64,000 bases of DNA from Lentibacter algarum. Its GTDB lineage: Bacteria > Pseudomonadota > Alphaproteobacteria > Rhodobacterales > Rhodobacteraceae. The stretch is taken from NCBI RefSeq assembly GCF_018860975.1, contig NZ_JAHKQI010000005.1, positions 124,001 to 188,000 of the forward strand, given 5' to 3'. Both the position numbers and the translations under genes were made by a program. Within the stretch, counting starts at the first letter, position 1, and the number at the start of each line of letters is the position of its first letter. The notes beneath the pieces were generated by a model that had not been told where the DNA came from, did not search any database, and saw only the letters and a program-made list of their open reading frames with translations. Of this stretch, positions 1 to 64,000 are shown piece after piece.

Positions 1-1156
1 AGTTGCCCGCACCTACCGTTTCAAAAAAGGCTCGGGCATGCCGATATCGATCCCGGTGATTGACATGGTTGAGATTGGCGCTGGTGGCGGGTCGCTTGCA
101 CATGTGGATGCGATGCGTCAGATCCGCGTCGGGCCGGAAAGCGCAGGCTCTGAACCCGGCCCTGCCTGTTATGGGCGGGATGGGACGCGCCCCGCGGTTA
201 CGGATGCAGACCTTGTGCTCGGCAAGCTCGACCCGGAAAATTTCGCAGGTGGGTCAATAAAACTGCACCCTGAAGCGTCGAAATCGGCGTTGTCCAACCA
301 TGTTGGCAACACACTTGATATGGACGCCGTTGAAGCCGCCTTTGGCCTGGCCGAAGTGGTTGACGAAAACATGGCCAATGCAGCTCGTGTTCATGCAGTC
401 GAAAACGGTGAAGACCTGTCGGACTACACCATGATCGCCTTCGGCGGGGCGGCCCCTTTGCATGCTGGCCGTCTGTGTGAAAAGCTGGGTGTCGAGCGTT
501 TGCTGGTGCCGGAGGGTGCGGGCGTTGGCTCGGCCATCGGCTTCCTACGCGCACCGTTTAGCTTTGAGGCGAACCGCTCGGTTTACATGAAGCTCAGTGA
601 TTTTGACGGCGATCGTATCAAATCACTGCTCACCGATCTGAAAGCCGAGGCCACCGGATTTGTCCGCACCTGTGATGAGGTCAGCCCGATCCTGTCGGAA
701 TTCAAAGTCTACATGCGGTATTCGGGCCAAGGTTGGGAAATCCCCATCGAGCTGACCGAAGAGCAGGCGATGAACCCTGATGTTGCGACATTTGAAGCGC
801 GCTTTATCGAGGACTATTCCAAGCTGTTTGGCCGTCCGGTTGAGGGCATGGATATCGAGATCACGGTTTGGTCCGTGAACGCGACCACGCCCCCTGAAAA
901 GGTTGCGCGAATGGACGAAACAGACGGGGCGAGGGCGGCAGTTGCCATAGGCGCACGTCAGCTTTTCGATGCCGCCTCAGGACAGTTTTTACAGTCGAAT
1001 ATCGTAAACAGGTTTGACATGATCGAAGGCCAACGCGCCGCAGGCCCTGCAGCCGTGGTCGAGGATGAAACCACAATTATCGTCCCCGCCAGTCGGGATG
1101 CGATCCGCCAGCCTGATGGTTGTATCGACATCGTATTGAAAGGATCAGCGCAATGA
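1..1156 (+). CDS. hyuA: Hydantoinase/5-oxoprolinase subunit A (HyuA), 3' part only
   Basis: The reading frame is open from base 2 to the left window edge, so the N-terminal half lies outside the window. The visible part (about 384 residues) carries the HyuA signatures EIGAGGGS and GPACYG near its start and a late FGGAAPLHA segment. The family forms, with HyuB, an ATP-dependent cytoplasmic amidohydrolase acting on hydantoins, 5-oxoproline or related cyclic amides. The stop overlaps the next start as ATGA, so the two subunits are translationally coupled. The substrate cannot be read from sequence. The first in-frame Met (base 38) lies inside a conserved region and is not the true start. Confidence 0.93.
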   Translation, partial: VARTYRFKKGSGMPISIPVIDMVEIGAGGGSLAHVDAMRQIRVGPESAGSEPGPACYGRDGTRPAVTDADLVLGKLDPENFAGGSIKLHPEASKSALSNHVGNTLDMDAVEAAFGLAEVVDENMANAARVHAVENGEDLSDYTMIAFGGAAPLHAGRLCEKLGVERLLVPEGAGVGSAIGFLRAPFSFEANRSVYMKLSDFDGDRIKSLLTDLKAEATGFVRTCDEVSPILSEFKVYMRYSGQGWEIPIELTEEQAMNPDVATFEARFIEDYSKLFGRPVEGMDIEITVWSVNATTPPEKVARMDETDGARAAVAIGARQLFDAASGQFLQSNIVNRFDMIEGQRAAGPAAVVEDETTIIVPASRDAIRQPDGCIDIVLKGSAQ

Positions 1157-2859
1157 CCCAACATTCCAAAGTCGCCTATCAAGTCATGTGGAACCGTTTG
1201 ATCTCTGTGGTTGAGGAGCAAGCTCAAGCGCTCGTGCGCACGGCGTTTTCAACATCCGTGCGCGAAGCCGGTGACCTCTCGGCAGGGGTTTATGACGTCG
1301 ATGGTCAAATGCTGGCACAAGCCGTCACAGGCACGCCGGGGCATGTCAACGCAATGGCCGACGCCGTTGCGCATTTCATCCGTCGCATCGGGCGCGAAAA
1401 CATCCAGGACGGCGATATCTACATCACCAACGACCCATGGGAAGGCACCGGCCACCTACACGACATCACCATGGTCACACCGTCTTTTCATAAGGGCGAG
1501 CACGTCGGGTTCTTTGCCTGTACAGCCCATATCGTCGACATTGGCGGACGCGGGTTCGGGGCAGACGCCCATTCGATTTACGAAGAGGGTCTTTATATCC
1601 CGATCATGAAGTTCGCCAACAAAGGCAAGGTCGATGAAACCCTCACCCGCATCATTCGTGGCAACGTACGTGAACCGGATCAATTGATCGGCGACATCTA
1701 CGCATTGGCCACCTGCAACGAGATCGGACACCGCCGTCTGATCGAAATGATGGCCGAGTTTAGCCTCGACGATCTGAACGGCATCGCAGATTTCATCCTT
1801 GAAAACTCGCGCCGCGCGACCCTTGAACGGATCGCGGCCCTACCGCAACAATCCGCACAAGGTGAGATGACGATGGACGGCTTTGACCGCCCCATTACCC
1901 TGAAGGTGAAGGTTAGCGTAGAAGGCGACAGGATTGTCTCGGATTTCACAGGCTCATCCGGCCTCGACAAAAAGGGGATCAACTGCCCGCTGGTCTACGC
2001 CAAAGCCTATGCTTGCTACGCTTTGAAAGTCGCCATCGCGCCGGAAATTCCGAACAACGCGGCCAGCCTCGCGCCGTTCGAGATTACAGCGCCCGAGAAT
2101 TCAATCGTCAACGCGTTGCACCCTGCACCCGTGGCCCTGCGCCATATCGTGGGTCACTTTGTGCCAGACGCCGTGTTTAACGCCTTCGACAAGATCGTGC
2201 CGGGCTTGGTCCCTGCTGAAGGCGCTGGCTGCCTGTGCAACTTCCAAGTGTCATTGCGCCCCCGTACCGACGCAGCGGCCCCTGCAACTGCGCGGCGGTC
2301 TGAGGTGCTGACGTTCAACTCCGGCGGCTCCGGCGCGCGGCCTGAACATGACGGGCTGAACGCAACGGCCTTCCCGTCTGGTGTGATGACCATGCCGATC
2401 GAGGCCACGGAGCATGCAGGCCCGGTGATCATCTGGCGCAAGGAGTTGCGGCCAGACTCAGGCGGCGCGGGCAAGACGCGCGGCGGACTTGGCCAATACA
2501 TGGAAGTCGGCGCGCAAGAGGGCCACGAGTTCGACATCCAGGCTATGTTTGATCGCGTCGATCATCCTGCCCGTGGCCGACGTGGTGGTCAGGCAGGTGC
2601 GCCCACAACGATTGCACAAGACGACGGCAGCGCCATGAGCGGCAAGGGCAAGCAATTTGTGCCGCACGGGCGGCGCGTCGTCATGGCATTCCCGGGTGGA
2701 GCTGGCTACGGCGATCCCTCAGAGCGCTCGGTTGATCTGGTTAAACGCGATCTGGCGCGGGGGTATATCTCGGCCGAAACTGCCGCCAGGGATTATAACT
2801 TATCTGCCTCGGATATCGCAGAGGTTCAAGCTGCCGTCGCAAAGGGAGATATGATGTGA
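1153..2859 (+). CDS. hyuB: Hydantoinase/5-oxoprolinase subunit B (HyuB)
   Basis: A complete subunit B of about 568 residues. Family hallmarks include TNDPWEGTGHLHD (around residue 95) and the glycine-rich FNSGGSGARP followed by DGLNATAFPSG. ATG 1153 was preferred over an in-frame upstream ATG at 1120 because it gives the 4-bp overlap with hyuA and matches the usual N terminus. It should form the A2B2-type cytoplasmic hydrolase with HyuA. The next gene starts on the GTG that overlaps its stop codon. The downstream oxidase, aldolase and aminotransferase suggest that the ring-opened product is further degraded for carbon and nitrogen; this is inference. Confidence 0.93.
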   Translation: MTQHSKVAYQVMWNRLISVVEEQAQALVRTAFSTSVREAGDLSAGVYDVDGQMLAQAVTGTPGHVNAMADAVAHFIRRIGRENIQDGDIYITNDPWEGTGHLHDITMVTPSFHKGEHVGFFACTAHIVDIGGRGFGADAHSIYEEGLYIPIMKFANKGKVDETLTRIIRGNVREPDQLIGDIYALATCNEIGHRRLIEMMAEFSLDDLNGIADFILENSRRATLERIAALPQQSAQGEMTMDGFDRPITLKVKVSVEGDRIVSDFTGSSGLDKKGINCPLVYAKAYACYALKVAIAPEIPNNAASLAPFEITAPENSIVNALHPAPVALRHIVGHFVPDAVFNAFDKIVPGLVPAEGAGCLCNFQVSLRPRTDAAAPATARRSEVLTFNSGGSGARPEHDGLNATAFPSGVMTMPIEATEHAGPVIIWRKELRPDSGGAGKTRGGLGQYMEVGAQEGHEFDIQAMFDRVDHPARGRRGGQAGAPTTIAQDDGSAMSGKGKQFVPHGRRVVMAFPGGAGYGDPSERSVDLVKRDLARGYISAETAARDYNLSASDIAEVQAAVAKGDMM

Positions 2860-4067
2860 AAACCAAAGCACCCAAGAACACATCTTATGATGTCGTGATC
2901 ATCGGGGGGGCCATCATGGGGGCTTCTGCCGCTTGGTTCTTGTCCGATGACAAGGATTTCGACGGCACGGTTTTGGTTGTTGACCGTGATCTGAGTTACG
3001 AGAACACTTCGACCATGCATACCAACTCATGCATGCGGCAGCAGTTTTCCGGTGAGTTGAATGTGCGGATCAGCCAGTTCGCGGCTGATTTCGTTAAAAA
3101 CCTGCCGCGGTATATGGGCAACGATGATCGCGTGCCAGAGCTGTCGATCCGGTCGTTCGGGTATATGTATCTGGCCGATAATGACGCCTTTGCCGATGTG
3201 CTGCGCGAAAGCCAGCAGGTGCAGCTGGCCGCGGGTGCGGCGACGCAATTGATGACGCCGGATCAGATCAAAGCGGCCTATCCGTTTTACAACGTCGATG
3301 ACATCGTTCTGGGCTCGATCAACCTTGTGGACGAAGGCCTTTGGGATGCCACAGCCGTGTTTGACTGGTGGCGCAAATCCGCAAGGGAACGCGGCGTGGA
3401 ATATGTCGAGAACGAAGTTGTCGCGATCACCAAGAACGCCGCCGGCACACGGGTTGAAAGCGTCACGCTCAAATCGGGTGAGGTCATCGCCTGCGGGCAG
3501 GTGTTAAACGCATCCGGCCCCCGCGCTGCGCGCACAGCGCAAATGGCGGGCATCGACGTGCCCGTCGAACCCCGTAAGCGGTATTCCTGGATCTTCTCGG
3601 CGGCGAAACCGCTGGACCGCGATCTGCCGTTGACGATTGATCCTTCCGGCATCCACGTGCGCGAAAACGGTGGTGGCACATATCAATGTGGCGCGCATTC
3701 CGATATCGACCCTGCAGTAGATTATGACGACTTCGCCATGGACCATAGCATGTGGGAAAACCACGTCTGGCCGATTCTTGCCACGCGCATCCCGCAGTTT
3801 GAGGCGATAAAGGTGCAGTCCGAATGGGGCGGTCATTATGCGATGAACACCTTTGACCATAACGCCATTCTGGGGCCGCATATGGAGGTTGAGAATTTCT
3901 TCTTCCTCAACGGCTTCTCCGGCCACGGTTTGCAACAATCCCCTGCCATGGGGCGTGGCACGGCCGAGATTATGGTGCATGGCGCCTACAAAACGCTCGA
4001 CATGACGCAGTTTCACTTTGACCGCATCCCTGCGGGCCGCAAGATTGTTGAGAAGGCGATTATTTGA
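2856..4067 (+). CDS. FAD-dependent amino-acid/sarcosine oxidase-like oxidoreductase (DAO family)
   Basis: 403 residues, GTG start overlapping the hyuB stop. A dinucleotide-binding motif lies at the N terminus (VVIIGGAIMGASAAWFL, residues 13-29), with the second Gly of GxGxxG replaced by Ala, a variant I believe is common in this subfamily. The C terminus holds the DAO-type segment NGFSGHGLQQSPAMGRG that contacts FAD. Members oxidise secondary or primary amines, or D-amino acids, to imines with transfer to O2 or an acceptor. Its place between a cyclic-amide hydrolase and an aldolase suggests it oxidises an N-substituted amino acid released by HyuAB. The substrate is unknown. Confidence 0.88.
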   Translation: MKTKAPKNTSYDVVIIGGAIMGASAAWFLSDDKDFDGTVLVVDRDLSYENTSTMHTNSCMRQQFSGELNVRISQFAADFVKNLPRYMGNDDRVPELSIRSFGYMYLADNDAFADVLRESQQVQLAAGAATQLMTPDQIKAAYPFYNVDDIVLGSINLVDEGLWDATAVFDWWRKSARERGVEYVENEVVAITKNAAGTRVESVTLKSGEVIACGQVLNASGPRAARTAQMAGIDVPVEPRKRYSWIFSAAKPLDRDLPLTIDPSGIHVRENGGGTYQCGAHSDIDPAVDYDDFAMDHSMWENHVWPILATRIPQFEAIKVQSEWGGHYAMNTFDHNAILGPHMEVENFFFLNGFSGHGLQQSPAMGRGTAEIMVHGAYKTLDMTQFHFDRIPAGRKIVEKAII

Positions 4068-4840
4068 TGAAGCTTGCACCAAACCGCTTCACCAAAGCGC
4101 TTGCCGCCGGTGACAAACAGATCGGCCTCTGGATCAGCCTGTGCAGCAACTTTGTGGCCGAAGTCACAGCCCACGCGGGATACGACTGGGCGCTGATTGA
4201 TATGGAGCACAGCCCGAACGATTACTTCAGCGTTCTCGGGCAGATGCAGGCCTTTGCCGCCAGCGATACGACCGCAATTGTGCGGGTCGAATGGAACGAT
4301 ACGGTTGCGGTAAAACGCCTGCTTGATCTGGGCGCGCCGGGTCTCTTGTTTCCGATGATCCAATCGGTAGAAGAGGCCGAAAAAGCCGTCGCCGCAACAC
4401 GCTATCCGCCACACGGCGTGCGCGGCGTATCGGGGGCGACGCGGGCAACGAAATTCGGGCGTATCACGGATTATGTTGCACGGGTTGAGGAGGAGACAAC
4501 TGTATTGTTGCAACTGGAAACCCGCCTCGCAGTTGAACAGGCCGAAGAGATCGCAGAGCTGGATGGGATCAACGGTATCTTCTTCGGCCCCGGCGATATC
4601 GCAGCGGACATTGGCAAAGTGGGCAAACCGATGGACCCCGAGGTTTGGGCGCTGATCAAACCGGCAGCTCAAAAGTTGATTGCGAAGGGTGTTCCTGTCG
4701 GAACACTTGTGCTTGATCCCGCATTTGCCACCGAATTGCTCAATGAGGGTTTCACTTTTGTTGCCTGCGGCACCGATGCGAGCCTTTTGGCAAAGGCATC
4801 CGATAACTTGCTGGCTACAGTCAAAGGTGGTTTGTCGTGA
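4064..4840 (+). CDS. HpcH/HpaI-type class II pyruvate aldolase/citrate lyase-family protein
   Basis: 258 residues. Family signatures are WISLCSN near the N terminus, the catalytic segment ALIDMEHSPND, the Arg-containing RVEWND, and FFGPGDIAAD, which resembles the metal-site motif of HpaI aldolases. These cytoplasmic TIM-barrel enzymes split 2-keto-3-deoxy or 4-hydroxy-2-oxo acids into pyruvate or glyoxylate and an aldehyde, using a divalent metal. The gene overlaps both neighbours by 4 bp, so it is part of the same operon. It probably cleaves an intermediate produced by the oxidase or the aminotransferase. Which keto acid it uses cannot be told. Confidence 0.9.
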   Translation: MMKLAPNRFTKALAAGDKQIGLWISLCSNFVAEVTAHAGYDWALIDMEHSPNDYFSVLGQMQAFAASDTTAIVRVEWNDTVAVKRLLDLGAPGLLFPMIQSVEEAEKAVAATRYPPHGVRGVSGATRATKFGRITDYVARVEEETTVLLQLETRLAVEQAEEIAELDGINGIFFGPGDIAADIGKVGKPMDPEVWALIKPAAQKLIAKGVPVGTLVLDPAFATELLNEGFTFVACGTDASLLAKASDNLLATVKGGLS

Positions 4841-6057
4841 AGTTCGCATCCTCCCGCCTTGATCCAGTTAAACCCTCTGCTTCTGCTTGGGTTAGCCAAG
4901 CTGCAAAAGAGGCGAAGACGCGTGGCGAGGATGTGATTGACCTTGGCCTTGGCGAGCCAGATTTCGACACGCCCGCCCATATCGTCGAGGCGGCGCACCA
5001 GGCGGCTTTGCGGGGTGAAACCCGGTATCCGCCGACCAATGGCACGCTAGAGATGCGCCAAGCGGTCGTCGACAAGCTCGCGCGGGAGAACGCTCTCAGC
5101 TACGGCGTGGACGAAGTTATTGTCTCCAACGGGGCCAAGCAAGTGTTGTTCAACGCGATGATGGCGACATTGGAAGACGGGGACGAAGTGCTGATGTGCG
5201 CCCCGTATTTTGGCCAATACAAAGATATTGTGCTGATCCTTGGTGGCAAGGCCGTAGCGCTTGAATGCCCTGCGGAAAATGGGTTTCGTCTGACGCCTGA
5301 ACAGCTTGATGCGGCGATCACACCCAAGACCCGCTGGATTATGCTGAACCTGCCGTCAAACCCAGCAGGAGCGGTCTATTCCGACGAAGACCTACGCGAC
5401 TTGGGCAAGGTGCTTGAGCAACACCCAAATGTGCTGATCCTGTCAGACGAGATTTACGAGCACATCCTGTTTGATGGCCGCACATTCCTTTCCTTTGCCG
5501 CCGCGAACCCTGCATTAAAAGACCGAACGCTGACGGTTAACGGGGTGTCCAAGGCCTATGCCATGACGGGCTGGCGCATCGGCTATGGCGCTGGGCCAAA
5601 ACCCCTGATTGCTGCAATGACTAAGGTGCAAAGCCAGATTTGCTCCGGTGCCTGCTCCATCGCACAAGCTGCTGCCGCTGCTGCGTTGAACGGGCCACAA
5701 GATGACGTGCGCCGTTTTTGTGCAGCGTTTGAGGAGCGGCGCAATCTGGTAGTCGAGCGCATCGCGCAGATTGAAGGGCTGACGCTTGATCCGCCCGGTG
5801 GCGCGTTTTACGGGCTGATCGGTTGTGCCGCGCTGATCGGGGCTGAAACCGCTGATGGTGACAGGTTGCGCGATGATGCAGAGGTCACCGCATATATCCT
5901 CAAAGACGCAGGTATCGCCGCCGTGCCGGGAAGCGCCTACGAACTTTCACCTTTTTTCCGCATTTCAACTGCCGCCTCTATGAATGTCCTGGGACAAGCG
6001 ATGGACCGTATTGCGACGTCTGTTGCGAAACTTAAAATGAAAGACCTGATCATATGA
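4837..6057 (+). CDS. PLP-dependent class I/II aminotransferase (aspartate aminotransferase-like)
   Basis: 406 residues, GTG start overlapping the previous stop. The fold-type I signature SKAYAMTGWRIGYG contains the expected PLP lysine at K239. LNLPSNPAGAVYS (around 171) and the LSDEIYEHI motif (around 202) are the PLP-anchoring Asn and Asp/Tyr segments. Length and motifs fit the Asp/aromatic aminotransferase family, which moves an amino group between an amino acid and 2-oxoglutarate in the cytoplasm. The operon context suggests conversion between the amino-acid product of hydantoin or amide breakdown and its keto acid, which the neighbouring aldolase could cleave. Substrate preference is not predictable. 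Confidence 0.92.
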   Translation: MKFASSRLDPVKPSASAWVSQAAKEAKTRGEDVIDLGLGEPDFDTPAHIVEAAHQAALRGETRYPPTNGTLEMRQAVVDKLARENALSYGVDEVIVSNGAKQVLFNAMMATLEDGDEVLMCAPYFGQYKDIVLILGGKAVALECPAENGFRLTPEQLDAAITPKTRWIMLNLPSNPAGAVYSDEDLRDLGKVLEQHPNVLILSDEIYEHILFDGRTFLSFAAANPALKDRTLTVNGVSKAYAMTGWRIGYGAGPKPLIAAMTKVQSQICSGACSIAQAAAAAALNGPQDDVRRFCAAFEERRNLVVERIAQIEGLTLDPPGGAFYGLIGCAALIGAETADGDRLRDDAEVTAYILKDAGIAAVPGSAYELSPFFRISTAASMNVLGQAMDRIATSVAKLKMKDLII

Positions 6058-6890
6058 AAAAACTTGTTCTGACCGGTGCCGCTGGCCGCCTTGGCTCGTA
6101 TCTGCGCGAGCCTATGTCAAAGATGTGCGATGAGCTCGTCTCGACCGACATCGTTGACAATATTGGTGCGCTTTATGACGGCGAAACCTATGCCAAGGGT
6201 GATCTTGCAAGCCTTGATGACATGATGCGCGTTCTGGAAGGCGCGGATATGGTCGTCCACATGGGTGCCTATGCCGATGAAGGCCCGTTTGAAAAACTGC
6301 TCGGGCCGAACTTCGTTGGGGCCTACAACATTTGGGAAGCAGCGTATCAGCATGGCCTCAAGCGGGTGGTGTACGGCAGCTCCATTCACGCAGTCGGCAT
6401 GCACCCGAAGAACGAGTTTATCGGCACTGATGTGCGTCACCGCCCCGATACGTTCTATGGCTTGGCCAAGTGTTTTGCCGAAGACTTAGGCTCGATGTAT
6501 TGGGACAAAAGGGGCTTGGAAAGTGTGCACATGCGCATTCTATCCTGCGCCCAAGTGACCAACGCGCGCGCCCTCGGGTCGTGGTTGTCGTATGACGATC
6601 TGATCCAGTTGACGCAGCGGTGTATCGAGACACCAACAACCGGTTTCTCGGTTGTTTACGGCGTGTCGAACAATGACCGCGTGCCTGTCGATAACGCCAA
6701 AGCCAGCTTCTTGGGCTATCGCCCCACCGACAATGCCGAACAATTTGCCGAGGCCATTCTGGCTGAAACCGAGCCGATGGACAGCCAAGACCCCGGCAAT
6801 ATGTGCCACGGCGGGCCGTTCGCCTCGGTCGAACTTGGCAATAGCGGTGTCGCCACGATGAACATCGTTGATGATACCAAGAAAACCTAA
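6054..6890 (+). CDS. NAD(P)-dependent epimerase/dehydratase-family protein, uronate dehydrogenase-like
   Basis: 278 residues, ATG overlapping the aminotransferase stop. It shows the extended-SDR nucleotide motif TGAAGRLGSYL (residues 7-17) and the catalytic Y135-xxx-K139 in FYGLAKCF, with an upstream serine-rich YGSSIHAVG segment. The short length and motifs resemble uronate dehydrogenases, which oxidise hexuronic acids to lactones, more than epimerases of about 330 residues. It is the last intact gene of the hyu operon. It is followed by a good ribosome binding site (AAAGGAGAG) that now leads only into a truncated SDR, so the operon once continued further. Confidence 0.85.
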   Translation: MKKLVLTGAAGRLGSYLREPMSKMCDELVSTDIVDNIGALYDGETYAKGDLASLDDMMRVLEGADMVVHMGAYADEGPFEKLLGPNFVGAYNIWEAAYQHGLKRVVYGSSIHAVGMHPKNEFIGTDVRHRPDTFYGLAKCFAEDLGSMYWDKRGLESVHMRILSCAQVTNARALGSWLSYDDLIQLTQRCIETPTTGFSVVYGVSNNDRVPVDNAKASFLGYRPTDNAEQFAEAILAETEPMDSQDPGNMCHGGPFASVELGNSGVATMNIVDDTKKT

Positions 6891-6908
6891 AAAGGAGAGT
6901 TCCGCAGC

Positions 6909-7043
6909 ATGATCCCGATGGGCCGGTACGGTAATTCGCTGAATGAGATCGCAAGTGTTGTGGCGTTTCTTGCCTCGGACGGCGGGGCCTATATCACGGG
7001 GCAAAACATTCGTGTGGATGGCGGGATCACGCGGTCAGTCTGA
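6909..7043 (+). pseudogene. C-terminal remnant of a short-chain dehydrogenase (SDR)
   Basis: A 44-codon reading frame encodes only the tail of a classical [23 protein letters not shown] followed by the near-invariant [12 protein letters not shown] ending. The catalytic and nucleotide-binding parts, about 200 residues, are missing. An AAAGGAGAG ribosome binding site lies about 10 bases upstream, so a short peptide may be made. It directly abuts the truncated end of a deacetylase-like gene on the opposite strand, so a deletion or rearrangement probably removed both gene interiors. Confidence 0.82.
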
Positions 7044-7404
7044 CGTCGATTGGCGCAGCTGCTGGACGAACAACCGCGTTACGCGCTGTGGCCGCACGTT
7101 CAATGACCTTTGGAAAAACAGGATTGTCACCAGTTCCGAGCCCATACTTCTGGCGAACAAGGGGCGAGACGCTTTGTTCTGCCTCGGCCGTATATGCGGC
7201 ATCAATGTATGCTTGGTCATGAAACGTGCGGAGCCTTCTTGGATGGACTTTGGTGCACTCGATTTGGCAACTGTTATCAAACCACTCAAGCCGCTGAATA
7301 ATATCAAGTGCAGGCGCAGTCTTTGGCCATGACAAGGGATGAGCTGAGGCCTGTCCTGTGCGACTATAAAACTCGCTGCTTAAAAGCGTCGGTTTGGTCG
7401 CCAT
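7027..7404 (-). pseudogene. N-terminal remnant of a histone deacetylase/acetoin utilization (AcuC)-family protein
   Basis: About the first 107 residues match the start of the HDAC-like family found in proteobacteria: HPLSWP near residue 22, a VHPRRLRTFHD segment, and YGLGTGDNPVFPKVIERAAT. After ERAAT the sequence no longer resembles the family and stops at residue 125, whereas intact members run to roughly 300-370 residues and carry the zinc-binding Asp/His residues downstream. The gene has therefore lost its catalytic core. Its broken end meets the broken SDR tail at about 7043-7085. A residual peptide could be expressed but should be inactive. Confidence 0.78.
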
Positions 7405-7628
7405 ATTTATTCCGCATGTTTTGTGAGGTTAAAAGCTCTCGGAAGGTACGAAGACTGTAAACTCAAGTTTCTTCTAGTGTTGCGTCCACCTTAACCTGAC
7501 ATGCGCACGCCGTGCAGCATCGGTCAAATTGGGCTCGTAGTGGCTATTGGTGCACTGCCAGATTCCTGCGTCCCTCTCTTGAACATTAGTTTCTCTTGGT
7601 GTCTCGTAGGCCCGAAGAGGACATGGAC

Positions 7629-8225
7629 ATGACATATGAAGTTTTTGGCGGTGTTGCGAGCCGCGCGTTTCGGGTGCTTTGGGTGCTTGACGAGTTAGGG
7701 GTTGAGTTTGTGCATCACGACGTTGGCCCGCACAGCCCTGAGGCGTATGAAATGAACCCGAGCGGGAAGATACCGTCGTTCAAGGATGGCGATGATACCA
7801 TCACCGACAGTGCGGCGATTGTGACTTATCTGGCCGACAAACACGGTCAGTTTACTTACCCCGCAGGCAGCATCGAGCGTGCCAGGCAGGATGCGTTGAC
7901 CCACCAGATATTGGACGAGCTGGATGCCGTGCTTTGGGCGGCGTCACGGCATAGTTTTGTGTTGCCGGAAGAGCAGCGCGTGCCCGAGGTGAAGCCTTCG
8001 TTGCGCTGGGAATTTGCACGCAATGTGAAGCTTATGGAAGATAAGCTGCAAGGCCCGTTTTTGATGGGTGAAAAGATGACCATTCCCGATTTCCTGCTGG
8101 TGCATTGTCTTAACTGGGCGGCGAGTGCGAAGTTTGACTACGACAGTGACAAGATCGACGCTTACGTGAAGAGGCTGCGTGCGAGAGACGGCTTTAAGAA
8201 GACACGAGGGAGGCTGAAAACATGA
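7629..8225 (+). CDS. Glutathione S-transferase-like protein
   Basis: 198 residues. The N-terminal thioredoxin-fold half contains NPSGKIPSFKDGD with the cis-Pro (around residue 47) and TDSAAIVTYLAD, the gamma-glutamyl-binding Asp-Ser pair of GSTs. The C-terminal helical half includes LMGEKMTIPDFLLVHCLNWA, close to the usual N-cap motif. ATG 7629 was chosen because GAAGAGG lies 8 bases upstream; ATG 7623 is too close to that site and the longer TTG start at 7596 has no support. Its stop overlaps the cupin gene start. It is a cytoplasmic glutathione-dependent enzyme of unknown substrate, perhaps an isomerase or detoxification step for the downstream cupin pathway. Confidence 0.88.
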   Translation: MTYEVFGGVASRAFRVLWVLDELGVEFVHHDVGPHSPEAYEMNPSGKIPSFKDGDDTITDSAAIVTYLADKHGQFTYPAGSIERARQDALTHQILDELDAVLWAASRHSFVLPEEQRVPEVKPSLRWEFARNVKLMEDKLQGPFLMGEKMTIPDFLLVHCLNWAASAKFDYDSDKIDAYVKRLRARDGFKKTRGRLKT

Positions 8226-9316
8226 GTGAGATACGTGCCGAAGTTCGGTTGCCAACAGATGAACTACGCAATGATTTGCCGTTTTACACCAAAGTGCTCG
8301 GGATGCGGCTTGACGAGATTTTCCCAGCTGATGATCCGAGTGTTGCGGTGCTGTCGGGGCATGGCTTACGGGTGCGAATAGAGAAGGGTGCGAGCGAACC
8401 TGCGGGGACGTTGCGAATACTCACTGACGATGTGGACGGTTTTGCCGAGGGCCAGCGCGAGCTTACGGCGCCGAACGGGACGCGCATTGAAATTGCCGAG
8501 TTGAGCCCGCCAATGGTGATGCCCAAAACCGAGCATATGTATGATGTGCGCCGATTGCGGGACAGCGCGCCTTGGGTGATCGGACGCGCGGGTATGAACT
8601 ACCGCGACCTGTTGCCCACAAGGCTTGGCGGTGCGATCATTGCCAGCCACATTCGCGTGCCCGGCGGCGGTGATGTGCCCGACATGGTGCATTATCACAC
8701 TGTCGGGTTTCAGCTGATCTTTTGCTACAAGGGCTGGGTTGATGTGCTCTATGAAGACCAAGGCGATATGATGCGTCTTGAGGCCGGTGACTGCGTTATT
8801 CAGCCGCCAGAAATACGCCACCGCGTCTGCCATGCCTCGCCTGATATCGAAGTGATCGAGATCGGTGTTCCGGCGGATCATGTCACCACGATCGACCACG
8901 ACTTTACACTGCCCAATGGTGTGGGCGACCCTGCACGCGAGTGGCAGGGGCAGACCTTTGTGCACCACGTCAAGGAAGGCGCGACATGGCAGCCATTCCG
9001 CGTGCCGGGTTTTCGCTGTCGTGATACGGGGATATCTCAGGGCACTAAGGGTGTTGCTGGTATTCAGGTTGTGCGGTTTGAAGGCGGCGAGGCCCCCGCA
9101 ACACGGACCGATGCTGACATACATTTCACATTTGTGATGGAAGGAAAAATGACGCTACATGCCGACGGCCAAGAGCCGCGCGCGTTGCAGGCTGGCGATG
9201 CCTTTGTCATTCCGCCGCAGATGAGCACGCGCTATGCCGACTGCTCCGAAGACCTTGAACTGCTGGAATGCGCTTTGCGCGGTGATTTTAAATCAGAGGT
9301 CGTTGAGGGCGTGTGA
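8222..9316 (+). CDS. VOC-like domain fused to a double-cupin protein
   Basis: 364 residues. Residues 1-100 resemble a vicinal oxygen chelate half (LRNDLPFYTKVLGMRLDEIF then an RVRIEKG strand). Residues 110-225 and 250-350 each hold a cupin barrel: MVHYHTVGFQLIFCYKGWVD with GDCVIQPPEIRHRV, then DIHFTFVMEGKMTLHADG with GDAFVIPPQM. Cupins bind a metal or act as small-molecule isomerases or dioxygenases; the histidines in MVHYHT fit metal binding in the first barrel, while the second has a weaker set. The gene overlaps GST upstream and the sulfotransferase downstream by 4 bp each. Catalytic role unknown. Confidence 0.8.
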   Translation: MSEIRAEVRLPTDELRNDLPFYTKVLGMRLDEIFPADDPSVAVLSGHGLRVRIEKGASEPAGTLRILTDDVDGFAEGQRELTAPNGTRIEIAELSPPMVMPKTEHMYDVRRLRDSAPWVIGRAGMNYRDLLPTRLGGAIIASHIRVPGGGDVPDMVHYHTVGFQLIFCYKGWVDVLYEDQGDMMRLEAGDCVIQPPEIRHRVCHASPDIEVIEIGVPADHVTTIDHDFTLPNGVGDPAREWQGQTFVHHVKEGATWQPFRVPGFRCRDTGISQGTKGVAGIQVVRFEGGEAPATRTDADIHFTFVMEGKMTLHADGQEPRALQAGDAFVIPPQMSTRYADCSEDLELLECALRGDFKSEVVEGV

Positions 9317-10068
9317 GGGCCCGCTACGACGCTTACGTTATTTGCTCGACGCCTCGTAGCGGCAGCACTTTGTTATGCAAACTGCTCGAAGCAACCGGCG
9401 TGGCCGGCGCAGCTGACTCGCATTTTCACGAACCCTCGATCAAGGCGTGGGCCGAGGACTACGGGCTTGAGCTTTGCGACTTTGCAACCGAACTTGATGC
9501 GCTCACGGCCATTGTTTCGGCGGCGAAAAGACGCGGTAGCAGTGCCAATGGTATGTTCGGGCTGAGGATGCAGCGCGGTAGCTTTGCATACTTTATAGAG
9601 CAATTGTCGCGGATGTTCCCCGCCGGAAAAACAGAGGCCGAGCGCATTGAAAGCGCCTTTGGGAAGACCTGCTATGTTCACCTCACCCGTGAGAACAAAC
9701 TTGATCAGGCAATATCGCGGGTAATGGCCGAGCAAACGGGGCTGTGGCACCGCGCGGCTGACGGGCGTGAGCTTGAGCGCCTCTCGGCCCCTCGTGAGCC
9801 ACAGTATAACGCAGCCGAAATCGAGCGACACCTACGGGAATTGCAGGCTTATGACGCGCAATGGGCGCAGTGGCTTGCGCAGGAAAACTTGCAACCCGTT
9901 GCGATAACCTACGAGGCGCTCGCAGCTGACCCTGTCGCTGAGGTGTCACGGTTGTTAAACGCGCTCGGGCTCGACGGGTCTCTTGCAGAAGAACTCACGC
10001 CTCCAACAGCCAAGCTTGCCGATTCAACAAGCCAAGTCTGGGCCGAACGCTTCGAGCGCAAACGTTGA
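9313..10068 (+). CDS. Sulfotransferase, Stf0-like
   Basis: 251 residues, GTG start overlapping the cupin stop. The N terminus carries the PAPS 5'-phosphosulfate loop in YVICSTPRSGSTLLCKLL and the family segment HFHEPSIKAW. A middle segment, LTRENKLDQAISRVMAEQTGLWH, corresponds to the 3'-phosphate region of Stf0-like enzymes. Members transfer sulfate from PAPS to sugar or other hydroxyl acceptors in the cytoplasm. It ends the GST-cupin-sulfotransferase operon. The acceptor is unknown. The stop lies 7 bases before the tRNA fragment at the left end of the genomic island. Confidence 0.85.
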   Translation: MRARYDAYVICSTPRSGSTLLCKLLEATGVAGAADSHFHEPSIKAWAEDYGLELCDFATELDALTAIVSAAKRRGSSANGMFGLRMQRGSFAYFIEQLSRMFPAGKTEAERIESAFGKTCYVHLTRENKLDQAISRVMAEQTGLWHRAADGRELERLSAPREPQYNAAEIERHLRELQAYDAQWAQWLAQENLQPVAITYEALAADPVAEVSRLLNALGLDGSLAEELTPPTAKLADSTSQVWAERFERKR

Positions 10069-10075
10069 ATGTAAC

Positions 10076-10122
10076 TGGCGACCCCGGCAGGATTCGAACC
10101 TGCAACCTGCCCCTTAGGAGGG
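10076..10122 (-). repeat. Distal attachment site: 47-bp copy of the tRNA-Arg 3' part
   Basis: The stretch is identical over 47 bp to 24067-24113 and covers the CCA end, acceptor 3' strand, T arm and part of the anticodon arm of tRNA-Arg(CCT) on the minus strand. Beyond base 10122 the sequence leaves the tRNA, so it is not a functional tRNA gene. This is the expected scar of tRNA-targeted integration. Confidence 0.93.
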
Positions 10123-10136
10123 ATGCGTTCATGGCG

Positions 10137-11231
10137 CTATTCCTTTTGTGATTTCTTACTGTTGGGTGTTTGTACAGCCTCATCCTGTACGTGGTTTGTA
10201 CGAAAACGGGCCCTGATGTCGGCCTCATCCGTCTCTGCGTGGGCATAAATCCGCATGGGCAAATTTGGGTCTGACCAGCGGCCAGCCTTGGCTGCGGTGA
10301 CCGGGTCTACGCCTTGGCGCACGACCAGCTCAGTGAAGAACCCATGCCGCCCGGCGGGATGCGCTGACAGGTACGGAATGCCCGCGCGTTTACAGATCGT
10401 CTTCCAGCGCGTGTTGTAACCGGTGGAGCTGCCATAGCCAAAAACGCGCGGTTTCATGAACTTGCCGGTCTTGCGGTTCTTGGGCCGCTTCGGTGGCAGG
10501 GCCAGCAACTCATTCATCATCTGAGGCGAGACGGTTATCCAGCTTTCCGGATGACCTTTCTGCGCCTTCACCCTGACCTTGTTCTCTAAAGGTCGCAGAT
10601 CGTCAGGCTCAATCGAGACAGCCTGGTCGATCCACGCTGCCGTCTCGAACATGAACCGCACCAGTGCCGCGTTGTACGGATCAGCGGCTCGGCAGAAGGC
10701 TTCGATCCATTCCTTGTCGGCGGGCTTGCGTTCGACGCGGCTGTTCTTCCCGCGACGCTTGTCCTGCGCGATCCGCTCAAACTTGTCATAGGGCTTCACC
10801 CGGATCAGAGGCGTGCCTTCCAGTTCGTGTGCGTTGTTAATCACCGCACTCGCTGGCGTCACGATCTCGCGCCACCAAGTATCGGTTGACGCTTTGGGTT
10901 TTAGCTTAGGCCCAAGGCTCTTCAATAGCGCACCAGAAATCGCGCCTAGCGACAGGTCGCCGATTGCTTCGACAATCGGGATCAACTGCTTCGCCGCTTT
11001 GGGGGACGCGTTGTAGAGCATAATGGCATCGGAGAACGTCTTGCTTGGTTCGTCGCCCACGACATAGCGGCGGATTTGCCGTTCGGTCTCATGGTTTATC
11101 CAGTCCTGTGCGCCCTCTTCTGTAGATGCCTTAGTGCTTCGCCGGTATGGGCCGGCGATTGGCCTGCCGTTGTATTCAATCCACCCCTTGGCCCAGTAGA
11201 CACGGCCCCTCTTGTAAATTTGGAGCGGCAT
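10137..11231 (-). CDS. int: Site-specific tyrosine recombinase (element integrase) with substituted catalytic Arg
   Basis: 364 residues. The N-terminal half is an AP2/SAM-like arm-binding region. The catalytic half shows the box II-like AGRHGFFTELVVRQGVDP, then AGRWSD and the nucleophile segment MRIYAHAETDE with the presumed Tyr. In the first catalytic box, where ETxARIxxAV is expected, the protein reads ETAAWIDQAV, so residue 200 is Trp (codon at 10632-10634); CGG to TGG is one transition. The catalytic Arg I is essential in the family, so activity is doubtful. The gene reads towards the left attachment site 14 bases away, and its start overlaps the HTH gene upstream by 136 bp. Confidence 0.9.
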   Translation of the reverse strand: MPLQIYKRGRVYWAKGWIEYNGRPIAGPYRRSTKASTEEGAQDWINHETERQIRRYVVGDEPSKTFSDAIMLYNASPKAAKQLIPIVEAIGDLSLGAISGALLKSLGPKLKPKASTDTWWREIVTPASAVINNAHELEGTPLIRVKPYDKFERIAQDKRRGKNSRVERKPADKEWIEAFCRAADPYNAALVRFMFETAAWIDQAVSIEPDDLRPLENKVRVKAQKGHPESWITVSPQMMNELLALPPKRPKNRKTGKFMKPRVFGYGSSTGYNTRWKTICKRAGIPYLSAHPAGRHGFFTELVVRQGVDPVTAAKAGRWSDPNLPMRIYAHAETDEADIRARFRTNHVQDEAVQTPNSKKSQKE

Positions 11232-11443
11232 GACTGGCCTCCTTCAAAAATCGTATCAATCTGCGCGGGCGTGATGAGCATGGTCCGCCCAAGGCGATAA
11301 AATGCGCCCGTCTCATTGGCGCGCTCGCGCAAGGTGCGTTCCGAAATATCGATCCCCATCCCGGCCATAACTTCGACCCACTGCGCGGGCGTTTTACCAA
11401 GCCCCAGGATCTGAGAGCTGTCTGAATAGTTGGTCTCTGCCAT
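11096..11443 (-). CDS. Small HTH DNA-binding protein, excisionase-like
   Basis: 115 residues from ATG 11443; a longer frame to 11548 has no better start. Residues 10-60 look like a winged-helix or MerR/AlpA-type recognition unit (WVEVMAGMGIDISERTLRERA then FYRLGRTMLITPAQID). The tail is basic and low in complexity. It overlaps the integrase start by 136 bp in another frame, an arrangement typical of recombination directionality factors encoded with an integrase. The likely role is DNA bending or regulation at the attachment sites. The C-terminal 40 residues lie in the overlap and may be poorly constrained. Confidence 0.6.
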   Translation of the reverse strand: MAETNYSDSSQILGLGKTPAQWVEVMAGMGIDISERTLRERANETGAFYRLGRTMLITPAQIDTIFEGGQSCRSKFTRGAVSTGPRGGLNTTAGQSPAHTGEALRHLQKRAHRTG

Positions 11444-11547
11444 TTCAGTCGTCCTTGTCCGCTTAAGTTGAATCGGCGACACGCATGGAATCGCTTGTTC
11501 TGCACCTTCTGACGTGGTCAGATGGGTCAAATCGTAAATATGCGTCA

Positions 11548-11572
11548 TTTTGTGCTATGTTTATACAAAATT
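11548..11572. promoter_or_regulatory. Inverted repeat, putative operator between integrase and XRE regulator
   Basis: Perfect 7-bp arms ATTTTGT and ACAAAAT separated by 11 bases lie in the 155-bp gap between the divergent HTH/integrase and XRE genes. Position and symmetry fit an operator for the XRE repressor at a bidirectional promoter. Not demonstrated. Confidence 0.45.
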
Positions 11573-11598
11573 GCGCACTCGTCAATTGGGAAACTTGC

Positions 11599-12021
11599 AT
11601 GGTGCGAGATGATGCTGAATTGTTTGCAGAGATTGGCGCTCGCCTAGCGATCTGTCGCAATGAGATAGGCATCTCGCAGGCTGCTATGGCTGAAGCCATT
11701 GGCGTGTCACATCGTGCCTATCACAGCTATGAAAAGGGCAAACGCGGCGTCCCGGTCGAGGCCCTCGTCAAGATGCAAAGCCGCTACGATATTGACGTCG
11801 CCTGGCTACTGCTCGGCACCAAATCCATTCGGGTTGGGCATGATTTCGATGCCCTCAAACACATCGAAAGCTCGCTGGATAAGCACCTCACCGACGAGGG
11901 CATAAAAGTCAAAAGCGAGAAGCGCGGGGCCATCGTGGCCCGTTGGTATCAATCGCATGTCGAAGGCCGTGAAGTGACGGATGACGACGTGCACACATGG
12001 ATCGAGTTGGTAAGGGAGTAA
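11599..12021 (+). CDS. XRE-family (Cro/CI-like) transcriptional regulator
   Basis: 140 residues from ATG 11599. The longer frame back to 11485 runs through the intergenic inverted repeat and is unlikely to be coding. Residues 10-70 form a classic five-helix HTH: LAICRNEIGISQAAMAEAIG then VSHRAYHSYEKGKRGVPVEAL, followed by YDIDVAWLLLGT, a segment common in phage and island repressors. The C-terminal half is helical with no peptidase signature, so control would be ligand- or protein-mediated. It is divergent from the integrase and probably represses element genes. A small membrane protein gene follows 4 bases after its stop. Confidence 0.88.
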   Translation: MVRDDAELFAEIGARLAICRNEIGISQAAMAEAIGVSHRAYHSYEKGKRGVPVEALVKMQSRYDIDVAWLLLGTKSIRVGHDFDALKHIESSLDKHLTDEGIKVKSEKRGAIVARWYQSHVEGREVTDDDVHTWIELVRE

Positions 12022-12025
12022 TCTG

Positions 12026-12322
12026 GTGAACAAGGTAAGCAAACGCTGGAACATGTTGCGGCACTCAGTCTTGGAGCGTACCCGCCGTGAGGTGATCGAA
12101 CCCTTTGGGCCGCTTTACATGATCTTCCTTGGAACCAGCGTCTTCTACCTGATTGGTTTGGGCCAACTATCGTTGGCACAACAGTCTGCCGAATACTCGG
12201 TTTCTGCTGCCATCCTGATTTTTGCGATCGCCGCAGCTGGCTTGGCGCTTCCATTTTTGACAGGTGCGGTACTGACCCTACGCGCGGCCGATCGAAAACT
12301 GGAACGTCTTCAACGCGGGTGA
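12026..12322 (+). CDS. Small two-helix membrane protein of unknown function
   Basis: 98 residues, GTG start with AGGGAG 7 bases upstream, inside the end of the XRE gene. A basic N-terminal stretch (WNMLRHSVLERTRREVIEPF) is followed by two hydrophobic helices, about residues 29-50 and 58-85, then a short basic tail. This predicts an inner-membrane protein with both ends cytoplasmic. I recognise no family. It sits between the regulator and the broken HNH nuclease gene (5 bases downstream), so the three are probably co-transcribed. A later ATG at 12050 is an alternative start. Confidence 0.6.
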   Translation: MNKVSKRWNMLRHSVLERTRREVIEPFGPLYMIFLGTSVFYLIGLGQLSLAQQSAEYSVSAAILIFAIAAAGLALPFLTGAVLTLRAADRKLERLQRG

Positions 12323-12326
12323 TCCG

Positions 12327-13226
12327 ATGGCCTTCGGTATCTTCATACATCGCAGCGACTCGATCTACGACGACATTCCCTCGGAGCGGTATCAGTTTCC
12401 AAAGCAATACCTCTCACGTGCCCAGCAGTGCGAAGGGGATTGAATCGTCTACCTGGAGCCAAGCAAAGTCAAAGAGACCAAAGGGTACTTTGCTGTCGCC
12501 AAGGTTCAGGAAATCATTCCAGATCCAAGGAAGCCAGACATGTTCTTGGCGGTTATAGAGCCAGGAACGTATCTTGACTTCGGCGACCCAGTTTCATTCC
12601 GAGATGAGAATTCAATCATCGAAAGCGGATTGCTGAACGATCAAGGCAAGATTTCCGGGCGAGCGCAAGCAGCGGTCAGAACCCTTTCCGCTGAAGACTT
12701 TGCTCGAATTATTGAACTTGGCCTTGGACGGGATGAGGACATCTTGCCGCGCGTGGGCGACACGATGCAGATGCCAGGGTTTCAAGATGCTCAAACACCT
12801 TTCCAACACATACCCGCTCGAGAACGTGTCAACCAGCTGACCAACCGCGCGGTTCGCGACCGAAACTTCAGGAAGAATGTCCTGCGCGCCTACGGCGAAC
12901 GCTGCGCCATCACTGGATTACGTCTGATCAATGGCGGTGGTCGTGCTGAAGTGGAAGCCGCTCATATCAGACCCGTAGAGCATGACGGCCCTGACATCGT
13001 GAGCAATGGGCTCGCGCTCTCCGGAACTGCGCATTGGATGTTTGATCGCGGCCTCGTTGGGTTAGCAGACGACCTGACTATTTTGGTTTCCCGTCAGAGC
13101 AACGATATCGAAGCTGTGACATCGATGATTAACTCGTCCGGCAATATCTTGGTGCCGGACCGCCTCGCTAACCGGCCAAGGGCGGAATTTGTGACTTGGC
13201 ACAGGGAGAATTGTTTCAAGCAGTAA
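12327..13226 (+). pseudogene. HNH endonuclease interrupted by an in-frame TGA
   Basis: Reading from ATG 12327, 38 codons (MAFGIFIHRSDS onward) lead to CEGD, then TGA at 12441-12443, and the same frame continues without another stop for 260 codons to 13226. The next residues, IVYLEP, make TGG the likely ancestral codon (GDWIVYxEP). The C-terminal half carries an HNH core: YGERCAITGLRL, VEAAHIRPVEHDGPDIVSNGLALS, and FDRGLVGL. Such proteins occur as solitary restriction-like nucleases in islands. A shorter product from an internal start (for example ATG 12540, 228 residues) would keep the HNH core but lose the N-terminal domain. Single-base decay is the simplest reading. Confidence 0.8.
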
Positions 13227-13258
13227 AGGATCTCTGATTTCGGGTTTTTGCATACAGA

Positions 13259-13860
13259 TCATAGGTGGGGCCTCGCGTTTGCCAGATGACCCTCGTTACG
13301 AAGATGCCTGGTCATCTGCCGACCTCCAAAGAACGGCGTTTCCAAAAGCTGGTCGTCGATCTGGCGGGTCAGGTTCATCGCCGTCTTGCCGTTTGGCGTG
13401 TAGGAGAACGATGACCGCGAGATTGACAACAGATGACACTGTTTGCGAATCGACAGGTCGGTGTTGGCTGGTTCAACCATCTTCCGCCTCGCTTGCCGAT
13501 CCATGGTTTGAGCTTTCGTGACAAAAATCCTCGGCGACGGCAACTTCACGATCTTAGCGTGCAGCTCTTTGAGCTGTTCTTCGTCAATCTTCGGGGCTTT
13601 CTTATCAACGCGCTCAAACACACCAGAAGCGCATTCAAGTAGCACCCACTTCCAACTGAGACTAATCATCGGGTGAACGCTAAACCGGCCCGCCAGCTCG
13701 GCCACGAGATGCTTACCCTTCAGCGCTTCAAGCGCCACCTTTGCCTTGAATTCGGGCGAATAATTCTTCCGTTTCGACATCTCTGACCTCCTTCTCGTCG
13801 AAGACCAGCAAACAGCAAATCGTAGCCTACCTCAGTTTACGAAATTCAGGGGGTAGCTCA
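13259..13860 (-). mobile_element. IS3-family insertion sequence remnant (5' half: OrfA plus start of OrfB)
   Basis: A 173-codon frame from ATG 13780 begins with an IS3 OrfA (MSKRKNYSPEFKAKVALEAL, VFERVDKKAPKIDEEQLKEL) and passes in the same frame into OrfB-like sequence (ANTDLSIRKQCHLLSISRSS, FFGGRQMTRHLRNEGH), then breaks off near 13270 and stops at 13259. Normally OrfA and OrfB are in different frames, so small indels have merged them. The element end upstream of OrfA is visible at about 13832-13860 on the minus strand, starting TGAGCTACCCCCTGAATT. The DDE catalytic core is missing, so this copy is dead. Confidence 0.8.
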
Positions 13861-13980
13861 AACAAAGTAAGGTTGGGGCGACAAGACACTCAACTTCGTA
13901 GAATTTTTCAGATCCCCTAGGTTTTCGAAGACGCCCCGCGTTCGGCACCTTGATACTTTGAGGCAGAAGTACGGCTAAAA

Positions 13981-14019
13981 TTAGACATTTTTAGATTTTT
14001 GGGTTGCTTTTAGACATTT
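13981..14019 (+). repeat. Direct repeats TTAGACATTT upstream of the envelope operon
   Basis: TTAGACATTT occurs at 13981-13990 and 14010-14019, with a related TTAGATTTTT at 13991-14000, in an AT-rich stretch about 40 bases before the first start codon of the five-gene operon. Spacing of 29 bp suggests binding sites on similar helix faces for a regulator. Nothing else gene-like is seen between 13861 and 14057. Confidence 0.4.
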
Positions 14020-14057
14020 ATTAAGCATTATGAATGGCATTGAGGGAGGTGCTGCGG

Positions 14058-14117
14058 ATGAAAAATGCCAAAAATAACTCGGCCCGCGGCAACAGCGCCC
14101 CCTCTAAGCGGCGGTGA
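14058..14117 (+). CDS. Possible 19-residue leader peptide
   Basis: ATG 14058 is preceded by GGGAGG at 8 bases, the best ribosome binding site in this stretch, and opens a 19-codon basic frame (MKNAKNNSARGNSAPSKRR) ending in TGA. It overlaps another frame starting at 14065 that is open into the next gene. It may be a translated leader, or the true N terminus of the next protein separated from it by a frameshift. Evidence is limited to the site and composition. Confidence 0.3.
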   Translation: MKNAKNNSARGNSAPSKRR

Positions 14118-14205
14118 GCAGCTCGAACCGATAAGCTCTACCCACCAGCCAACCAAAGAAGAAACGGAAGAGCGTACAGAACCTCTTTCAGAAAGGAACA
14201 CGCCA

Positions 14206-14505
14206 ATGCAAACGCCCAAACAACCGCGTCCCGGATCTTCGGTTCCCACTGCTCCGGGCAGCACGCCCCAACCGACCACTCAAACGACGCCAATGGAACA
14301 TAAGGCCCGCGTCCACATGGCGCTGATCACGGGAGCACGTCAGAACCTGGACCTGTCTGCCGCAGCCCGGGCGCTGAAAGATCTGCCCAAGCGCCAGCTG
14401 GACGCCCAGGTCGCGGAGACAAAGGCCCAGACCCGCCGTCTGCTGGTGGCAAACCATCAGCTGATGAACCCCAAGTCACCCACATCTTTGGACAAAAAGG
14501 ATTAA
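14206..14505 (+). CDS. Small proline/glutamine-rich protein of unknown function (first gene of envelope operon)
   Basis: 99 residues from ATG 14206, which has GAAAGGA about 8 bases upstream. The frame is open back to 14065, so a 146-residue form is possible. The first 35 residues are rich in Pro, Thr and Gln and probably unstructured. The rest is helical: ARVHMALITGARQNLDLSAA then LPKRQLDAQVAETKAQTRRL. There is no signal peptide and no membrane helix. I recognise no family. It ends 4 bases before the membrane protein gene, so co-expression is very likely. It may be a cytoplasmic partner of that protein's C-terminal domain. Confidence 0.55.
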   Translation: MQTPKQPRPGSSVPTAPGSTPQPTTQTTPMEHKARVHMALITGARQNLDLSAAARALKDLPKRQLDAQVAETKAQTRRLLVANHQLMNPKSPTSLDKKD

Positions 14506-14509
14506 CTCA

Positions 14510-15496
14510 ATGGACTTCCAAACATACTCGACAGGCGCCAACGAGGAAGCCTCCACCATGGTGGCCGTTGGCGGAAAGCTGATGATGTTCGTCGGGCTTT
14601 TGATCATCGGTATCGTCCTGACCAGCCCAGCTCTGCTTGAATGGGTCTATGCCCACGAGACCATGCTGCACCTTCAGCGCGATCCCCGTGATGGCACAGT
14701 GACGCCCGCCGAAGAGTGGATTGCCCTCGTCGGTGCCAGCGCATTCGTCGTGGTCAGCATCGCGTGGTTTCACTACCCGCTCAGCCGGATGCATGGGCTG
14801 ACCCGTGGCTTTGGGGTGCTGCTGTTCGCGCTCGGGCTGATTATCATCGTAACCTTTGCCCAAGCGGCTTTGGTCGCATTGAACAGCCTGCCGCGCACAG
14901 GATCTACAGGTCCGAATGCTGGGGCGACAGGATCCTTGCGCGATTTCATCATAGGTACATCCACGATTATGCGCTCTGTCTTTCTGGTTCTTGCTGCCAT
15001 CACCGCTGCCTTCGGCGTTAGCGTTGTCTTGCGAGCGGTCAATGGCATCTGGACGTCGCTGCGCCTGCTGCGCCATGGCAACCGCCTGTCGGCCAACACA
15101 ATTGAGTTGGCCCGTCTAGACGACACAGAGTTGCTCGACGAACAGGACCTGGCCGAAAAGAACGAGGATAAATTTGTTCACTCTGTTTCTTCCCGCATCC
15201 GGAGCGAAACCCAAGGCTTGGTCCGGTACAGCACTGGCATTGCCGCCAACACCGCCACAGCAATCATCGCGCAAGAGATGAAGGCCTTTGGCCCAGCAGG
15301 TGAAAAGGACAACGATATCGAGAAGATCGCTGAGGCTGCCGTCGCGCCGCTTCGCATCGATCTGAGTCTTCTTCCGGCGCGCTTCGATGCTTTGGCCGAA
15401 GAAGCCCAATACGAGCTTACCGCTCATATCGAGTATCTGACCAATCTCGCAGACGTGGACCGTATTCGCAACGACCTGCGCGCCGCGACATCCTAG
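14510..15496 (+). CDS. Four-helix inner-membrane protein of unknown function
   Basis: 328 residues. Four hydrophobic segments are seen at about 24-47 (MMFVGLLIIGIVLTSPALL), 68-90, 98-124 (FGVLLFALGLIIIVTFAQAA) and 155-177. A soluble, probably cytoplasmic, helical domain of about 150 residues follows, rich in acidic residues (LARLDDTELLDEQDLAEKNE) and with a coiled-coil-like end. No known domain was recognised. It is the second gene of an intact five-gene operon with two exported proteins, a membrane protease and an OmpA-like protein, so it may be the inner-membrane core of an envelope-spanning assembly. Function is unknown. Confidence 0.7.
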   Translation: MDFQTYSTGANEEASTMVAVGGKLMMFVGLLIIGIVLTSPALLEWVYAHETMLHLQRDPRDGTVTPAEEWIALVGASAFVVVSIAWFHYPLSRMHGLTRGFGVLLFALGLIIIVTFAQAALVALNSLPRTGSTGPNAGATGSLRDFIIGTSTIMRSVFLVLAAITAAFGVSVVLRAVNGIWTSLRLLRHGNRLSANTIELARLDDTELLDEQDLAEKNEDKFVHSVSSRIRSETQGLVRYSTGIAANTATAIIAQEMKAFGPAGEKDNDIEKIAEAAVAPLRIDLSLLPARFDALAEEAQYELTAHIEYLTNLADVDRIRNDLRAATS

Positions 15497-15516
15497 TAGC
15501 CTAGAGGAGCCAAACT

Positions 15517-16170
15517 ATGCGTATCATCACTTCTGCCGCCCTCGCCCTTGGCGTGACCCTTGCTTCGGCACACAATACGGCCCAAGCCCAAGAGCGCCCC
15601 AAGCATATCCACGTCGTTTATGACCTGTCACAGGCAGGTCTGCGCGATCCCAGTGTTATTGCCCACCTGGGCGGCGTCACACAAGAAATTACTTCGGAGA
15701 TTAATCCCGGATTTGGAGATCAGGTGCACCACAGCTCTTTCGGGGGCACGCTTGCGGAAAACTTGGGCGCGACTGATTTTAATGCGTCGTTCACCTTCGC
15801 ATATTCCGGTGCCGACCCGCGTGACATGGCCAACGGGATTGCGCAGCGCCTGCAACTTTTGCCATCCACAGCGGCGCAATCTGGGCAAGGTTCGCTGCAA
15901 CAATTGCTGTCTGATCTGGACCTTGATTGCAGCGCAGAGAACTACGTTATTGCCTACCTCAACGGCACCGAGGGGCTCAGCTTTGACGGATCACGCGCGG
16001 ACTATATCGGTCTGCCCACCTCCCCATTGTGTGGGAGCTTTCACTTCGTGGGCTGGTGGATGACCCAAGAACCCGAATGGGCTTGGCCCGGTGTGCGCAA
16101 ACAAGTCGAAGAGATCACGCGAGACGTCCTGATATCTTTGGGGGCTGAGAATGTTACGTTCCATCGCTAG
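15517..16170 (+). CDS. Exported periplasmic protein of unknown function, possibly VWA-like
   Basis: 217 residues with a clear signal peptide (MRIITSAALALGVTLASAHN, likely cleavage after TAQA near residue 24). The mature protein opens with HIHVVYDLSQAGLRDPSV, which resembles the first strand and metal-site loop of von Willebrand A folds, but the DxSxS motif is incomplete. Two cysteines (in LDLDCSAEN and SPLCGSF) could form a disulfide. AGGAG precedes the start by about 9 bases. Its end overlaps the protease gene by 20 bp. Secretion, gene order and coupling suggest a periplasmic part of the five-gene system. Confidence 0.65.
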   Translation: MRIITSAALALGVTLASAHNTAQAQERPKHIHVVYDLSQAGLRDPSVIAHLGGVTQEITSEINPGFGDQVHHSSFGGTLAENLGATDFNASFTFAYSGADPRDMANGIAQRLQLLPSTAAQSGQGSLQQLLSDLDLDCSAENYVIAYLNGTEGLSFDGSRADYIGLPTSPLCGSFHFVGWWMTQEPEWAWPGVRKQVEEITRDVLISLGAENVTFHR

Positions 16171-16942
16171 TCGTAGCTGGCCGGAGGGGGCCTTCCCCCG
16201 CCGGCTGCCACCCTTGGGCTTTTGGCGACACGATATGCCCGTCGGGGCACAGATGGCCCTTGCCGTCGCCCTCGCCACAGCCTGTGTTGCAATTTCAGTG
16301 ATTGCCCTCCCTCTGGCGTCATTTGATGCGGCCCAACGGGCAACAACATTCTACCATGAAGCGAGCCACGCTACGGTTTCCTATCTCTTCAATGGAGATT
16401 GGCTGCCGATACACCTGCACGGCGAGGGGGGTGGGCACGCAATGGTCCTGCCTATGGGATCTGCCTCACGTATTGTGATCGCCTTGGCCGGAATGATTGG
16501 CCCCGCGATCCTTGCGGCAGCCCTTCTGGGCTTTGGACTGACACGGGTGCTGACCTCCACGCTTCTGGGCGCTGTTGGGGGCAGCACAGCCATAGTGACC
16601 TTCTTTCTGACCACTGCGCCTGGCAGCGCTGTTGTTATGTTGTATTCGCTGGCGGCAGCAATGATCCTGTTGGCGCTGCTGCCACCGGGTGGGCTGATCA
16701 AATCCGCGGGGTGTCTGTTCTTAGGCGCGTGGCTTACCTGGGGTGTCTTCAACGGCATAAGCTATGCCGATGTTGAGTGGATCGACCCGCAACAGACCCA
16801 ACCGTCCGACGCCAAAATTGTTGCCCTGGAACTTGGGTACGGCGACCTAGGCGATGTCCCCGACATGATCAAGCTCTTGACCGGCTGCTTTTATTTCCTT
16901 TCTGCGTTCCTCACACTTGCGTGGTGGATGCGGCATCGTTGA
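16151..16942 (+). CDS. Polytopic membrane protein with HExxH motif, M50-like metalloprotease candidate
   Basis: 263 residues; the 5' end overlaps the preceding gene by 20 bp. A basic N terminus leads into about six hydrophobic segments. At about residue 72 the sequence FYHEASHATVSYL holds an HExxH zinc motif at the start of a helix region, as in M50/M50B intramembrane or membrane-bound peptidases. A clear NPDG partner motif is not seen, though a late DLGDVPD acidic stretch exists, so catalysis is unproven. It might process the exported or OmpA-like neighbour. The OmpA-like gene start follows its TGA closely. ATG 16235 is a possible shorter start. Confidence 0.65.
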   Translation: MLRSIASRSWPEGAFPRRLPPLGFWRHDMPVGAQMALAVALATACVAISVIALPLASFDAAQRATTFYHEASHATVSYLFNGDWLPIHLHGEGGGHAMVLPMGSASRIVIALAGMIGPAILAAALLGFGLTRVLTSTLLGAVGGSTAIVTFFLTTAPGSAVVMLYSLAAAMILLALLPPGGLIKSAGCLFLGAWLTWGVFNGISYADVEWIDPQQTQPSDAKIVALELGYGDLGDVPDMIKLLTGCFYFLSAFLTLAWWMRHR

Positions 16943-16953
16943 TGGAGATTCCC

Positions 16954-17640
16954 ATGAAACAGATCCTCACAGCCTTCGGCATTGTCACAGCGATGGCTCT
17001 GCCCGCCACTGCGGAAGAGTTCTTTGTTCTGACGCCCGACCTCGTCCAGCCAAGTGAAACAGGCACTGTCTTAACGCAACCGGAATCGTTGGGAGGCACG
17101 CTGGCGCCGCCTGAGAATGCCGGAGCCCCTCTGGCGCAATCACAACAGATCGGCGGGATGTTGGCACAGGCAACGCCTAGTGGAGGCGAACTGGAACCAG
17201 CAGAGCCATTGGGCGGCACCCTTAACAGAGGAATCGACATTGGTATCGAGCGGCCCATACCGCCCACGCCACAGCCCCTGCAAGAGGTGGTAGAAGAACT
17301 GCAACCCATGCGGTTTCCCGACGCCTTCTTTGATACAGGATCCGCAGCGGTAAAACCGGCCGGTTACGCAGTCCTCCTAGTTCTTGCCGCAGAACTGAAT
17401 AAGCGCCCCGATGTCATCATCGAGATACAAGGGCACACCGACAGCGTGGGCACACGTGCCGATAATTATACGCTTGGAAACAACCGTGCTCTAGCAGTGA
17501 GCCGTATTCTCCTTGACTACGGTGTTTCGGGTGAACGCATGGTAACAAAGTCCTTTGGTGAAGACCGCCCCGAGGCTGATAATTCTACCCCACAGGGACG
17601 CCAGATTAACCGTCGTGTGGATATCATTCCACGCAGCTAG
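16954..17640 (+). CDS. OmpA-family outer-membrane/peptidoglycan-binding protein with decapeptide repeats
   Basis: 228 residues. A signal peptide (residues 1-20, MKQILTAFGIVTAMALPATA) is followed by six tandem 10-residue repeats at residues 31-90, consensus roughly xQPxxLGGxL, then a Pro-rich linker and an OmpA C-terminal domain at about 115-228 with IEIQGHTDSVGTRADNYTLG and NRRVDI, the peptidoglycan-binding signature. ATG 16954 was chosen for GGAG 5 bases upstream; ATG 16942 overlaps the previous stop and is an alternative. There is no lipobox. It should be periplasmic, bound to the cell wall, with the repeats as a flexible or adhesive spacer. A strong terminator follows. Confidence 0.85.
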   Translation: MKQILTAFGIVTAMALPATAEEFFVLTPDLVQPSETGTVLTQPESLGGTLAPPENAGAPLAQSQQIGGMLAQATPSGGELEPAEPLGGTLNRGIDIGIERPIPPTPQPLQEVVEELQPMRFPDAFFDTGSAAVKPAGYAVLLVLAAELNKRPDVIIEIQGHTDSVGTRADNYTLGNNRALAVSRILLDYGVSGERMVTKSFGEDRPEADNSTPQGRQINRRVDIIPRS

Positions 17641-17659
17641 GTGTGAAATAAGCAGCCGA

Positions 17660-17693
17660 AAAATGAAGGCGCGTGCTAACGCGCCTTCATTTT
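17660..17693. terminator. Bidirectional intrinsic terminator between convergent cargo units
   Basis: A perfect 14-bp stem, AAAATGAAGGCGCG and its complement, encloses the 6-base loop TGCTAA, with A-runs before and T-runs after. It sits 19 bases after the OmpA-like gene and just before the stop of the convergent gene pair, so it can end both transcripts. Confidence 0.9.
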
Positions 17694-17697
17694 ATTT

Positions 17698-18462
17698 TCA
17701 GTTTACAATGCTAAAGTTCTGGGCTTGGTTATAGATTTTGCGCCTATTTGAATCTGCCGCTGATTTACTGGCCAGAACATCTTTAAGTGTCGGGGCCTTC
17801 GGATTACGTTTCTTGTATGAATACACCGCGAGCACGAGATTATGATCGAGCTTATCCAATGCCTCTCGGTCAAGGACTTCCGCAATAACCCATTTTGCGT
17901 AAACTGATCTAATAAACTCTACCGGCGGTCCATCTTGTATGACGCCTCTATATTTTCTGGGAGCAACGCTCGGAATAGCGGGCACCTCGTCGCCATTCGC
18001 TAACGAATTCTCGATGCTAATTTTTGTAGTTGCTCTCACTGTTGAAATTGTTTGATTGTTTACCCCAGCTGCCTTCATGGCGGAGCACATTTTCTCTATA
18101 ACGCTATCCACTATTTCAGAATTTGATGTTTTTTCTATTGCAACGCCCTTCTTACGTTTTGATGGGTTGATTACGAACGATACTTCACCGCCATCAAAAA
18201 AATTTTTATCGTTTACCTGCCTGAATATCTGAGCCTTTTCTCTCATTGCTTCCTGGGGAATAACTTCGTGCAGGGGGAAAAAAGCAATTTGCGAGGCGTT
18301 GTCAAAAATGCGCCCCCTTTCGTACACCAGCTCCTCCACCTGTTCAGCATCAAACTCTGGTTCGTAGTTCTCATTCACTCCACTCAGCGCGATCTCTAGT
18401 AGTTCAGCCACCGGGGTGAAATCACCACGAATGAACGTGGGGTTTTCTGTCGATTCAGTCAT
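17698..18462 (-). CDS. Unrecognised protein, second gene of the convergent cargo pair
   Basis: 254 residues, soluble, no signal peptide or membrane helix. The N-terminal third is acidic (FDAEQVEELVYERGRIFDNA). The middle is basic (FVINPSKRKKGVAIEKTSNS) and the C terminus is strongly basic (VYSYKKRNPKAPTLKDVLAS, SNRRKIYNQ), which could contact nucleic acid. Its ATG is one base after the stop of the 656-residue protein upstream, so the two are translationally coupled and probably interact. Base composition of the pair looks more AT-rich than the flanking island genes. I recognise no family; a defence, toxin or DNA-processing role is only suggested by the island setting. Confidence 0.7.
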   Translation of the reverse strand: MTESTENPTFIRGDFTPVAELLEIALSGVNENYEPEFDAEQVEELVYERGRIFDNASQIAFFPLHEVIPQEAMREKAQIFRQVNDKNFFDGGEVSFVINPSKRKKGVAIEKTSNSEIVDSVIEKMCSAMKAAGVNNQTISTVRATTKISIENSLANGDEVPAIPSVAPRKYRGVIQDGPPVEFIRSVYAKWVIAEVLDREALDKLDHNLVLAVYSYKKRNPKAPTLKDVLASKSAADSNRRKIYNQAQNFSIVN

Positions 18463-18463
18463 T

Positions 18464-20434
18464 TTACCGTGCTTTCCGTGTTCGAGCCCTGGTCAAGGGA
18501 CGGTTTGTATTCATCCTCTCCAAGGCGACTCTGTTGAATAAGGCGTTCATGCCTTCGTCGATTGTTCGTGAGTAATCCCGTTCTTCCACACCTCTCCAGT
18601 TCTGGACGGATTGAAAGAACGCATTACTTTGTGTGATCCCTCTTATTTCGACAGGATCAGATTCCAAGTCGGCATTTGGGAAACAATACAGAATACTTCC
18701 ATCTACCCGAAATTCTGGAAATCCAAGCGGGTTCAGTCGCCCATGCGACTTAGCATCTTCCTCAAGCTTCTTCAGAGCTGCGCCTAAGTCAGTTGCATTC
18801 TGCAGGGCGAGAGAATCAAACTGCGCGATGGTGTTGACGATCAAGTGCGAGAAGTCTTCCCATAAAAGGTCGCTTGAGGATCGTCGAATTATGCTTCGAA
18901 TGTAGTTCGACAGATGAAAGACCGCCTGCCATATCCGGCCATCATAAATCGGAAAAGCTTCGCTTTGGTTTGCGTGATAGAAGTGGCCTGAAACTGCCCA
19001 TACGGCTCCCCGCTCCATAACTGGAATCAGAATCATCTTCACGCGACCTGCACCATTTTGCCCTAAGGCACGACGTGCCATTTGTGAAAACACGTAGTGT
19101 GCCGCAACAATTCTAAGACCATCGTTCAAATCTGGGTGAGAGGATAATGAACCAATCGATTTAAGGCCTTTAAGCCCAGGGACCCTTGTTAAACCACCAT
19201 CCTCGAATACCTCGCGAAAATCGATCAGACCAGTCTCAAATATTGGATCGGTAAAAGACCTTGCGTTATCTCCAATTTTGCTAGTGTATATTTCCAAAAT
19301 CTTTTTTGGCCCATCTGATCCTCCCAAGATATTGAAGAACTCCTCTTCAAGTACCTTTCTCTGCTTCAGATACTTTCTACCCAATTTAGCACTAGAGTAG
19401 TTGATCAGCTCGCCACCATTACCTGGCTCCCCAAGCCACGCGAAGAACTCTCTTAGTTCGTCTTCTTGTTTCTTGGGAAGAATAAATTGTACATCATACT
19501 GGTATCCTCGAAATTTTTCAGCTTCCTTTTTGTTCAGTGGCCGCCTTGCGTTTTGGCGAGTATAAGCACGGGTTGCCAAGAAGAAGTTGCTTAGAGGTGG
19601 GCCTACATTATCTTCACTCATATCTTCAGAAAATGTTCGAACACTTGCCATCTCTGTCAAATATGAAAGCCGCCCTGTGAGGCCATCAAACAATGGAGAC
19701 AAGTCAGAAGTCAGCTTTTTGTACCACGCATTCTGTGCACTTGGAGCGGGGATGTTGACGGATGAAGAGGGGCCGTCGAGATTCCCTGACATTCGGTTGA
19801 TATGCCCCTTAACCAAATCACTCATGGAGCGCCGCAGATAGTCATATGCCAAAATCTGAAAGCTTGCAGGGTATCGAGCCCATTCCAAGTCGAAGAACTT
19901 TCTAGCGCAGATTGCTATATAGTCAAAGGGGTTTGCAGGCACCTCTTGAGCCGCATCTACCGGTTTTACAAGTTCGTATTTTTTTTCTTGAGCCGATCCC
20001 ATGACCTTGAAGATCGAAAGAAAGTACTTTGTGCGATGATCCGAATCCTCGCCCTCTTTTTCCACAGGCATACTTGACGCTGAGGGGAAAATCGGAAAAA
20101 GCTTTTCAGGATTAGCCTCTAGTTTTTCTTCTGCCAGGTGCTCGATCAGTCCTGAATAGAACCCTTTGTCCCTTGAGAGTATGTAATGCCGCTCCAACTC
20201 ACTATCTGCTGACTGGCGATAGATCACAAACACCGCTGGCTGCTGGATGAGTGTTATGAACACATTCAGGAAATCATGAAAGTAAAAGTTGTTAGGGGTG
20301 TATGCGCGCAGAAAGACATCGTGCGCCCTACTAACCGCATCGGCCACCCTGGCATCCAAGGTGTTGGCTGAAATAGTACTGTCTGCCACTTTATGTGTTG
20401 TCCCAATTTTAGATGTTTTTAGCTCTTTCGCCAC
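18464..20434 (-). CDS. Unrecognised 656-residue protein, first gene of the convergent cargo pair
   Basis: A long soluble protein without signal peptide or convincing membrane helix. I see no Walker, HTH, nuclease or protease motif. Notable segments are an aromatic-rich N-terminal stretch (FLRAYTPNNFYFHDFLNVFI, about residues 41-60), a central basic Tyr/Lys-rich region, and a C-terminal half with MILIPVMERGAVWAVSGHFY, then FEDFSHLIV-like helices, ending in a very basic tail (TRARTRKAR). It is coupled to the 254-residue gene downstream by a 1-base gap. The pair has its own apparent promoter space (20435-20578) and an AT-rich composition, consistent with separate acquisition. Function unknown. 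Confidence 0.72.
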   Translation of the reverse strand: MAKELKTSKIGTTHKVADSTISANTLDARVADAVSRAHDVFLRAYTPNNFYFHDFLNVFITLIQQPAVFVIYRQSADSELERHYILSRDKGFYSGLIEHLAEEKLEANPEKLFPIFPSASSMPVEKEGEDSDHRTKYFLSIFKVMGSAQEKKYELVKPVDAAQEVPANPFDYIAICARKFFDLEWARYPASFQILAYDYLRRSMSDLVKGHINRMSGNLDGPSSSVNIPAPSAQNAWYKKLTSDLSPLFDGLTGRLSYLTEMASVRTFSEDMSEDNVGPPLSNFFLATRAYTRQNARRPLNKKEAEKFRGYQYDVQFILPKKQEDELREFFAWLGEPGNGGELINYSSAKLGRKYLKQRKVLEEEFFNILGGSDGPKKILEIYTSKIGDNARSFTDPIFETGLIDFREVFEDGGLTRVPGLKGLKSIGSLSSHPDLNDGLRIVAAHYVFSQMARRALGQNGAGRVKMILIPVMERGAVWAVSGHFYHANQSEAFPIYDGRIWQAVFHLSNYIRSIIRRSSSDLLWEDFSHLIVNTIAQFDSLALQNATDLGAALKKLEEDAKSHGRLNPLGFPEFRVDGSILYCFPNADLESDPVEIRGITQSNAFFQSVQNWRGVEERDYSRTIDEGMNALFNRVALERMNTNRPLTRARTRKAR

Positions 20435-20578
20435 TTCCGATCAAGGCCTTGTGTGTGCAAACGCTCTCTTATGGCGTATCAAGTCTAATGAAAGATCAAA
20501 CTTTGAAAATAGGTGCGCTTCAGCCAAGATTGAACGAAGCCCAATCAAGCAAGACAAAAACATCCTAAACCCCTAACT

Positions 20579-21004
20579 ATGAAAGATGGTTTCCATTTCT
20601 CCGTTGATGTTTCAGTCCTTTGGGGCGTCGTGGCTGACCTGCTGACCTGGGTCCCACTATTCAAGACGCTGGTGCTGATCTTGCTGCTGGCTGCCTTGGT
20701 GATCGGGTTCGCCTTCTGGCATAATGCGGGCACGCCTGAGCTGTTAGGCTTCTACGGCACGTCGCTACTGTATTTTGCGCTAGGTTTCATAGCCGGGATG
20801 TTCGACAGCTTGGATGATGCCCACCGCAAGCTGGTTCTCTGGCGATACGACAACAACAACGTCAGACCCCACTCGTCGCTCGGAAACAAAACACCCGTCG
20901 AGGCGCGTCGGACGCTTGAGCAATTTGAGGGCTCCGCGCCCGACGCGCTTACCCAAACCGACAACGAAGAATATGAAAACCAGACCCGCAAACTCTCGTT
21001 ATGA
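20579..21004 (+). CDS. Chimeric reading frame: small membrane protein fused to IS3 transposase C terminus
   Basis: 141 residues. Residues 1-79 have two or three hydrophobic helices (LFKTLVLILLLAALVIGFAF, LGFYGTSLLYFALGFIAGMF) and end in DSLDD. From residue 80, AHRKLVLWRYDNNNVRPHSS onward is the standard end of IS3-family OrfB transposase. The gene looks like a membrane protein whose own 3' end was replaced when an insertion sequence landed or recombined there. The transposase tail lacks the catalytic core and adds a hydrophilic C-terminal extension. It may still be expressed as a membrane protein; no family recognised for the N-terminal part. Confidence 0.6.
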   Translation: MKDGFHFSVDVSVLWGVVADLLTWVPLFKTLVLILLLAALVIGFAFWHNAGTPELLGFYGTSLLYFALGFIAGMFDSLDDAHRKLVLWRYDNNNVRPHSSLGNKTPVEARRTLEQFEGSAPDALTQTDNEEYENQTRKLSL

Positions 21005-21030
21005 ATGAGGGGGCCTCGGGGGGCGGGTCA
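20836..21030 (+). mobile_element. IS3-family insertion sequence remnant (3' end)
   Basis: The last approximately 58 codons of OrfB (KLVLWRYDNNNVRPHSSLGN to RKLSL) are followed by the element end at about 21030, which reads TGACCCGCCCCCCGAGG inward on the minus strand, resembling the end at 13860. The 5' part is missing. The remnant ends 8 bases before the mobA stop codon. It has the opposite orientation to the 5'-half remnant at 13259-13860. Confidence 0.75.
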
Positions 21031-21046
21031 CGCGGCATCTAGTGCG

Positions 21047-21376
21047 TCAGCCTTCGGTCGTGATCCGGCGCATCTCGATCTCGATCAGCCGCTTCTCGGC
21101 GTCTTTCGCTAACTTCCAGCTGGTCTCTAATCCCGCCTGAAGCTTCGCGTAGTTCTGCTCCTCGCGCAGCAAGTCGGCCAATGTGGTGACGGACGTGAGA
21201 TGAGATTTCATCAATAGCGCCACGCAATGCGCCAAGCCATTCACCTTGCTTTCGATCCTGCTGGTCGAGCGTTTCTCCAAGGCGTGCAATTCCTTGGCTG
21301 AGCTCTCGCAGGCCGTCACCAACCGCTCGACGGATGCGAGCAATTCGCGCTCCAATGCTGTCAGGGGTCGCGTCAT
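21047..21376 (-). CDS. Small coiled-coil protein nested in mobA (MbeD-like position)
   Basis: 109 residues, ATG immediately after the TAA of the preceding nested gene. The sequence is almost wholly helical and charged (LTALERELLASVERLVTACE, LREEQNYAKLQAGLETSWKL), suggesting a coiled coil. It is read in a different frame from the relaxase tail that covers the same DNA. In ColE1, mbeB and mbeD are nested in mbeA in the same order, and MbeD is a small coiled-coil accessory protein. Assignment rests on position and predicted structure rather than clear similarity. Confidence 0.6.
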   Translation of the reverse strand: MTRPLTALERELLASVERLVTACESSAKELHALEKRSTSRIESKVNGLAHCVALLMKSHLTSVTTLADLLREEQNYAKLQAGLETSWKLAKDAEKRLIEIEMRRITTEG

Positions 21377-21838
21377 TTAAGGCTCCTTGATCTCGATGCA
21401 TATGATCGGCCTCTGCGCCAATGTGCAGGTCTTCAATTCGGTCCGGTCGGGGTCCAGCGTCACCCATGTCTGCCCGGCCTGTTCGATCCGTGTCAGGCCA
21501 AGCCTCGTCATTTCCGAGCGCGTGATCAAACCCGTCCAGAACCAACTCGCGATCAGCACTGTCGCGATCCAGGCTGAGACCACCCCCACGATCACCCAAG
21601 GCGAGATCGTCAGCCAGCGCCGGATCGTTTCGCTCCGCCTCTCCAACTCGCTCTTGCTGTCGCTGAGAAAGAACCTGATATCGGTGTCGATTGTATGCAG
21701 CGCGCTGGTCGCAATGCTGCTGAAATCGCTCCTGAAGCTCTCCAGCTGAGATGCCATCAAGGCGGCGTGGTCGCTCCGGATCGTTTCCAGGTCCGCGTTC
21801 AATTTCTCGGCGAGGCGGTTCGGCTTGCCAGTCGTCAT
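21377..21838 (-). CDS. Membrane-anchored mobilization accessory protein nested in mobA (MbeB-like position)
   Basis: 153 residues. A helical cytoplasmic N-terminal part (LNADLETIRSDHAALMASQL, then SKSELERRSETIRRW) precedes one transmembrane helix at about residues 80-101 (WVIVGVVSAWIATVLIASWF) and a short distal domain. It lies entirely inside the region of the relaxase C terminus but in another frame, like mbeB of ColE1, whose product is membrane-associated and stimulates transfer. Its start is about 200 bases after the mobA frameshift, so its own frame is unaffected. The next nested gene starts on the base after its stop. Confidence 0.65.
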   Translation of the reverse strand: MTTGKPNRLAEKLNADLETIRSDHAALMASQLESFRSDFSSIATSALHTIDTDIRFFLSDSKSELERRSETIRRWLTISPWVIVGVVSAWIATVLIASWFWTGLITRSEMTRLGLTRIEQAGQTWVTLDPDRTELKTCTLAQRPIICIEIKEP

Positions 21839-22583
21839 GGAAAATCTCTCCTTTCAAACGCCAGCGCTCGCCGGTGTCGGGGTCTTTGGCGGTGATGTAA
21901 TTCTTGCTTGCACGGGGGATCTCGAAACCCGCCTCTGATAGCGCGTCGATCATGCTGGCGCGGTCGGTGATGCTGCCGACGCTGATCTGATCGAGGATCC
22001 ATTCGTGCAGCGCCTCGCGCCCTTGCGCGTGTCGGCGCTTCAATCGTCGCCCTCACTTCGCGAGAGCGATCTGGCTCCAAAGGGTCTGCCCAACCGTGGG
22101 TCTTGTTCATCAGATCACGCAGGCTGGAAAAGGCGTTCTCATGTCCTGGCGGCGCGATGTTCAGCGCCTTGCCCGTGCTTAGCTCAAGGCGTGGCGCGCA
22201 GAAGTGCAGCTCGACATTGCCTTCATGCGAGTGGCGCACCCAGAGGCAATCGTATTGATCCCTGTCCAGCCCAGCAAAGGCCAGAGCCTCAAATAGCTCA
22301 ATGGCCTCTTGCTGGGCGTCGGGTCTGGGATCATCGTAATCGGCAAAGCTGATCACGCCTGCCGTGTAGCTCCACTTGTTGGGGCTCGCGTCGATCAGGT
22401 CACGGGTTTGGTCTGGATTGCCGTGCAGCACCTCTGGCAGCGGGTCTCGAATCTTTGTTTGCGGCTGACCGGTGTCGTCGCAGATCAGGTTGCGGTTCTC
22501 GTCACAGGCCAGAACTTCGCGTGCAGTCAGGTAATCCACGGGGGCCGCACCGCCACCTGTGCCAGTGGAGAAGAACGAGATGA

Positions 22584-23057
22584 TCATTCGCAGTTCTCGC
22601 CTGTGTGCGCCGCCACGATCTGCGCCAATTGCCGCTCGATGACCACCAGCTGCGCAACGACCTTGAGCGCATCTATCTGGCTCGCGCGGCCGGACTTGAC
22701 CGCGCCGTTGATCCAGCGGGAGAGCTGATTGAGGTTGCCGCCGACGCGGGCAATCGCAAAGGTCAGCCTCGGGTCAACTCGGGGGACGGGCTTGCGCCGA
22801 CGTACCTCGGTCAACCCCAAGGCCTCGCGCATCAGCGTGGCATTGGGCAGGCCAGCGGCGCGCGCCTTGGCCACAAGCGCTGCCTTTTCCGACGGGGTGC
22901 ATCGAAAGATCACGCTCTCGGAAAGGCCCTCTTTGATGCCGCTTGCGCGCGTCTGGTTGGGGTTTGAAGGGGAGGCTTGCCGCCCCTCACAAGTCCCGCC
23001 GATGTAATCGGTGGGTAACCTTGCTGTTTGCTCTTCTGTCGGATCGGTTGCGGTCAT
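22584..23057 (-). CDS. mobC: MobC/MbeC-like relaxosome accessory protein
   Basis: 157 residues. An unstructured N terminus of about 45 residues precedes a ribbon-helix-helix-like segment (VIFRCTPSEKAALVAKARAA). The MobC signature follows (LTFAIARVGGNLNQLSRWIN, about residues 98-117) and a helical C terminus. MobC proteins bind near oriT and help open the strand for the relaxase. Both ends overlap neighbours as ATGA, with the Rep-like gene upstream and mobA downstream, forming a coupled rep-mobC-mobA unit. oriT is expected near this unit but no nick-site sequence was identified. Confidence 0.85.
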   Translation of the reverse strand: MTATDPTEEQTARLPTDYIGGTCEGRQASPSNPNQTRASGIKEGLSESVIFRCTPSEKAALVAKARAAGLPNATLMREALGLTEVRRRKPVPRVDPRLTFAIARVGGNLNQLSRWINGAVKSGRASQIDALKVVAQLVVIERQLAQIVAAHTGENCE

Positions 23058-23911
23058 GATCTGAGGCCCGCGGCTTGGATTTCAGCAGGGCTGACCAGGT
23101 TTTCAGCCAGCAACGCGGTCACTTGACCGGGTGTGATGTGGCGACAAAGGGGGTGCTTGCCCGTGACCCAGTCGGCCAAACCTTTCAGCAATTCAGCCTC
23201 TTTGGCTTTGCTCGCTTCTCGCGTCTCCTCGACGTCCTGAAGGTATTTCAGCCAACGGCCAGAGGTGAACCAATTGTCGGAGAAGCACACCTTGGAGCGG
23301 GTGAAACCTTTGCTTTCGGTCGCATAGGCCCGGACGGCGTCCTCGAGGTCTTTCGCGTCCACTCCGTCGGCCAATGCTTGGCGGATTTGTGAGAGGCAAA
23401 CCGCTTTCCCGCGAATTCGATCCTCCGGATAAGCGGACAAAATCTTTTCAGACACTTCATCCTCCACCGCCGCCTTCGCGTGCGAAGGATTTGGTTTTTG
23501 ATATGGTTTATATCTGTTCTTATAGGATTTGCCCTCTGGGGCAGATGGCTCGCCCTCAGGGGCAGATGCATCATTTTCCCTTTCGGTCGGATCGATTTGC
23601 CCATTTGGGCAAATGGAGTTGCCCAGGGCATACCAACAGGTCCGGTCATAGCGATCGTCGCTGAAATTGCCCTTGATGATCAGCTCCGCGCTGGCCAACT
23701 TTTCGAGCGCCGTCCGGATCTGCTTCTCACTCAGATAGGGGAACAGTTCACCAAAGGCCGAGATCGAATTGTAGGTCCAATACCGCCCGTCTCGAAGATT
23801 GCGGCGATTGGCTTGGTTCTTCTCGATCCAAAAGGTGATGTTTTGGAAAATCACCGCTGCATTGAGACCGACACGCCTGGCGATTTCAGGATCAAAGCTA
23901 TGTCGGCTCAT
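23054..23911 (-). CDS. Replication-initiator-like winged-helix protein
   Basis: 285 residues from ATG 23911, which has a GGGGG ribosome binding stretch upstream. The longer frame to 24031 is not supported because it has no good start signal. Residues 5-100 (FDPEIARRVGLNAAVIFQNI, then WTYNSISAFGELFPYLSEKQ) look like the DnaD/phage-type replication HTH seen in plasmids and islands of Rhodobacteraceae. The middle is a hydrophilic linker and the C-terminal half is helical (AVCLSQIRQALADGVDAKDL). It is coupled to mobC by a 4-bp overlap. A role in autonomous replication or post-excision maintenance is likely but unproven. Confidence 0.7.
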   Translation of the reverse strand: MSRHSFDPEIARRVGLNAAVIFQNITFWIEKNQANRRNLRDGRYWTYNSISAFGELFPYLSEKQIRTALEKLASAELIIKGNFSDDRYDRTCWYALGNSICPNGQIDPTERENDASAPEGEPSAPEGKSYKNRYKPYQKPNPSHAKAAVEDEVSEKILSAYPEDRIRGKAVCLSQIRQALADGVDAKDLEDAVRAYATESKGFTRSKVCFSDNWFTSGRWLKYLQDVEETREASKAKEAELLKGLADWVTGKHPLCRHITPGQVTALLAENLVSPAEIQAAGLRS

Positions 23912-24066
23912 GATTGACCCCCGAAATACGCATAAACGTGCGAATTTTGTACAGGTTTTGTACGAGAAATCGGCCGTTTCAGCCGATTTCGCCGCGAAAG
24001 CCGACGGGCGTTTCTGCACGCATCCGCACAACGTACTGTAAATAAGCCATATTTTTCAAGTGTTTT

Positions 24067-24113
24067 TGGCGACCCCGGCAGGATTCGAACCTGCAACCTG
24101 CCCCTTAGGAGGG
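24067..24113 (-). repeat. Proximal attachment site within tRNA-Arg
   Basis: The 47-bp copy inside the intact tRNA gene is identical to 10076-10122. It spans from the CCA end to the anticodon arm. Homology ends at 24113, inside the 3' side of the anticodon region as read on the plus strand. Confidence 0.92.
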
Positions 24114-24143
24114 GGCTGCTCTATCCAGTTGAGCCACGGGGCC
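24067..24143 (-). tRNA. tRNA-Arg (anticodon CCT), integration target
   Basis: The minus strand folds into a complete cloverleaf of 77 bases including an encoded CCA. The acceptor stem is GGCCCCG with CGGGGTC (one G-T pair), the D arm GCTC/GAGC, the anticodon stem GCCCC/GGGGC with loop CTCCTAA (anticodon CCT), and the T arm GCAGG/CCTGC with loop TTCGAAT. Its 3' 47 bases are repeated at 10076-10122. The element lies on the 3' side and restores the full tRNA, as expected. Confidence 0.97.
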
Positions 24144-24257
24144 GCTCAGGGGGTTGAATAGCGGGTATGGGGCGGGCTGTCAGCCCTAAACGCGCTTGCG
24201 TGAGGCGGGAGCGCTGCGGTAGCATTGGTTTAGCCAAATGCGAGGAATACTGTCGTG

Positions 24258-25280
24258 ATGAAACGTAGCGCACGCCCGCTGACTTTGAGAGATGTTTCAG
24301 AGGCTTCCGGTGTTTCAGAGATGACAGTGAGCCGCGTGCTTCGCAACCGTGGGGATGTGTCTGAAGCCACGCGCCAGAAAGTTCTGACACAGGCCAAACG
24401 GCTTGGGTATGTGCCTAACAAGATCGCCGGAGCGTTGGCCAGCCAGCGGGTGAACCTTGTGGCTGTGATCATCCCTTCGATGAAGAATATGGTGTTTCCC
24501 GAGGTGCTAACAGGTGTGACCAACGTTTTGGAAGACAGCGGGTTGCAGCCGGTAGTCGGGATCACTGACTATTTGCCCGAGAAGGAAGAGAAGGTGCTTT
24601 ACGAGATGCTTTCGTGGCGGCCTTCAGGGGTGATCATTGCGGGGCTTGAGCACTCTGACAACGCGCGGGCGATGCTGGCGGCGTCAGGCATTCCTGTGGT
24701 TGAGATCATGGATGTTGACGGCGAGCCGATTGATATCGCGGTTGGCATTTCGCACCGCGCGGCAGGGCGGCAGATGGCTGAGTCTATCGTTGCTGCCGGG
24801 TACAAGAAGATCGCCTTTCTTGGCACCAAGATGCCGCTTGATCACCGTGCGCGTAAACGCTTTGAAGGCTTCACGCAGGCGTTGGCGAAGGCTGGCATCG
24901 AGATCGCAGATCAGGAGTTTTACGAGGGTGGCTCGGCGCTTGCCAAGGGGCGCGAGATGACAAAAGCGGTGCTGGAGCGCACACCTGATCTTGATTTTCT
25001 CTATTACTCCAATGACATGATCGGCGCTGGGGGTCTGCTGTATTGTCTTGAGGCGGGGTATGATGTGCCCGGACAGATCGGGCTGGCAGGCTTTAACGGG
25101 GTTGAGTTGTTGCAGGGTTTGCCCAAGCAGTTGGCCACGATGGATGCCTGTCGTGCCGAGATCGGAGAGACGGCGGCAAAGATCATTCTGGCGCGCAGTG
25201 AAGACGAGAGCGCTGTGTTTGACGAGAAGCTAGAGTTGAGCCCGCGCATTTCACATGGTGATACGTTGCGCAGCTCTTGA
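24258..25280 (+). CDS. LacI/GalR-family transcriptional regulator
   Basis: 340 residues from ATG 24258; GTG 24255 is an equally possible start with better spacing to GAGGA. The N-terminal LacI HTH is clear (LTLRDVSEASGVSEMTVSRV then GYVPNKIAGALASQR with the hinge helix). The rest is a periplasmic-binding-protein-like effector domain (AVIIPSMKNMVFPEVL, SGVIIAGLEH). The general layout resembles GntR-type LacI regulators. It sits alone beside the tRNA target. Before the island inserted it would have lain next to the catabolic operons at the left, so it may regulate them; this is inference. Effector unknown. Confidence 0.9.
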   Translation: MKRSARPLTLRDVSEASGVSEMTVSRVLRNRGDVSEATRQKVLTQAKRLGYVPNKIAGALASQRVNLVAVIIPSMKNMVFPEVLTGVTNVLEDSGLQPVVGITDYLPEKEEKVLYEMLSWRPSGVIIAGLEHSDNARAMLAASGIPVVEIMDVDGEPIDIAVGISHRAAGRQMAESIVAAGYKKIAFLGTKMPLDHRARKRFEGFTQALAKAGIEIADQEFYEGGSALAKGREMTKAVLERTPDLDFLYYSNDMIGAGGLLYCLEAGYDVPGQIGLAGFNGVELLQGLPKQLATMDACRAEIGETAAKIILARSEDESAVFDEKLELSPRISHGDTLRSS

Positions 25281-25325
25281 GCGGCATACCGAAGCCTTAA
25301 TAGATCATGAAAATGCCTTAGTTTG

Positions 25326-25340
25326 TTAAGTGTCTGGTAA
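25326..25340 (+). promoter_or_regulatory. CtrA-like site upstream of motB
   Basis: TTAA, seven bases, then GTAA, one mismatch from the alphaproteobacterial CtrA consensus TTAA-N7-TTAA, 50 bases before the motB start. Same spacing as the sites before the other flagellar units. Confidence 0.5.
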
Positions 25341-25390
25341 GGGCTCGAGCGGATACCTTGTTGCGGGTGAGATAACAAAGGTGGTGGATT

Positions 25391-26251
25391 ATGAGCGCGC
25401 AGAGCAATGTAGCGCCAGTCATCATCAAACGGAAAAAAGTTGTCGCAGGCGGCGGGCATCATGGTGGTGCCTGGAAGGTGGCTTATGCTGACTTCGTGAC
25501 TGCTATGATGGCTTTTTTCCTTTTGATGTGGCTGTTGAACGCAACGACAGAGCAACAACGAAAAGGTGTGGCAGATTACTTCAGCCCGACCATTCCCATT
25601 AACCGCGTGTCCGGCGGGGGTGACGGCAACTTCGGCGGCGAGTCAGTGTTTTCGGAGATGACCTTGCCGCAGAACGGCACCGGAGCGACAAGCCTGCGGC
25701 CAACTGCGCAACGGCAAGCCCGCGGTGAGATGGGTGTGATGGAAAGTGGCCAGGCTATGGAAGCAAAAGGCGACGGGCCAGATGCCGAGGCCTTTAGCGC
25801 GATCGAAAAAGAGCTACAGGGTCATGGCGGCGAAAGCATGGCCTCGAACGATGTTCGCAAGCATATCGTAACACGGGTTACGGACGAGGGCTTGATTGTC
25901 GAGCTGTTTGATATCAAGGGGCTTGCCTTGTTCGAGAGCGGTAGCAGCGAGCCGACACAAGTGCTGCGTGATCTGGCAGACATTGTCGCGCGGGTTTCGA
26001 CGATGGTTGGCAATGACATCGCCATCAGTGGCCACACACGCTCAGAGCCGGTTGTGCTTGTTTCCAACCCTGTTTGGGATTTGTCGACGTCACGGGCCAA
26101 CAGCATGCGTATGCTTCTTGAGGGACGCGGCATGTTGCCCGAGCGGACCAAGCGAATGACCGGACATGCCGATAACAGCCCCGCAACGGAAAACCCTATG
26201 TCACTGCGCAACAACCGCCTGGAGATCATCTTTCTGCGGAGGGAGCGCTGA
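25391..26251 (+). CDS. motB: Flagellar motor stator protein MotB
   Basis: 286 residues. The cytoplasmic N terminus is short and basic. The single membrane helix starts with VAYADFVTAMMAFFLLMWLL and contains the proton-binding Asp (D34). A plug/linker and a periplasmic OmpA-like peptidoglycan-binding domain follow (about 160-286, ISGHTRSE and SLRNNRLEIIFL). The Asp usually found in GHTD is Arg here. It forms the stator with MotA, whose gene lies about 17 kb downstream, an unusual separation for motA/motB. AAAGGTGG precedes the start. It opens the flagellar cluster. Confidence 0.95.
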   Translation: MSAQSNVAPVIIKRKKVVAGGGHHGGAWKVAYADFVTAMMAFFLLMWLLNATTEQQRKGVADYFSPTIPINRVSGGGDGNFGGESVFSEMTLPQNGTGATSLRPTAQRQARGEMGVMESGQAMEAKGDGPDAEAFSAIEKELQGHGGESMASNDVRKHIVTRVTDEGLIVELFDIKGLALFESGSSEPTQVLRDLADIVARVSTMVGNDIAISGHTRSEPVVLVSNPVWDLSTSRANSMRMLLEGRGMLPERTKRMTGHADNSPATENPMSLRNNRLEIIFLRRER

Positions 26252-26284
26252 GTTGTCAGGCAAAACTAGACTGCATTTTAGATG

Positions 26285-26299
26285 TTAGTCCGGTGTTAA
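26285..26299 (+). promoter_or_regulatory. CtrA-like site upstream of flgE
   Basis: TTAG-N7-TTAA, one mismatch from the consensus, in the gap between motB and flgE, 57 bases before the flgE start. Confidence 0.55.
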
Positions 26300-26356
26300 G
26301 CGGGACGTCTTACAACTGCTGCACAATAACGGTTGATGCAGCAGAAAGGCGTATCT

Positions 26357-27652
26357 ATGACAATTTCTTCCTCGCTTAATGCCGGTGTGGCAGGCCTCAC
26401 GGCCAATGCAACGCGGCTTGGTACTATCGCAGACAACATCGCGAACTCTGCCACTTTTGGTTACAAACGTGTGGAGGCCGACTTCCACTCGATGGTGATC
26501 TCTTCTCAAGGCGGCACCTATTCGGCAGGAGGTGTGCGCACAACGACACAACGCCTGATCGACCAACGCGGCCCGCTGGTTCCGACCAGCAACGCAACAG
26601 ACCTCGCGGTGCGTGGACGCGGCCTTTTGCCGGTGGCGCGCAGCAGTGAGCTGAACGCTGGCCAGCAAAACATGCTGCTTTCGACAACAGGCTCGTTTCG
26701 CACCGATGATGAGGGCTATCTGCGTTCGGAGGCGGGGCTGGTTCTTCTGGGCTGGCCGGCATCTGCTGACGGGACAATTCCGACTTACCCCCGCGATACA
26801 TCTGATGGGCTTGAACCCGTTCAGATCAACGTTAACCAATTTACCGGCGAGCCAACCACCAAAATTGATCTGGGTGTGAACCTGCCTGCAACAGCCACAG
26901 AAGCAGGCGCAGCAGGAGATAACTCGGAGTTGTCTATCGAATATTACGACAACATGGGCACCTCCGAGAGCCTCTCTGTCGAGTTTGTACCGACAGTCCC
27001 GGGGACAGGTGTTTCAAACGAATGGACGATGCTTGTCACTGACTCGGCCTCCGGCGGCGCCGTGATCGGAGAATACACACTCACGTTTGATGACAGCCGC
27101 ACAGCCGGAGGCACGTTGGCCTCAGTGACGACTGTATCAGGCGGGGCATATGATCCGGCGACAGGCGAGTTCGAAGTGACAGTCGCGGGCGGGCCGATGG
27201 CTGTTAACATCGGTGTTGCGGGCGACTCTGACGGCATCACGCAGCTGTCGGATGTGTTTGCACCTGTCTCTATCTCTAAAGATGGGACGCCTGTGGGCAA
27301 CATGACATCGGTTGAGGTTGACTCAAACGGTATGGTGCACGCCTTCTTTGACAGTGGCATTACGAAAACCATCTATCAAATTCCGCTGGTGTCGATGCCA
27401 AACCCTAACGGCATGGTCTCGCTTGATCAGCAAACCTATATGCCCTCGACTGATAGCGGCACCTTCTTTTTGTGGGACGCAGGCGATGGACCGACAGGTG
27501 ACATCGTTGCCTATGCGCGCGAAGGCTCGACAACCGATGTTGCGGGCGAGTTGACAGCAATGATCGAAACCCAACGCGCCTATACGTCAAACGCTAAAGT
27601 CATTCAGACGGTGGACGAGATGCTGCAGGAAACCGCGAACATCAAGCGCTAA
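26357..27652 (+). CDS. flgE: Flagellar hook protein FlgE
   Basis: 431 residues from ATG 26357, with AAAGG 7 bases upstream; the longer frame from 26333 lacks a site. The N terminus (SSLNAGVAGLTANATRLGTI, ADNIANSATFGYKRVEAD) and C terminus (ELTAMIETQRAYTSNAKVIQ, TVDEMLQ) are the coiled-coil ends shared by rod/hook axial proteins. The middle of about 300 residues forms hook domains D1/D2. Polymerised outside the cell as the universal joint after export by the flagellar T3SS. A hairpin separates it from flgK. Confidence 0.95.
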   Translation: MTISSSLNAGVAGLTANATRLGTIADNIANSATFGYKRVEADFHSMVISSQGGTYSAGGVRTTTQRLIDQRGPLVPTSNATDLAVRGRGLLPVARSSELNAGQQNMLLSTTGSFRTDDEGYLRSEAGLVLLGWPASADGTIPTYPRDTSDGLEPVQINVNQFTGEPTTKIDLGVNLPATATEAGAAGDNSELSIEYYDNMGTSESLSVEFVPTVPGTGVSNEWTMLVTDSASGGAVIGEYTLTFDDSRTAGGTLASVTTVSGGAYDPATGEFEVTVAGGPMAVNIGVAGDSDGITQLSDVFAPVSISKDGTPVGNMTSVEVDSNGMVHAFFDSGITKTIYQIPLVSMPNPNGMVSLDQQTYMPSTDSGTFFLWDAGDGPTGDIVAYAREGSTTDVAGELTAMIETQRAYTSNAKVIQTVDEMLQETANIKR

Positions 27653-27657
27653 CCATT

Positions 27658-27685
27658 GAGGGCGCGGTGGTTTAGTCGCGCCCTT
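27658..27685 (+). terminator. Hairpin between flgE and flgK
   Basis: GGGCGCG (27660-27666) pairs with CGCGCCC (27677-27683), extended by an A-T and G-T pair, loop of 10 bases. It is followed by only a weak T stretch, so it may act as a processing or partial termination site that raises flgE over flgK levels. Confidence 0.5.
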
Positions 27686-27713
27686 CAACTTCCCCCAACC
27701 AAGAGGTTTTGCT

Positions 27714-29174
27714 ATGTCACTCACGGGCGCACTATCCAATGCCGTTTCGGGCCTGAACGCCGCTTCCCGCTCGGCGCAGGTTGTTTCGACAAATTTGGCC
27801 AACATCATGACAGATGGCTATGGGCGGCGCGAAGTCGAGCTGGGCGCGCGGTATGGCACGGGCGGTGGTGTCGAAATCACCGGCGTGACGCGGCAACAAA
27901 GCCCTGCACTTGTTGCAGAGATGCGTTCGGTCGGTTCCGAAACTGCCTTCAGCGGTGAGCTGGCGGACTTTCACAACCGTCTCGAGCGCTTGGTCGGAAC
28001 GCCTGACAGCAATACTTCTCTAACGGCAAGACTTGCTGATCTGGAAGCCAGCTTTGTTTCGGCCGCGAGTAGGCCAGACCTACCTGGCAGGCTTGACGCC
28101 GTGGTGCAAGATGCCGCCACACTTGCCCGTAGTCTCGGTGAAATGTCCTCAGGCATTCAAACGATGCGACAGGAGGCTGACAGCACAATTGATAGTGGCG
28201 TTAAAACGCTTAACACCCAACTCAAACAAGTCGAAAAACTGAACGGAGAAATCGCGCGCGGAGAAAACAACGGTTTTGAGATTTCGGGATTGAAAGACCA
28301 GCGACAAGTGCTGATTGACAGCATTTCCGAGTGGATCCCCTTACGCGAAATCGACCGAGGTAATGGGCGTGTAGCGCTGTATACGCTTGGTGGCGCACAG
28401 CTTGTTGACGGCCCTGCATCCGAGTTGTCGTTTGCCACAGCACATACGATTGTGCCGCAGATGACAAAAGACGCGGGCTTGTTGTCGGGGTTGAGCATCA
28501 ATGGAACTGAAGTTTCGGTTGATCCCGAGAGCGGGCCGTTGCGCGGCGGCGGGCGACTAACAGCGTTGTTCGAGGTGCGTGACACCCATGCAGTGAGCGC
28601 TCAATCCGAGCTTGATGCCGTTGCACGAGACCTTGTTGAAAGGTTTCAGGATCCGGCCATTGACGCGACACGCGGGCCGACTGATGCGGGGCTTCTAACC
28701 GACGGCGGCGCAGCTTTTGCTGCGATTGACGAGGTCGGCTTGTCTGGACGACTGCAAGTGAACGCACTTGTTGACAGTGCTCAGGGCGGCGCCAGTTGGC
28801 GGCTGCGTGACGGTATGGGTGCCGCCACACAGGGTGCTGCGGGCAATGCGAGCCTGCTGCAGGATTACACCGCAGCTTTGAGCGCGGATCGGAGTATCGC
28901 TTCAGGCGGGTTTGCCGGCATGTCGCGTTCGGCAACACAACTCGGCGCGAACTTTTCCAGCGGGGTCAGCGCATCGCGGTTGAGTTATGAAAGCGAGCTG
29001 GCCTTTGCCGCGACGCGCAGCGCCGAGATCGAAACGATGTTGCTCGCCGAGGGAGTCGATTCTGATCAGGAAATGCAGAAATTATTGATGATCGAGCAAG
29101 CCTATGCTGCCAACGCGCAAATGATGCAAACGGTCGAAGAAATGATGGACACCTTGATGGGAGCAATCCGATGA
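27714..29174 (+). CDS. flgK: Hook-associated protein 1 FlgK
   Basis: 486 residues. The N terminus (LSNAVSGLNAASRSAQVVST, NLANIMTDGYGRR) is FlgK-type and the C terminus (SAEIETMLLAEGVDSDQEMQ, IEQAYAANAQMMQTVEEMMD) is the coiled-coil partner. It is shorter than the 550-residue enteric protein. It forms the first hook-filament junction ring. Its stop overlaps the flgL start as ATGA, so FlgK and FlgL are made together. Export needs an FlgN-type chaperone, for which a candidate is encoded at 60647-60997. Confidence 0.93.
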   Translation: MSLTGALSNAVSGLNAASRSAQVVSTNLANIMTDGYGRREVELGARYGTGGGVEITGVTRQQSPALVAEMRSVGSETAFSGELADFHNRLERLVGTPDSNTSLTARLADLEASFVSAASRPDLPGRLDAVVQDAATLARSLGEMSSGIQTMRQEADSTIDSGVKTLNTQLKQVEKLNGEIARGENNGFEISGLKDQRQVLIDSISEWIPLREIDRGNGRVALYTLGGAQLVDGPASELSFATAHTIVPQMTKDAGLLSGLSINGTEVSVDPESGPLRGGGRLTALFEVRDTHAVSAQSELDAVARDLVERFQDPAIDATRGPTDAGLLTDGGAAFAAIDEVGLSGRLQVNALVDSAQGGASWRLRDGMGAATQGAAGNASLLQDYTAALSADRSIASGGFAGMSRSATQLGANFSSGVSASRLSYESELAFAATRSAEIETMLLAEGVDSDQEMQKLLMIEQAYAANAQMMQTVEEMMDTLMGAIR

Positions 29175-30181
29175 ATTCACTGTCTTTTGGGGATATGGCA
29201 CAATCGACGCTGTTGCGCCGGCAAAACAGCCAGTTAAAGAGCGAGATGTCGCGGCTCACGCTCGAGCTTTCGAGCGGTAAAGTGCAAGATGTGAGTAAGC
29301 ATCTAGGCGGTGACTTTGGCTATCTGGGTGAAGTTGAACGCAGCCTGCGCGTGACGTCGGCGTTCAAAACATCCGCCAGCGAAGCGGCCACCTTCGCCGC
29401 CTCGATGCAAAGCGCTTTGGGCTTTGTGAGCAACGCTATGGGTAGCATGGGCGTCGGCTTGATTGCGGCAGGAGAAGGCGCGATTTCAGGGACAAGAGAC
29501 GTGCTGTCAAACGAGGCTTCGGGTCAGTTTGAAATGATGATTGGCGCGCTCAATACAACGGTCGCGGGGCGTTCGGTTTTTGCTGGCATCGACACCAACG
29601 GTGCAGCACTTGCTTCGGCTGAAGACATGCTTGCCGATCTGCGGACTGCCCTTGCAGGGCAAACGACACTGGCCGGAGTGGAAACAGTTATGGACGACTG
29701 GTTTAATGCTCCCGGCGGCGGATTTGAGACGGTGGGCTATCTTGGTGAAAGCCAATCACTTGAACCCTTCATGCTGGGCGACGGCGAGCGGGTGTCACTT
29801 GATGTTCGAGCCGACGGCGCCGCTCTGCGCCAATCCCTCAAAGCAACGGCGATGGCGGCTTTGGCCACCGACAGTAGCCTTGCGTTTGCCGCGGATGTGC
29901 AAGCTGGCATGTTAGGCAATGCGGGTGAAGCCATGCTTGGCGCCAATGACCAAGTGACGGCGATCAGGGCAAAACTCGGTTTTGCCGAAGCCCGCATTGA
30001 AGATGCCGGTGCGCGGCTGGCATCCGAGCACACCAGTTTGGAATATGCGCGCGGCGACTTGCTTGGAGCCGATCCTTACGAAACGATCACGCGTTTGGAA
30101 GAGACACAGTTCAGGCTTGAAAGCCTCTATGCGGCGACCTCACGTTTGTCACAACTTTCACTGATGGGATACATGCGATGA
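29171..30181 (+). CDS. flgL: Hook-associated protein 3 FlgL
   Basis: 336 residues. The flagellin-like N terminus (FGDMAQSTLLRRQNSQLKSE, LSSGKVQDVSKHLGGDF) and C terminus (TSLEYARGDLLGADPYETIT, LEETQFRLESLYAATSRLSQ) mark the second hook-filament junction protein. It overlaps flgK upstream and flgI downstream by 4 bp each. Secreted through the flagellar T3SS and located between FlgK and the filament. Confidence 0.92.
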   Translation: MNSLSFGDMAQSTLLRRQNSQLKSEMSRLTLELSSGKVQDVSKHLGGDFGYLGEVERSLRVTSAFKTSASEAATFAASMQSALGFVSNAMGSMGVGLIAAGEGAISGTRDVLSNEASGQFEMMIGALNTTVAGRSVFAGIDTNGAALASAEDMLADLRTALAGQTTLAGVETVMDDWFNAPGGGFETVGYLGESQSLEPFMLGDGERVSLDVRADGAALRQSLKATAMAALATDSSLAFAADVQAGMLGNAGEAMLGANDQVTAIRAKLGFAEARIEDAGARLASEHTSLEYARGDLLGADPYETITRLEETQFRLESLYAATSRLSQLSLMGYMR

Positions 30182-31281
30182 GAGCGATAACCACTGCACT
30201 ATTATGTTTGCTTCTGAGCGTTCAAACGGCATTTGCCAGCCAGGTGCGGATTAAAGATCTGGTCGAGTTTGACGGAGTGCGGGCCAATGATCTCGTGGGT
30301 TACGGTTTGGTTGTCGGGCTCAACGGCACGGGCGACGGCATCAGGAATGCGCCGTTTACGGAAGAGATCATGTCAAACATCCTTGAGCGACTCGGGGTGA
30401 ACATAACCGGAGAGCAGTTTCGCCCTAAGAACGTCGCCGCGGTGTTTGTGACGGCCGAACTGCCGGCATTCTCACGTGCCGGTTCAACGATTGACGTGAA
30501 CATCTCGGCGATCGGCGACGCCAAAAGCCTGCTCGGTGGCACTTTGATCATGACACCTTTGAATGCGGCTGACGGGCAGATTTATGCTGTCGCTCAGGGA
30601 ACGATTATTGCTGGTGGCGCGTCGGCTGAGGGCGATGCCGCGAAGGTAACGCAGGGGGTTCCGACTGCGGGGGTTATCCCGTCTGGTGGGCGCGTCGAGC
30701 GCGAAATCGAGTTTGAACTGGCGTCGCTGACGTCGCTGAGGCTTGCCCTGCGTCAGGCCGACTTCACGACAGCGGGGCGCATTGAGCAGGCGATCAACCG
30801 AAGCTTTGGCAAGCGTGTCGCGGCGATGTTGGATTCGGGCACTGTGCAAATCAACATCGCTGCCACGGGCCGTCGTTCCACTGCGCATGCGATAGGCGAG
30901 ATCGAGAACATTCTGGTGCAACCCGAGCGCAAGGCGCGGGTGGTTGTTGATCAACGGTCTGGCACAATCGTGATGGGCGAGGATGTGCGGATCAGCCGTG
31001 TTGCGGTGAGTCAAGGCGGGCTGACGTTGCGCATTCAGGAAGCGCCGGTTGCTGTCCAACCCAACCCGTTTGCAGAGGGCGAAACCGTTGTTGTGCCACG
31101 CACCAATGTCGGCTTGCAGGAAGATGCGGGCATTAGCCTTGCCGAAGTGCCGGACGGGACGTCACTTTCAGAAGTTATTGCGGGTTTGAACGCGCTCGGC
31201 GTAGCGCCGCGCGACATGATCGATATCCTCAAGAGCATAAAGGCTGCAGGCGCATTGCATGCTGAGTTTGTCGTGCACTAG
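30178..31281 (+). CDS. flgI: Flagellar P-ring protein FlgI
   Basis: 367 residues with a signal peptide (ITTALLCLLLSVQTAFASQV). The conserved FlgI core is evident: LVGYGLVVGLNGTGDG, NVAAVFVTAELPAFSRAGS and the C-terminal LNALGVAPRDMIDILKSIKA. It is exported by Sec and assembles the periplasmic P ring around the rod, helped by FlgA. Last gene of the motB-flgEKLI run. Convergent with the DUF1285 gene. Confidence 0.95.
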   Translation: MRAITTALLCLLLSVQTAFASQVRIKDLVEFDGVRANDLVGYGLVVGLNGTGDGIRNAPFTEEIMSNILERLGVNITGEQFRPKNVAAVFVTAELPAFSRAGSTIDVNISAIGDAKSLLGGTLIMTPLNAADGQIYAVAQGTIIAGGASAEGDAAKVTQGVPTAGVIPSGGRVEREIEFELASLTSLRLALRQADFTTAGRIEQAINRSFGKRVAAMLDSGTVQINIAATGRRSTAHAIGEIENILVQPERKARVVVDQRSGTIVMGEDVRISRVAVSQGGLTLRIQEAPVAVQPNPFAEGETVVVPRTNVGLQEDAGISLAEVPDGTSLSEVIAGLNALGVAPRDMIDILKSIKAAGALHAEFVVH

Positions 31282-31312
31282 CGCGCCATAGGGTTGTGCA
31301 CTAGCGCGCTAG
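31273..31312. repeat. Duplicated 14-mer with a perfect 12-bp palindrome at the end of flgI
   Basis: GTGCACTAGCGCGC occurs at 31273-31286, covering the flgI stop codon, and again at 31296-31309. The second copy runs into the palindrome CTAGCGCGCTAG (31301-31312). Function unknown. Confidence 0.6.
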
Positions 31313-31323
31313 AACGCCGTGCA

Positions 31324-31339
31324 GCCGCATGTCTGCGGC
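31324..31339. terminator. Short hairpin between convergent flgI and DUF1285 genes
   Basis: GCCGCA and TGCGGC pair across the loop TGTC. It lies between two convergent stop codons and lacks a T tract, so it may be a weak or factor-dependent end. Confidence 0.4.
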
Positions 31340-31343
31340 CAGC

Positions 31344-31952
31344 CTAGGCTTCTGTCAGCTCGCTAGACGGGATTATCGGGAAAAACACCCCCGATGATTT
31401 GACGCCAAACCAGTTCTGGCCATCATGCTCTTCATGGGTTCCTATTTCGACCAACCGGTAGAAGCTTTTGCGATCTATTAGCGCTTCTAGATTGGCACGC
31501 ACCAAAATATAGGGCGATGGCTCGCCAGTCTTACTGTCACGTTCCACGCGAATCGGCGCATCCGCGCTTGCTGTCACTCTGTCCCCAACGTTGGTCTCAA
31601 ATGTCAGTTTCTGGCTTTCTCCCGCATCACTCACGTCGAAATCGACAGCGACAAAGGGGGCATCATCGACTGTGATGCCGACTTTCTCAACAGGCGTGAC
31701 AAGCACATAGTCGTCACCATCGCGGCGCAGAATGGTTGAAAACAGCCGCACCAACTCGGGTCGGCCAATAGGTGTTCCTAGGTAAAACCACGTGCCGTCA
31801 CGGGCGATGCGCATGTCAAGATCGCCGCAGTGCGGCGGATTCCAGAGGTGCACCGGCGGCAAACCGCCCTTCTTGCTGGCCGCACGGGCTGACTGGGCGA
31901 TGCCCTCAGCGCTTGGGTTCACGTGATTTTGTCCGCTCATTGCTTTTGCCAT
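31344..31952 (-). CDS. DUF1285-family protein
   Basis: About 202 residues; starts at 31958, 31952 or 31940 are all possible since none has a clear ribosome site. After a flexible N terminus the protein reads LPPVHLWNPPHCGDLDMRIA, then GTWFYLGTPIGRPELVRLFS, YVLVTPVEKVGITVDDAPFV and FYRLVEIGTHEEHDGQNWFG, all typical of the DUF1285 beta-sandwich proteins. Function is unknown in the family. It is divergent from moxR, 50-60 bases apart, and lies between flgI and the moxR operon. No evidence of a flagellar role other than position. Confidence 0.88.
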   Translation of the reverse strand: MAKAMSGQNHVNPSAEGIAQSARAASKKGGLPPVHLWNPPHCGDLDMRIARDGTWFYLGTPIGRPELVRLFSTILRRDGDDYVLVTPVEKVGITVDDAPFVAVDFDVSDAGESQKLTFETNVGDRVTASADAPIRVERDSKTGEPSPYILVRANLEALIDRKSFYRLVEIGTHEEHDGQNWFGVKSSGVFFPIIPSSELTEA

Positions 31953-32008
31953 TTGCACTTTTGTCGTTACACTTGCGTTGAAGGTAATGTTTCATTTGGA
32001 GAAATGCT

Positions 32009-33016
32009 ATGGCTGACGCGGAAGATCTCTTGGATCGCATAGAAGCGCTGGAAAATAGGCTGACCGCGGCCAAAGCGCAGATCACCCGCCGATTCATCGG
32101 GCAGGAGCAAGTTGTCGACTTGACGCTGTCGGCGCTGTTGTGTGGTGGACACGCGCTGCTTGTCGGCTTGCCGGGGCTCGGCAAGACGCGGCTTGTCGAA
32201 ACGCTTTCAACCGTGATGGGGCTTGATGGCAAACGCGTGCAGTTTACGCCTGACTTGATGCCAGCCGATATCCTTGGTTCGGAAGTGCTTGAAACCGGTG
32301 CTGACGGTAGTCGTGCGTTCAAGTTTATCGAAGGGCCGATCTTTTGCCAGCTGTTGATGGCAGACGAGATCAACCGCGCCAGCCCACGCACTCAGTCAGC
32401 TTTGTTGCAAGCGATGCAGGAGCGTGAAGTTACAGTGTCGGGCCAAACCCGAAAGCTTGATGCGCCGTTTCATGTGCTCGCGACGCAAAACCCCATCGAG
32501 CAAGAGGGCACCTACCCGCTGCCGGAAGCCCAGCTTGACAGATTTTTGGTGCGAGTTGATGTCGGATACCCCGACCGAGAAACTGAGCGAGAAATTTTGT
32601 TAAGCACGACAGGCGAGACCGAAGCTGAAGTTGAAAACGTGTTTTCGGCCGACGAGCTTATCGCTGCACAAGATCTGCTGCGCAAAATGCCTGTCGGCGA
32701 AAATGTGATGGAGGCGATCCTTGATCTGGTTCGCGCGCTACGGCCCGAAGAGCCAGATGTATCTGATGCTGTTCGTGACAATGTAGCATGGGGGCCGGGC
32801 CCGCGAGCAGCGCAGGCACTTATGTTAACGGTCCGCGCGCGGGCACTTTTGCAAGGGCGGCTTGCGCCTGATGCGAGTGACATTGTTGCAATGGCCGAGC
32901 CGGTTCTCAAACACCGTATGGCCCTGAATTATGCTGCTTTGGCGCGGGGCGAAAGCCTTGAGGCGCTGATCGCCGCGCAGATTGCGAGCAACCCTGGATT
33001 GCAGGCCGCAGCGTGA
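32009..33016 (+). CDS. moxR: MoxR-family AAA+ ATPase
   Basis: 335 residues. Walker A is GLPGLGKTRLVETL (about residue 56), Walker B with sensor is LMADEINRASPRTQSALLQA, then ATQNPIEQEGTYPLPEAQLD, the MoxR hallmark. These hexameric cytoplasmic ATPases act as chaperone-like partners of von Willebrand A proteins. It is the first gene of a four-gene coupled operon with DUF58, BatA-like and large membrane proteins, all overlapping by 4 bp. The operon is embedded inside the flagellar cluster. Confidence 0.95.
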   Translation: MADAEDLLDRIEALENRLTAAKAQITRRFIGQEQVVDLTLSALLCGGHALLVGLPGLGKTRLVETLSTVMGLDGKRVQFTPDLMPADILGSEVLETGADGSRAFKFIEGPIFCQLLMADEINRASPRTQSALLQAMQEREVTVSGQTRKLDAPFHVLATQNPIEQEGTYPLPEAQLDRFLVRVDVGYPDRETEREILLSTTGETEAEVENVFSADELIAAQDLLRKMPVGENVMEAILDLVRALRPEEPDVSDAVRDNVAWGPGPRAAQALMLTVRARALLQGRLAPDASDIVAMAEPVLKHRMALNYAALARGESLEALIAAQIASNPGLQAAA

Positions 33017-33885
33017 CAAAAGCCCTGCCTCTCAGAAGCCGAGCCGAGGAGGCAACGGCACTGCTTGCCCCGCTTTTGGCGCGGGCCGAGCAGCTTGCGC
33101 ATGCGGTGATGCCGGGCGGGCACGGACGCAAAAGGGCGGGCAACGGCGATGATTTTTGGCAATATAGGCCGGTTCAGGCGGGCGACACTTTAAGGATGAT
33201 CGACTGGCGGCGTTCGGCGCGCTCGGACAGTCAATTTATCCGACAAAAGGAATGGCAGATTTCGCAGTCTGTCTACTTTTGGGTAGATCGAGCACAATCA
33301 ATGCAGTTTTCAAGCGGGGCGAATTTGCCGCAAAAAGCTGATCGTGCGCAGATCTTGTCGCTGGCGATCGCGATATTGCTGGCGCGGGGCGGTGAGCGTG
33401 TCGGCCTTTCCGGAGAAGACCTACCGCCGAGAGCAGGCATGAAACAAGTGCAGCGGTTTGCAGAGTTGCTTGTTGCACCCAAGGCCGAGGACTATGCCAC
33501 ACCTGATGTGAGCCATCTGCAAAAGAATGCCACTGCAGTGTTTGTTTCCGACTTTCTTGGTGATGTTGAGGCTGTTGAAGCTGCGCTGAACGAGGCTGCT
33601 TCAAAGGGTGTTCGCGGCGTGTGTTTGCAAGTTCTCGACCCCGTTGAAGAGAACTTCCCGTTTCGCGGGCGGGCTGTGTTTCAGAGTGTCGGCGGATCGC
33701 TTGAGCATGAGACATTGCAAGCAGGCGATCTTGCACAACGCTACCGCGACAGGCTGAACGAGCGCAAACTGCGCCTGCGCGACATTTGCGGGAAAACAGG
33801 CTGGCAATATAAATGCCACCACACCGCTGAAAGTGCTCAAGTTGCGGTGATGTGGCTTTACAATATGATCGAGGGGCCGAAATGA
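33013..33885 (+). CDS. DUF58 domain protein (MoxR partner)
   Basis: 290 residues, GTG start overlapping moxR. The DUF58 signature is seen early (YRPVQAGDTLRMIDWRRSAR then SQFIRQKEW) followed by a von Willebrand A-like domain with FWVDRAQSMQF, where the metal-binding DxSxS is degraded to DRAQS. No membrane helix. Together with MoxR and the membrane partners it probably forms a protein-activation or envelope-stress complex. The stop overlaps the next start as ATGA. Confidence 0.9.
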   Translation: MTKALPLRSRAEEATALLAPLLARAEQLAHAVMPGGHGRKRAGNGDDFWQYRPVQAGDTLRMIDWRRSARSDSQFIRQKEWQISQSVYFWVDRAQSMQFSSGANLPQKADRAQILSLAIAILLARGGERVGLSGEDLPPRAGMKQVQRFAELLVAPKAEDYATPDVSHLQKNATAVFVSDFLGDVEAVEAALNEAASKGVRGVCLQVLDPVEENFPFRGRAVFQSVGGSLEHETLQAGDLAQRYRDRLNERKLRLRDICGKTGWQYKCHHTAESAQVAVMWLYNMIEGPK

Positions 33886-36614
33886 GCGTGTTCGGCATTC
33901 TGTTCACCGCGCCTTACATGTTGCTGGCGTTGCTAGGATTGCCGCTGTTGTGGCTGTTGCTGCGTGCTGTGCCGCCAGCACCAATTCGTCATATGTTTCC
34001 CGCTGTGGTGCTTTTGCTTGGCCTTAAAGATGAGGATAGCACTGCCGACAGGACGCCTTGGTGGTTGCTGCTGCTGCGGCTTGTTGCCGTCGCGGCGGTG
34101 ATCATCGGGCTTGCTGGGCCGGTGCTTAACCCCAAGGCCGAGAGCTTTACCTCCAACGACAGGCTGCTGATCGCGCTTGATGCCAGTTGGGCGAGCGCGC
34201 GTGATTGGGACGCGCGCATACAATACCTTGAAGGCGTTTTACAGCAGGCAGGCCGCAATGGGCAGGCCGTTTCGATCGTGAGTCTGTCACGGCCCGAGCC
34301 GTTCGAGTTCCTGTCGGCGCAAGAGTGGGCAACGCGACTTCCCGGTTTCCAGCCGTCTGCATGGGGCGGTGATGAAGGTGCTATCGAAGCGCTTCCCGAA
34401 GACGGGTTTGATACGCTTTGGCTGAGCGATGGTGTCGCGCGCGAAAGTCGTGCGGCACTGATAAAAGCGTTTGAATCACACGGGCGCGTGCAGGTTGTGC
34501 AAAGTGAGCGGCCCTTGATGACGCTTGCGTCAGGGCAAAATGGCGAGGGCAAAATTGCGCTTGAGCTGACTCGCTTGCACCCGAGCGGGCAAAGTGAAGT
34601 GACCGTGCAAGCTGTCGGGCTTGATCCGACAGGCGTTGAACGGGTGCTGAGCACAACGCGTGTTAACTTCGATGCCGGTGCAAAATCCGCGCAGGTTCTG
34701 TTCGATGTGCCGGCTGAAATACAGGCACGCATAACGCAGTTTTCAGTGCAAGGAGCACTACATGCAGGGGCAGTTTTACTGGCCGATGACAGCCTGAAGC
34801 GGCGCGAGATTGCGCTTGTCTCAGGGCGCGAAAACCGTGAAGGCCTCGAGCTTTTGTCGCCGCTTCATTACCTTGAAAAGGCCTTGGTTGCGTCGTCAGA
34901 TTTGCTGCGGGGCACGCTGTCGGTGACACTGACAGGCAACCCTGATGTCGTAATCATGGCCGATATCGCCGAGATAAATGACACGGAGGAGCAAGCGCTG
35001 ACAGCTTGGGTTGAGCGGGGCGGTTTGTTGGTGCGTTTTGCGGGGCCACGGCTTGCTGCGAGCGAAATTAGCCGAACAGAAGAACACCCACTGATGCCAG
35101 TGCGGTTGCGAGCCGGAGGGCGTGTTGTTGGCGGTGCGATGAGCTGGGGTGAGCCGAAATCATTAGCTCCCTTTGAAGAGATTTCGCCATTTTTCGGCCT
35201 CGCCGTTGATGATGATTTGCGGGTAACTGCACAAGTTGTTGCGCAACCCGACCCGCAACTTGCCAAACGCGTGATTGCCCGTCTGGCTGATGGAACGCCG
35301 CTGGTGACTCGCAAGAAGCTGGGTCAAGGGCATGTCGTGTTGTTTCACATTTCAGCAAATGCGGAGTGGTCAAACCTGCCGTTGTCTGGGCTATTCGTGC
35401 GTATGCTTGAGCGGCTTTCTGTCGCAACATCGCTTGCCGGATTGCAAGAGGCCGAACTGGAAGGAACTGTCTGGCAGCCTGTAAAGGTGCTGAACGGGTT
35501 CGGGCAACTCAATGCCGCCGACAACCTCCCGGGTGTCGATGGGGCCGAACTTTTAAGCGGCGCTCTCGGCGTGGCTTTGCAACCCGGGCTTTTTGAGGGG
35601 CCGGGGCGGCTTGTCGCGCGCAATGTCATGCAAGATGGGCAGGCGCTTAACCCTGCGGTCTGGCCGGCCAGTGTTTCGACAACTACGTTCACTGGTGTGC
35701 CGGAGCGGGCACTCGCGGGCGCGTTCTTTGCAACGGCTTTGCTGCTTCTGGCGCTCGATGTTCTGGCAACTTTGGGCCTGTCCGGTCGGCTTGTCAAACC
35801 GGCTATGGCCGCGCTTATGATCGCAGCAGTCGCGCCGTCGACACCGGCTGAAGCGCAGGACGCAACGCTGACAGAAGCCGCAGGTGAGATCGTTCTCGCG
35901 CATGTAATTACCGGTGACGAAAAGATCGACGACATCGCACTGGCGGGGCTGCGTGGTCTGTCAGACACGCTGTTTTTCCGCACGTCTGTTGAGCCGGAAC
36001 TGCCGCGCAGTGTAAACCTCGAGACAGATGAGATCGCCTTTTATCCGCTGCTATACTGGCCTGTTTCTCCCGATCAACCGACACCTTCGGCGGGCGCATA
36101 TGAAAACCTCAACGCTTACTTGCGAAGAGGGGGGATGATCGTTTTTGACACGCGCGACGCTGATGTTGCCCGCTTTGGGGCTGCGAGCCCTTCAGGTAAG
36201 GCTTTGCGACGTTTGGCGGCTCCGCTCGATATTCCCGAGCTAGAACCGGTGCCGGAAGATCATGTTCTAACGCGGGCCTTTTACCTACTGCAAGACTTTC
36301 CCGGGCGACACAACAGCCGCGATGTCTGGGTTGAGGCTGCCCCAGCAGGTGCCCAACGCGCAGAGGGCATGCCCTTTCGCAACCTCAATGACGGTGTCAC
36401 GCCGGTGATCATTGGCGGTAATGATTGGGCAGCCGCGTGGGCGATTGATGCACGCGGCGCACCTTTGTTGCCAATTGGCCGTGGTTACTCCGGGTCGCGC
36501 CAGCGCGAGTTGGCCTACCGCTTCGGCGTAAATCTGGTGATGCATGTGCTCACGGGAAATTACAAATCTGACCAGGTGCATGTGCCAGCACTGTTAGAAA
36601 GGCTGGGACAATGA
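33882..36614 (+). CDS. Large membrane protein with BatA-like N terminus and DUF4159-like C terminus
   Basis: 910 residues from ATG 33882 (4-bp overlap with DUF58). Two N-terminal membrane helices (MLLALLGLPLLWLLLRAVPP and WWLLLLRLVAVAAVIIGLAG) match BatA proteins. A long periplasmic VWA-like/beta region follows. A helix at about 620-640 (FFATALLLLALDVLATLGLS) is followed by a possible internal export region ending in AEAQD. The last 210 residues (LRRGGMIVFDTRDADVARFG and so on) resemble DUF4159. It may present a periplasmic effector domain controlled by MoxR. Exact function unknown. Confidence 0.85.
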   Translation: MSVFGILFTAPYMLLALLGLPLLWLLLRAVPPAPIRHMFPAVVLLLGLKDEDSTADRTPWWLLLLRLVAVAAVIIGLAGPVLNPKAESFTSNDRLLIALDASWASARDWDARIQYLEGVLQQAGRNGQAVSIVSLSRPEPFEFLSAQEWATRLPGFQPSAWGGDEGAIEALPEDGFDTLWLSDGVARESRAALIKAFESHGRVQVVQSERPLMTLASGQNGEGKIALELTRLHPSGQSEVTVQAVGLDPTGVERVLSTTRVNFDAGAKSAQVLFDVPAEIQARITQFSVQGALHAGAVLLADDSLKRREIALVSGRENREGLELLSPLHYLEKALVASSDLLRGTLSVTLTGNPDVVIMADIAEINDTEEQALTAWVERGGLLVRFAGPRLAASEISRTEEHPLMPVRLRAGGRVVGGAMSWGEPKSLAPFEEISPFFGLAVDDDLRVTAQVVAQPDPQLAKRVIARLADGTPLVTRKKLGQGHVVLFHISANAEWSNLPLSGLFVRMLERLSVATSLAGLQEAELEGTVWQPVKVLNGFGQLNAADNLPGVDGAELLSGALGVALQPGLFEGPGRLVARNVMQDGQALNPAVWPASVSTTTFTGVPERALAGAFFATALLLLALDVLATLGLSGRLVKPAMAALMIAAVAPSTPAEAQDATLTEAAGEIVLAHVITGDEKIDDIALAGLRGLSDTLFFRTSVEPELPRSVNLETDEIAFYPLLYWPVSPDQPTPSAGAYENLNAYLRRGGMIVFDTRDADVARFGAASPSGKALRRLAAPLDIPELEPVPEDHVLTRAFYLLQDFPGRHNSRDVWVEAAPAGAQRAEGMPFRNLNDGVTPVIIGGNDWAAAWAIDARGAPLLPIGRGYSGSRQRELAYRFGVNLVMHVLTGNYKSDQVHVPALLERLGQ

Positions 36615-38662
36615 ACCTCGGTATCATCTTTGATCCGCTCGTTGGTTGGCCTGTTCTGGCAGGTTTGGCCTTTGTGTCGCTACTGGCGGTTGGCTTCGCG
36701 GGCTTGCGTGGGCTTCAGGGCGCATGGCTCAGGGCGTTTGCTGCGGTGCTTGTTCTGGCTGTTTTGTCAGGCCCGATGTTGCAAAATGAGGAACGCGCGC
36801 CGCTGAGTGATATCGTGTTTGTGCTGACAGATGACAGCGCCAGCCAAAGCCTCTCTGACAGGCCGCAGCAAACCGAAGAGATCAAGGCCGAACTTTTGCG
36901 TAGACTAAACGCGCGGGCCAACACCGAACTGCGTGAGATCACACTCCAAAACGCAGCAGATGATACCGGCACGAAAGCGATGGCAAAGCTTGCTCAAGCT
37001 TTGGCGGAAGAACCGCGCAATCAAGTTGCCGGAGCGGTGATCATCAGCGACGGAATTGTGCATGATATGCCGCAAATGCCGGCCTTCCCTGCGCCTGTGC
37101 ATTTGCTGCGCACCGGCAAGAGCACCGATTGGGACCGCCGCCTGATCGTCGAAAATGCTCCGGCGTTTGCGATTATCGGAGAGCCCGTAGAGCTGACATT
37201 GCGGATCGAAAATCAGGGCGCATTTCCGCCTGAAGAAACCCACACGCAACTTTCAATAACTGTCGGTGCAGAAGCACCAATGGTGTTTGACATGCCCATA
37301 GGTCGGGAAATCAAACTGCCAGTGACGCTCTCGCATGGGGGCCGCAATTTGCTGAAGTTCGACATACCTCAAGCCGAGGGCGAGATCACGGAACGCAACA
37401 ATACCTTCCTGCTTGAGGTTAACGGTGTGCGCGACAGGCTACGCGTGCTTCTGGTGTCGGGCGAGCCACATGCCGGCGGCCGCACTTGGCGCAATCTGCT
37501 CAAGTCGGACAGCTCTGTCGATCTGGTGCATTTCACCATTTTACGACCACCGGAGAAGCATGACGGTGTGCCAGTCGGGGAGCTATCACTGATCGCTTTT
37601 CCAACGCGCGAGTTGTTCGTGGAAAAGATCAATGACTTTGATCTGATCATCTTTGACCGATACAAACGCCGCGGTATTTTGCCAACCGCATACCTTGAAA
37701 ATGTTCGCGACTATGTGCGCGATGGCGGGGCGGTGTTGGTCGCGACGGGGCCGGATTTTGCCTCGGCTGATAGTATCTACCGCTCGCCACTGGGCGAGGT
37801 TTTGCCAGGACAACCGACGGCGCGGGTGCTTGAAGAGGGCTTTCGTCCCATGGTGACAGACTTGGGCAACCGACACCCCGTTACCCGCGGTCTGACAGAT
37901 GACGGACCTGCGCCAGATTGGGGTAGATGGATGCGCCAGATCGAAGTTGAGCAAACCAGCGGTGATGTCGTCATGACGGGTGTTGGCGAGCGGCCTTTGC
38001 TGATTCTTGATCGGGTTGAAGAGGGCCGTGTGGCGCTTCTGGCTTCTGACCACGCATGGCTTTGGGCGCGCGGTTATGAAGGCGGCGGGCCGCAGCTTGA
38101 ACTGTTGCGCCGGCTGTCTCACTGGATGATGCGCGAGCCCGAACTTGAGGAAGAAGCGCTTGCAGGCGAGCCGACGGCAGGTGGATTGAAGATTACACGT
38201 CGCAGCCTTTTGAATGCCCCTGAAGCCGTGCAGCTGACGAACCCTTCAGGCGCGACCAGCACTCACGCGCTGACCGAAGTATCACCGGGGGTGTTTGAGG
38301 CCGAAGTCAGGACTGACGAACAAGGGCTGTTCCGGCTTGCGAGTGGCGATCAGGTTTCGGTGGCTGGCCTCGGGCCTGCTTCGCCGAAAGAGTTTGTAAC
38401 CACCATCGCCACTGATGAGCTGATCATGCCGATTTTGGAAAGCACGAGCGGTGGATCTTTCGTTGTTGAAGATGGTCTTCCAACCATTCGCAATGTGCGG
38501 GAAGGTCGCAACGCATCGGGCGCGCGCTGGATGGGGCTAACGCCGCGGCGAGCGTATGAAACTGTTGCCATTAAGCAGTTTCCGCTGTTGCCGCCGTGGT
38601 TGGCACTGGCGGTGTTTGCACTCTTTATCGTTGCGGGTTGGCTGCGGGAAGGTCGCCGCTAG
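36611..38662 (+). CDS. Large membrane protein, glutamine-amidotransferase-like fold (MoxR operon)
   Basis: 683 residues. Two membrane helices lie at the N terminus (WPVLAGLAFVSLLAVGFAGL, FAAVLVLAVLSGPML) and one at the extreme C terminus (LPPWLALAVFALFIVAGWLR), with a large periplasmic region between. That region includes a VWA-like part (IVFVLTDDSASQSLSDRPQQ) and a class I GATase-like part (RDYVRDGGAVLVATGPDFAS, VALLASDHAWLWARGYEGGG) without an evident catalytic Cys. It ends the moxR operon with a 4-bp overlap to the previous gene. Convergent with fliP, 3 bases apart. Confidence 0.82.
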   Translation: MNLGIIFDPLVGWPVLAGLAFVSLLAVGFAGLRGLQGAWLRAFAAVLVLAVLSGPMLQNEERAPLSDIVFVLTDDSASQSLSDRPQQTEEIKAELLRRLNARANTELREITLQNAADDTGTKAMAKLAQALAEEPRNQVAGAVIISDGIVHDMPQMPAFPAPVHLLRTGKSTDWDRRLIVENAPAFAIIGEPVELTLRIENQGAFPPEETHTQLSITVGAEAPMVFDMPIGREIKLPVTLSHGGRNLLKFDIPQAEGEITERNNTFLLEVNGVRDRLRVLLVSGEPHAGGRTWRNLLKSDSSVDLVHFTILRPPEKHDGVPVGELSLIAFPTRELFVEKINDFDLIIFDRYKRRGILPTAYLENVRDYVRDGGAVLVATGPDFASADSIYRSPLGEVLPGQPTARVLEEGFRPMVTDLGNRHPVTRGLTDDGPAPDWGRWMRQIEVEQTSGDVVMTGVGERPLLILDRVEEGRVALLASDHAWLWARGYEGGGPQLELLRRLSHWMMREPELEEEALAGEPTAGGLKITRRSLLNAPEAVQLTNPSGATSTHALTEVSPGVFEAEVRTDEQGLFRLASGDQVSVAGLGPASPKEFVTTIATDELIMPILESTSGGSFVVEDGLPTIRNVREGRNASGARWMGLTPRRAYETVAIKQFPLLPPWLALAVFALFIVAGWLREGRR

Positions 38663-38665
38663 AAA

Positions 38666-39403
38666 CTAGAAATAGCTTCTGACGAGGCCCTCCGAAAGCA
38701 ACCTCCAACCATCGGCCAAGACAAAGAACGACAGCTTGAACGGCAGTGAAACAACGGCTGGTGGAACCATCATCATACCCATCGACATCAAGATCGCGGC
38801 AACAACAAGGTCGATGATCAAGAAGGGTATGAAGATCAGAAATCCGATCTGAAAAGCGCGCGAAACCTCGGAAAGCATGAAGCTGGGTACGAGCACCGAT
38901 AACGGCGCGTCGGCATTCGGGCTGAGAGAGGCGATATCGGGGCGCAACGAGGCGATCGACGCAAAAGTTTCGGCTTCTATACGTCCCAGCATAAAGGTGC
39001 GAAACGGCGCTACCGTCTTGGGGAAAGCCTCCTCCATAGTCAGCTCTTCTTTGGTCAGCGGCTCAATGCCCTCAGTCCAAGCCTGCATGAACACGGGCTC
39101 CATGACGAAGTATGTCAGGAACATCGCCAAACTGACGATGAGCATATTGGGCGGTGATTGCTGCAAGCCGAGCGCCTGTCGGAGGATCGAGAACACTGTG
39201 ACAAGAAACGGAAAACACGTGACCATTATGGCAAGGCCCGGAGCAATGCTGAGCACGGTTATCAGCGCGATAAGCTGAATCGAGCGACCAGAAAGCGACC
39301 CGCCCTCGCCAAGAGAAAGTGACAGCTCTTGGGCAGAAGCGCCAGTTGCCAACAGGGCTATCCCGAGAGCGAGCAAGACTGAAAATACGGCGTGCAACCT
39401 CAT
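38666..39403 (-). CDS. fliP: Flagellar export gate protein FliP
   Basis: 245 residues with a cleavable signal peptide (VLLALGIALLATGASAQ). The FliP core is clear: LIALITVLSIAPGLAIMVTC, FSILRQALGLQQSPPNMLIV and LIFIPFLIIDLVVAAILMSM. It forms the FliP5Q4R1 pore of the type III export gate in the inner membrane. The start overlaps the fliN stop by 4 bp. Last gene of the minus-strand fliF-fliH-fliN-fliP operon. Confidence 0.95.
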   Translation of the reverse strand: MRLHAVFSVLLALGIALLATGASAQELSLSLGEGGSLSGRSIQLIALITVLSIAPGLAIMVTCFPFLVTVFSILRQALGLQQSPPNMLIVSLAMFLTYFVMEPVFMQAWTEGIEPLTKEELTMEEAFPKTVAPFRTFMLGRIEAETFASIASLRPDIASLSPNADAPLSVLVPSFMLSEVSRAFQIGFLIFIPFLIIDLVVAAILMSMGMMMVPPAVVSLPFKLSFFVLADGWRLLSEGLVRSYF

Positions 39404-39699
39404 CCGAATTGGCTGCCCGTTTCAGTGATCTCGGTTAGCCGCACGGCCAGTTGCCCGGCGTTCTCCCCCTCGAGTTCTTCGAGTTCCCCGCGTGCAACGA
39501 GCCGATCACCGACGAACAATTCGACCGGATCATCTACGCGCGTGTCGAGCGGCAAAACAGCGTTTTCCCCGAGGGATAGCAGGTCTTTGATCAGAGGGCG
39601 GGCTTTGCCCACAGAAATTGTGATTTCGATCGGAACCGTTGAGAACAGTCCGGCATTTGGCGGCGCTGCTTTCTCTTCAGTCAAGGGTGTGTCAGACAT
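39400..39699 (-). CDS. fliN: Flagellar C-ring switch protein FliN
   Basis: 99 residues from ATG 39699, with GGAG upstream; the frame to 39738 is an out-of-family extension into fliH. The SpoA/FliN domain is evident: VPIEITISVGKARPLIKDLL, LPLDTRVDDPVELFVGDRLV and GQLAVRLTEI. It forms the lower C ring with FliM and docks the FliH-FliI complex. FliM and FliG were not recognised in this window. Overlaps fliH by 8 bp and fliP by 4 bp. Confidence 0.92.
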   Translation of the reverse strand: MSDTPLTEEKAAPPNAGLFSTVPIEITISVGKARPLIKDLLSLGENAVLPLDTRVDDPVELFVGDRLVARGELEELEGENAGQLAVRLTEITETGSQFG

Positions 39700-40288
39700 T
39701 GCGAGGCTCCTTTTTGAGTTCGTTAAAAAATTCATCAACAGCAGCCTTCATGCTGGCGCTCAGACGCTCGATGTCGATCTGGCGTTCCTCATCAGCGAAA
39801 CGCATGGTGAGCTGACCTTCACTGAAGGCAGTATCGGAAGTGATACGCGTTGGCATGGCGGTGTCTTGATCAAGAATGGCTGCAAGACGCGCTTCTTGGG
39901 AGGGGTGGCAGACCACTTCGAGCGTGCTCGCGGCGTGAGTGCGAGCGAGCTCCATCACCTGTTCTTTAAGCTTCAAGCCGAGGCTGTCTTGCGCGATTTG
40001 AGGTAAGCTCACATCAACAAGTTGTTGGAACAACGGTTCGAGCGACTTGGTGATCGCGCTGTAGGCTTCCTGATAAGTGAACGACAACTCGCGTAGGTTG
40101 TTTTTGAAGTCACCCTCGGCGTCGCCCGCGGCGTCAAGTGCGGCCTTGGTGCAGTCGTCCCAACCGGCCGTATAGGCGCGTTCATAGACCGCTAACTCTT
40201 TGTCTGCGCGTGACTCCAGCATCGCATCCGTGGCGCCTCCGGGCAGGGCAGCATGATCAAAGGTTTCAAGCAAATGAGCAATCGACAT
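39692..40288 (-). CDS. fliH: FliH-like flagellar assembly protein
   Basis: 198 residues. Helical N-terminal half with YERAYTAGWDDCTKAALDAA, then a FliH/HrpE-like C-terminal domain (LEVVCHPSQEARLAAILDQD, then QLTMRFADEERQIDIERLSA). FliH is the stator-like regulator of the export ATPase FliI. Similarity to canonical FliH is low and the call leans on gene position between fliF and fliN. Its start is directly at the fliF stop. Confidence 0.8.
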   Translation of the reverse strand: MSIAHLLETFDHAALPGGATDAMLESRADKELAVYERAYTAGWDDCTKAALDAAGDAEGDFKNNLRELSFTYQEAYSAITKSLEPLFQQLVDVSLPQIAQDSLGLKLKEQVMELARTHAASTLEVVCHPSQEARLAAILDQDTAMPTRITSDTAFSEGQLTMRFADEERQIDIERLSASMKAAVDEFFNELKKEPRNV

Positions 40289-41928
40289 CAGGCGCTTTCC
40301 TCCTTGTTTTCAAGCCAGTTGCGCAAAATTTCGACAGTTTCGTCTTGGCGCTCACCGATCAGTGTTCGCAGCCTTTCAACTGGGTCTTCACCACTCGCCG
40401 CCGCCGGTAACCCACTGCCATTGTTCAAAGCCATTGCAGAAGTTGCGGGCAGTGAGCCGTCGTCGATCTCACCGGTTAGTGCTTGTGTGCTGTCGCCTGC
40501 GCTTGGAAGGGCCAAAGCTGGAGGAGGTAGTTCTGCTGAGGATGATTTTGTCAGGATCGGGCGCAAGACAAACAAGCCCAATACCAGCGAGACCAGAGCG
40601 AGAACGGCCATCTGGATCAATGACATCGCGTCAATATTCATTCCACTCATAAAGGAAGATGTGGCCTCGGTTCCGAGTGTGTCTACCGGCTGAAACTGGA
40701 GCGACTTTATTGTGATTATGTCGCCGCGTGCCTCGTTGAAGCCCACTGCGGAGGCGACCAGTTCTTTCAGGTCGGCCAATTCTGCTTCTGCGCGGGGCTC
40801 AAAAACAGCTTCGCCCGCGTCATTCGCTACTTCTGATCCGTTTACCAAGACGGCAACACTCATCCGTTTGATAGCACCCGGCGTGCGCAAAACCTCGCGG
40901 AAGGTTTCCGACACTTCGTAGTTAACACGCTCGCGGGTTTCGGTGTTCTGGCTTGTGTTTCCGTCACCGGCGCCTGCAGCTGCACCATCAGGAAGGTTGG
41001 AGGCGACAGTAACATCGCCGCCGGACGAGTCGGTCGAATTGCCAGAGCGCTCTTCGGTATCGGTGCTTATGGCGATACGGCTTTCCGGGTCGATCCGGGT
41101 TTCTCGAATTGATTCGGTTTCAGTGACGGTATCGACGCTGACTTCGACAACTGCGTTGCCATAACCAACCCGTGCTTCAAGCAGGTTTTGCACACGGGCG
41201 CGAAGCATTTGAGCCTTATCTTGGCCTGCCTCGGCGCTTGTGTTTTCGTCTGTGGCCCCAATGAGCCCGCCTTTGTCGTCGATAACAGAGACGTTTTCGG
41301 CAGACAGCCCGGCGACAGCGGAAGCGATCAGATAGCGCAGCGCCTTTGCATGTTGCGATGGCAAGCTACCGTCAACCGAAGTGACCGAAACCGAAGCTGT
41401 TGGCTCAGCGTTCTTTTGAAAGGGATTGCGGCTGCTGTTGGCGATGTGAACGCGCGCTGATGCAATCAGAGGGCTGGCGGCAATGGTGCGGGCAAGTTCA
41501 CCTTCTTTTGCGCGCCAATAGGCTGCGTCAAACATTTGCGAAGTGGTGCCAAACCCGTTCAAACTGTCGAGTAGTTCATAGCCTTTGGTGTTGTTGGCTG
41601 GCAGGCCTTCGCTGGCCAAGGTCATGCGCAGGGCGTCGCGTTGAGCGCTTTCAACAAAAATCGAGCCGCCGCGCACCTCATATTGCACGCCGCGCTGCTC
41701 AAGTGATTTGACGACTTCACCCGCCTGGCTTGATTCGAGGCCAGTATAAAGCAGCGTCAAACTGGGCGATGAGGCGAGATTTGTCATCGCGAGAATCGCG
41801 GCAAACATACCTGCTGCCGCAAGCCCTGCGATGATTTTCCGGCGTAAGTCAGCCGATGCAAACACGTTCTGTAGCTGCTCCAAGGATGGCTCTCCTGTTT
41901 TCGGGGCTTCTGCCCGTTCCGAGACCAT
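40288..41928 (-). CDS. fliF: Flagellar MS-ring protein FliF
   Basis: 546 residues. It shows the N-terminal membrane helix (KIIAGLAAAGMFAAILAMTN), ring-building motifs (LYTGLESSQAGEVVKSLEQR, ARVHIANSSRNPFQ), the basal-body sequence with SVAVLVNG, a second membrane helix near residue 450 (IQMAVLALVSLVLGLFVLRP) and a C-terminal tail that should bind FliG. First gene of the minus-strand operon. A CtrA-like site lies in the short gap shared with fliL. Confidence 0.94.
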   Translation of the reverse strand: MVSERAEAPKTGEPSLEQLQNVFASADLRRKIIAGLAAAGMFAAILAMTNLASSPSLTLLYTGLESSQAGEVVKSLEQRGVQYEVRGGSIFVESAQRDALRMTLASEGLPANNTKGYELLDSLNGFGTTSQMFDAAYWRAKEGELARTIAASPLIASARVHIANSSRNPFQKNAEPTASVSVTSVDGSLPSQHAKALRYLIASAVAGLSAENVSVIDDKGGLIGATDENTSAEAGQDKAQMLRARVQNLLEARVGYGNAVVEVSVDTVTETESIRETRIDPESRIAISTDTEERSGNSTDSSGGDVTVASNLPDGAAAGAGDGNTSQNTETRERVNYEVSETFREVLRTPGAIKRMSVAVLVNGSEVANDAGEAVFEPRAEAELADLKELVASAVGFNEARGDIITIKSLQFQPVDTLGTEATSSFMSGMNIDAMSLIQMAVLALVSLVLGLFVLRPILTKSSSAELPPPALALPSAGDSTQALTGEIDDGSLPATSAMALNNGSGLPAAASGEDPVERLRTLIGERQDETVEILRNWLENKEESA

Positions 41929-41944
41929 CTTTCGCCGATCAGCC

Positions 41945-41959
41945 TTAACAATCGGTTAG
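41945..41959. promoter_or_regulatory. CtrA-like site between divergent fliF and fliL
   Basis: TTAA-N7-TTAG lies in the 77-bp intergenic region shared by the fliF and fliL units. One mismatch from TTAA-N7-TTAA. Confidence 0.6.
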
Positions 41960-42005
41960 GGCGAATGGGGTTATACAGGTTTTGTGAAATTTAGGAGAGG
42001 CCTTG

Positions 42006-42491
42006 ATGGACGAGAGTGAAGCCCAAGCGGTAGATGCACCAAAAAAGAAATCCAAGATGCCGATGATCATCGGCTTGCTTCTGGCGCTAGCGGGCGGTGG
42101 CGGTGGCTTTTTTGCTGTGTACTCAGGGATAATTCTAGGGCCGCCATCTCATGCAGATGAAGAGGTAGAAGATCACGCCGGGGATTTGCCGGACATTGCC
42201 TTTGTCGAGCTTACACCGTTGACTGTTTCGCTGTTTGACAATGGCCGCGATAGGCATCTGCGGTTTCGGGCTCAACTTGAAACACCCGGGCAATATCAGG
42301 GTGATGTAGAGAAGCTTTTGCCAAGAATTGTCGACGTTTTGAACAGTTACTTACGCGCTGTCGAGTTGGATGATCTGAAGGATTCTGCGGCGCTTGTCAG
42401 ATTGCGCGCCCAGATGCTGCGACGCGTTCAGATCGTTGTTGGTGAGGGCCGAATCAACGACCTGTTGATCATGGAATTTGTGCTGAATTGA
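42006..42491 (+). CDS. fliL: Flagellar basal-body-associated protein FliL (first copy)
   Basis: 161 residues from ATG 42006, AGGAGAGG upstream. A short basic cytoplasmic tail precedes one membrane helix (MPMIIGLLLALAGGGGGFFA) and a periplasmic domain with FVELTPLTVSLFDNGRDRHL and the late MLRRVQIVVGEGRINDLLIM. FliL supports stators and rod stability. First gene of the plus-strand unit leading to motA. A second FliL-like gene is at 51870-52367. Confidence 0.88.
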   Translation: MDESEAQAVDAPKKKSKMPMIIGLLLALAGGGGGFFAVYSGIILGPPSHADEEVEDHAGDLPDIAFVELTPLTVSLFDNGRDRHLRFRAQLETPGQYQGDVEKLLPRIVDVLNSYLRAVELDDLKDSAALVRLRAQMLRRVQIVVGEGRINDLLIMEFVLN

Positions 42492-42501
42492 GGAAGAAAA
42501 A

Positions 42502-42870
42502 ATGGAACTAATTGCAGATATTTTGCTGGTGTCGGGCGCTTTGGGCGCAGGAGTGTATTGCTTTGTTTTGGCGCGGCGTTTAGCGCGGTTCAACGACTTG
42601 GAAAATGGCGTTGGCGGAGCGGTTGCAGTGTTGTCAGCGCAGGTTGATGACCTAACCAAAACACTGGCGGCGGCGCGCGAAACCGCATCATCATCAACCG
42701 CGTCTCTGGATGGCCTCACCGACCGTGCCGAAAACGTCGCAAAGCGTCTCGAGTTAATGGTTGCCTCAATGCATGACTTGCCGGATGAATCTGAGGTTGC
42801 ACCTGCGGCTGACGAGACAGAAATAGCTGCTGTGTTTATGCGGCGTCCGGTTGAGGAGGCCATGCAATGA
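42502..42870 (+). CDS. Small membrane-anchored coiled-coil protein in the motility unit
   Basis: 122 residues. One N-terminal membrane helix (ADILLVSGALGAGVYCFVLA) is followed by a cytoplasmic coiled-coil (VLSAQVDDLTKTLAAARETA, DRAENVAKRLELMVASMHDL). Not a recognised family. It lies 10 bases after fliL and overlaps the MotE-like gene by 4 bp, so it is probably a conserved flagellar accessory protein of this bacterial group. A stator- or C-ring-associated role is only inferred from position. Confidence 0.7.
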   Translation: MELIADILLVSGALGAGVYCFVLARRLARFNDLENGVGGAVAVLSAQVDDLTKTLAAARETASSSTASLDGLTDRAENVAKRLELMVASMHDLPDESEVAPAADETEIAAVFMRRPVEEAMQ

Positions 42871-43454
42871 GCCGTCGGAAAAAGCGCATGCGTCCGGCGC
42901 GTGGGACGCTCGTGGCAATCTCCATTTTGCTGTTGGGTTCGGTGGTAATCAGGGTGAGCTCCAATGCCGGACAGGCCTTTGCGCGCGCTGCGCAACCAGC
43001 GGTAGCTTCCTCGAGTATGCAGCACCCCGCCAATTGTGAACCATCAGAGGATCTGGGCGCTGTATTAGCTGCCTTCCAAGAGAGGGAAACTCACATTTCG
43101 GCGCGGGAGGAACAGATCAAATCGCGCATGCAAGCCCTCTTGGTTGCCGACCGCAAGATAGAGGAAAAGATGGCGGCACTAGAGGCGGCCGAAGCGCAAT
43201 TGAAGGACACGCTGGCTCTCGCTGATGGAGCCGCTGAAAACGACCTTTCCAAACTAACCAGCGTTTACGAGAGCATGAAGCCTAAAGATGCATCTGCGCT
43301 GTTCGAGCAAATGGCGCCGGAGTTTTCCGCAGGCTTCTTGGGCCGGATGAAGCCAGCCTCGGCAGCGGCCATTCTCGCCGGGCTTTCAGCCGAACGCGCC
43401 TATACGATCAGCGTTATTCTGGCCGGACGAAATGCGAATGTTCCCAAAGAGTGA
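42867..43454 (+). CDS. MotE-like flagellar protein (MgtE-N/FliG-like C-terminal domain)
   Basis: 195 residues. An N-terminal membrane helix or signal anchor (TLVAISILLLGSVVIRVSSN) is followed by a long coiled coil (ISAREEQIKSRMQALLVADR, EAAEAQLKDTLALADG) and a compact helical domain (YESMKPKDASALFEQMAPEF, GRMKPASAAAILAGLSAERA) of the MgtE-N type found in MotE and FliG. In Sinorhizobium MotE is a periplasmic chaperone of MotC. Here it may assist stator or the large exported protein encoded after motA. ATG overlaps the previous stop. Confidence 0.8.
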   Translation: MSRRKKRMRPARGTLVAISILLLGSVVIRVSSNAGQAFARAAQPAVASSSMQHPANCEPSEDLGAVLAAFQERETHISAREEQIKSRMQALLVADRKIEEKMAALEAAEAQLKDTLALADGAAENDLSKLTSVYESMKPKDASALFEQMAPEFSAGFLGRMKPASAAAILAGLSAERAYTISVILAGRNANVPKE

Positions 43455-43510
43455 GGCTTTCTTAACCCCTTGCTGCCTAGACTGTCAGAAATCAAATGAG
43501 GTGAGCATTT

Positions 43511-44380
43511 ATGATTGGGTTCATAGGCATAGCGGTTATTTTTGTCATGGTTTTCGGCGGCTACATTCTAGCTGGCGGCAAGATGTCGATTATTCTCAAG
43601 TCACTGCCTTTCGAGATGATGATGATCGGTGGCGCAGCTGCTGGCGCGTTTCTGATTTCAAATGATATGGCGGGCATCAAACACACTCTTAAAGACATTG
43701 GCAGGGTCTTTAAGGGGCCAAAGTGGAAACACGAAGATTACAAAGACTTGCTGTGTTTGTTGTTTGAGCTGATTCGATTGGCTAAAGCTAATCCTGTCGC
43801 CATCGAGGAGCATATCGAGGCGCCCGAAGACTCCTCTATTTTTTCGAAGTATCCAAGAATTCTGACCGACAAGGAAGCAGTTAACCTGATCAGCGACACA
43901 ATGCGATCAGCATCGATGAACTACGACGATCCGCATCAAGTTGAAGAGGTTCTTGAGAAACGGATCGAAGCCAATTTGCATCACGCATTGCACTCTAGCC
44001 ACGCGTTGCAAACCGTTGCTGATGGCTTGCCCGCACTCGGAATTGTCGCCGCGGTCTTGGGTGTTATCAAGACGATGGGATCAATTGATCAGCCGCCAGA
44101 AGTGCTCGGAAAAATGATCGGTGGCGCGCTTGTCGGAACCTTTCTCGGGGTTTTTCTGGCCTATGGTCTTGTGGGTCCCTTTTCGGCCAAGGTCAAAGAC
44201 GTAACCGAGGAAGATGGGCACTTCTATCAGTTGATACGTGAAGTTCTTGTTGCCAACCTTCACAATCACGCAACCAACATTTGTATCGAAGTGGGCCGGC
44301 AGAATACGCCGTCACATTGCCGGCCAAGTTTCTCTGATCTCGAGGAAGCTTTGAAGCTCTTGAAGCAGGAGGCCGCTTAA
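43511..44380 (+). CDS. motA: Flagellar motor stator protein MotA
   Basis: 289 residues. The first two helices are at the N terminus (FIGIAVIFVMVFGGYILAGG, MMMIGGAAAGAFLISNDMAG), then a cytoplasmic loop with charged residues (KRIEANLHHALHSSHALQTV), and two late helices (ALGIVAAVLGVIKTMGSI, ALVGTFLGVFLAYGLVGPFS) with the conserved Pro residues. It forms the proton channel with MotB. motB is about 17 kb upstream at the start of the cluster. The stop and the start of the next gene share an A (TAATG). Confidence 0.95.
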   Translation: MIGFIGIAVIFVMVFGGYILAGGKMSIILKSLPFEMMMIGGAAAGAFLISNDMAGIKHTLKDIGRVFKGPKWKHEDYKDLLCLLFELIRLAKANPVAIEEHIEAPEDSSIFSKYPRILTDKEAVNLISDTMRSASMNYDDPHQVEEVLEKRIEANLHHALHSSHALQTVADGLPALGIVAAVLGVIKTMGSIDQPPEVLGKMIGGALVGTFLGVFLAYGLVGPFSAKVKDVTEEDGHFYQLIREVLVANLHNHATNICIEVGRQNTPSHCRPSFSDLEEALKLLKQEAA

Positions 44381-46659
44381 TGCTGAGGTGGGTTCCTGTC
44401 ATCTTTTCCGTGTTCGTGGCCGAGGCCGTTTCAGCTGAAGCTGTGCGCGTCCGTGGTGGCGAACACGAAGGGTTTACGCGGTTGGTTTTGGACATGCCAA
44501 GAACGGTAAAGTGGAACCTTGAAACAGGCGAAAAATTGCGTCTCAACCTCGTGGGTATACAGGCTGAATTTGACACAGTTGCCGCCCAGCAAAAGTTGAA
44601 CGCAGATCGCGTTGCCTCGATCACCCAGACAGACGGAGTTTCGGAACTCGTCGTCGACCTGAACTGCTCTTGTGAAGTGCAAAGTTACTTTGCCGGAACG
44701 AAGATGCTGGTGATCGACATCTACGGAACACCAAATTCTTCCGACTTGAGCACAAAGCAAGTAGCCGGCATCAAGAGGCAGCCGATGCCACAAGAAGACA
44801 ACAAAACAGGCGCGCCACGGTATGCTTTGCCGTTGTTTGCAGGTTCGGAAACCGTCGTCGTCAGCAAAGAGGCGAAGAGCAAAGGCCCGGACACCGCTGT
44901 CGGCCTTGTGAAGCTCCCAAAGCCCGTAGCCGCCAGCCGCTTGCAAGAAACCGAGCAAAGGCTTGTGCAACAGATGTCGCGCGTGACGTCGCAAGGCCTG
45001 TTAGAGCCCAAGCCCGACCAGCGCCAGGCGACAGTCAAGTCGTTGAGTCCTTCTCAGACGCCTGAGCAGGAGGTTTCGAAACCCGAAAGGCTGCAGCTCC
45101 CCGACACGCCGGGGCTGAACATGCGGGCCGTTTCAAGTATCGACCGCGATTTGATCCTGACCGATCAAGCGCGCCGATACTCGGTGAATGGCGAGCGTTG
45201 CATGCCTGACGACATGTTGGCAGTTCAAACATGGATGGGGGAGGATACCTTCACCAAAAGAGTTGGCAGGCTGCGCCGTGCGTTGGTTGGAGAGTTTGAT
45301 AAAGCAGATAGCGCGACGGCGGTAGAGTTGGCGCGCACATATATTAGCTACGGATTTGGCGTTGAGGCCGAACAAGCCTTAGACGGCCACATACTGCCCG
45401 CCTCACAACAGTATATTCTGGCTATGGCAGATATTGTTGAAGACGGTGTTCTTGTAGGGAAGGTTCCCGAAGGGTGGTTTTTTGATTGCGATGGCGCCGC
45501 GGCGATGTGGGCTGTTCTGGCGGCCAACTCTGTTCCCGCCACGGCTTCGCTTGATGAAGACGCAATTTTGCGAGCGTTTGGGGCGTTGCAACCAGAGATG
45601 AGGGCACATTTAGGGCCTAAACTGTTTGAAAGAGTCCAACAACGTCACGCAAATTCGGACATGCTGAAGCAACTTGTAAAGCTGATGGAGCGTGGCCGAA
45701 ACACACCGGACCCAGAAGTTCAGCTTGTGAGTGCCGACCTATCTCGCGCCAGTGGTGACGAAGCCGTTGCACATAAGGCTTTAGATGACGTCATTGATAA
45801 TAGTGGAAAAAGCGCTCCAATAGCACTGATTGAAAAAATCGATTTGCTGACATCGCTAAACCGTCCGGTTCCGGAGGGGCTACAGATGTTGGCCGAGGCC
45901 TATGCAAAGGAATATCATCAGGACGCTCTCGAACTTCAGTTAATGCGAGTAAACAGTATGGCGCTTGCAAATGCTCAGCGGTTTGGCGCTGCATTTGTTG
46001 CGCTAGACGCCGTGCGTGAAGAGTTAGATGCTAAGTCACTCAAGAGTGCTTCGAATTACCTGATGGCAAGAGTTGTTCACACGCCTAAAAATCTGGAATT
46101 CTTGACCCAGGTATTTTCCGTAGCGGAGAAGCAATATCCGCTCGATGCGAAAGTCGAAAACGATGTTGCGAAACGGCTGTTAAGCCTTGGGTTTCCCAAA
46201 CAAGCCGCGCATTTTTTGGCCTCGGCGGCAGGCGGGGATGCCGGCAGAGAAAGGCGGCTTCTGCGTGCAGAAATGGCGCTTTCTTTAGCGCGTCCGCGTC
46301 AAGCCGAAGCTGAATTGCTTGGCTTAACAGGAGCAGACGTCGAAGGCCTTCGATCGCGAGCTCGCCTGCTCAACAATGATCACCGGGGTGCAAGAATTTC
46401 ATACGCAACTATGGGCAATGTCGAGCAGGCCGCCGAACAGGCGTGGTTGGGTTCAGACTGGGAAGCGTTAAGCGCAATCGACTCGGACAACTGGAAAATG
46501 GAGCAAAGACTTTCTGCGAAAACAGAACAGTCTGAAATAGCTCCCGAAAAAGCGTTGGCGAGAAGCCGGTCTCTGTTGTCTGAAAGCTCGGGTTTGCGTT
46601 CAGACATCGCAGGCCTCTTATCGCGACATGAAGTAAGCAATGCGTTGCCCGTAAAATGA
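44380..46659 (+). CDS. Large exported protein with AMIN-like N-terminal domain, flagellar locus
   Basis: 759 residues with signal peptide (MLRWVPVIFSVFVAEAVSAE). Residues 20-115 (VRVRGGEHEGFTRLVLDMPR to KMLVIDIYG) look like an AMIN domain, a periplasmic beta-sandwich that binds peptidoglycan or pilus/flagellar secretins. A disordered Gln/Pro-rich linker and a helical repeat region of TPR type (residues about 270-750) follow. It is translationally coupled to motA. I do not recognise a named flagellar homologue; a stator- or ring-associated peptidoglycan role, comparable to MotC/MotY-like proteins, is inferred. Confidence 0.72.
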   Translation: MLRWVPVIFSVFVAEAVSAEAVRVRGGEHEGFTRLVLDMPRTVKWNLETGEKLRLNLVGIQAEFDTVAAQQKLNADRVASITQTDGVSELVVDLNCSCEVQSYFAGTKMLVIDIYGTPNSSDLSTKQVAGIKRQPMPQEDNKTGAPRYALPLFAGSETVVVSKEAKSKGPDTAVGLVKLPKPVAASRLQETEQRLVQQMSRVTSQGLLEPKPDQRQATVKSLSPSQTPEQEVSKPERLQLPDTPGLNMRAVSSIDRDLILTDQARRYSVNGERCMPDDMLAVQTWMGEDTFTKRVGRLRRALVGEFDKADSATAVELARTYISYGFGVEAEQALDGHILPASQQYILAMADIVEDGVLVGKVPEGWFFDCDGAAAMWAVLAANSVPATASLDEDAILRAFGALQPEMRAHLGPKLFERVQQRHANSDMLKQLVKLMERGRNTPDPEVQLVSADLSRASGDEAVAHKALDDVIDNSGKSAPIALIEKIDLLTSLNRPVPEGLQMLAEAYAKEYHQDALELQLMRVNSMALANAQRFGAAFVALDAVREELDAKSLKSASNYLMARVVHTPKNLEFLTQVFSVAEKQYPLDAKVENDVAKRLLSLGFPKQAAHFLASAAGGDAGRERRLLRAEMALSLARPRQAEAELLGLTGADVEGLRSRARLLNNDHRGARISYATMGNVEQAAEQAWLGSDWEALSAIDSDNWKMEQRLSAKTEQSEIAPEKALARSRSLLSESSGLRSDIAGLLSRHEVSNALPVK

Positions 46660-46694
46660 AAACTTGTTTCTAAAACTACAAAAATTGCTCGTTA

Positions 46695-46709
46695 CTAACC
46701 AATTCTCAA
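46695..46709. promoter_or_regulatory. CtrA-like site upstream of sltF
   Basis: CTAA-N7-TCAA on plus, read TTGA-N7-TTAG on minus, two mismatches from the consensus. Located 49 bases before the sltF start. Confidence 0.4.
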
Positions 46710-46757
46710 CTCCAGTCTTTTAGCGTCTGTGCAAGACAGAAGGCGCAAGGAATTGGA

Positions 46758-47531
46758 ATGATCAACCCGCTCAAAATGACATTGCTCAAAAATAGTTCGA
46801 GTTTTCGGAACTTTAACACCATCCTCAGCGGCGTGCTTGGGTGTTCCCTCTCCGTTTCGGCAGTTCCCGTTGTTGCCAAGCCGTCGCCAATGGACATTTG
46901 TGAATCTGCTGCCCTGCGCGCGGGACAGACAAGTGGTGTTCCTGTCGAGGTTCTTCGTGCAATTGCACGAACAGAAACCGGCCGTAAGCATAATGGCAAC
47001 TTTGGGCCCTGGCCATGGACAGTAAACATGGAAGGAAAGGGAACCTGGTTTGAAAGCGATGACGCGGCTCGAGCCTATGTTTACAAACATTTCAAACGTG
47101 GAGCGCGGAGCTTTGATGTCGGGTGTTTTCAAATCAACTACCGCTGGCATCATCAGGAGTTTGCGTCTCTTGAAGAGATGTTCGACCCTCTCATCGGGGC
47201 CAAATATGCGGCGAAATTCCTAAAGGAACTTCATAATGAGCTCGGCAATTGGGAGGCCGCTGCAGGGGCCTATCACTCACGGACGCCGCGCCATGCGAAC
47301 CGTTACAAGGCACTGTTCAAGCAACATTACGCCAAGGTGAAACAGGCGCCGTTGCCATCGTTGGATGCGGCGCAAAAGCCCAAAAGACATGAGGCGAAAC
47401 GCACCAACAGGTTTCCTCTGCTTTCGACATATGACGGTGTGACATCGGCGGGCTCTCTCGTGCAGTTCGGAGCGGACACTCCAAGACGAAGTATACTACG
47501 TGCCGCTGCAGTTTCGGGTGTGCTGCAATGA
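46758..47531 (+). CDS. sltF: Flagellar lytic transglycosylase SltF
   Basis: 257 residues, signal peptide to about residue 40 (VLGCSLSVSAVPVVAKPSPM). The SLT domain shows EVLRAIARTETGRKHNG with the catalytic Glu, then GARSFDVGCFQINYRWHHQE and WEAAAGAYHSRTP. A basic C-terminal tail of about 60 residues follows. In Rhodobacter sphaeroides SltF opens the cell wall for the rod because FlgJ lacks a muramidase domain; the FlgJ-like protein here is also muramidase-less, consistent with that. The stop overlaps flhA by 4 bp. Confidence 0.9.
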   Translation: MINPLKMTLLKNSSSFRNFNTILSGVLGCSLSVSAVPVVAKPSPMDICESAALRAGQTSGVPVEVLRAIARTETGRKHNGNFGPWPWTVNMEGKGTWFESDDAARAYVYKHFKRGARSFDVGCFQINYRWHHQEFASLEEMFDPLIGAKYAAKFLKELHNELGNWEAAAGAYHSRTPRHANRYKALFKQHYAKVKQAPLPSLDAAQKPKRHEAKRTNRFPLLSTYDGVTSAGSLVQFGADTPRRSILRAAAVSGVLQ

Positions 47532-49612
47532 AACAAATTCAGCTGATCTTCCAGCCCACGGTCTTGTTGGCTCTCGCGCTTATGGCAATCATCGTCATGA
47601 TGATCTTGCCAATGCCTGCTTGGGTTTTGGATATGGGGCTGGCGACGTCATTCGCGCTCGCGATTCTGATTTTCACCATCACTCTCTTCATTGAGCGTCC
47701 TCTCGACTTTTCGTCGTTCCCGACAATTTTGCTGGCGTCTCTTATGTTGCGCCTGTCCCTTAACGTGTCGTCAACAAAACTCATAATCGGGCAGGGGCAT
47801 ACCGGATCTTCTGCCGCCGGCGACGTGATAGAAGGCTTTGCGAACTTTGTCATGGGCGGCAGTGTGTTTCTCGGCCTGGTCGTCTTCGGTGTGCTGCTGA
47901 TCGTGAACTTTATGGTCATCACAAAAGGTGCCACCCGCATGGCCGAAGTTGGTGCGCGCTTTGCATTAGACGGTATGCCGGGCAAGCAACTGGCAATCGA
48001 CGCTGACATGTCGGCCGGAGCGATCGACCATCGGGAGGCCAAAGAACGGCGCGAGCGAGAGCAGTTGGAAACCACTTTCTTTGGCTCGCTCGACGGCGCT
48101 TCAAAGTTCGTTAAGGGCGACGCGGTTGCTGGCCTGTTGATCACCTTCCTGAACCTTATCGTGGGGTTGGTCATGGGCATTTTTGTTCACGGTATGCCAC
48201 TTGCCTCAGCCTTTGAAACCTATGCTATCCTGACAGTCGGCGACGGTTTGGTTTCACAAATTCCTGCGGTTATCATCTCTATCGCTTCTGCATTGCTGCT
48301 CGCACGCGGGGGCGCCAAAGGGGCCACTGACCTTGCGTTGCTCAGTCAACTCGGTCGGCATCCGGCGGCGCTGGGAACTGTCGCGTTTCTCATGCTGTTG
48401 TTCGCTATCATTCCGGGTCTGCCCTTTCTGCCGTTTTTGTTTGGCAGCGGTGTGTTAAGTGCCGCGGCCTTTTACACGATGCGGCAGCAAAAAGCACAAA
48501 GCCTAACGCAAGACGCCAGCGATACCGGCGCACTTGAACCTGCTGTAAAGCGGCTGGGCGATGTGCTTGATCTGGATGATCTCAGCGTTGAATTTGCCCC
48601 TGATCTTGTGGACATGATTCTCGATGCGGGCACGGGGCTTGACGCGCGCATTGCCAATATCCGCAATCATATCGCCAGCAATTTCGGGCTTATCCTACCC
48701 GAAATCAGACTTACAGATAATCCTGCGCTGCCGATGGGCACTTACAAAGTCCTTGTTCAAGGGGTCTCACAAACCGAGGCTCGCCTCTACCCGGACCACG
48801 TGCTGGTTCTGAAAAGCGAACATGCTGCTCTGAAAGGAGCTGACGGAATTGACGTTAGAGAGCCGGTCTATGGCGCTGAAGCGCGTTGGGTCGCAACAGC
48901 GCAACAAGATGAACTGGTTCTTGCGGGCCTTACAGTTGTGACACCGGGAGAAGTTCTCGCGACGCATATGCTCGAGATCGTAAAGCAAAACTTCAGCCGG
49001 CTGTTGTCGCTCAAGTCGTTGCGCAAATTGCTAGACGAAATGGTTAACCTGTCTGATCCAAACCGCAGTGAAGCCAACCGCAAATTGCTTGCTGAACTGG
49101 TGCCTGACAAAGTGCCGCTCGATGTGTTGCACAGCGTTTTACGCCTGTTACTAGAAGAGCAGGTTTCGATCCGCAATTTGCCGCTGATATTGGAGGCAAT
49201 CGCCGAGGCGCGTGCTGTGAACGCCCAGCCCGACGCTATCTGCGAACATGTCCGTCAACGCCTTGGGTTTCAGCTCATCTCGGCGCTCAAGCGCGATGAC
49301 GGAACGATCCCGCTCATCCAACTCGCGTCGGAATGGGAGGATATGTTCCTTAGTTACCAAGTCGGCGCCGAGCGTGGTGCGCTTGACGTGGCCTTGCCAC
49401 CAGATCTGTTCAACAAGCTCTCCGAAGGCTTGGCCGAAAAAGTCGAAGCCGTGCAAGAGCAAGGTGTTTCTGCCGCAATTGTCACATCATCGCGCCGGCG
49501 TAGATTTTTACGTACGTTAACGCGGGCAAGAAACATCAATGCGCCGGTGCTGTCCTATGAAGAAATCGGCATCGACGCCCACCCTGCATTGGTTGGCGTG
49601 GTCGCAGCGTGA
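47528..49612 (+). CDS. flhA: Flagellar export apparatus protein FlhA
   Basis: 694 residues. Eight membrane helices in the first 320 residues; the family signature GATRMAEVGARFALDGMPGK, with QLAIDADMSAGAID, lies in the loop between helices 4 and 5. The C-terminal cytoplasmic ring domain (EIRLTDNPALPMGTYKVLVQ, SLKSLRKLLDEMVNLSDPNR) binds chaperone-substrate complexes. Coupled with fliR and sltF by 4-bp overlaps. Confidence 0.96.
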   Translation: MKQIQLIFQPTVLLALALMAIIVMMILPMPAWVLDMGLATSFALAILIFTITLFIERPLDFSSFPTILLASLMLRLSLNVSSTKLIIGQGHTGSSAAGDVIEGFANFVMGGSVFLGLVVFGVLLIVNFMVITKGATRMAEVGARFALDGMPGKQLAIDADMSAGAIDHREAKERREREQLETTFFGSLDGASKFVKGDAVAGLLITFLNLIVGLVMGIFVHGMPLASAFETYAILTVGDGLVSQIPAVIISIASALLLARGGAKGATDLALLSQLGRHPAALGTVAFLMLLFAIIPGLPFLPFLFGSGVLSAAAFYTMRQQKAQSLTQDASDTGALEPAVKRLGDVLDLDDLSVEFAPDLVDMILDAGTGLDARIANIRNHIASNFGLILPEIRLTDNPALPMGTYKVLVQGVSQTEARLYPDHVLVLKSEHAALKGADGIDVREPVYGAEARWVATAQQDELVLAGLTVVTPGEVLATHMLEIVKQNFSRLLSLKSLRKLLDEMVNLSDPNRSEANRKLLAELVPDKVPLDVLHSVLRLLLEEQVSIRNLPLILEAIAEARAVNAQPDAICEHVRQRLGFQLISALKRDDGTIPLIQLASEWEDMFLSYQVGAERGALDVALPPDLFNKLSEGLAEKVEAVQEQGVSAAIVTSSRRRRFLRTLTRARNINAPVLSYEEIGIDAHPALVGVVAA

Positions 49613-50385
49613 ACCAGGAACTTCTAGAGCTGACAGGCCTCGGGCAAGACTATCTCGAACAGGGGTTTTACGTGTTGCTACGCGTCGGGCCTATCGTCGG
49701 GTTCATGCCGGGGTTCGGCGAACGCGTGGTGCCTCTTCAAGTTAAGCTGGTGTTGGCTTTGTGCTTTTCCATCGCAGTTTTGCCAGTGCTGGATACGGCA
49801 TCACTCACAGCTGCCCATGAGGCCGGGTTTGTCGCGACATTGGCGATCGAAACATCAAAGGGTCTGTTCCTCGGCCTGTCGCTTCGGTTCTTTGTGATTT
49901 TGTTGCAAACGGCTGGCTCGATGGCAGCGCAAGCAACGTCGCTTGCTCAACTGTTCGCCGGTTCCTCTGCCGAGCCGATGCCCGCGATCGGACACTTGCT
50001 GGTCGTTGGTGCGCTCGCATTGGCAATGGTGATGGACCTGCCGCTGCGAGTGCTTGAGTTTATTGTAGTCTCTTACGAGACCTTCCCACTTTCAAGCGGC
50101 ATAGATCTCGGCTTGTTTGCCGAGTGGGCAGGCAAACTTGTTTCAAAGTGCTTTGCGCTTTCGTTTTCTCTAGCGGCACCGTTTCTGATCATGTCACTGC
50201 TCTACAACATGACGCTTGGCGTCATAAACCGTGCGATGCCGCAGCTCATGGTTGCGTTTGTCGGCGCGCCTGTCATCACCGCGGGTGGCTTGCTGTTTTT
50301 GTTCCTGTTTAGCGGCATCATCCTTTCTGCTTGGTGGCAGGCTTTCGAGCAGTTCCTGTTTCGCCCGGAGATATTCGTGCGATGA
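49609..50385 (+). CDS. fliR: Flagellar export gate protein FliR
   Basis: 258 residues, GTG start overlapping flhA. Six hydrophobic segments and the FliR features VGPIVGFMPGFGERVVPLQV and VFLGLSLRFFVILLQTAGSM-like helix (residues 75-100) are present, with a late MAFVGAPVITAGGLLFLFLF-type end. It completes the FliPQR pore. Stop overlaps flhB start as ATGA. Confidence 0.94.
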   Translation: MNQELLELTGLGQDYLEQGFYVLLRVGPIVGFMPGFGERVVPLQVKLVLALCFSIAVLPVLDTASLTAAHEAGFVATLAIETSKGLFLGLSLRFFVILLQTAGSMAAQATSLAQLFAGSSAEPMPAIGHLLVVGALALAMVMDLPLRVLEFIVVSYETFPLSSGIDLGLFAEWAGKLVSKCFALSFSLAAPFLIMSLLYNMTLGVINRAMPQLMVAFVGAPVITAGGLLFLFLFSGIILSAWWQAFEQFLFRPEIFVR

Positions 50386-51449
50386 GCGAGGAAGACAACA
50401 ACGACAAGCAACATGAGCCCAGTCAGAAAAAGCTGGATGATGCGCGCAAAAAAGGTGAGATACCGCGCTCGACCGACCTTTCTGTTGCGGCAAGCTATGG
50501 CGGTGTTTTGCTGCTCTATCTCGGGCTTGGCTCGACGGGTTTGTTGTATCTGTGCACGGCTATGGTTTCATATCTGGAGCAAGCGACAGAACTAGGGCTT
50601 ATGCGCGGCATGCCGTTGGTCAGTCGCTTGGCGGCAGTTAGCTCACAGGTTGTTGGCTCGTGGCTGTTGGTGCCTGCGGCATGCACAGTCATTCTGTTGA
50701 TCGCAATCAAGGGGTTTACGTTCTCAGGCGACAAACTGGTTCCCAAGATCTCGCGTATTTCGATTCTGTCGAATGCAAAAAACAAATTCGGTCGTAGCGG
50801 GTTGTTCGAGTTTGCCAAGAGCTTCGTAAAGTTGGTGATCTACTCGGTTTGCCTGACACTATTTTTGCAAGCCCGCCTTGGTGATATCGCGAGCGTGGTT
50901 AACAAGGCGCCAGGGCAGGCCGTGAAACTGATGTTTCAGCTTGGCGGTGCATTTTTCTTTGTCGCGTTTCTTGTCGCGCTCTCGCTCGGAGCAGTTGATT
51001 ACTTGTGGCAATACAATGAACACCTGCGCAAAAACCGGATGTCGGACAAGGAAATGCGTGACGAACAAAAAGAGGCAGAAGGTGATCCTCACATGAAGAA
51101 CACACGCCGGCAAAAAGCGCATGATATCGCGATGAACCAGATGATTGCGCAAGTTCCAGAGGCCGATGTCGTGATCGTTAACCCTGAGCATTATGCCGTT
51201 GCATTGAAGTGGAACCGGCTGCCCGGACAGGCGCCCGTTTGTGTTGCCAAGGGTGTTGATGAGATCGCGCTGAAGATCAAAGAGGTTGCCAATGAAGCGG
51301 GCGTTCCTATCCACCGTGACCCGCCAACCGCCCGCGCACTTCATGCGACAACAGCCGTCGATGACGAGATCGATCCGGCACATTACAAAGCTGTCGCTGC
51401 GGCCATCCGTTTCGCTGACCATATAAGAAAGAAATTCGCTCATGTCTGA
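50382..51449 (+). CDS. flhB: Flagellar export switch protein FlhB, NPEH variant
   Basis: 355 residues from ATG 50382 (4-bp overlap with fliR). Basic N terminus (EPSQKKLDDARKKGEIPRST), four membrane helices, then the cytoplasmic domain with YLWQYNEHLRKNRMSDKEMR. The autocleavage loop reads VIVNPEHYAVALKW: the cleavage residues Asn-Pro and the His are kept, but the usual Thr of NPTH is Glu. FlhB autocleavage sets the change from hook to filament export. Overlaps the next gene by 8 bp. Confidence 0.95.
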   Translation: MSEEDNNDKQHEPSQKKLDDARKKGEIPRSTDLSVAASYGGVLLLYLGLGSTGLLYLCTAMVSYLEQATELGLMRGMPLVSRLAAVSSQVVGSWLLVPAACTVILLIAIKGFTFSGDKLVPKISRISILSNAKNKFGRSGLFEFAKSFVKLVIYSVCLTLFLQARLGDIASVVNKAPGQAVKLMFQLGGAFFFVAFLVALSLGAVDYLWQYNEHLRKNRMSDKEMRDEQKEAEGDPHMKNTRRQKAHDIAMNQMIAQVPEADVVIVNPEHYAVALKWNRLPGQAPVCVAKGVDEIALKIKEVANEAGVPIHRDPPTARALHATTAVDDEIDPAHYKAVAAAIRFADHIRKKFAHV

Positions 51450-51864
51450 TACGCGCTGCGCCCATGAAGGGGTTTCAAAAATTCTGGAGCTCGAACTTGA
51501 AACCGCGCGCTCCGCATTCGCGGCGATCAATGCAGCGGTCGCTGGCGTTGAGCGCCAACTTACGGAGTTGACAGAGACTGCACAAACTGGGGCCCAGTCC
51601 GGCGGCACTGCTTATACCGCATTAGGAGCCGACTTGGTATGGCGGCGCTGGGTTGAAGGCCGCCGTAGCATTCTGTTGCAGGAGTTGGCAGGCCTAATGG
51701 CTCAACGCGAGGGTGCCAGAGAGGCTTTGCGCCATGCAAACGGGAGGGCCAATTCGTTTGAGGCAGTTGCAGGCGTTGAAAAAGCGAAGGCGCCACAAAA
51801 ACGCGCTCGCTCAGAGCAGAGACGAGTCGATCTGGCGCTCATCGCGCGCAGCGTTAGCGGCTAG
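51442..51864 (+). CDS. Small helical protein in FliJ-like position
   Basis: 140 residues, nearly all helix (ILELELETARSAFAAINAAV, LLQELAGLMAQREGAREALR) with a basic C terminus, no signal peptide. It overlaps flhB by 8 bp. Size, coiled-coil nature and location among export genes recall FliJ, the ATPase stalk and chaperone-recycling protein, which is otherwise missing here, but no diagnostic similarity was seen. Confidence 0.55.
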   Translation: MSDTRCAHEGVSKILELELETARSAFAAINAAVAGVERQLTELTETAQTGAQSGGTAYTALGADLVWRRWVEGRRSILLQELAGLMAQREGAREALRHANGRANSFEAVAGVEKAKAPQKRARSEQRRVDLALIARSVSG

Positions 51865-51869
51865 ATGCG

Positions 51870-52367
51870 TCAAACGTCTTGCCGCGCGATGTCCATGATC
51901 AGAACGTCGGTAATCAAGTCGCCGCTGATGTCACCCGCAGTTTCCAGCAGGGCGCGGCGCAAAACATCCATGTTGTTCGAGTTTGTGAAGGTGCCCTTAA
52001 AGCCGCCGGTGTTTGAGTGGTCAAAGAACACCTGCAAGAACGCATCTCGCAGTTTTGGCTCGCGCGCATACACCTCGTCCTTACGACCGGCAGATACTTC
52101 TACACTCAGCGAGACCACGATAAGCGCTTCAACTCGGCTTGTGGCAACCACGGGCACGACAAACTGGTTGTTGAGCTTCACATACTCCTGATCAGTGTGT
52201 TCGTCCTCTTCAGGTTCGAGCACTGCTTTGGCTTCATGAGTCGTAACATCGCCGCAAGGGTTTGCCATTTCAGTGTGGTCTTCGGGCGCTGGCCGTAATG
52301 CCAACCCCGCGCCTATGCCACCGCCAATGCCGATCACGGCTAGAACTATCGGAACAAGTTTGCCCAT
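51870..52367 (-). CDS. FliL-family protein (second copy)
   Basis: 165 residues. N-terminal membrane helix (LVPIVLAVIGIGGGIGAGLA), an acidic linker, and a FliL-like periplasmic domain (YVKLNNQFVVPVVATSRVEA, LRDAFLQVFFDHSNTGGFKG, LITDVLIMDIARQDV). It differs strongly from the FliL at 42006-42491. Last gene of the minus-strand flgB-to-fliL2 run, 30 bases after flgH. Its role may be in stator or rod stabilisation. Confidence 0.78.
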   Translation of the reverse strand: MGKLVPIVLAVIGIGGGIGAGLALRPAPEDHTEMANPCGDVTTHEAKAVLEPEEDEHTDQEYVKLNNQFVVPVVATSRVEALIVVSLSVEVSAGRKDEVYAREPKLRDAFLQVFFDHSNTGGFKGTFTNSNNMDVLRRALLETAGDISGDLITDVLIMDIARQDV

Positions 52368-52397
52368 TATGGATGCCTCTTTGAATTGATTGAGAAG

Positions 52398-53129
52398 TTA
52401 AAACGGCAGAATACGGTGCAATACTTGCTGCCCGACCCGCGGTTGCTGCATGTCTGATATCTGTCCGCGCCCGCCATAAGACACGCGCGCAGATGCGATT
52501 TTGTCATAGGTGATTTCGTTTTGGCGCGAAATGTCAGCAGGGCGCACAAATCCGGTTATCGACAGTTCGCGCATTTCGAAGTTCACCCGAACTTCCTGAG
52601 TTCCCGTCAAGAACAACACACCGTTCGGCAGCACATCAACAACAGTTGCGGCGATGCGTAAAGTGAGTTTTTCGTTGCGGCGCACGGCGCCATCGCCGCT
52701 GGCATCGGAGCTCGAATTGATCGAAACAGCCTCTTCCATCGAGGCGCCGTCGGGCAGGTTTTCGTTTATCCGCTGTGGAATGCCAAACAATCCAGGGACA
52801 GAGAGGCTCTCGGATCCAGAACGTGACTGTGATGTTTTGTTGGAAATTTCGGCCTTCTCGTCGATCTCGATCACGACTGTCAGGATGTCACCTTTCTTGT
52901 CGGCGCGCCTGTCACCGAGCAGGGAGTATCGGCTTTTACTCCAAAGCGAGGCTTGCTGTTGTGGCGAGTATTGTTCCGTTTCAACAGGCAGGCTCGGGCT
53001 TAGCATCGCGACATGCTCGACCCCACCTGTCGCATCACTAAAGGGAGGTTCTTTGCCGACATGGTCAAAGCGCCCGCAGGCAGACAGGGCCAAAAGGGCG
53101 AGTGGAAAACAGAAATTGATAGTGCGTGA
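52398..53129 (-). CDS. flgH: Flagellar L-ring lipoprotein FlgH
   Basis: 243 residues from ATG 53129 (AGGAAA upstream); the longer TTG start at 53153 is unlikely. Lipobox LSAC at about residue 18 (FPLALLALSACGRFDHVGKE). FlgH signatures are SLWSKSRYSLLGDRRADKKG-type segment, GDILTVVIEIDEKAEISNKT and ITGFVRPADISRQNEITYDK. It forms the outer-membrane L ring after lipoprotein export. Follows flgA by 13 bases. Confidence 0.94.
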   Translation of the reverse strand, partial: SRTINFCFPLALLALSACGRFDHVGKEPPFSDATGGVEHVAMLSPSLPVETEQYSPQQQASLWSKSRYSLLGDRRADKKGDILTVVIEIDEKAEISNKTSQSRSGSESLSVPGLFGIPQRINENLPDGASMEEAVSINSSSDASGDGAVRRNEKLTLRIAATVVDVLPNGVLFLTGTQEVRVNFEMRELSITGFVRPADISRQNEITYDKIASARVSYGGRGQISDMQQPRVGQQVLHRILPF

Positions 53130-53142
53130 CATGGTGAGTTTC

Positions 53143-53559
53143 CTATTGCGCAACTTGCAGCGATCCGTCGGGCAAGACAGTTGCGACCAGAGTGGATTTT
53201 GAAGTTAGGTTCATCACTTGAATACGTTCGCCTGCAGCAGCGCGGCCAAGCGCGCGGGCCTCCGTTTTGATGAGCAGGTTCCCGCGTTTGTAGCGGAGCG
53301 TAACCAGTTGATTGCGGGTGATCAGTGCAGGAGGGCCGATATCGGAGGCCCGGATTGGCCGCCCCGCATAGAGCGATACTCTCGCCTCTTTTCCGATCAC
53401 GTCAGCTGGATCAGCGAGCGCACCAGCGACATTTGTATCGCGAACAAGCAAGTCAGATGCCTCAATAACCGTCTGCGCACGGATCGTGTGCGCTGGCACC
53501 AAAGTGTCGGCAGCGCTGGCAGAGGCGAGCAAGGTGACAAGAAACGCCAGGAGTTTCAT
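53143..53559 (-). CDS. flgA: P-ring assembly chaperone FlgA
   Basis: 138 residues with a signal peptide (KLLAFLVTLLASASAADTLV) and the SAF-type core (VVRDTNVAGALADPADVIGK-like region, LYAGRPIRASDIGPPALITR). It is shorter than enteric FlgA, lacking the N-terminal extra domain. It acts in the periplasm to place FlgI. Its ATG shares a base with the flgG stop (TGATG overlap). Confidence 0.9.
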   Translation of the reverse strand: MKLLAFLVTLLASASAADTLVPAHTIRAQTVIEASDLLVRDTNVAGALADPADVIGKEARVSLYAGRPIRASDIGPPALITRNQLVTLRYKRGNLLIKTEARALGRAAAGERIQVMNLTSKSTLVATVLPDGSLQVAQ

Positions 53560-54344
53560 CAGCGAACCTGAGCCGTCGCGCTCATCATCTGGTCGGCTGC
53601 CGAGATGACTTTGGCATTCATTTCGTAGCCGCGTTGGGCTTCGATCAGCTCGGTGATTTCGCGCACCGCATCAACCGAGCTGCTTTCCAAGTAGCCTTGC
53701 CGCAGGGTGCCGAGCCCGTCTTCCCCCGGTGTTGAAACCAGCGGAGTTCCCGAGGCTTCGGTTTCGACAAACAGGTTCGAGCCGAGCGCCTCCAAACCCT
53801 TGGGGTTGTTAAAGTCAACCAGCGAGAATTGCCCGAGCAACTGCCCCTCCGTTGTGTCAACGAAGTAGGCGTAAACCTCGCCCGCGCTGTTAATAGAGAT
53901 CGAGCGCGCATCAGCCGGAATAGTCACTTCCGGTGCAACGGCAAAACCGTCGGACGTTACGATAAGCCCCTCGCCAGTGCGCTTTAGTCCGCCGTCACGT
54001 GTGTAGGCGGACTGCCCCGAAGGCAGCGTAACCTCAAGATAGCCCGCACCGTCGATAGCAACATCAAGATCACCGCCGGTTTGTGCGAGTGAGCCTTGAG
54101 CGAGTTGAACTGAAACCGAAGTCGGCCGCACTCCGAGCCCGAGCTGAACGCCGGTCGGCAGAACCGTGCCGTCGGTGGCGTTTATCGTGCCTGGTTTGGT
54201 GGCTTGCTGATAGTGCAAATCAGCAAACTCGGCACGGCGGGCATTGTAACCTGTCGTCGACATATTCGCGAGGTTGTTGGAAATTGTCTCAACTCTAAGC
54301 TGTTGCGCAGCCATACCTGTGGCAGCAATTTTCAAAGCACGCAT
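53559..54344 (-). CDS. flgG: Distal rod protein FlgG
   Basis: 261 residues. The rod signature is at the start (LRVETISNNLANMSTTGYNA) and the end (VDAVREITELIEAQRGYEMN). ALKIAATGMAAQQ matches FlgG N termini. Exported by the flagellar T3SS and assembled as the distal rod. Lies 10 bases after flgF. Confidence 0.95.
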   Translation of the reverse strand: MRALKIAATGMAAQQLRVETISNNLANMSTTGYNARRAEFADLHYQQATKPGTINATDGTVLPTGVQLGLGVRPTSVSVQLAQGSLAQTGGDLDVAIDGAGYLEVTLPSGQSAYTRDGGLKRTGEGLIVTSDGFAVAPEVTIPADARSISINSAGEVYAYFVDTTEGQLLGQFSLVDFNNPKGLEALGSNLFVETEASGTPLVSTPGEDGLGTLRQGYLESSSVDAVREITELIEAQRGYEMNAKVISAADQMMSATAQVR

Positions 54345-54354
54345 GGTTCAATCC

Positions 54355-55071
54355 TTATCGTTTGAAGAAGGTTTGCAGAGCAGATTTCATCCGCTCGTTT
54401 TCGGTTTCGGCAAAGTTCTGTCCGAGTTCATAGGCGCGTTGCACCTCGATCATCCGCGCGACTTGTCCGATAGGGTTGACGTTCGAGCTTTCAAGAAAGC
54501 CCTGCGCAATAGAAGCGTTTTCAGCGGGCAGGATGTCTCCCTCAGCGCGGAACATTACGCCGTCTTCGCGGACAAGTTGCGTGCCTTCAGCTGCCTGCAT
54601 TATGCCGATCTGCCCGAGGGCACGGCCGCCAGCGCTTATCGTTCCGTCCGCGCCAACCGATAAATCTGTCGCATCCGGAGGAATGAAAATCGGTGCGCCA
54701 CCAGCATCAAGCACGCGGTGCCCTTGTGGGCTGACCAGCTCGCTTTCGGCATTGGGTGTAAAGCTGCCAGCACGTGTCAGACGCTCACCCGCTGGTGTTT
54801 CCAGCATAAAAAAGCCGTCGCCTTCTATCGCAAAGTCAAAGCGGCCGCCGGTGCTGGTTAGCGTGCCTTGCTCCAGCGAGGTGTTGCGCACATTACCTAG
54901 TGCCATGGAGAGCGATTCAGCGTTGCGTGCGGGGGCGACATATTCGGAAAAGATCACGCCTTCCTGGCGAAAACCCGTCGTTGCGCTGTTGGCAATATTG
55001 TTGGCGATCACGCGCATTTCGCGCATCAAGCCCGACTGCCTCGTGAGCGTTGTGTAACCTGTGTTGTCCAC
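54355..55071 (-). CDS. flgF: Proximal rod protein FlgF
   Basis: 238 residues. Rod signatures are MREMRVIANNIANSATTGFR near the N terminus and VNPIGQVARMIEVQRAYELG near the C terminus, with GRFDFAIEGDGFFMLETPAG in the middle. The usual order flgF-flgG is kept. The start is one base after the fliQ stop. Confidence 0.93.
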   Translation of the reverse strand: MDNTGYTTLTRQSGLMREMRVIANNIANSATTGFRQEGVIFSEYVAPARNAESLSMALGNVRNTSLEQGTLTSTGGRFDFAIEGDGFFMLETPAGERLTRAGSFTPNAESELVSPQGHRVLDAGGAPIFIPPDATDLSVGADGTISAGGRALGQIGIMQAAEGTQLVREDGVMFRAEGDILPAENASIAQGFLESSNVNPIGQVARMIEVQRAYELGQNFAETENERMKSALQTFFKR

Positions 55072-55072
55072 T

Positions 55073-55339
55073 TTAGACTCCTACAATCAAAGGGATGATC
55101 CTGTCGTGAAAAAACGACACGATGGATTGCGTCATGAAGCCCATGCTCACCCAGAACACAGCCAGAATGGCCGCAAGTTTTGGCACAAATGTCAGCGTCA
55201 TTTCCTGTATGGAAGTGAGTGCTTGCAGCAAGCCAATTGTCAGGCCTGTCACCAGGGCAACAGTGAGGATCGGCAGTGAGATCACCACCGCGACCCAAAG
55301 ACCCTGTCGCATCGTGTCAAAAAATAGAGCTTCATCCAT
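55073..55339 (-). CDS. fliQ: Flagellar export gate protein FliQ
   Basis: 88 residues from ATG 55339; the frame to 55384 is an extension into fliE. Two membrane helices (VAVVISLPILTVALVTGLTI, AAILAVFWVSMGFMTQSIVS) joined by LQALTSIQEMTLTFVPK, the FliQ hallmark. It forms part of the FliPQR gate. Four bases after fliE. Confidence 0.95.
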   Translation of the reverse strand: MDEALFFDTMRQGLWVAVVISLPILTVALVTGLTIGLLQALTSIQEMTLTFVPKLAAILAVFWVSMGFMTQSIVSFFHDRIIPLIVGV

Positions 55340-55343
55340 GCGC

Positions 55344-55634
55344 TTAAACCGGCATGCGCAGGATTTCCTGATAGGCCTGCACAACCTTGTTGCGCACCGT
55401 TACGGCGGCTTCAACCGCAAGCTCGGTTTGCGCGAGTGCCTGCACAAGCGCGTGCGGATCAGCGTTGCCTGTCATGGCCGACATCGCCAGTTCTTCGCTC
55501 TGCTTTAGAGCGCTCGCAAAGTCACCAGCGGCTTTGCCAAAGGCGCGTTCTGCGGTGTCGGAGCTATGTGTCGGCTGTGTTGCCGGTTTGAGGGATGCGT
55601 AGTTTTGTGACGCATTCAGGGCGCGAATATCCAT
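55344..55634 (-). CDS. fliE: Hook-basal body complex protein FliE
   Basis: 96 residues. Typical FliE end: PHALVQALAQTELAVEAAVT then VRNKVVQAYQEILRMPV, and a helical N-terminal part. FliE joins the MS ring or export gate to the rod and is the first axial substrate. Located between flgC and fliQ. Confidence 0.95.
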   Translation of the reverse strand: MDIRALNASQNYASLKPATQPTHSSDTAERAFGKAAGDFASALKQSEELAMSAMTGNADPHALVQALAQTELAVEAAVTVRNKVVQAYQEILRMPV

Positions 55635-55657
55635 TCTGGACCTCCAGTTCGTGGTGA

Positions 55658-56050
55658 CTATTTCTGTAGAAGAGACATCAAATTCGATGACATCTGCTTG
55701 GATTGCTCGAACATTTTCAGGTTCGCTTCGTAGCTTCGCTGTGCTTCTCGAGCATCAGCAATTTCAATCAGAAGATTTACGTTCGACCCCTGAAAATGAC
55801 CGGTTTCATCAGCCATCGGGTGCGAAGGGTCGAATATTTTGTCGAGATCTGATTGATCAAGTCGGACGCGCCCGGTTTCAACCCGTCCAATCGCAGAGCC
55901 GTTCTGATACTCTGTTTCAAAGCTAACAGTTTTGCGGCGGTAGCCGGGCGTGTCAGCATTGGCGATGTTTTCTGCCAAGTGACGCAACCGTTGTGACTGC
56001 GCTTTGAGGCCGCTGACTGAAACATCTAGTGCTTTGGAAAAATCGTTCAT
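55658..56050 (-). CDS. flgC: Proximal rod protein FlgC
   Basis: 130 residues from ATG 56050, with GAGG upstream; ATG 56062, which overlaps the flgB stop, is the alternative. The N terminus LRHLAENIANADTPGYRRKT and C terminus IADAREAQRSYEANLKMFEQ are standard rod signatures. It is assembled after FliE/FlgB. Confidence 0.94.
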   Translation of the reverse strand: MNDFSKALDVSVSGLKAQSQRLRHLAENIANADTPGYRRKTVSFETEYQNGSAIGRVETGRVRLDQSDLDKIFDPSHPMADETGHFQGSNVNLLIEIADAREAQRSYEANLKMFEQSKQMSSNLMSLLQK

Positions 56051-56058
56051 CTCTAGCC

Positions 56059-56448
56059 TCATTTATCGTTCAAGCTGGTGCGCAGAATACGCATACCGCT
56101 TTTGTAAATCGCGAGGGCCTTGTCGTGCTGGCGTTTGGTGTCGGCGGCCAGCAGCATTTCCTCTTGCAGAGTGACGCCGTTTTTGTTGGGGTCAGAACTG
56201 CGATTGCGTGCTTCAACAACCTGCACATCTTGCATGCTATGCGCGCCTGTCAGGTGAGACGCGCGTGATGCGATCATGCCGGCACCCGCATCTTTGCCAA
56301 GCGGCGCGAGACTGAACGGCGCAACGTCGCGCGCGGCATAACCCGGCGTGTCGGCGTTGGCTATGTTTTGCGCCAATACTGCTTGCCGTGCGCCAGAATG
56401 ACGAGCAAGAGATTGTGCAACCTGGAACAGGCTTATTTTATCGAGCAT
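56059..56448 (-). CDS. flgB: Proximal rod protein FlgB
   Basis: 129 residues from ATG 56448 (GGGAGAAG upstream). LISLFQVAQSLARHSGARQA-like start, then VLAQNIANADTPGYAARDVA, and LLAADTKRQHDKALAIYKSG near the C terminus. First gene of the minus-strand rod-ring operon flgB-flgC-fliE-fliQ-flgF-flgG-flgA-flgH. The gap to divergent fliI holds a CtrA-like site. Confidence 0.94.
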   Translation of the reverse strand: MLDKISLFQVAQSLARHSGARQAVLAQNIANADTPGYAARDVAPFSLAPLGKDAGAGMIASRASHLTGAHSMQDVQVVEARNRSSDPNKNGVTLQEEMLLAADTKRQHDKALAIYKSGMRILRTSLNDK

Positions 56449-56471
56449 CGGGGCTTCTCCCTCGATTTGTT

Positions 56472-56486
56472 TCAACTAAGGCTTAA
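56472..56486. promoter_or_regulatory. CtrA-like site between divergent flgB and fliI
   Basis: TCAA-N7-TTAA on plus, TTAA-N7-TTGA on minus, one mismatch. Shared promoter region of 87 bp between the flgB operon and fliI. Confidence 0.5.
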
Positions 56487-56535
56487 CCCTGATTCCTTTA
56501 TAAATTGTTCTTGAGAGATAAAATTGGAGTCAACG

Positions 56536-57930
56536 ATGCCGCAAATTGATCTGAACCACTTGTCTGCGACACTCGCAAAACTCGATAGTATTCAAGCGAT
56601 TGGGCGGGTTTGCGCGGTCGAGCAGGGGGTGTTGCAAATTTCCGGCCTCCACAGCCATGCGCGGCATGGTGACCAAGTAAGAATCACCCTAAAGAGCGGG
56701 CGGGAGCTTACCGGAGAGGTTCTCAAGCTCGAGGCAGGCAGGCTTTTTGCTTTGCCCGAAGGAACGCCTGAAGGGGTGTCGCTCGGTGATCCGGTCACGC
56801 TGGAAGAACCCGCAGCTCTGTCGCCCTGCGATGCTTGGATCGGACGGGTGATCGACCCGACAGGCAGGCCGCTTGATGGGCGCCCGCTCAAGCGAGGAGA
56901 CCTGTCTTGTCAGATCAAAGCTGCGCCGGTTCCGGCCTCCGAGCGGGCCCTGCTCGGCGCGCGGCTAGCGACAGGGAAGGCGGTTTTTGACACCATGCTT
57001 CCGGTTGTGGAGGGTCAGCGCATCGGGCTCTTTGCGGGGTCGGGTGTCGGTAAATCCAGTCTTCTGGCGCATTTTGCCAAGCATCTTGAGGCCGATGTCG
57101 TGGTGCTGGCACTGATCGGAGAGCGGGGCCGCGAGCTCGCGGAATTCGTGCAGCATTCGCTCGGTGAGGAAGGTATGCGCCGCACCGTCATTGTTACGGC
57201 GACGTCTGATCAATCTCCGCTTATGCGCCGGCGTTGTGCTTGGGCCGCGGCAGCGGTTGCCGAGCACTTTCGCGATCAGGGAAAGCATGTGCTTTTTCTG
57301 GCAGACTCTCTCACGCGGTTTGCCGAAGCGCACCGCGAAGTCGCGGCGGCAACTGGCGAGCTGCCCACCATGCGTGGATATCCACCTTCGTTATCTCATA
57401 TGCTCATGGCGCTCTGCGAGAGGGCAGGTCCGGGGCGTGTCGGATCAGGCGCGATCACAGCGGTTTTCACCGTGCTCGTAGCTGGGTCTGACATGGACGA
57501 GCCTGTCGCAGATATCCTGCGCGGGGTGCTTGACGGGCATTGTGTTCTTGACCGTGACATCGCCGAGCGTGGCCGCTATCCGGCGATCGACTTGCTCAAG
57601 TCGATATCGCGCAGCTTGCCACGTGCCGCAAATGAGGAGGAAAATACCCTGATCGAACGGGCGCGCGCTTTGCTCAGCACCTATGAAAAGGCCGAGATAA
57701 TGATCAATGCCGGACTGTATGAAAAGGGGCGCAACTCTGATCTCGATGCGGCGGTCACTGTCTGGGAGGAACTTGATCAGTTTATCGCTGCAGATGTGAC
57801 GCAGGGCATTCAGGCCAGCTTCAACAAGCTTAAACTCATAATCCGCAAAGCTCAGGCGGCTGCGCGTGTCGAAGCCCCCGCCGTGCGTGATGCACGCCGC
57901 CTCGCGCCGCTTGCGCGACTGCCGGAGTAG
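56536..57930 (+). CDS. fliI: Flagellum-specific export ATPase FliI
   Basis: 464 residues from ATG 56536; a TTG 12 bases upstream is possible. Walker A FAGSGVGKSSLLAHF (about residue 170), the P-loop ATPase segment VLALIGERGRELAEFVQHSL, and Walker B VLFLADSLTRFAEAHREVAA are all present. It is the F1-beta-like cytoplasmic ATPase that feeds substrates to the gate with FliH. Stands alone in orientation, convergent with the DUF1217 gene 7 bases away. Confidence 0.96.
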   Translation: MPQIDLNHLSATLAKLDSIQAIGRVCAVEQGVLQISGLHSHARHGDQVRITLKSGRELTGEVLKLEAGRLFALPEGTPEGVSLGDPVTLEEPAALSPCDAWIGRVIDPTGRPLDGRPLKRGDLSCQIKAAPVPASERALLGARLATGKAVFDTMLPVVEGQRIGLFAGSGVGKSSLLAHFAKHLEADVVVLALIGERGRELAEFVQHSLGEEGMRRTVIVTATSDQSPLMRRRCAWAAAAVAEHFRDQGKHVLFLADSLTRFAEAHREVAAATGELPTMRGYPPSLSHMLMALCERAGPGRVGSGAITAVFTVLVAGSDMDEPVADILRGVLDGHCVLDRDIAERGRYPAIDLLKSISRSLPRAANEEENTLIERARALLSTYEKAEIMINAGLYEKGRNSDLDAAVTVWEELDQFIAADVTQGIQASFNKLKLIIRKAQAAARVEAPAVRDARRLAPLARLPE

Positions 57931-57937
57931 ACAGTTG

Positions 57938-58738
57938 CTATTGCCAGAATGACTGCGATGACTGCAACAGTGTTAGAGCAACACTGGATCCGCTCGCGGT
58001 TTGACCCTGCGATAGCTGCTCCTGAACGAAGTAAAGTTGCACCAGTTCGTCAAGCTTCTCCGGATCCGTAAACTGGTCAACCTCGGAAGACCCGAAACGC
58101 CGTTCAGCATAATCTTTAAACACCTCAAGTTGCTGCTCGAGGTCTATCTGCCCGAACTGCGATGGCAGCCCAAAGGCTGTCTCAAAGACAGAGCGCAAGG
58201 CCGCATTGCCCATCACCGTATACCATTTCGCATCGGTCGAGGTGTCGTCAGCGGCGATCCCGGGCAGTTCGCGCTCAAGGTTGAGACCGAAGCGGAAACT
58301 TTCGTTCTGCTCGCCCACGGCAACCTCAAAGGAGCGGTCTTCAAACTTGTCTATCACGTCTTCTGCAAAGCCTGGAAACCTGATCCGCGGTATGCTTCCA
58401 AATCCGAAGGCATCTGAAAACTCGCGATAGCGGGTGTCGGAAAGCCTGTTGGCCAATGCGTCGTCAGCGTCGGTGCCTTCTTCAAGCACCTTGCGGATGA
58501 AGTATTTGTTGTCCAGATCGTCCTGTAGCCCGAACGCCGTCAATGCGACAGAAAGCAAGCGGCGATCAGACACCAATGCTTCTGCGCTGGTGGCCTCGCC
58601 GATGTTTTCGGCAAAATACGCGGCATCGCTCTTAACTTCATTGGAGTTTTCAAAAGCCTCGCTCTGGCGCTCAAGCGTTGCTTGCAAAAACCGCCAGCCA
58701 GCAAGGCCGCCCGTAGGAACAACCGGTTGGAATGTCAT
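57938..58738 (-). CDS. DUF1217-family flagellar-locus protein
   Basis: 266 residues. Matches the DUF1217 repeat style: FAENIGEATSAEALVSDRRL, LSVALTAFGLQDDLDNKYFI, LANRLSDTRYREFSDAFGFG. The family is confined to alphaproteobacterial flagellar loci and thought to be an axial or export-related protein, function not settled. The start overlaps the flbT stop by 4 bp, so it is coupled to flbT-flaF. Confidence 0.88.
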   Translation of the reverse strand: MTFQPVVPTGGLAGWRFLQATLERQSEAFENSNEVKSDAAYFAENIGEATSAEALVSDRRLLSVALTAFGLQDDLDNKYFIRKVLEEGTDADDALANRLSDTRYREFSDAFGFGSIPRIRFPGFAEDVIDKFEDRSFEVAVGEQNESFRFGLNLERELPGIAADDTSTDAKWYTVMGNAALRSVFETAFGLPSQFGQIDLEQQLEVFKDYAERRFGSSEVDQFTDPEKLDELVQLYFVQEQLSQGQTASGSSVALTLLQSSQSFWQ

Positions 58739-59139
58739 TGCAAGCGCGCGGCGAGCAGCCGCTCCTCCCTTGGTAGCAAAGCTCGCAATGCCTTGAGGCA
58801 GCGGTAATACTGCGCTTCACCGACGGCACTTGTTGCCTCGTCAAGAAACTTGCGACTGTCATCGTCCGTCAGAATACGGCTCAGCTCTTCGACTTTCCGC
58901 AGGATCTGCAGTTTGTGCTCACCTGCATCGACGTCACCCGACAAAATGAGTTGGGTGGCATAACACACTCGCCGGACCGGTGTTGTGGCCTCTTCAGGAT
59001 GTATCGCATCCTTCAGACGTAAGATATTCGCATTTGGTGTTCTGATCGCCAATCGCGAGCGCTTATCACCGTTTTCGATCACGGCACCGTTGATCAGAAC
59101 ACGCTCTTTCGGGCCGAGTTTAAGGATCAATCCGCTCAT
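58735..59139 (-). CDS. flbT: Flagellin expression regulator FlbT
   Basis: 134 residues. Characteristic GLILKLGPKERVLINGAVIE start, then RLAIRTPNANILRLKDAIHP and VRRVCYATQLILSGDVDAGE. In Caulobacter FlbT binds flagellin mRNA and destabilises it until the hook is complete; in other alphaproteobacteria it is required for flagellin synthesis. Overlaps flaF by 4 bp. Confidence 0.93.
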   Translation of the reverse strand: MSGLILKLGPKERVLINGAVIENGDKRSRLAIRTPNANILRLKDAIHPEEATTPVRRVCYATQLILSGDVDAGEHKLQILRKVEELSRILTDDDSRKFLDEATSAVGEAQYYRCLKALRALLPREERLLAARLQ

Positions 59140-59510
59140 TTTTTGCCTCCGCCGTTCAGGCCGCGCATGATGGCGGCGTTGATCTCGATGAGGGGTTGCA
59201 CACCCGCTTCGCCGCGTAGAACTTTGCTGCTTTGGGTGCGGGTAAACTCGTAAAGTGAGATGATCCCGGCGCGCATTGCGTCGGGGAGTAAATTCCCCTC
59301 ACCAGCGGCATCGGTTGCCAGAATGGTCCAGAGCTTTCGGTTCATATCAAGTGCTTCAGCCAGCTGCGGCGTCGTTCTTGCGTTGCTAGAAATCGCGGCT
59401 TGAAGCTTGCGGGTGACCGCGACAAAGGCTTCGTATTCTGCGCCGCGGTCCGTTCGGACAGGGGCAGCTTGGGAGGAATAGGCATTTTTTGCCAGTAAAG
59501 AAACGTTCAC
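59136..59510 (-). CDS. flaF: Flagellin assembly/translation factor FlaF
   Basis: 124 residues from GTG 59510, which has AAGGG about 7 bases upstream; a TTG at 59525 is possible. FlaF features: GAEYEAFVAVTRKLQAAISS, LAEALDMNRKLWTILATDAA and LRAGIISLYEFTRTQSSKVL-type end. Works with FlbT as opposing post-transcriptional control of flagellin. Located downstream of the flagellin terminator, so it depends on read-through or its own promoter. Confidence 0.88.
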   Translation of the reverse strand: MNVSLLAKNAYSSQAAPVRTDRGAEYEAFVAVTRKLQAAISSNARTTPQLAEALDMNRKLWTILATDAAGEGNLLPDAMRAGIISLYEFTRTQSSKVLRGEAGVQPLIEINAAIMRGLNGGGKK

Positions 59511-59539
59511 TTTGGAGCCCTTCAAAAATCGTTAAAGAA

Positions 59540-59566
59540 CTGGGGCAGGCGCGTGTCCTGCCCCAG
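59540..59566 (-). terminator. Flagellin transcript terminator
   Basis: A perfect 10-bp stem CTGGGGCAGG/CCTGCCCCAG with a 7-base loop lies 14 bases after the flagellin stop. On the minus strand it is followed by a T-rich run (TTCTTTAACGATTTTT). It should stop most flagellin mRNA before flaF. Confidence 0.85.
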
Positions 59567-59579
59567 AAGATCGCTCACC

Positions 59580-60440
59580 TTAACGGAATAGCGACAGGAG
59601 GGCTTGAGGTGCTTGGTTCGCGATCGAGAGCGACTGAACACCCAACTGCTGTTGCACCTGAAGAGCCTGCAGTTTTGCAGATGCTTCTTCCATATCCGCG
59701 TCAACCAATGCGCCGATGCCTGACTTCATGGCATCTGTCAGTTTGCCGACAAATGTGCCTTGATCAGCGATGCGTTTGGCCGAAGCACCGAGCGTAGCCG
59801 CGCCAGCAACTGCGACCTGAAGAAAGCCTTCAATCTCTTCAAGGGCAGTTTCAGCGGTTGCACTGTCGGCAATAGCTGTGCGGCCGGCGACATCAAGATC
59901 AGCTTCAAAGTCGGCTGAAGCGACGTCGATCTTAGCCACAGTTGGCGCGTTGCCGTTGGCAATATCGTTCGCGCCAGCGCGATCGAGCGATGACAGGACA
60001 GTCAAGCCTGTGCCGCCATTGCCGTCAGTGTCGGTCTTGAGCAGGTTCACACCGTTAAACTGCGACGCTTCGATGATCGCAAGGATCTGTTCTTCCTTTT
60101 GCGTCATGTCGGCGTCGATCTTGGCGTGGTCTGCTGTTTCACTTACCGCAGCGACCGCAAGTGCGCGCATCTCTTCCAGCACATCAACGATTTGCTCGGC
60201 ACCGGCAGAGGCCACGGCTGTTGTCGATTCACCCACCGCGAGGCTGTCGGAAATCGCGTTAAAGCCGGCAACATCAGATTCCATCACTTTTGAAATTGCC
60301 CAGATCGCCGAGTTGTCTTTGGCTGTGGCAACTGTCTTACCAGTCGAAATCTCGTTTTGAGTTTGAGAGAGACCAGAGTTGATGCTCTTAAGAGTTTGCA
60401 ATGCGACCATTGCGCTGTTGTTGGTCAGAATACTTGACAT
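59580..60440 (-). CDS. fliC: Flagellin
   Basis: 286 residues, near the short size seen in many alphaproteobacterial flagellins. N-terminal domain MSSILTNNSAMVALQTLKSI, then LSQTQNEISTGKTVATAKDN; C-terminal domain EEASAKLQALQVQQQLGVQS, SIANQAPQALLSLFR. The surface-exposed D2/D3 part is reduced. AAAGGAAC precedes the ATG. The 5' gap of about 160 bases upstream carries a CtrA-like site. Confidence 0.96.
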   Translation of the reverse strand: MSSILTNNSAMVALQTLKSINSGLSQTQNEISTGKTVATAKDNSAIWAISKVMESDVAGFNAISDSLAVGESTTAVASAGAEQIVDVLEEMRALAVAAVSETADHAKIDADMTQKEEQILAIIEASQFNGVNLLKTDTDGNGGTGLTVLSSLDRAGANDIANGNAPTVAKIDVASADFEADLDVAGRTAIADSATAETALEEIEGFLQVAVAGAATLGASAKRIADQGTFVGKLTDAMKSGIGALVDADMEEASAKLQALQVQQQLGVQSLSIANQAPQALLSLFR

Positions 60441-60592
60441 AGTAGAGTTCCTTTTGACACGAGGCGCTTTGCGCCCACAAAATAGCGCTCCTTGCGAAGC
60501 GGGTAATGTCGTTCTGACGGGTGCAGCTCAGTAGGTTCCCACTGCTGCGCCATCCGGGTTTCGGACGCAAACACAGCATGTGCCTTTGGTCC

Positions 60593-60607
60593 CTAAGGAA
60601 GTCTTAA
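60593..60607 (-). promoter_or_regulatory. CtrA-like site upstream of flagellin
   Basis: On the minus strand TTAA-N7-TTAG, one mismatch from consensus, 153 bases before the flagellin start. No convincing sigma28 or sigma54 promoter was recognised in the gap. Confidence 0.55.
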
Positions 60608-60646
60608 CTGGTCACACCGATATCATTGGCATTTGATGCAAACTGC

Positions 60647-60997
60647 TCAGGCACGCTTTTCAAGTTTTCCGGGCTGGGTGCTTTCAATCGTCTTTTTCTG
60701 CCCGTTGGCGTCATAGGTCTGCAGGCTCTTACGCACTTTTTGCAGTGCCGCCAGCCGTTTAGAGACGCTTTTGATGCCGCGCAGTGCACTATCGAGCAAC
60801 GCTTGGTTGCGGGCTGCCTTGCCTTGCAGCGTCAAGAGTTCATCCGTGTCGGTCATCCCGAAAGAATTGAGTGCATCAATCAACTCCTTCTTACGTTCGA
60901 CTAGGCCGGCAAGCTTTTCCAGCTCGCCATCAAATAACGCAGCGCGCTCTTTTTCCAGTAATCTGTCGAGTTCCGATATCACTTTAAGGGGTGTCAT
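60647..60997 (-). CDS. FlgN-like flagellar chaperone
   Basis: 116 residues, all helical (ISELDRLLEKERAALFDGEL, ERKKELIDALNSFG, RLAALQKVRKSLQTYDANGQ). Resembles the FlgN fold, which binds FlgK and FlgL before export. GGAGA precedes the ATG by about 5 bases. It overlaps the FlgJ-like gene by 14 bp. Confidence 0.75.
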   Translation of the reverse strand: MTPLKVISELDRLLEKERAALFDGELEKLAGLVERKKELIDALNSFGMTDTDELLTLQGKAARNQALLDSALRGIKSVSKRLAALQKVRKSLQTYDANGQKKTIESTQPGKLEKRA

Positions 60998-61277
60998 TTT
61001 GGGTCTCCTTCAGAGCTTCAAAAATTGACTGCGCGAGGCCGATCCCGCCAGTCTCGACCATTGCTTCCGCATGGGCTTGGGTTAAAAACGTGGCAAAGTG
61101 CTCTTCGCCAGCGCCGCCGCCGAAGGCATCGCGCGCTTCGCCAAAGCCAGCAGACTTCAGCATCTCGGCCAGAAATGTCGCCTCAAGTTTTTGGGCGGCT
61201 ATATAGAGTTTCTGCTCCGCTGGTGGGCGCGGGGCGGGCGTAGCAACCGGCGTGGTAAGCGGTTTAAAATTCGTCAC
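60984..61277 (-). CDS. flgJ: Rod-binding protein, FlgJ N-terminal type (no muramidase)
   Basis: 97 residues from GTG 61277, which has GGAGG 6 bases upstream; the longer frame to 61358 has no site. The rod-cap domain is clear: QKLEATFLAEMLKSAGFGEA then EEHFATFLTQAHAEAMVETG and GIGLAQSIFEALKE. The C-terminal muramidase domain of enteric FlgJ is absent; SltF probably supplies it. Confidence 0.88.
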   Translation of the reverse strand: MTNFKPLTTPVATPAPRPPAEQKLYIAAQKLEATFLAEMLKSAGFGEARDAFGGGAGEEHFATFLTQAHAEAMVETGGIGLAQSIFEALKETQNDTP

Positions 61278-61325
61278 GGTTTTGCCTCCAATTCTCACGA
61301 CTTTTCCCAAGATGCGCAGAAAACG

Positions 61326-61340
61326 GTAAAGAAGCGGTAA
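61326..61340. promoter_or_regulatory. CtrA-like site between divergent flgJ and fliK
   Basis: GTAA-N7-GTAA, one mismatch in each half, in the gap between the two divergent genes. The weakest of the set. Confidence 0.3.
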
Positions 61341-61388
61341 CCGAAGTGTGGGATACATATGGCATCCGGAAGAACTCCTGAGGTTAAG

Positions 61389-62651
61389 ATGTTGTCACAA
61401 CTGTTCACATTGCAAATTGCTCCACCTGCCTTGCCGGAAGGGCAAAAGCTGTCAGGCGCGTCTGTCATTGCAAATGCGTCGCTTGCCTCTCAAGAGGGCA
61501 GCTTTGAAACCGCCTTTGCGTTGACTGAACTCACTCTGCCAACTGGCGACAAACTCAAGGTCAGGGCATCTGCCGCGCTTGAGGAACAGACCGCCGAAGC
61601 TCAAACCGAAGCTGACGGCGCGGCCGATGAACCTGCGCCCGAATCGGAGACGCCCTCGCTCGCGCAGCCAGAAGCACAGTCTCGTGAAGTGACGTCACAC
61701 CAATCATCCACCGACGCGCGCCAGCAGACAAACATAAGCAAAGATCCGAGCCCCGTATCAGAACCCGCAGCGAAAAGTGGAGAAACTCAAGGAGCCCGTC
61801 GCGCAGAAGAGGTGCCACTCGATACCGCGGCTCAACAGCCGAAACATGCCGCGACAACCCCACACCATATCGTGTCGCGCCCGTCAGAAGCCGCTTTCAG
61901 CCCACCAACGCAGCTAGGTCATGCGCCTGTCCCTGCTGGCCAGAGCATGCCGCCTCGCAATGTCCCTACCTCCTTATCGCCGATTGTGGCCGCGCCTCGT
62001 GCTGTGTCGGAACATGCAGCCAAGCTAACAACAAGTGAGCCGCAACAGCAGAGCGCAGACCCAACTTCGGGTTCGCCGCAAACCCTTCCGCAATATCTGT
62101 CGCAAGGCAGCACCGTAGCTGCGCTACATGTCGAACCGCTCGAACCGGAAAGCTCCCTGCAAGAGCGCGGGCAGTTTGAGCGCGCTCAAAACCTACCGAT
62201 CACCGCCAGTATCGCGAAAGGGCAGATTTCTCATGCGCCGCTTGTTACCGCCGCGCGACAAGCGCTTGAGGCGATATCGCACAGCACGCAAAACCAGATC
62301 GAAATTCAGCTGAACCCGAGAGAACTCGGCAAACTCAAGTTCGCGATGGTGCCGGCTGACGGGCAGATAACAGTGAGTGTCACCGCCGAAAGGCCGGAAG
62401 TGCTCGACAGCCTCAAACGACACATTGATCTGCTCTCTGAAGAATTACGCGCCGCCGGATTTGGAGAGGCGAGCTTTGAGTTTTCGCAACAACAAAGCGG
62501 CAGCGACAGTGGCGGCGACGCTCAGAATGACAGCGGCTTTAACTCCTCCGCTAACACCGCTGAGGCACAAACGCCGGCTGAGGCAGGCCACTCTGACACC
62601 CATACAAAACGCTGGCTGTTGCCCGATGCGCGACTTGATATCAGATTGTAA
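61389..62651 (+). CDS. fliK: Flagellar hook-length control protein FliK
   Basis: 420 residues from ATG 61389 (GAGG 5 bases upstream); ATG 61359 is the alternative. A long Pro/Ser/Gln/Ala-rich disordered region (about 60-280) precedes the Flg_hook domain: IEIQLNPRELGKLKFAMVPA then VSVTAERPEVLDSLKRHIDL and LSEELRAAGFGEASFEF. It measures hook length during export and triggers the FlhB substrate switch. Followed closely by flgD. Confidence 0.92.
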   Translation: MLSQLFTLQIAPPALPEGQKLSGASVIANASLASQEGSFETAFALTELTLPTGDKLKVRASAALEEQTAEAQTEADGAADEPAPESETPSLAQPEAQSREVTSHQSSTDARQQTNISKDPSPVSEPAAKSGETQGARRAEEVPLDTAAQQPKHAATTPHHIVSRPSEAAFSPPTQLGHAPVPAGQSMPPRNVPTSLSPIVAAPRAVSEHAAKLTTSEPQQQSADPTSGSPQTLPQYLSQGSTVAALHVEPLEPESSLQERGQFERAQNLPITASIAKGQISHAPLVTAARQALEAISHSTQNQIEIQLNPRELGKLKFAMVPADGQITVSVTAERPEVLDSLKRHIDLLSEELRAAGFGEASFEFSQQQSGSDSGGDAQNDSGFNSSANTAEAQTPAEAGHSDTHTKRWLLPDARLDIRL

Positions 62652-62666
62652 AGCGAGACCTTGACC

Positions 62667-63344
62667 ATGACACAGATACTCCCGACCAGTGCAACCGCCG
62701 CCTTTGCGAAGGCCGCTACCTCAGAAGCAACCACCACATCATCAACCGTGAGCTCGGATTTTGAAACCTTCATCAAAATGCTGACTGTGCAGATGGAGAA
62801 TCAAGACCCGCTCAACCCGATCGACAGCTCGGAATATGCGGCGCAACTGGCTGCGTTTTCGTCGGTCGAGCAGCAGGTGCTCACCAACGACTTGCTGACA
62901 GCACTCGCAGCGCAGCTCAACACCTCGGGCCTTGCGCAACTGTCAAACTGGGTTGGTATGGACGCGCGCAGCTCGGCTGGTATCGCCTTTGACGGAGCGC
63001 CACAAACGCTCTACCCGATGCCCGCCTCGCTTGCCGACGAGGCCTATCTCGTTGCCTATGACAGCTCCGGAAACGAGGTGCATCGCAGTGAAATCGGGCT
63101 TGATGGCGCACCTGTTGAATGGGCGGGTGTGCTTGATGGTGGCACGCCGATAGAGAACGGCACCTACTACTTTGAAGTCGAGAACTACGCCAATGGCGAG
63201 CTGCTCGGATCAACTCCGGCAGAGAACTATCAAACTGTCTCCGAGGCGCAAATGGTCGAGGGGCAAATCGTGCTAATCCTCGAAAGCGGTCAGCCGATCT
63301 TCCCCGAAAATGTAGTGGCGCTCAGCAATGGCGGCGGTTCTTGA
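62667..63344 (+). CDS. flgD: Hook cap protein FlgD
   Basis: 225 residues from ATG 62667; TTG 62661 is possible. The FlgD signature is SSDFETFIKMLTVQMENQDP-like with LNPIDSSEYAAQLAAFSSVE. The rest has the Ig/Tudor-like hook scaffold (NGTYYFEVENYANGELLGST, AQMVEGQIVLILESG). It caps the growing hook. Last recognised flagellar gene in the window; convergent with the lipoprotein gene. Confidence 0.95.
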   Translation: MTQILPTSATAAFAKAATSEATTTSSTVSSDFETFIKMLTVQMENQDPLNPIDSSEYAAQLAAFSSVEQQVLTNDLLTALAAQLNTSGLAQLSNWVGMDARSSAGIAFDGAPQTLYPMPASLADEAYLVAYDSSGNEVHRSEIGLDGAPVEWAGVLDGGTPIENGTYYFEVENYANGELLGSTPAENYQTVSEAQMVEGQIVLILESGQPIFPENVVALSNGGGS

Positions 63345-63353
63345 GGGGCTTGT

Positions 63354-64000
63354 CTACTGGCGCAATGCCTGCAGGAAAACATAGCCGGTTTGTGGCCCAA
63401 GCCACTGGCGCGACTGCAAAATGTGCCCTGAAGGGCTGACTTGGTAGGTGTTCTCATAGCCCGGGCCTTCAAGCACACCGCTGCAAGTCTCTGAAACGGC
63501 TGTCACCCGGCTGCTAACTTCCCCGATCGCTATATTTTGCGAGGCCCCTACTGTTATCGTGCAGTTGAACGCATGGGTAACAACGCGGTTCTCACCGTCC
63601 AGAAAGTTCAGATACCGTTTCGATGCGCCGCTCCTGCGGGCCCTGACTGCCGCGAGCGAGCCGTCGATTTTTGCTGACATCAAGTCAAAACCCAAACCAC
63701 GCGTTGCTGTGACCATCCCGGATTTGGTGCTGATCGCGCGCTTGTCTGCCGAACCCCAGGTCTGATAGCCGTTGTTGCTGGCAACCTGCGTGAGCACTGC
63801 AAAACCGTTGCGGTTTTCGATCACCGCGACAGTGAGTGGCTTGTTGCTAGCCGACAGTGCCGCGTTGATGCTCTCGGCAAGCTGTGCTTGCGAGGGGGCA
63901 GCGCTGGCCGACGCCTTTGAACCGCGAAAAACTTTCTTGCCAACAGACTTTAACGCCGTGCCGCGATCAACCTGATTGCCACAAGCGACAGTCAAAGTCA
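63354..64000 (-). CDS. YjbF/GfcB-like lipoprotein, N terminus cut by window edge
   Basis: About 215 residues visible; the frame continues beyond the right edge. The sequence near the visible start, TLTVACGNQVDRG, looks like the end of a lipobox with the lipidated Cys. The body (LAVAVIENRNGFAVLTQVAS-like, GFDLMSAKIDGS, YLNFLDGENRVVTHAFNCTI) fits the YjbF/GfcB family linked to exopolysaccharide export. An outer-membrane or periplasmic location is expected. Convergent with flgD and unrelated to motility. Confidence 0.8.
   Translation of the reverse strand, partial: TLTVACGNQVDRGTALKSVGKKVFRGSKASASAAPSQAQLAESINAALSASNKPLTVAVIENRNGFAVLTQVASNNGYQTWGSADKRAISTKSGMVTATRGLGFDLMSAKIDGSLAAVRARRSGASKRYLNFLDGENRVVTHAFNCTITVGASQNIAIGEVSSRVTAVSETCSGVLEGPGYENTYQVSPSGHILQSRQWLGPQTGYVFLQALRQ

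Follow-up and report, generated by a model that had tools for sequence, protein, structure and literature searches.

The window, a 64,000-nucleotide stretch of Lentibacter algarum DNA, contains an operon of five intact and tightly packed reading frames on the + strand (ORF analysis, positions 14065-17640; Table 1). A first-pass annotation had described five co-directional, closely spaced genes here, and all five open frames were indeed found; P3 and P4 overlap by 20 bases. That annotation placed the start of the operon at 14058, but the ATG at this position opens a frame of only 19 codons, and P1 instead begins at 14065 or 14206. The 14206 start is preceded by AGAAAGGA. We favor 14065 because an HQxTxEExE stretch in P1 can be aligned among the window and two of the other copies of the operon described below, L002 and G1115. 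The dN/dS ratio over the 24 codons preceding 14206 (0.55, against L002) does not decide between the two starts.

Table 1. Features of the five-gene operon and of the island that carries it, in window coordinates
Feature	Position	Strand	Description
Attachment repeat, left copy	10076..10122	.	Identical to 24067-24113; 47 bp, identity extends no further
Tyrosine integrase	10137..11231	-	PF00589, E 6.8e-07
GGTTGYTTTTAGA motif	14002..14014	+	Presumed promoter or operator element of the operon, 13 bases
P1	14065..14505	+	Small Pro-rich soluble protein, 146 aa (99 aa if the start is 14206)
P2	14510..15496	+	Membrane protein, 328 aa; four N-terminal hydrophobic stretches, long C-terminal part
P3	15517..16170	+	Presumably exported alpha/beta protein
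P4	16151..16942	+	Predicted M50B-type intramembrane metalloprotease with HExxH; alternative start 16235
P5	16954..17640	+	Presumably exported; repeat-rich linker, C-terminal OmpA-type peptidoglycan-binding domain
Intrinsic terminator	17660..17693	+	Strong hairpin, 15-pair stem, between convergent genes
Q254	17698..18462	-	57% identity over 254 aa to G1115:C38:288570-289334
Q656	18464..20434	-	76% identity over 640 aa to G1115:C38:286646-288568
Relaxase piece, MobA/VirD2 type	21838..22587	-	PF03432, E 1.3e-04, 22.6 bits (cut-off 24.6); frame breaks after
NikA/MobC-type mobilisation protein	22584..23057	-	PF21983, E 4.4e-11; PF05713, E 2.1e-06
Attachment repeat, right copy	24067..24113	.	3' end of tRNA-Arg (CCT)

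The sequences bounding the operon were informative. GGTTGYTTTTAGA has a single match in the window and none in 100 shuffles; it precedes P1 in three of the four known loci (window, L002 and G1115) and was absent elsewhere in the 367 kb searched, overlapping copies counted. At the other end, a hairpin does close the operon, as had been annotated. It was also said to be dedicated to this unit; however, it is placed between convergent genes and hence may serve both sides.

Profile searches of all five proteins, which the first-pass annotation had proposed, assigned P4 and P5 to families but gave nothing above cut-off for P1 or P2. Nothing found with Pfam, NCBIfam, PHROGs or PADLOC pointed to a known system. 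For P1, neither Pfam nor PADLOC returned a family at E≤1, PHROGs (searched with the 99-aa form) returned none, and NCBIfam gave a single chance-level match (E 0.26). By hydropathy, P2 has four hydrophobic stretches and P4 several. The AlphaFold model of P2 is all-helical at low confidence (pLDDT 44, pTM 0.24), and a PDB sequence search gave a chance-level match (E 0.51). Could P2 be a MotA/Zorya-type protein? We rejected this candidate: a short loop separates hydrophobic stretches 2 and 3, and Pfam, NCBIfam and PADLOC yielded no MotA/ExbB family.

P4 matches the Peptidase M50B-like family (PF13398, E 3.1e-12 in Pfam), with bit scores of 47.1, 63.7 and 37.7 in the window, G172 and G1115 copies against a cut-off of 26. 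All four copies of the operon keep the HExxH motif (HEASH, HESSH, HEGGH, HEAAH) as well as P(S/A)D, while the PDB sequence search found no match for P4. From the profile and the HExxH, we conclude that P4 is a predicted M50B intramembrane protease. P5 carries an OmpA C-terminal domain (PF00691, E 3.6e-20 in Pfam; 72.6, 80.4 and 79.1 bits in the same three copies, cut-off 27.2). GHTD, NRRV and a later RA are kept in all three full-length copies of P5; GHTD and the later RA we take to be peptidoglycan-binding residues.

P3 was less easily placed. The vWA likeness raised by the first-pass annotation is unproven: no vWA profile matched P3 in Pfam or NCBIfam, in the window or in the G172 and G1115 copies. 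All copies keep an Asp at the end of strand 1, though not the DxSxS form of the MIDAS motif, and two cysteines are invariant in four of four copies. The AlphaFold model (pLDDT 51) gave only middling matches in a fold search, which we did not use, and the PDB sequence search produced a chance-level match to PI-PLC (E 0.017). P3 is perhaps vWA-like, judged by the order of its elements only. Both P3 and P5 are presumably exported, their signal peptides being visible by eye only and falling below the hydropathy cut-off.

The operon had been annotated as intact cargo of an island, and we agree. The island is real: a 47-bp direct repeat at the 3' end of tRNA-Arg bounds an element of the integrase/mobilisation type, about 14 kb long, which encodes an integrase, a NikA/MobC protein and a piece of a relaxase. 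Congeners match on the tRNA side only. The claim that neighbouring genes are damaged held in part: the relaxase frame is broken and two pieces of transposase are apparent remnants, whereas uninterrupted frames were seen for the integrase, for Q254 and Q656 and for an HNH gene. The two transposase pieces might flank a composite transposon; blastn found no match between them, but each holds a different part of a transposase. The integrase and the direct repeats at a tRNA are those of an integrative mobilisable element, whereas an intact relaxase is missing. Its predicted gene content makes the host element a decayed integrative mobilisable element.

Is the operon, then, simply more debris? With other element genes broken, the five frames might be unrelated genes that ended up in the island together by chance. 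A gene-neighbourhood survey spoke against this: the set co-occurs elsewhere, with the same five-gene order in three further loci (L002, G172 and G1115), contradicting the notion of unrelated genes that never co-occur. L002 is a close copy (P2 84% and P4 93% identical to the window), and against it all five frames show dN/dS of 0.12-0.24 (P5 on 47 codons only). The idea of old debris, already contradicted by co-occurrence, is barely credible. Since the order is kept in three other loci and the ratios are low, we conclude that the operon is, as far as sequence comparison can tell, an old gene set under selection.

The remote copies, G172 and G1115, are 15-36% identical to the window across P2-P5 (P2 15% and 23%, respectively), and the M50B and OmpA matches recur in them (Pfam). 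Against profiles built without G1115, its P2, P3, P4 and P5 scored E 2e-22, 8.5e-28, 6e-43 and 7e-22. Homology in G172 extends to P4 (E 6.5e-13), P3 (pairwise E 7e-08) and the OmpA domain of P5; P2 is weakly similar (pairwise E 7e-04), and P1, at 12% identity, shows no convincing similarity. The G172 copy lies at a boundary where one flank is common to a congener and the window's genome and the other is in neither, an absence judged with no positive control and against a congener that is 89% complete. A NACHT protein lies about 6 kb from this copy, a weak observation from one locus; PADLOC matched neither G172 P2-P4 nor any of the seven G172 neighbours scanned. In all four loci, the operon is in or beside mobile or genome-specific DNA.

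The G1115 copy is surrounded by VirB4, transglycosylase, coupling protein, relaxase and ParDE genes, and sits between the VirB4/transglycosylase genes and those for the coupling protein and relaxase. Together with the mobilisation genes of the window element, this location suggests a conjugation accessory: a complex that strengthens the envelope, or opens it, for the transfer machinery of the element, or handles the stress caused by this machinery, which P5 would attach to the wall. However, no transfer gene was recognised by eye among the ORFs listed from G172 at 88-165 kb (seven of them run through Pfam), none of 15 window-island proteins scanned was a type IV secretion protein, and the window element has a broken relaxase but an intact operon. 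We regard an accessory role in conjugation as unlikely.

Q254 and Q656 also lie behind the operon in G1115, one of the two remote copies; Q656 had no family match in profile searches. When the window island was compared with 38 kb of G1115 at E 1e-4, only the operon and Q254/Q656 matched. This result bears on entry (surface) exclusion, in which the operon would keep the host from taking up the element, or one related to it, a second time. Envelope proteins encoded by mobilisable or conjugative elements fit such a role, but here the operon is shared by elements with no other common protein. Moreover, known exclusion modules consist of one or two proteins. Entry exclusion is thus quite unlikely. 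It is conceivable, though doubtful, that the seven genes together form a previously undescribed protection system of conjugative and mobilisable elements, in which a peptidoglycan-anchored periplasmic sensor (P3/P5) would trigger P4 on a four-helix membrane effector, P2, and Q656/Q254 would be the cytoplasmic arm.

Across the genome sets searched (n=100, 394, 385, 349, 147, 385 and 215; draws overlap), three genomes bear the operon (G000, G172 and G1115); the 100-genome set and the set of 385 searched with P3 alone used single-sequence queries, which would miss remote copies. P3 alone, in 385 class genomes, found its own copy and two weak matches (E 0.003 and 0.006) that we took as noise. The P4 profile gave 20 weak loci (13, 1 and 6 from successive genome sets), and profiles detected a P2- or P3-like gene beside none of them within about 1.5 kb or less per side. 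Only L017 has an OmpA-type ORF, with other genes intervening; L020 and L022 have no HExxH at the aligned place and are probably unrelated.

Searches of mobile DNA were similarly empty. Against 72,556 plasmids, tblastn found no match for window P2, P3 or P4, for P3 or P4 of G172 and G1115, or for Q656, and the operon DNA searched in distant mode gave nothing. In near mode, a search with the entire island met 19 plasmid records, none of them covering more than 80% of its length; among the matches listed (15 of the 19), each covered 1-2% of the island and fell on either the tRNA repeat or the right transposase piece. P3 and P4 found nothing in 50,697 phage records, and no relative was confirmed in viral contigs (P2, the P4 and P3 profiles, Q656). 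These results make a common plasmid or phage module unlikely, and we rejected that candidate. No description of such an operon showed up among the papers listed in our literature searches. We conclude that the operon is rare and patchily distributed.

A general stress role fits this rare, mobile distribution less well. In an envelope-stress or signalling pathway, P4 would be a site-2 protease in regulated intramembrane proteolysis, benefiting the host in its habitat with no part in defence. The M50B signature, the presumably periplasmic P3 and the predicted wall-binding P5 are in keeping with this, and a ribbon-helix-helix DNA-binding family matches the first gene of the G172 copy at chance level (E 0.2). 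Yet no sigma factor, anti-sigma factor or transcription factor was recognised in the operon with Pfam or NCBIfam. We consider the pathway an improbable explanation.

The reading we prefer, with a probability of roughly 0.4, is that mobile elements carry the operon as cargo and that it encodes a module which spans the envelope and contains a protease; protection from phage or incoming DNA is the most likely function, one that we infer. The products of the operon would build a trans-envelope complex. The OmpA domain and linker of P5 would anchor it to the cell wall, and P3, soluble in the periplasm and perhaps vWA-like, would join P5 to the inner membrane. There P2 would form a four-helix membrane part with a cytoplasmic helical tail, and P1 may be a small cytoplasmic regulator or partner of P2. 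P4 would cut a membrane partner, either P2 or a host protein, once the link between wall and membrane is upset by, for instance, a phage injecting its DNA or the arrival of a conjugation machine. The cell, and hence the element, would be protected from competing phages or elements; this is the least certain step. Among PADLOC defence families, no operon protein has a match except P5, whose generic OmpA domain hits ZorB, and no model matches the protease P4. If the role is defence or exclusion, the operon would couple an envelope sensor anchored on the wall with an intramembrane protease. If the role is neither, four copies in fixed order still make a defined gene set with a conserved upstream motif and clear residues.

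How does the operon compare with known systems? RseP and SpoIVFB are site-2 proteases of regulated intramembrane proteolysis, and P4 shares their zinc intramembrane protease signature; in contrast to them, the operon has no recognised anti-sigma or pro-sigma substrate, and P4 has no PDZ domain (Pfam; window, G172, G1115). HExxH and a late Asp motif are common to P4 and the partnerless M50B (PF13398) proteins of other Proteobacteria, but the latter, represented by the 20 weak loci above, lack P2- and P3-like neighbours in the roughly 1.5 kb or less examined on each side.

Force transducers offer a second comparison. A study of vWA force transducers describes vWA-fold periplasmic proteins beside inner-membrane proteins, membrane-tethered and encoded beside tolQ-like genes (PMC12204202). 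Unlike those proteins, the operon's P3 looks soluble, and the operon has a predicted protease. Tol-Pal and related transducers resemble the operon in having a wall-binding OmpA/Pal-type domain with periplasmic partners, although P1-P4 gave no TolQ/ExbB, TolR, TolA or TolB match in Pfam or NCBIfam.

Zorya differs from the operon in several respects. P2 has no MotA/ExbB match, so it does not qualify as a ZorA; P5 looks, by eye, exported and soluble rather than a MotB-like membrane protein; and among the ten island proteins scanned with PADLOC there was no ZorC/ZorD- or ZorE-like match, only HNH and HTH-type models being hit besides P5. Zorya is also not known to include an M50 protease. The likeness to ZorA/ZorB lies instead in the proposed architecture, in which an OmpA-type domain ties a complex in the inner membrane to peptidoglycan, and it is through that domain that P5 matches the ZorB models.

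The first-pass annotation described five intact co-oriented frames, here P1 to P5, as envelope cargo of an island. The frames stand, except at the start of the first gene: from the ATG at 14058 the frame runs for just 19 codons, and P1 starts at 14065 or 14206. Past the operon, at 17660-17693, lies a putative terminator, a hairpin of 15 pairs followed by a T-rich tail. In Pfam, P4 matched Peptidase_M50B (E 3.1e-12) and P5 matched OmpA (E 3.6e-20), both over the cut-off; P1 and P3 had no match and P2 a chance-level match only. NCBIfam assigned P5 to OmpA-domain families, gave chance-level matches for P1 and P2, and added nothing else. Six PHROGs families matched P5 (top phrog_7897, E 7.5e-27), five of them of unknown function, and five of the six best-matching stretches fell inside the C-terminal domain; P4 had a single chance-level match in PHROGs. 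Of the five proteins, only P5 matched PADLOC, and the models were all ZorB. No above-cut-off match was found in the libraries scanned for P1, P2, P3 or the two neighbour genes past the operon, Q254 and Q656. From the families we infer that the set probably includes a component that binds the cell wall and another that is an intramembrane protease. Hydropathy shows four hydrophobic stretches in P2 (328 aa), followed by a long C-terminal part, all helical in a low-confidence predicted structure; P3 (217 aa) and P5 (228 aa) carry putative Sec signal peptides, read by eye. Hence P2 is probably a membrane protein and P3 is probably exported. By eye, the linker ahead of the OmpA domain in P5 holds an imperfect repeat (residues ~36-91, 17059-17226) whose unit is about ten residues long and has GG-x-L at its core.

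Is the set found elsewhere? A scan of genome contigs with P2, which as a single-protein search reaches close relatives only, confirmed one relative among 157 pattern-matching stretches. This locus, L002, is a contig of 3,353 bases from a MAG assigned to Gammaproteobacteria, a label that may be wrong because the contig is so short. It carries P1 to P4 and the opening 47 codons of P5 in unchanged order, with identities to the window of 84% (P2), 89% (P3) and 93% (P4). Against L002, dN/dS was 0.24 for P1 (taken from 14206), 0.15 for P2, 0.14 for P3, 0.12 for P4 and 0.15 for P5 (from the 47 codons).

Two remote copies lie in genomes of the same family. When 215 genomes of the order were searched with a profile, 11 passed E 1e-6; G1115 scored E 4e-40, and once G1115 and the genome of the window are set aside, the remaining nine gave weak matches (E 3.5e-8 or above). 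G1115 has all five genes in the same order (identities 27%, 23%, 26%, 34% and 31% for P1 to P5), and profiles from which it was left out recognise its P2, P3, P4 and P5 at E 2e-22, 8.5e-28, 6e-43 and 7e-22. The other genome, G172, gave the sole P4 match beyond the window's own among 394 genomes (E 6.5e-13). Its order is a small protein followed by P2, P3, P4 and P5, with identities of 15%, 25%, 24% and 36%. Pairwise BLASTP relates its P3 (E 7e-08) and, weakly, its P2 (E 7e-04); its first gene, at 12%, is not convincingly similar to P1 and so agrees in position and size only. By eye, a repeat of GEDILP type occupies a comparable position in its P5 to the repeat in the window protein.

Further P4-profile searches, whose samples share genomes so that counts are not additive, yielded no further operon: 349 phylum genomes gave 14 matches (the own and 13 weak), 385 class genomes the own and one weak, and 147 relatives of G172, at E 1e-8, G172 alone. 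At the 20 weak loci, no P2 or P3 relative was present in the surrounding DNA examined.

All four operon copies of P4 retain HExxH as well as a P(S/A)D motif. In an alignment of 16 rows (13 weak-hit proteins and three operon copies), the Asp column holds D in 14. This Asp is a candidate third zinc ligand, an assignment we take from a presumed analogy with site-2 proteases.

Upstream, GGTTGYTTTTAGA occurs once in the window, at 14002, and in 0 of 100 shuffles. It also precedes P1 in L002 and G1115; it is absent from the G172 stretch and was found nowhere else in 367 kb examined, overlapping copies counted in. In G1115, TTGTTT, within the motif, and TATAAT are spaced 17 bases; a promoter scan of the window gave no sigma-70-type site at the motif.

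The host element lies between two perfect copies of a 47-bp repeat (at 10076-10122 and at 24067-24113) identical to the tRNA-Arg 3' end.

Features inside the host element of the window
Feature	Position	Strand	Remark
Integrase gene
Helix-turn-helix gene
HNH nuclease gene	12540-13226	+
Transposase piece 1	13259-13780	-
Five-gene operon			between the two transposase pieces
Q254/Q656 pair	17698-20434	-	254 and 656 aa, family not recognised
Transposase piece 2	20579-21004	+
Relaxase piece			frame broken
NikA/MobC gene

Transfer by this copy is doubtful, since the relaxase frame is broken. The transposase pieces (PF01527 and rve_3 matches) lie on opposite strands and flank the operon and Q254/Q656, possibly an old composite mobile unit. 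The HNH gene resembles PADLOC HNH models (E 7.5e-20), and one matching model is named type II restriction enzyme (E 7.8e-08). All six congeners match the tRNA side of the island; the best match starts at the tRNA 3' end in four, one of these just 123 bases long, and farther into the flank in two. Past the repeat at the opposite end, no congener matches the 676 bases tested (9400-10075); this side of the tRNA-Arg may be another variable region. Among 100 genomes of relatives, the six congeners included, P2 occurred in one, that of the window itself.

In G1115, VirB4 and a lytic transglycosylase lie upstream of the operon, and a coupling protein, relaxase, ParDE and a ParA-type ATPase downstream; the locus is most likely a conjugative element. 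Immediately past the operon are homologues of Q656 (76%) and Q254 (57%), co-directional with the operon there and convergent with it in the window. Among island frames of at least 80 aa, only the operon and this pair match the 38 kb read in G1115 at E 1e-4. The pair is present at two of the three loci with a readable downstream side and was not found in G172 at 88-165 kb. Conservation is much higher in the pair than in the operon, so the pair may have moved on its own. One flank of the G172 operon has matches in both the congener G1079 and the genome of the window; the other matches neither G1079 (89% complete) nor the window's genome, in a search that had no positive control and is uninformative alone. 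On that side, about 6 kb from the operon, lies a NACHT-domain protein (1219 aa, L006:7411-11067, G172:C28:114411-118067), which had no PADLOC match.

We conclude that the five-gene set is old, selected and ordered, and sits within or next to DNA that is mobile or specific to a genome. Perhaps the set senses envelope disturbance, whereupon P2 or a host target would be cleaved and the host protected; this is speculation. A transfer role is modestly disfavoured relative to defence, since the operon has stayed intact in the window element, whose relaxase is broken, and no transfer gene was seen near the G172 copy.

The operon is probably envelope cargo of mobile elements and may be a new system. 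M50B and OmpA are known domains; a literature search of partial coverage returned no description of such an operon or of this combination. For P3, earlier suggested to be VWA-like, the predicted structure (mean pLDDT 51) gave uninformative structural matches; by eye, its strand and helix order is compatible with a vWA domain, and the four copies share an invariant Asp closing strand 1 and two invariant cysteines. In PMC12204202, vWA proteins are proposed to couple to inner-membrane motors; those proteins are membrane-tethered and lie beside tolQ-like genes, and in this P3 differs from them.
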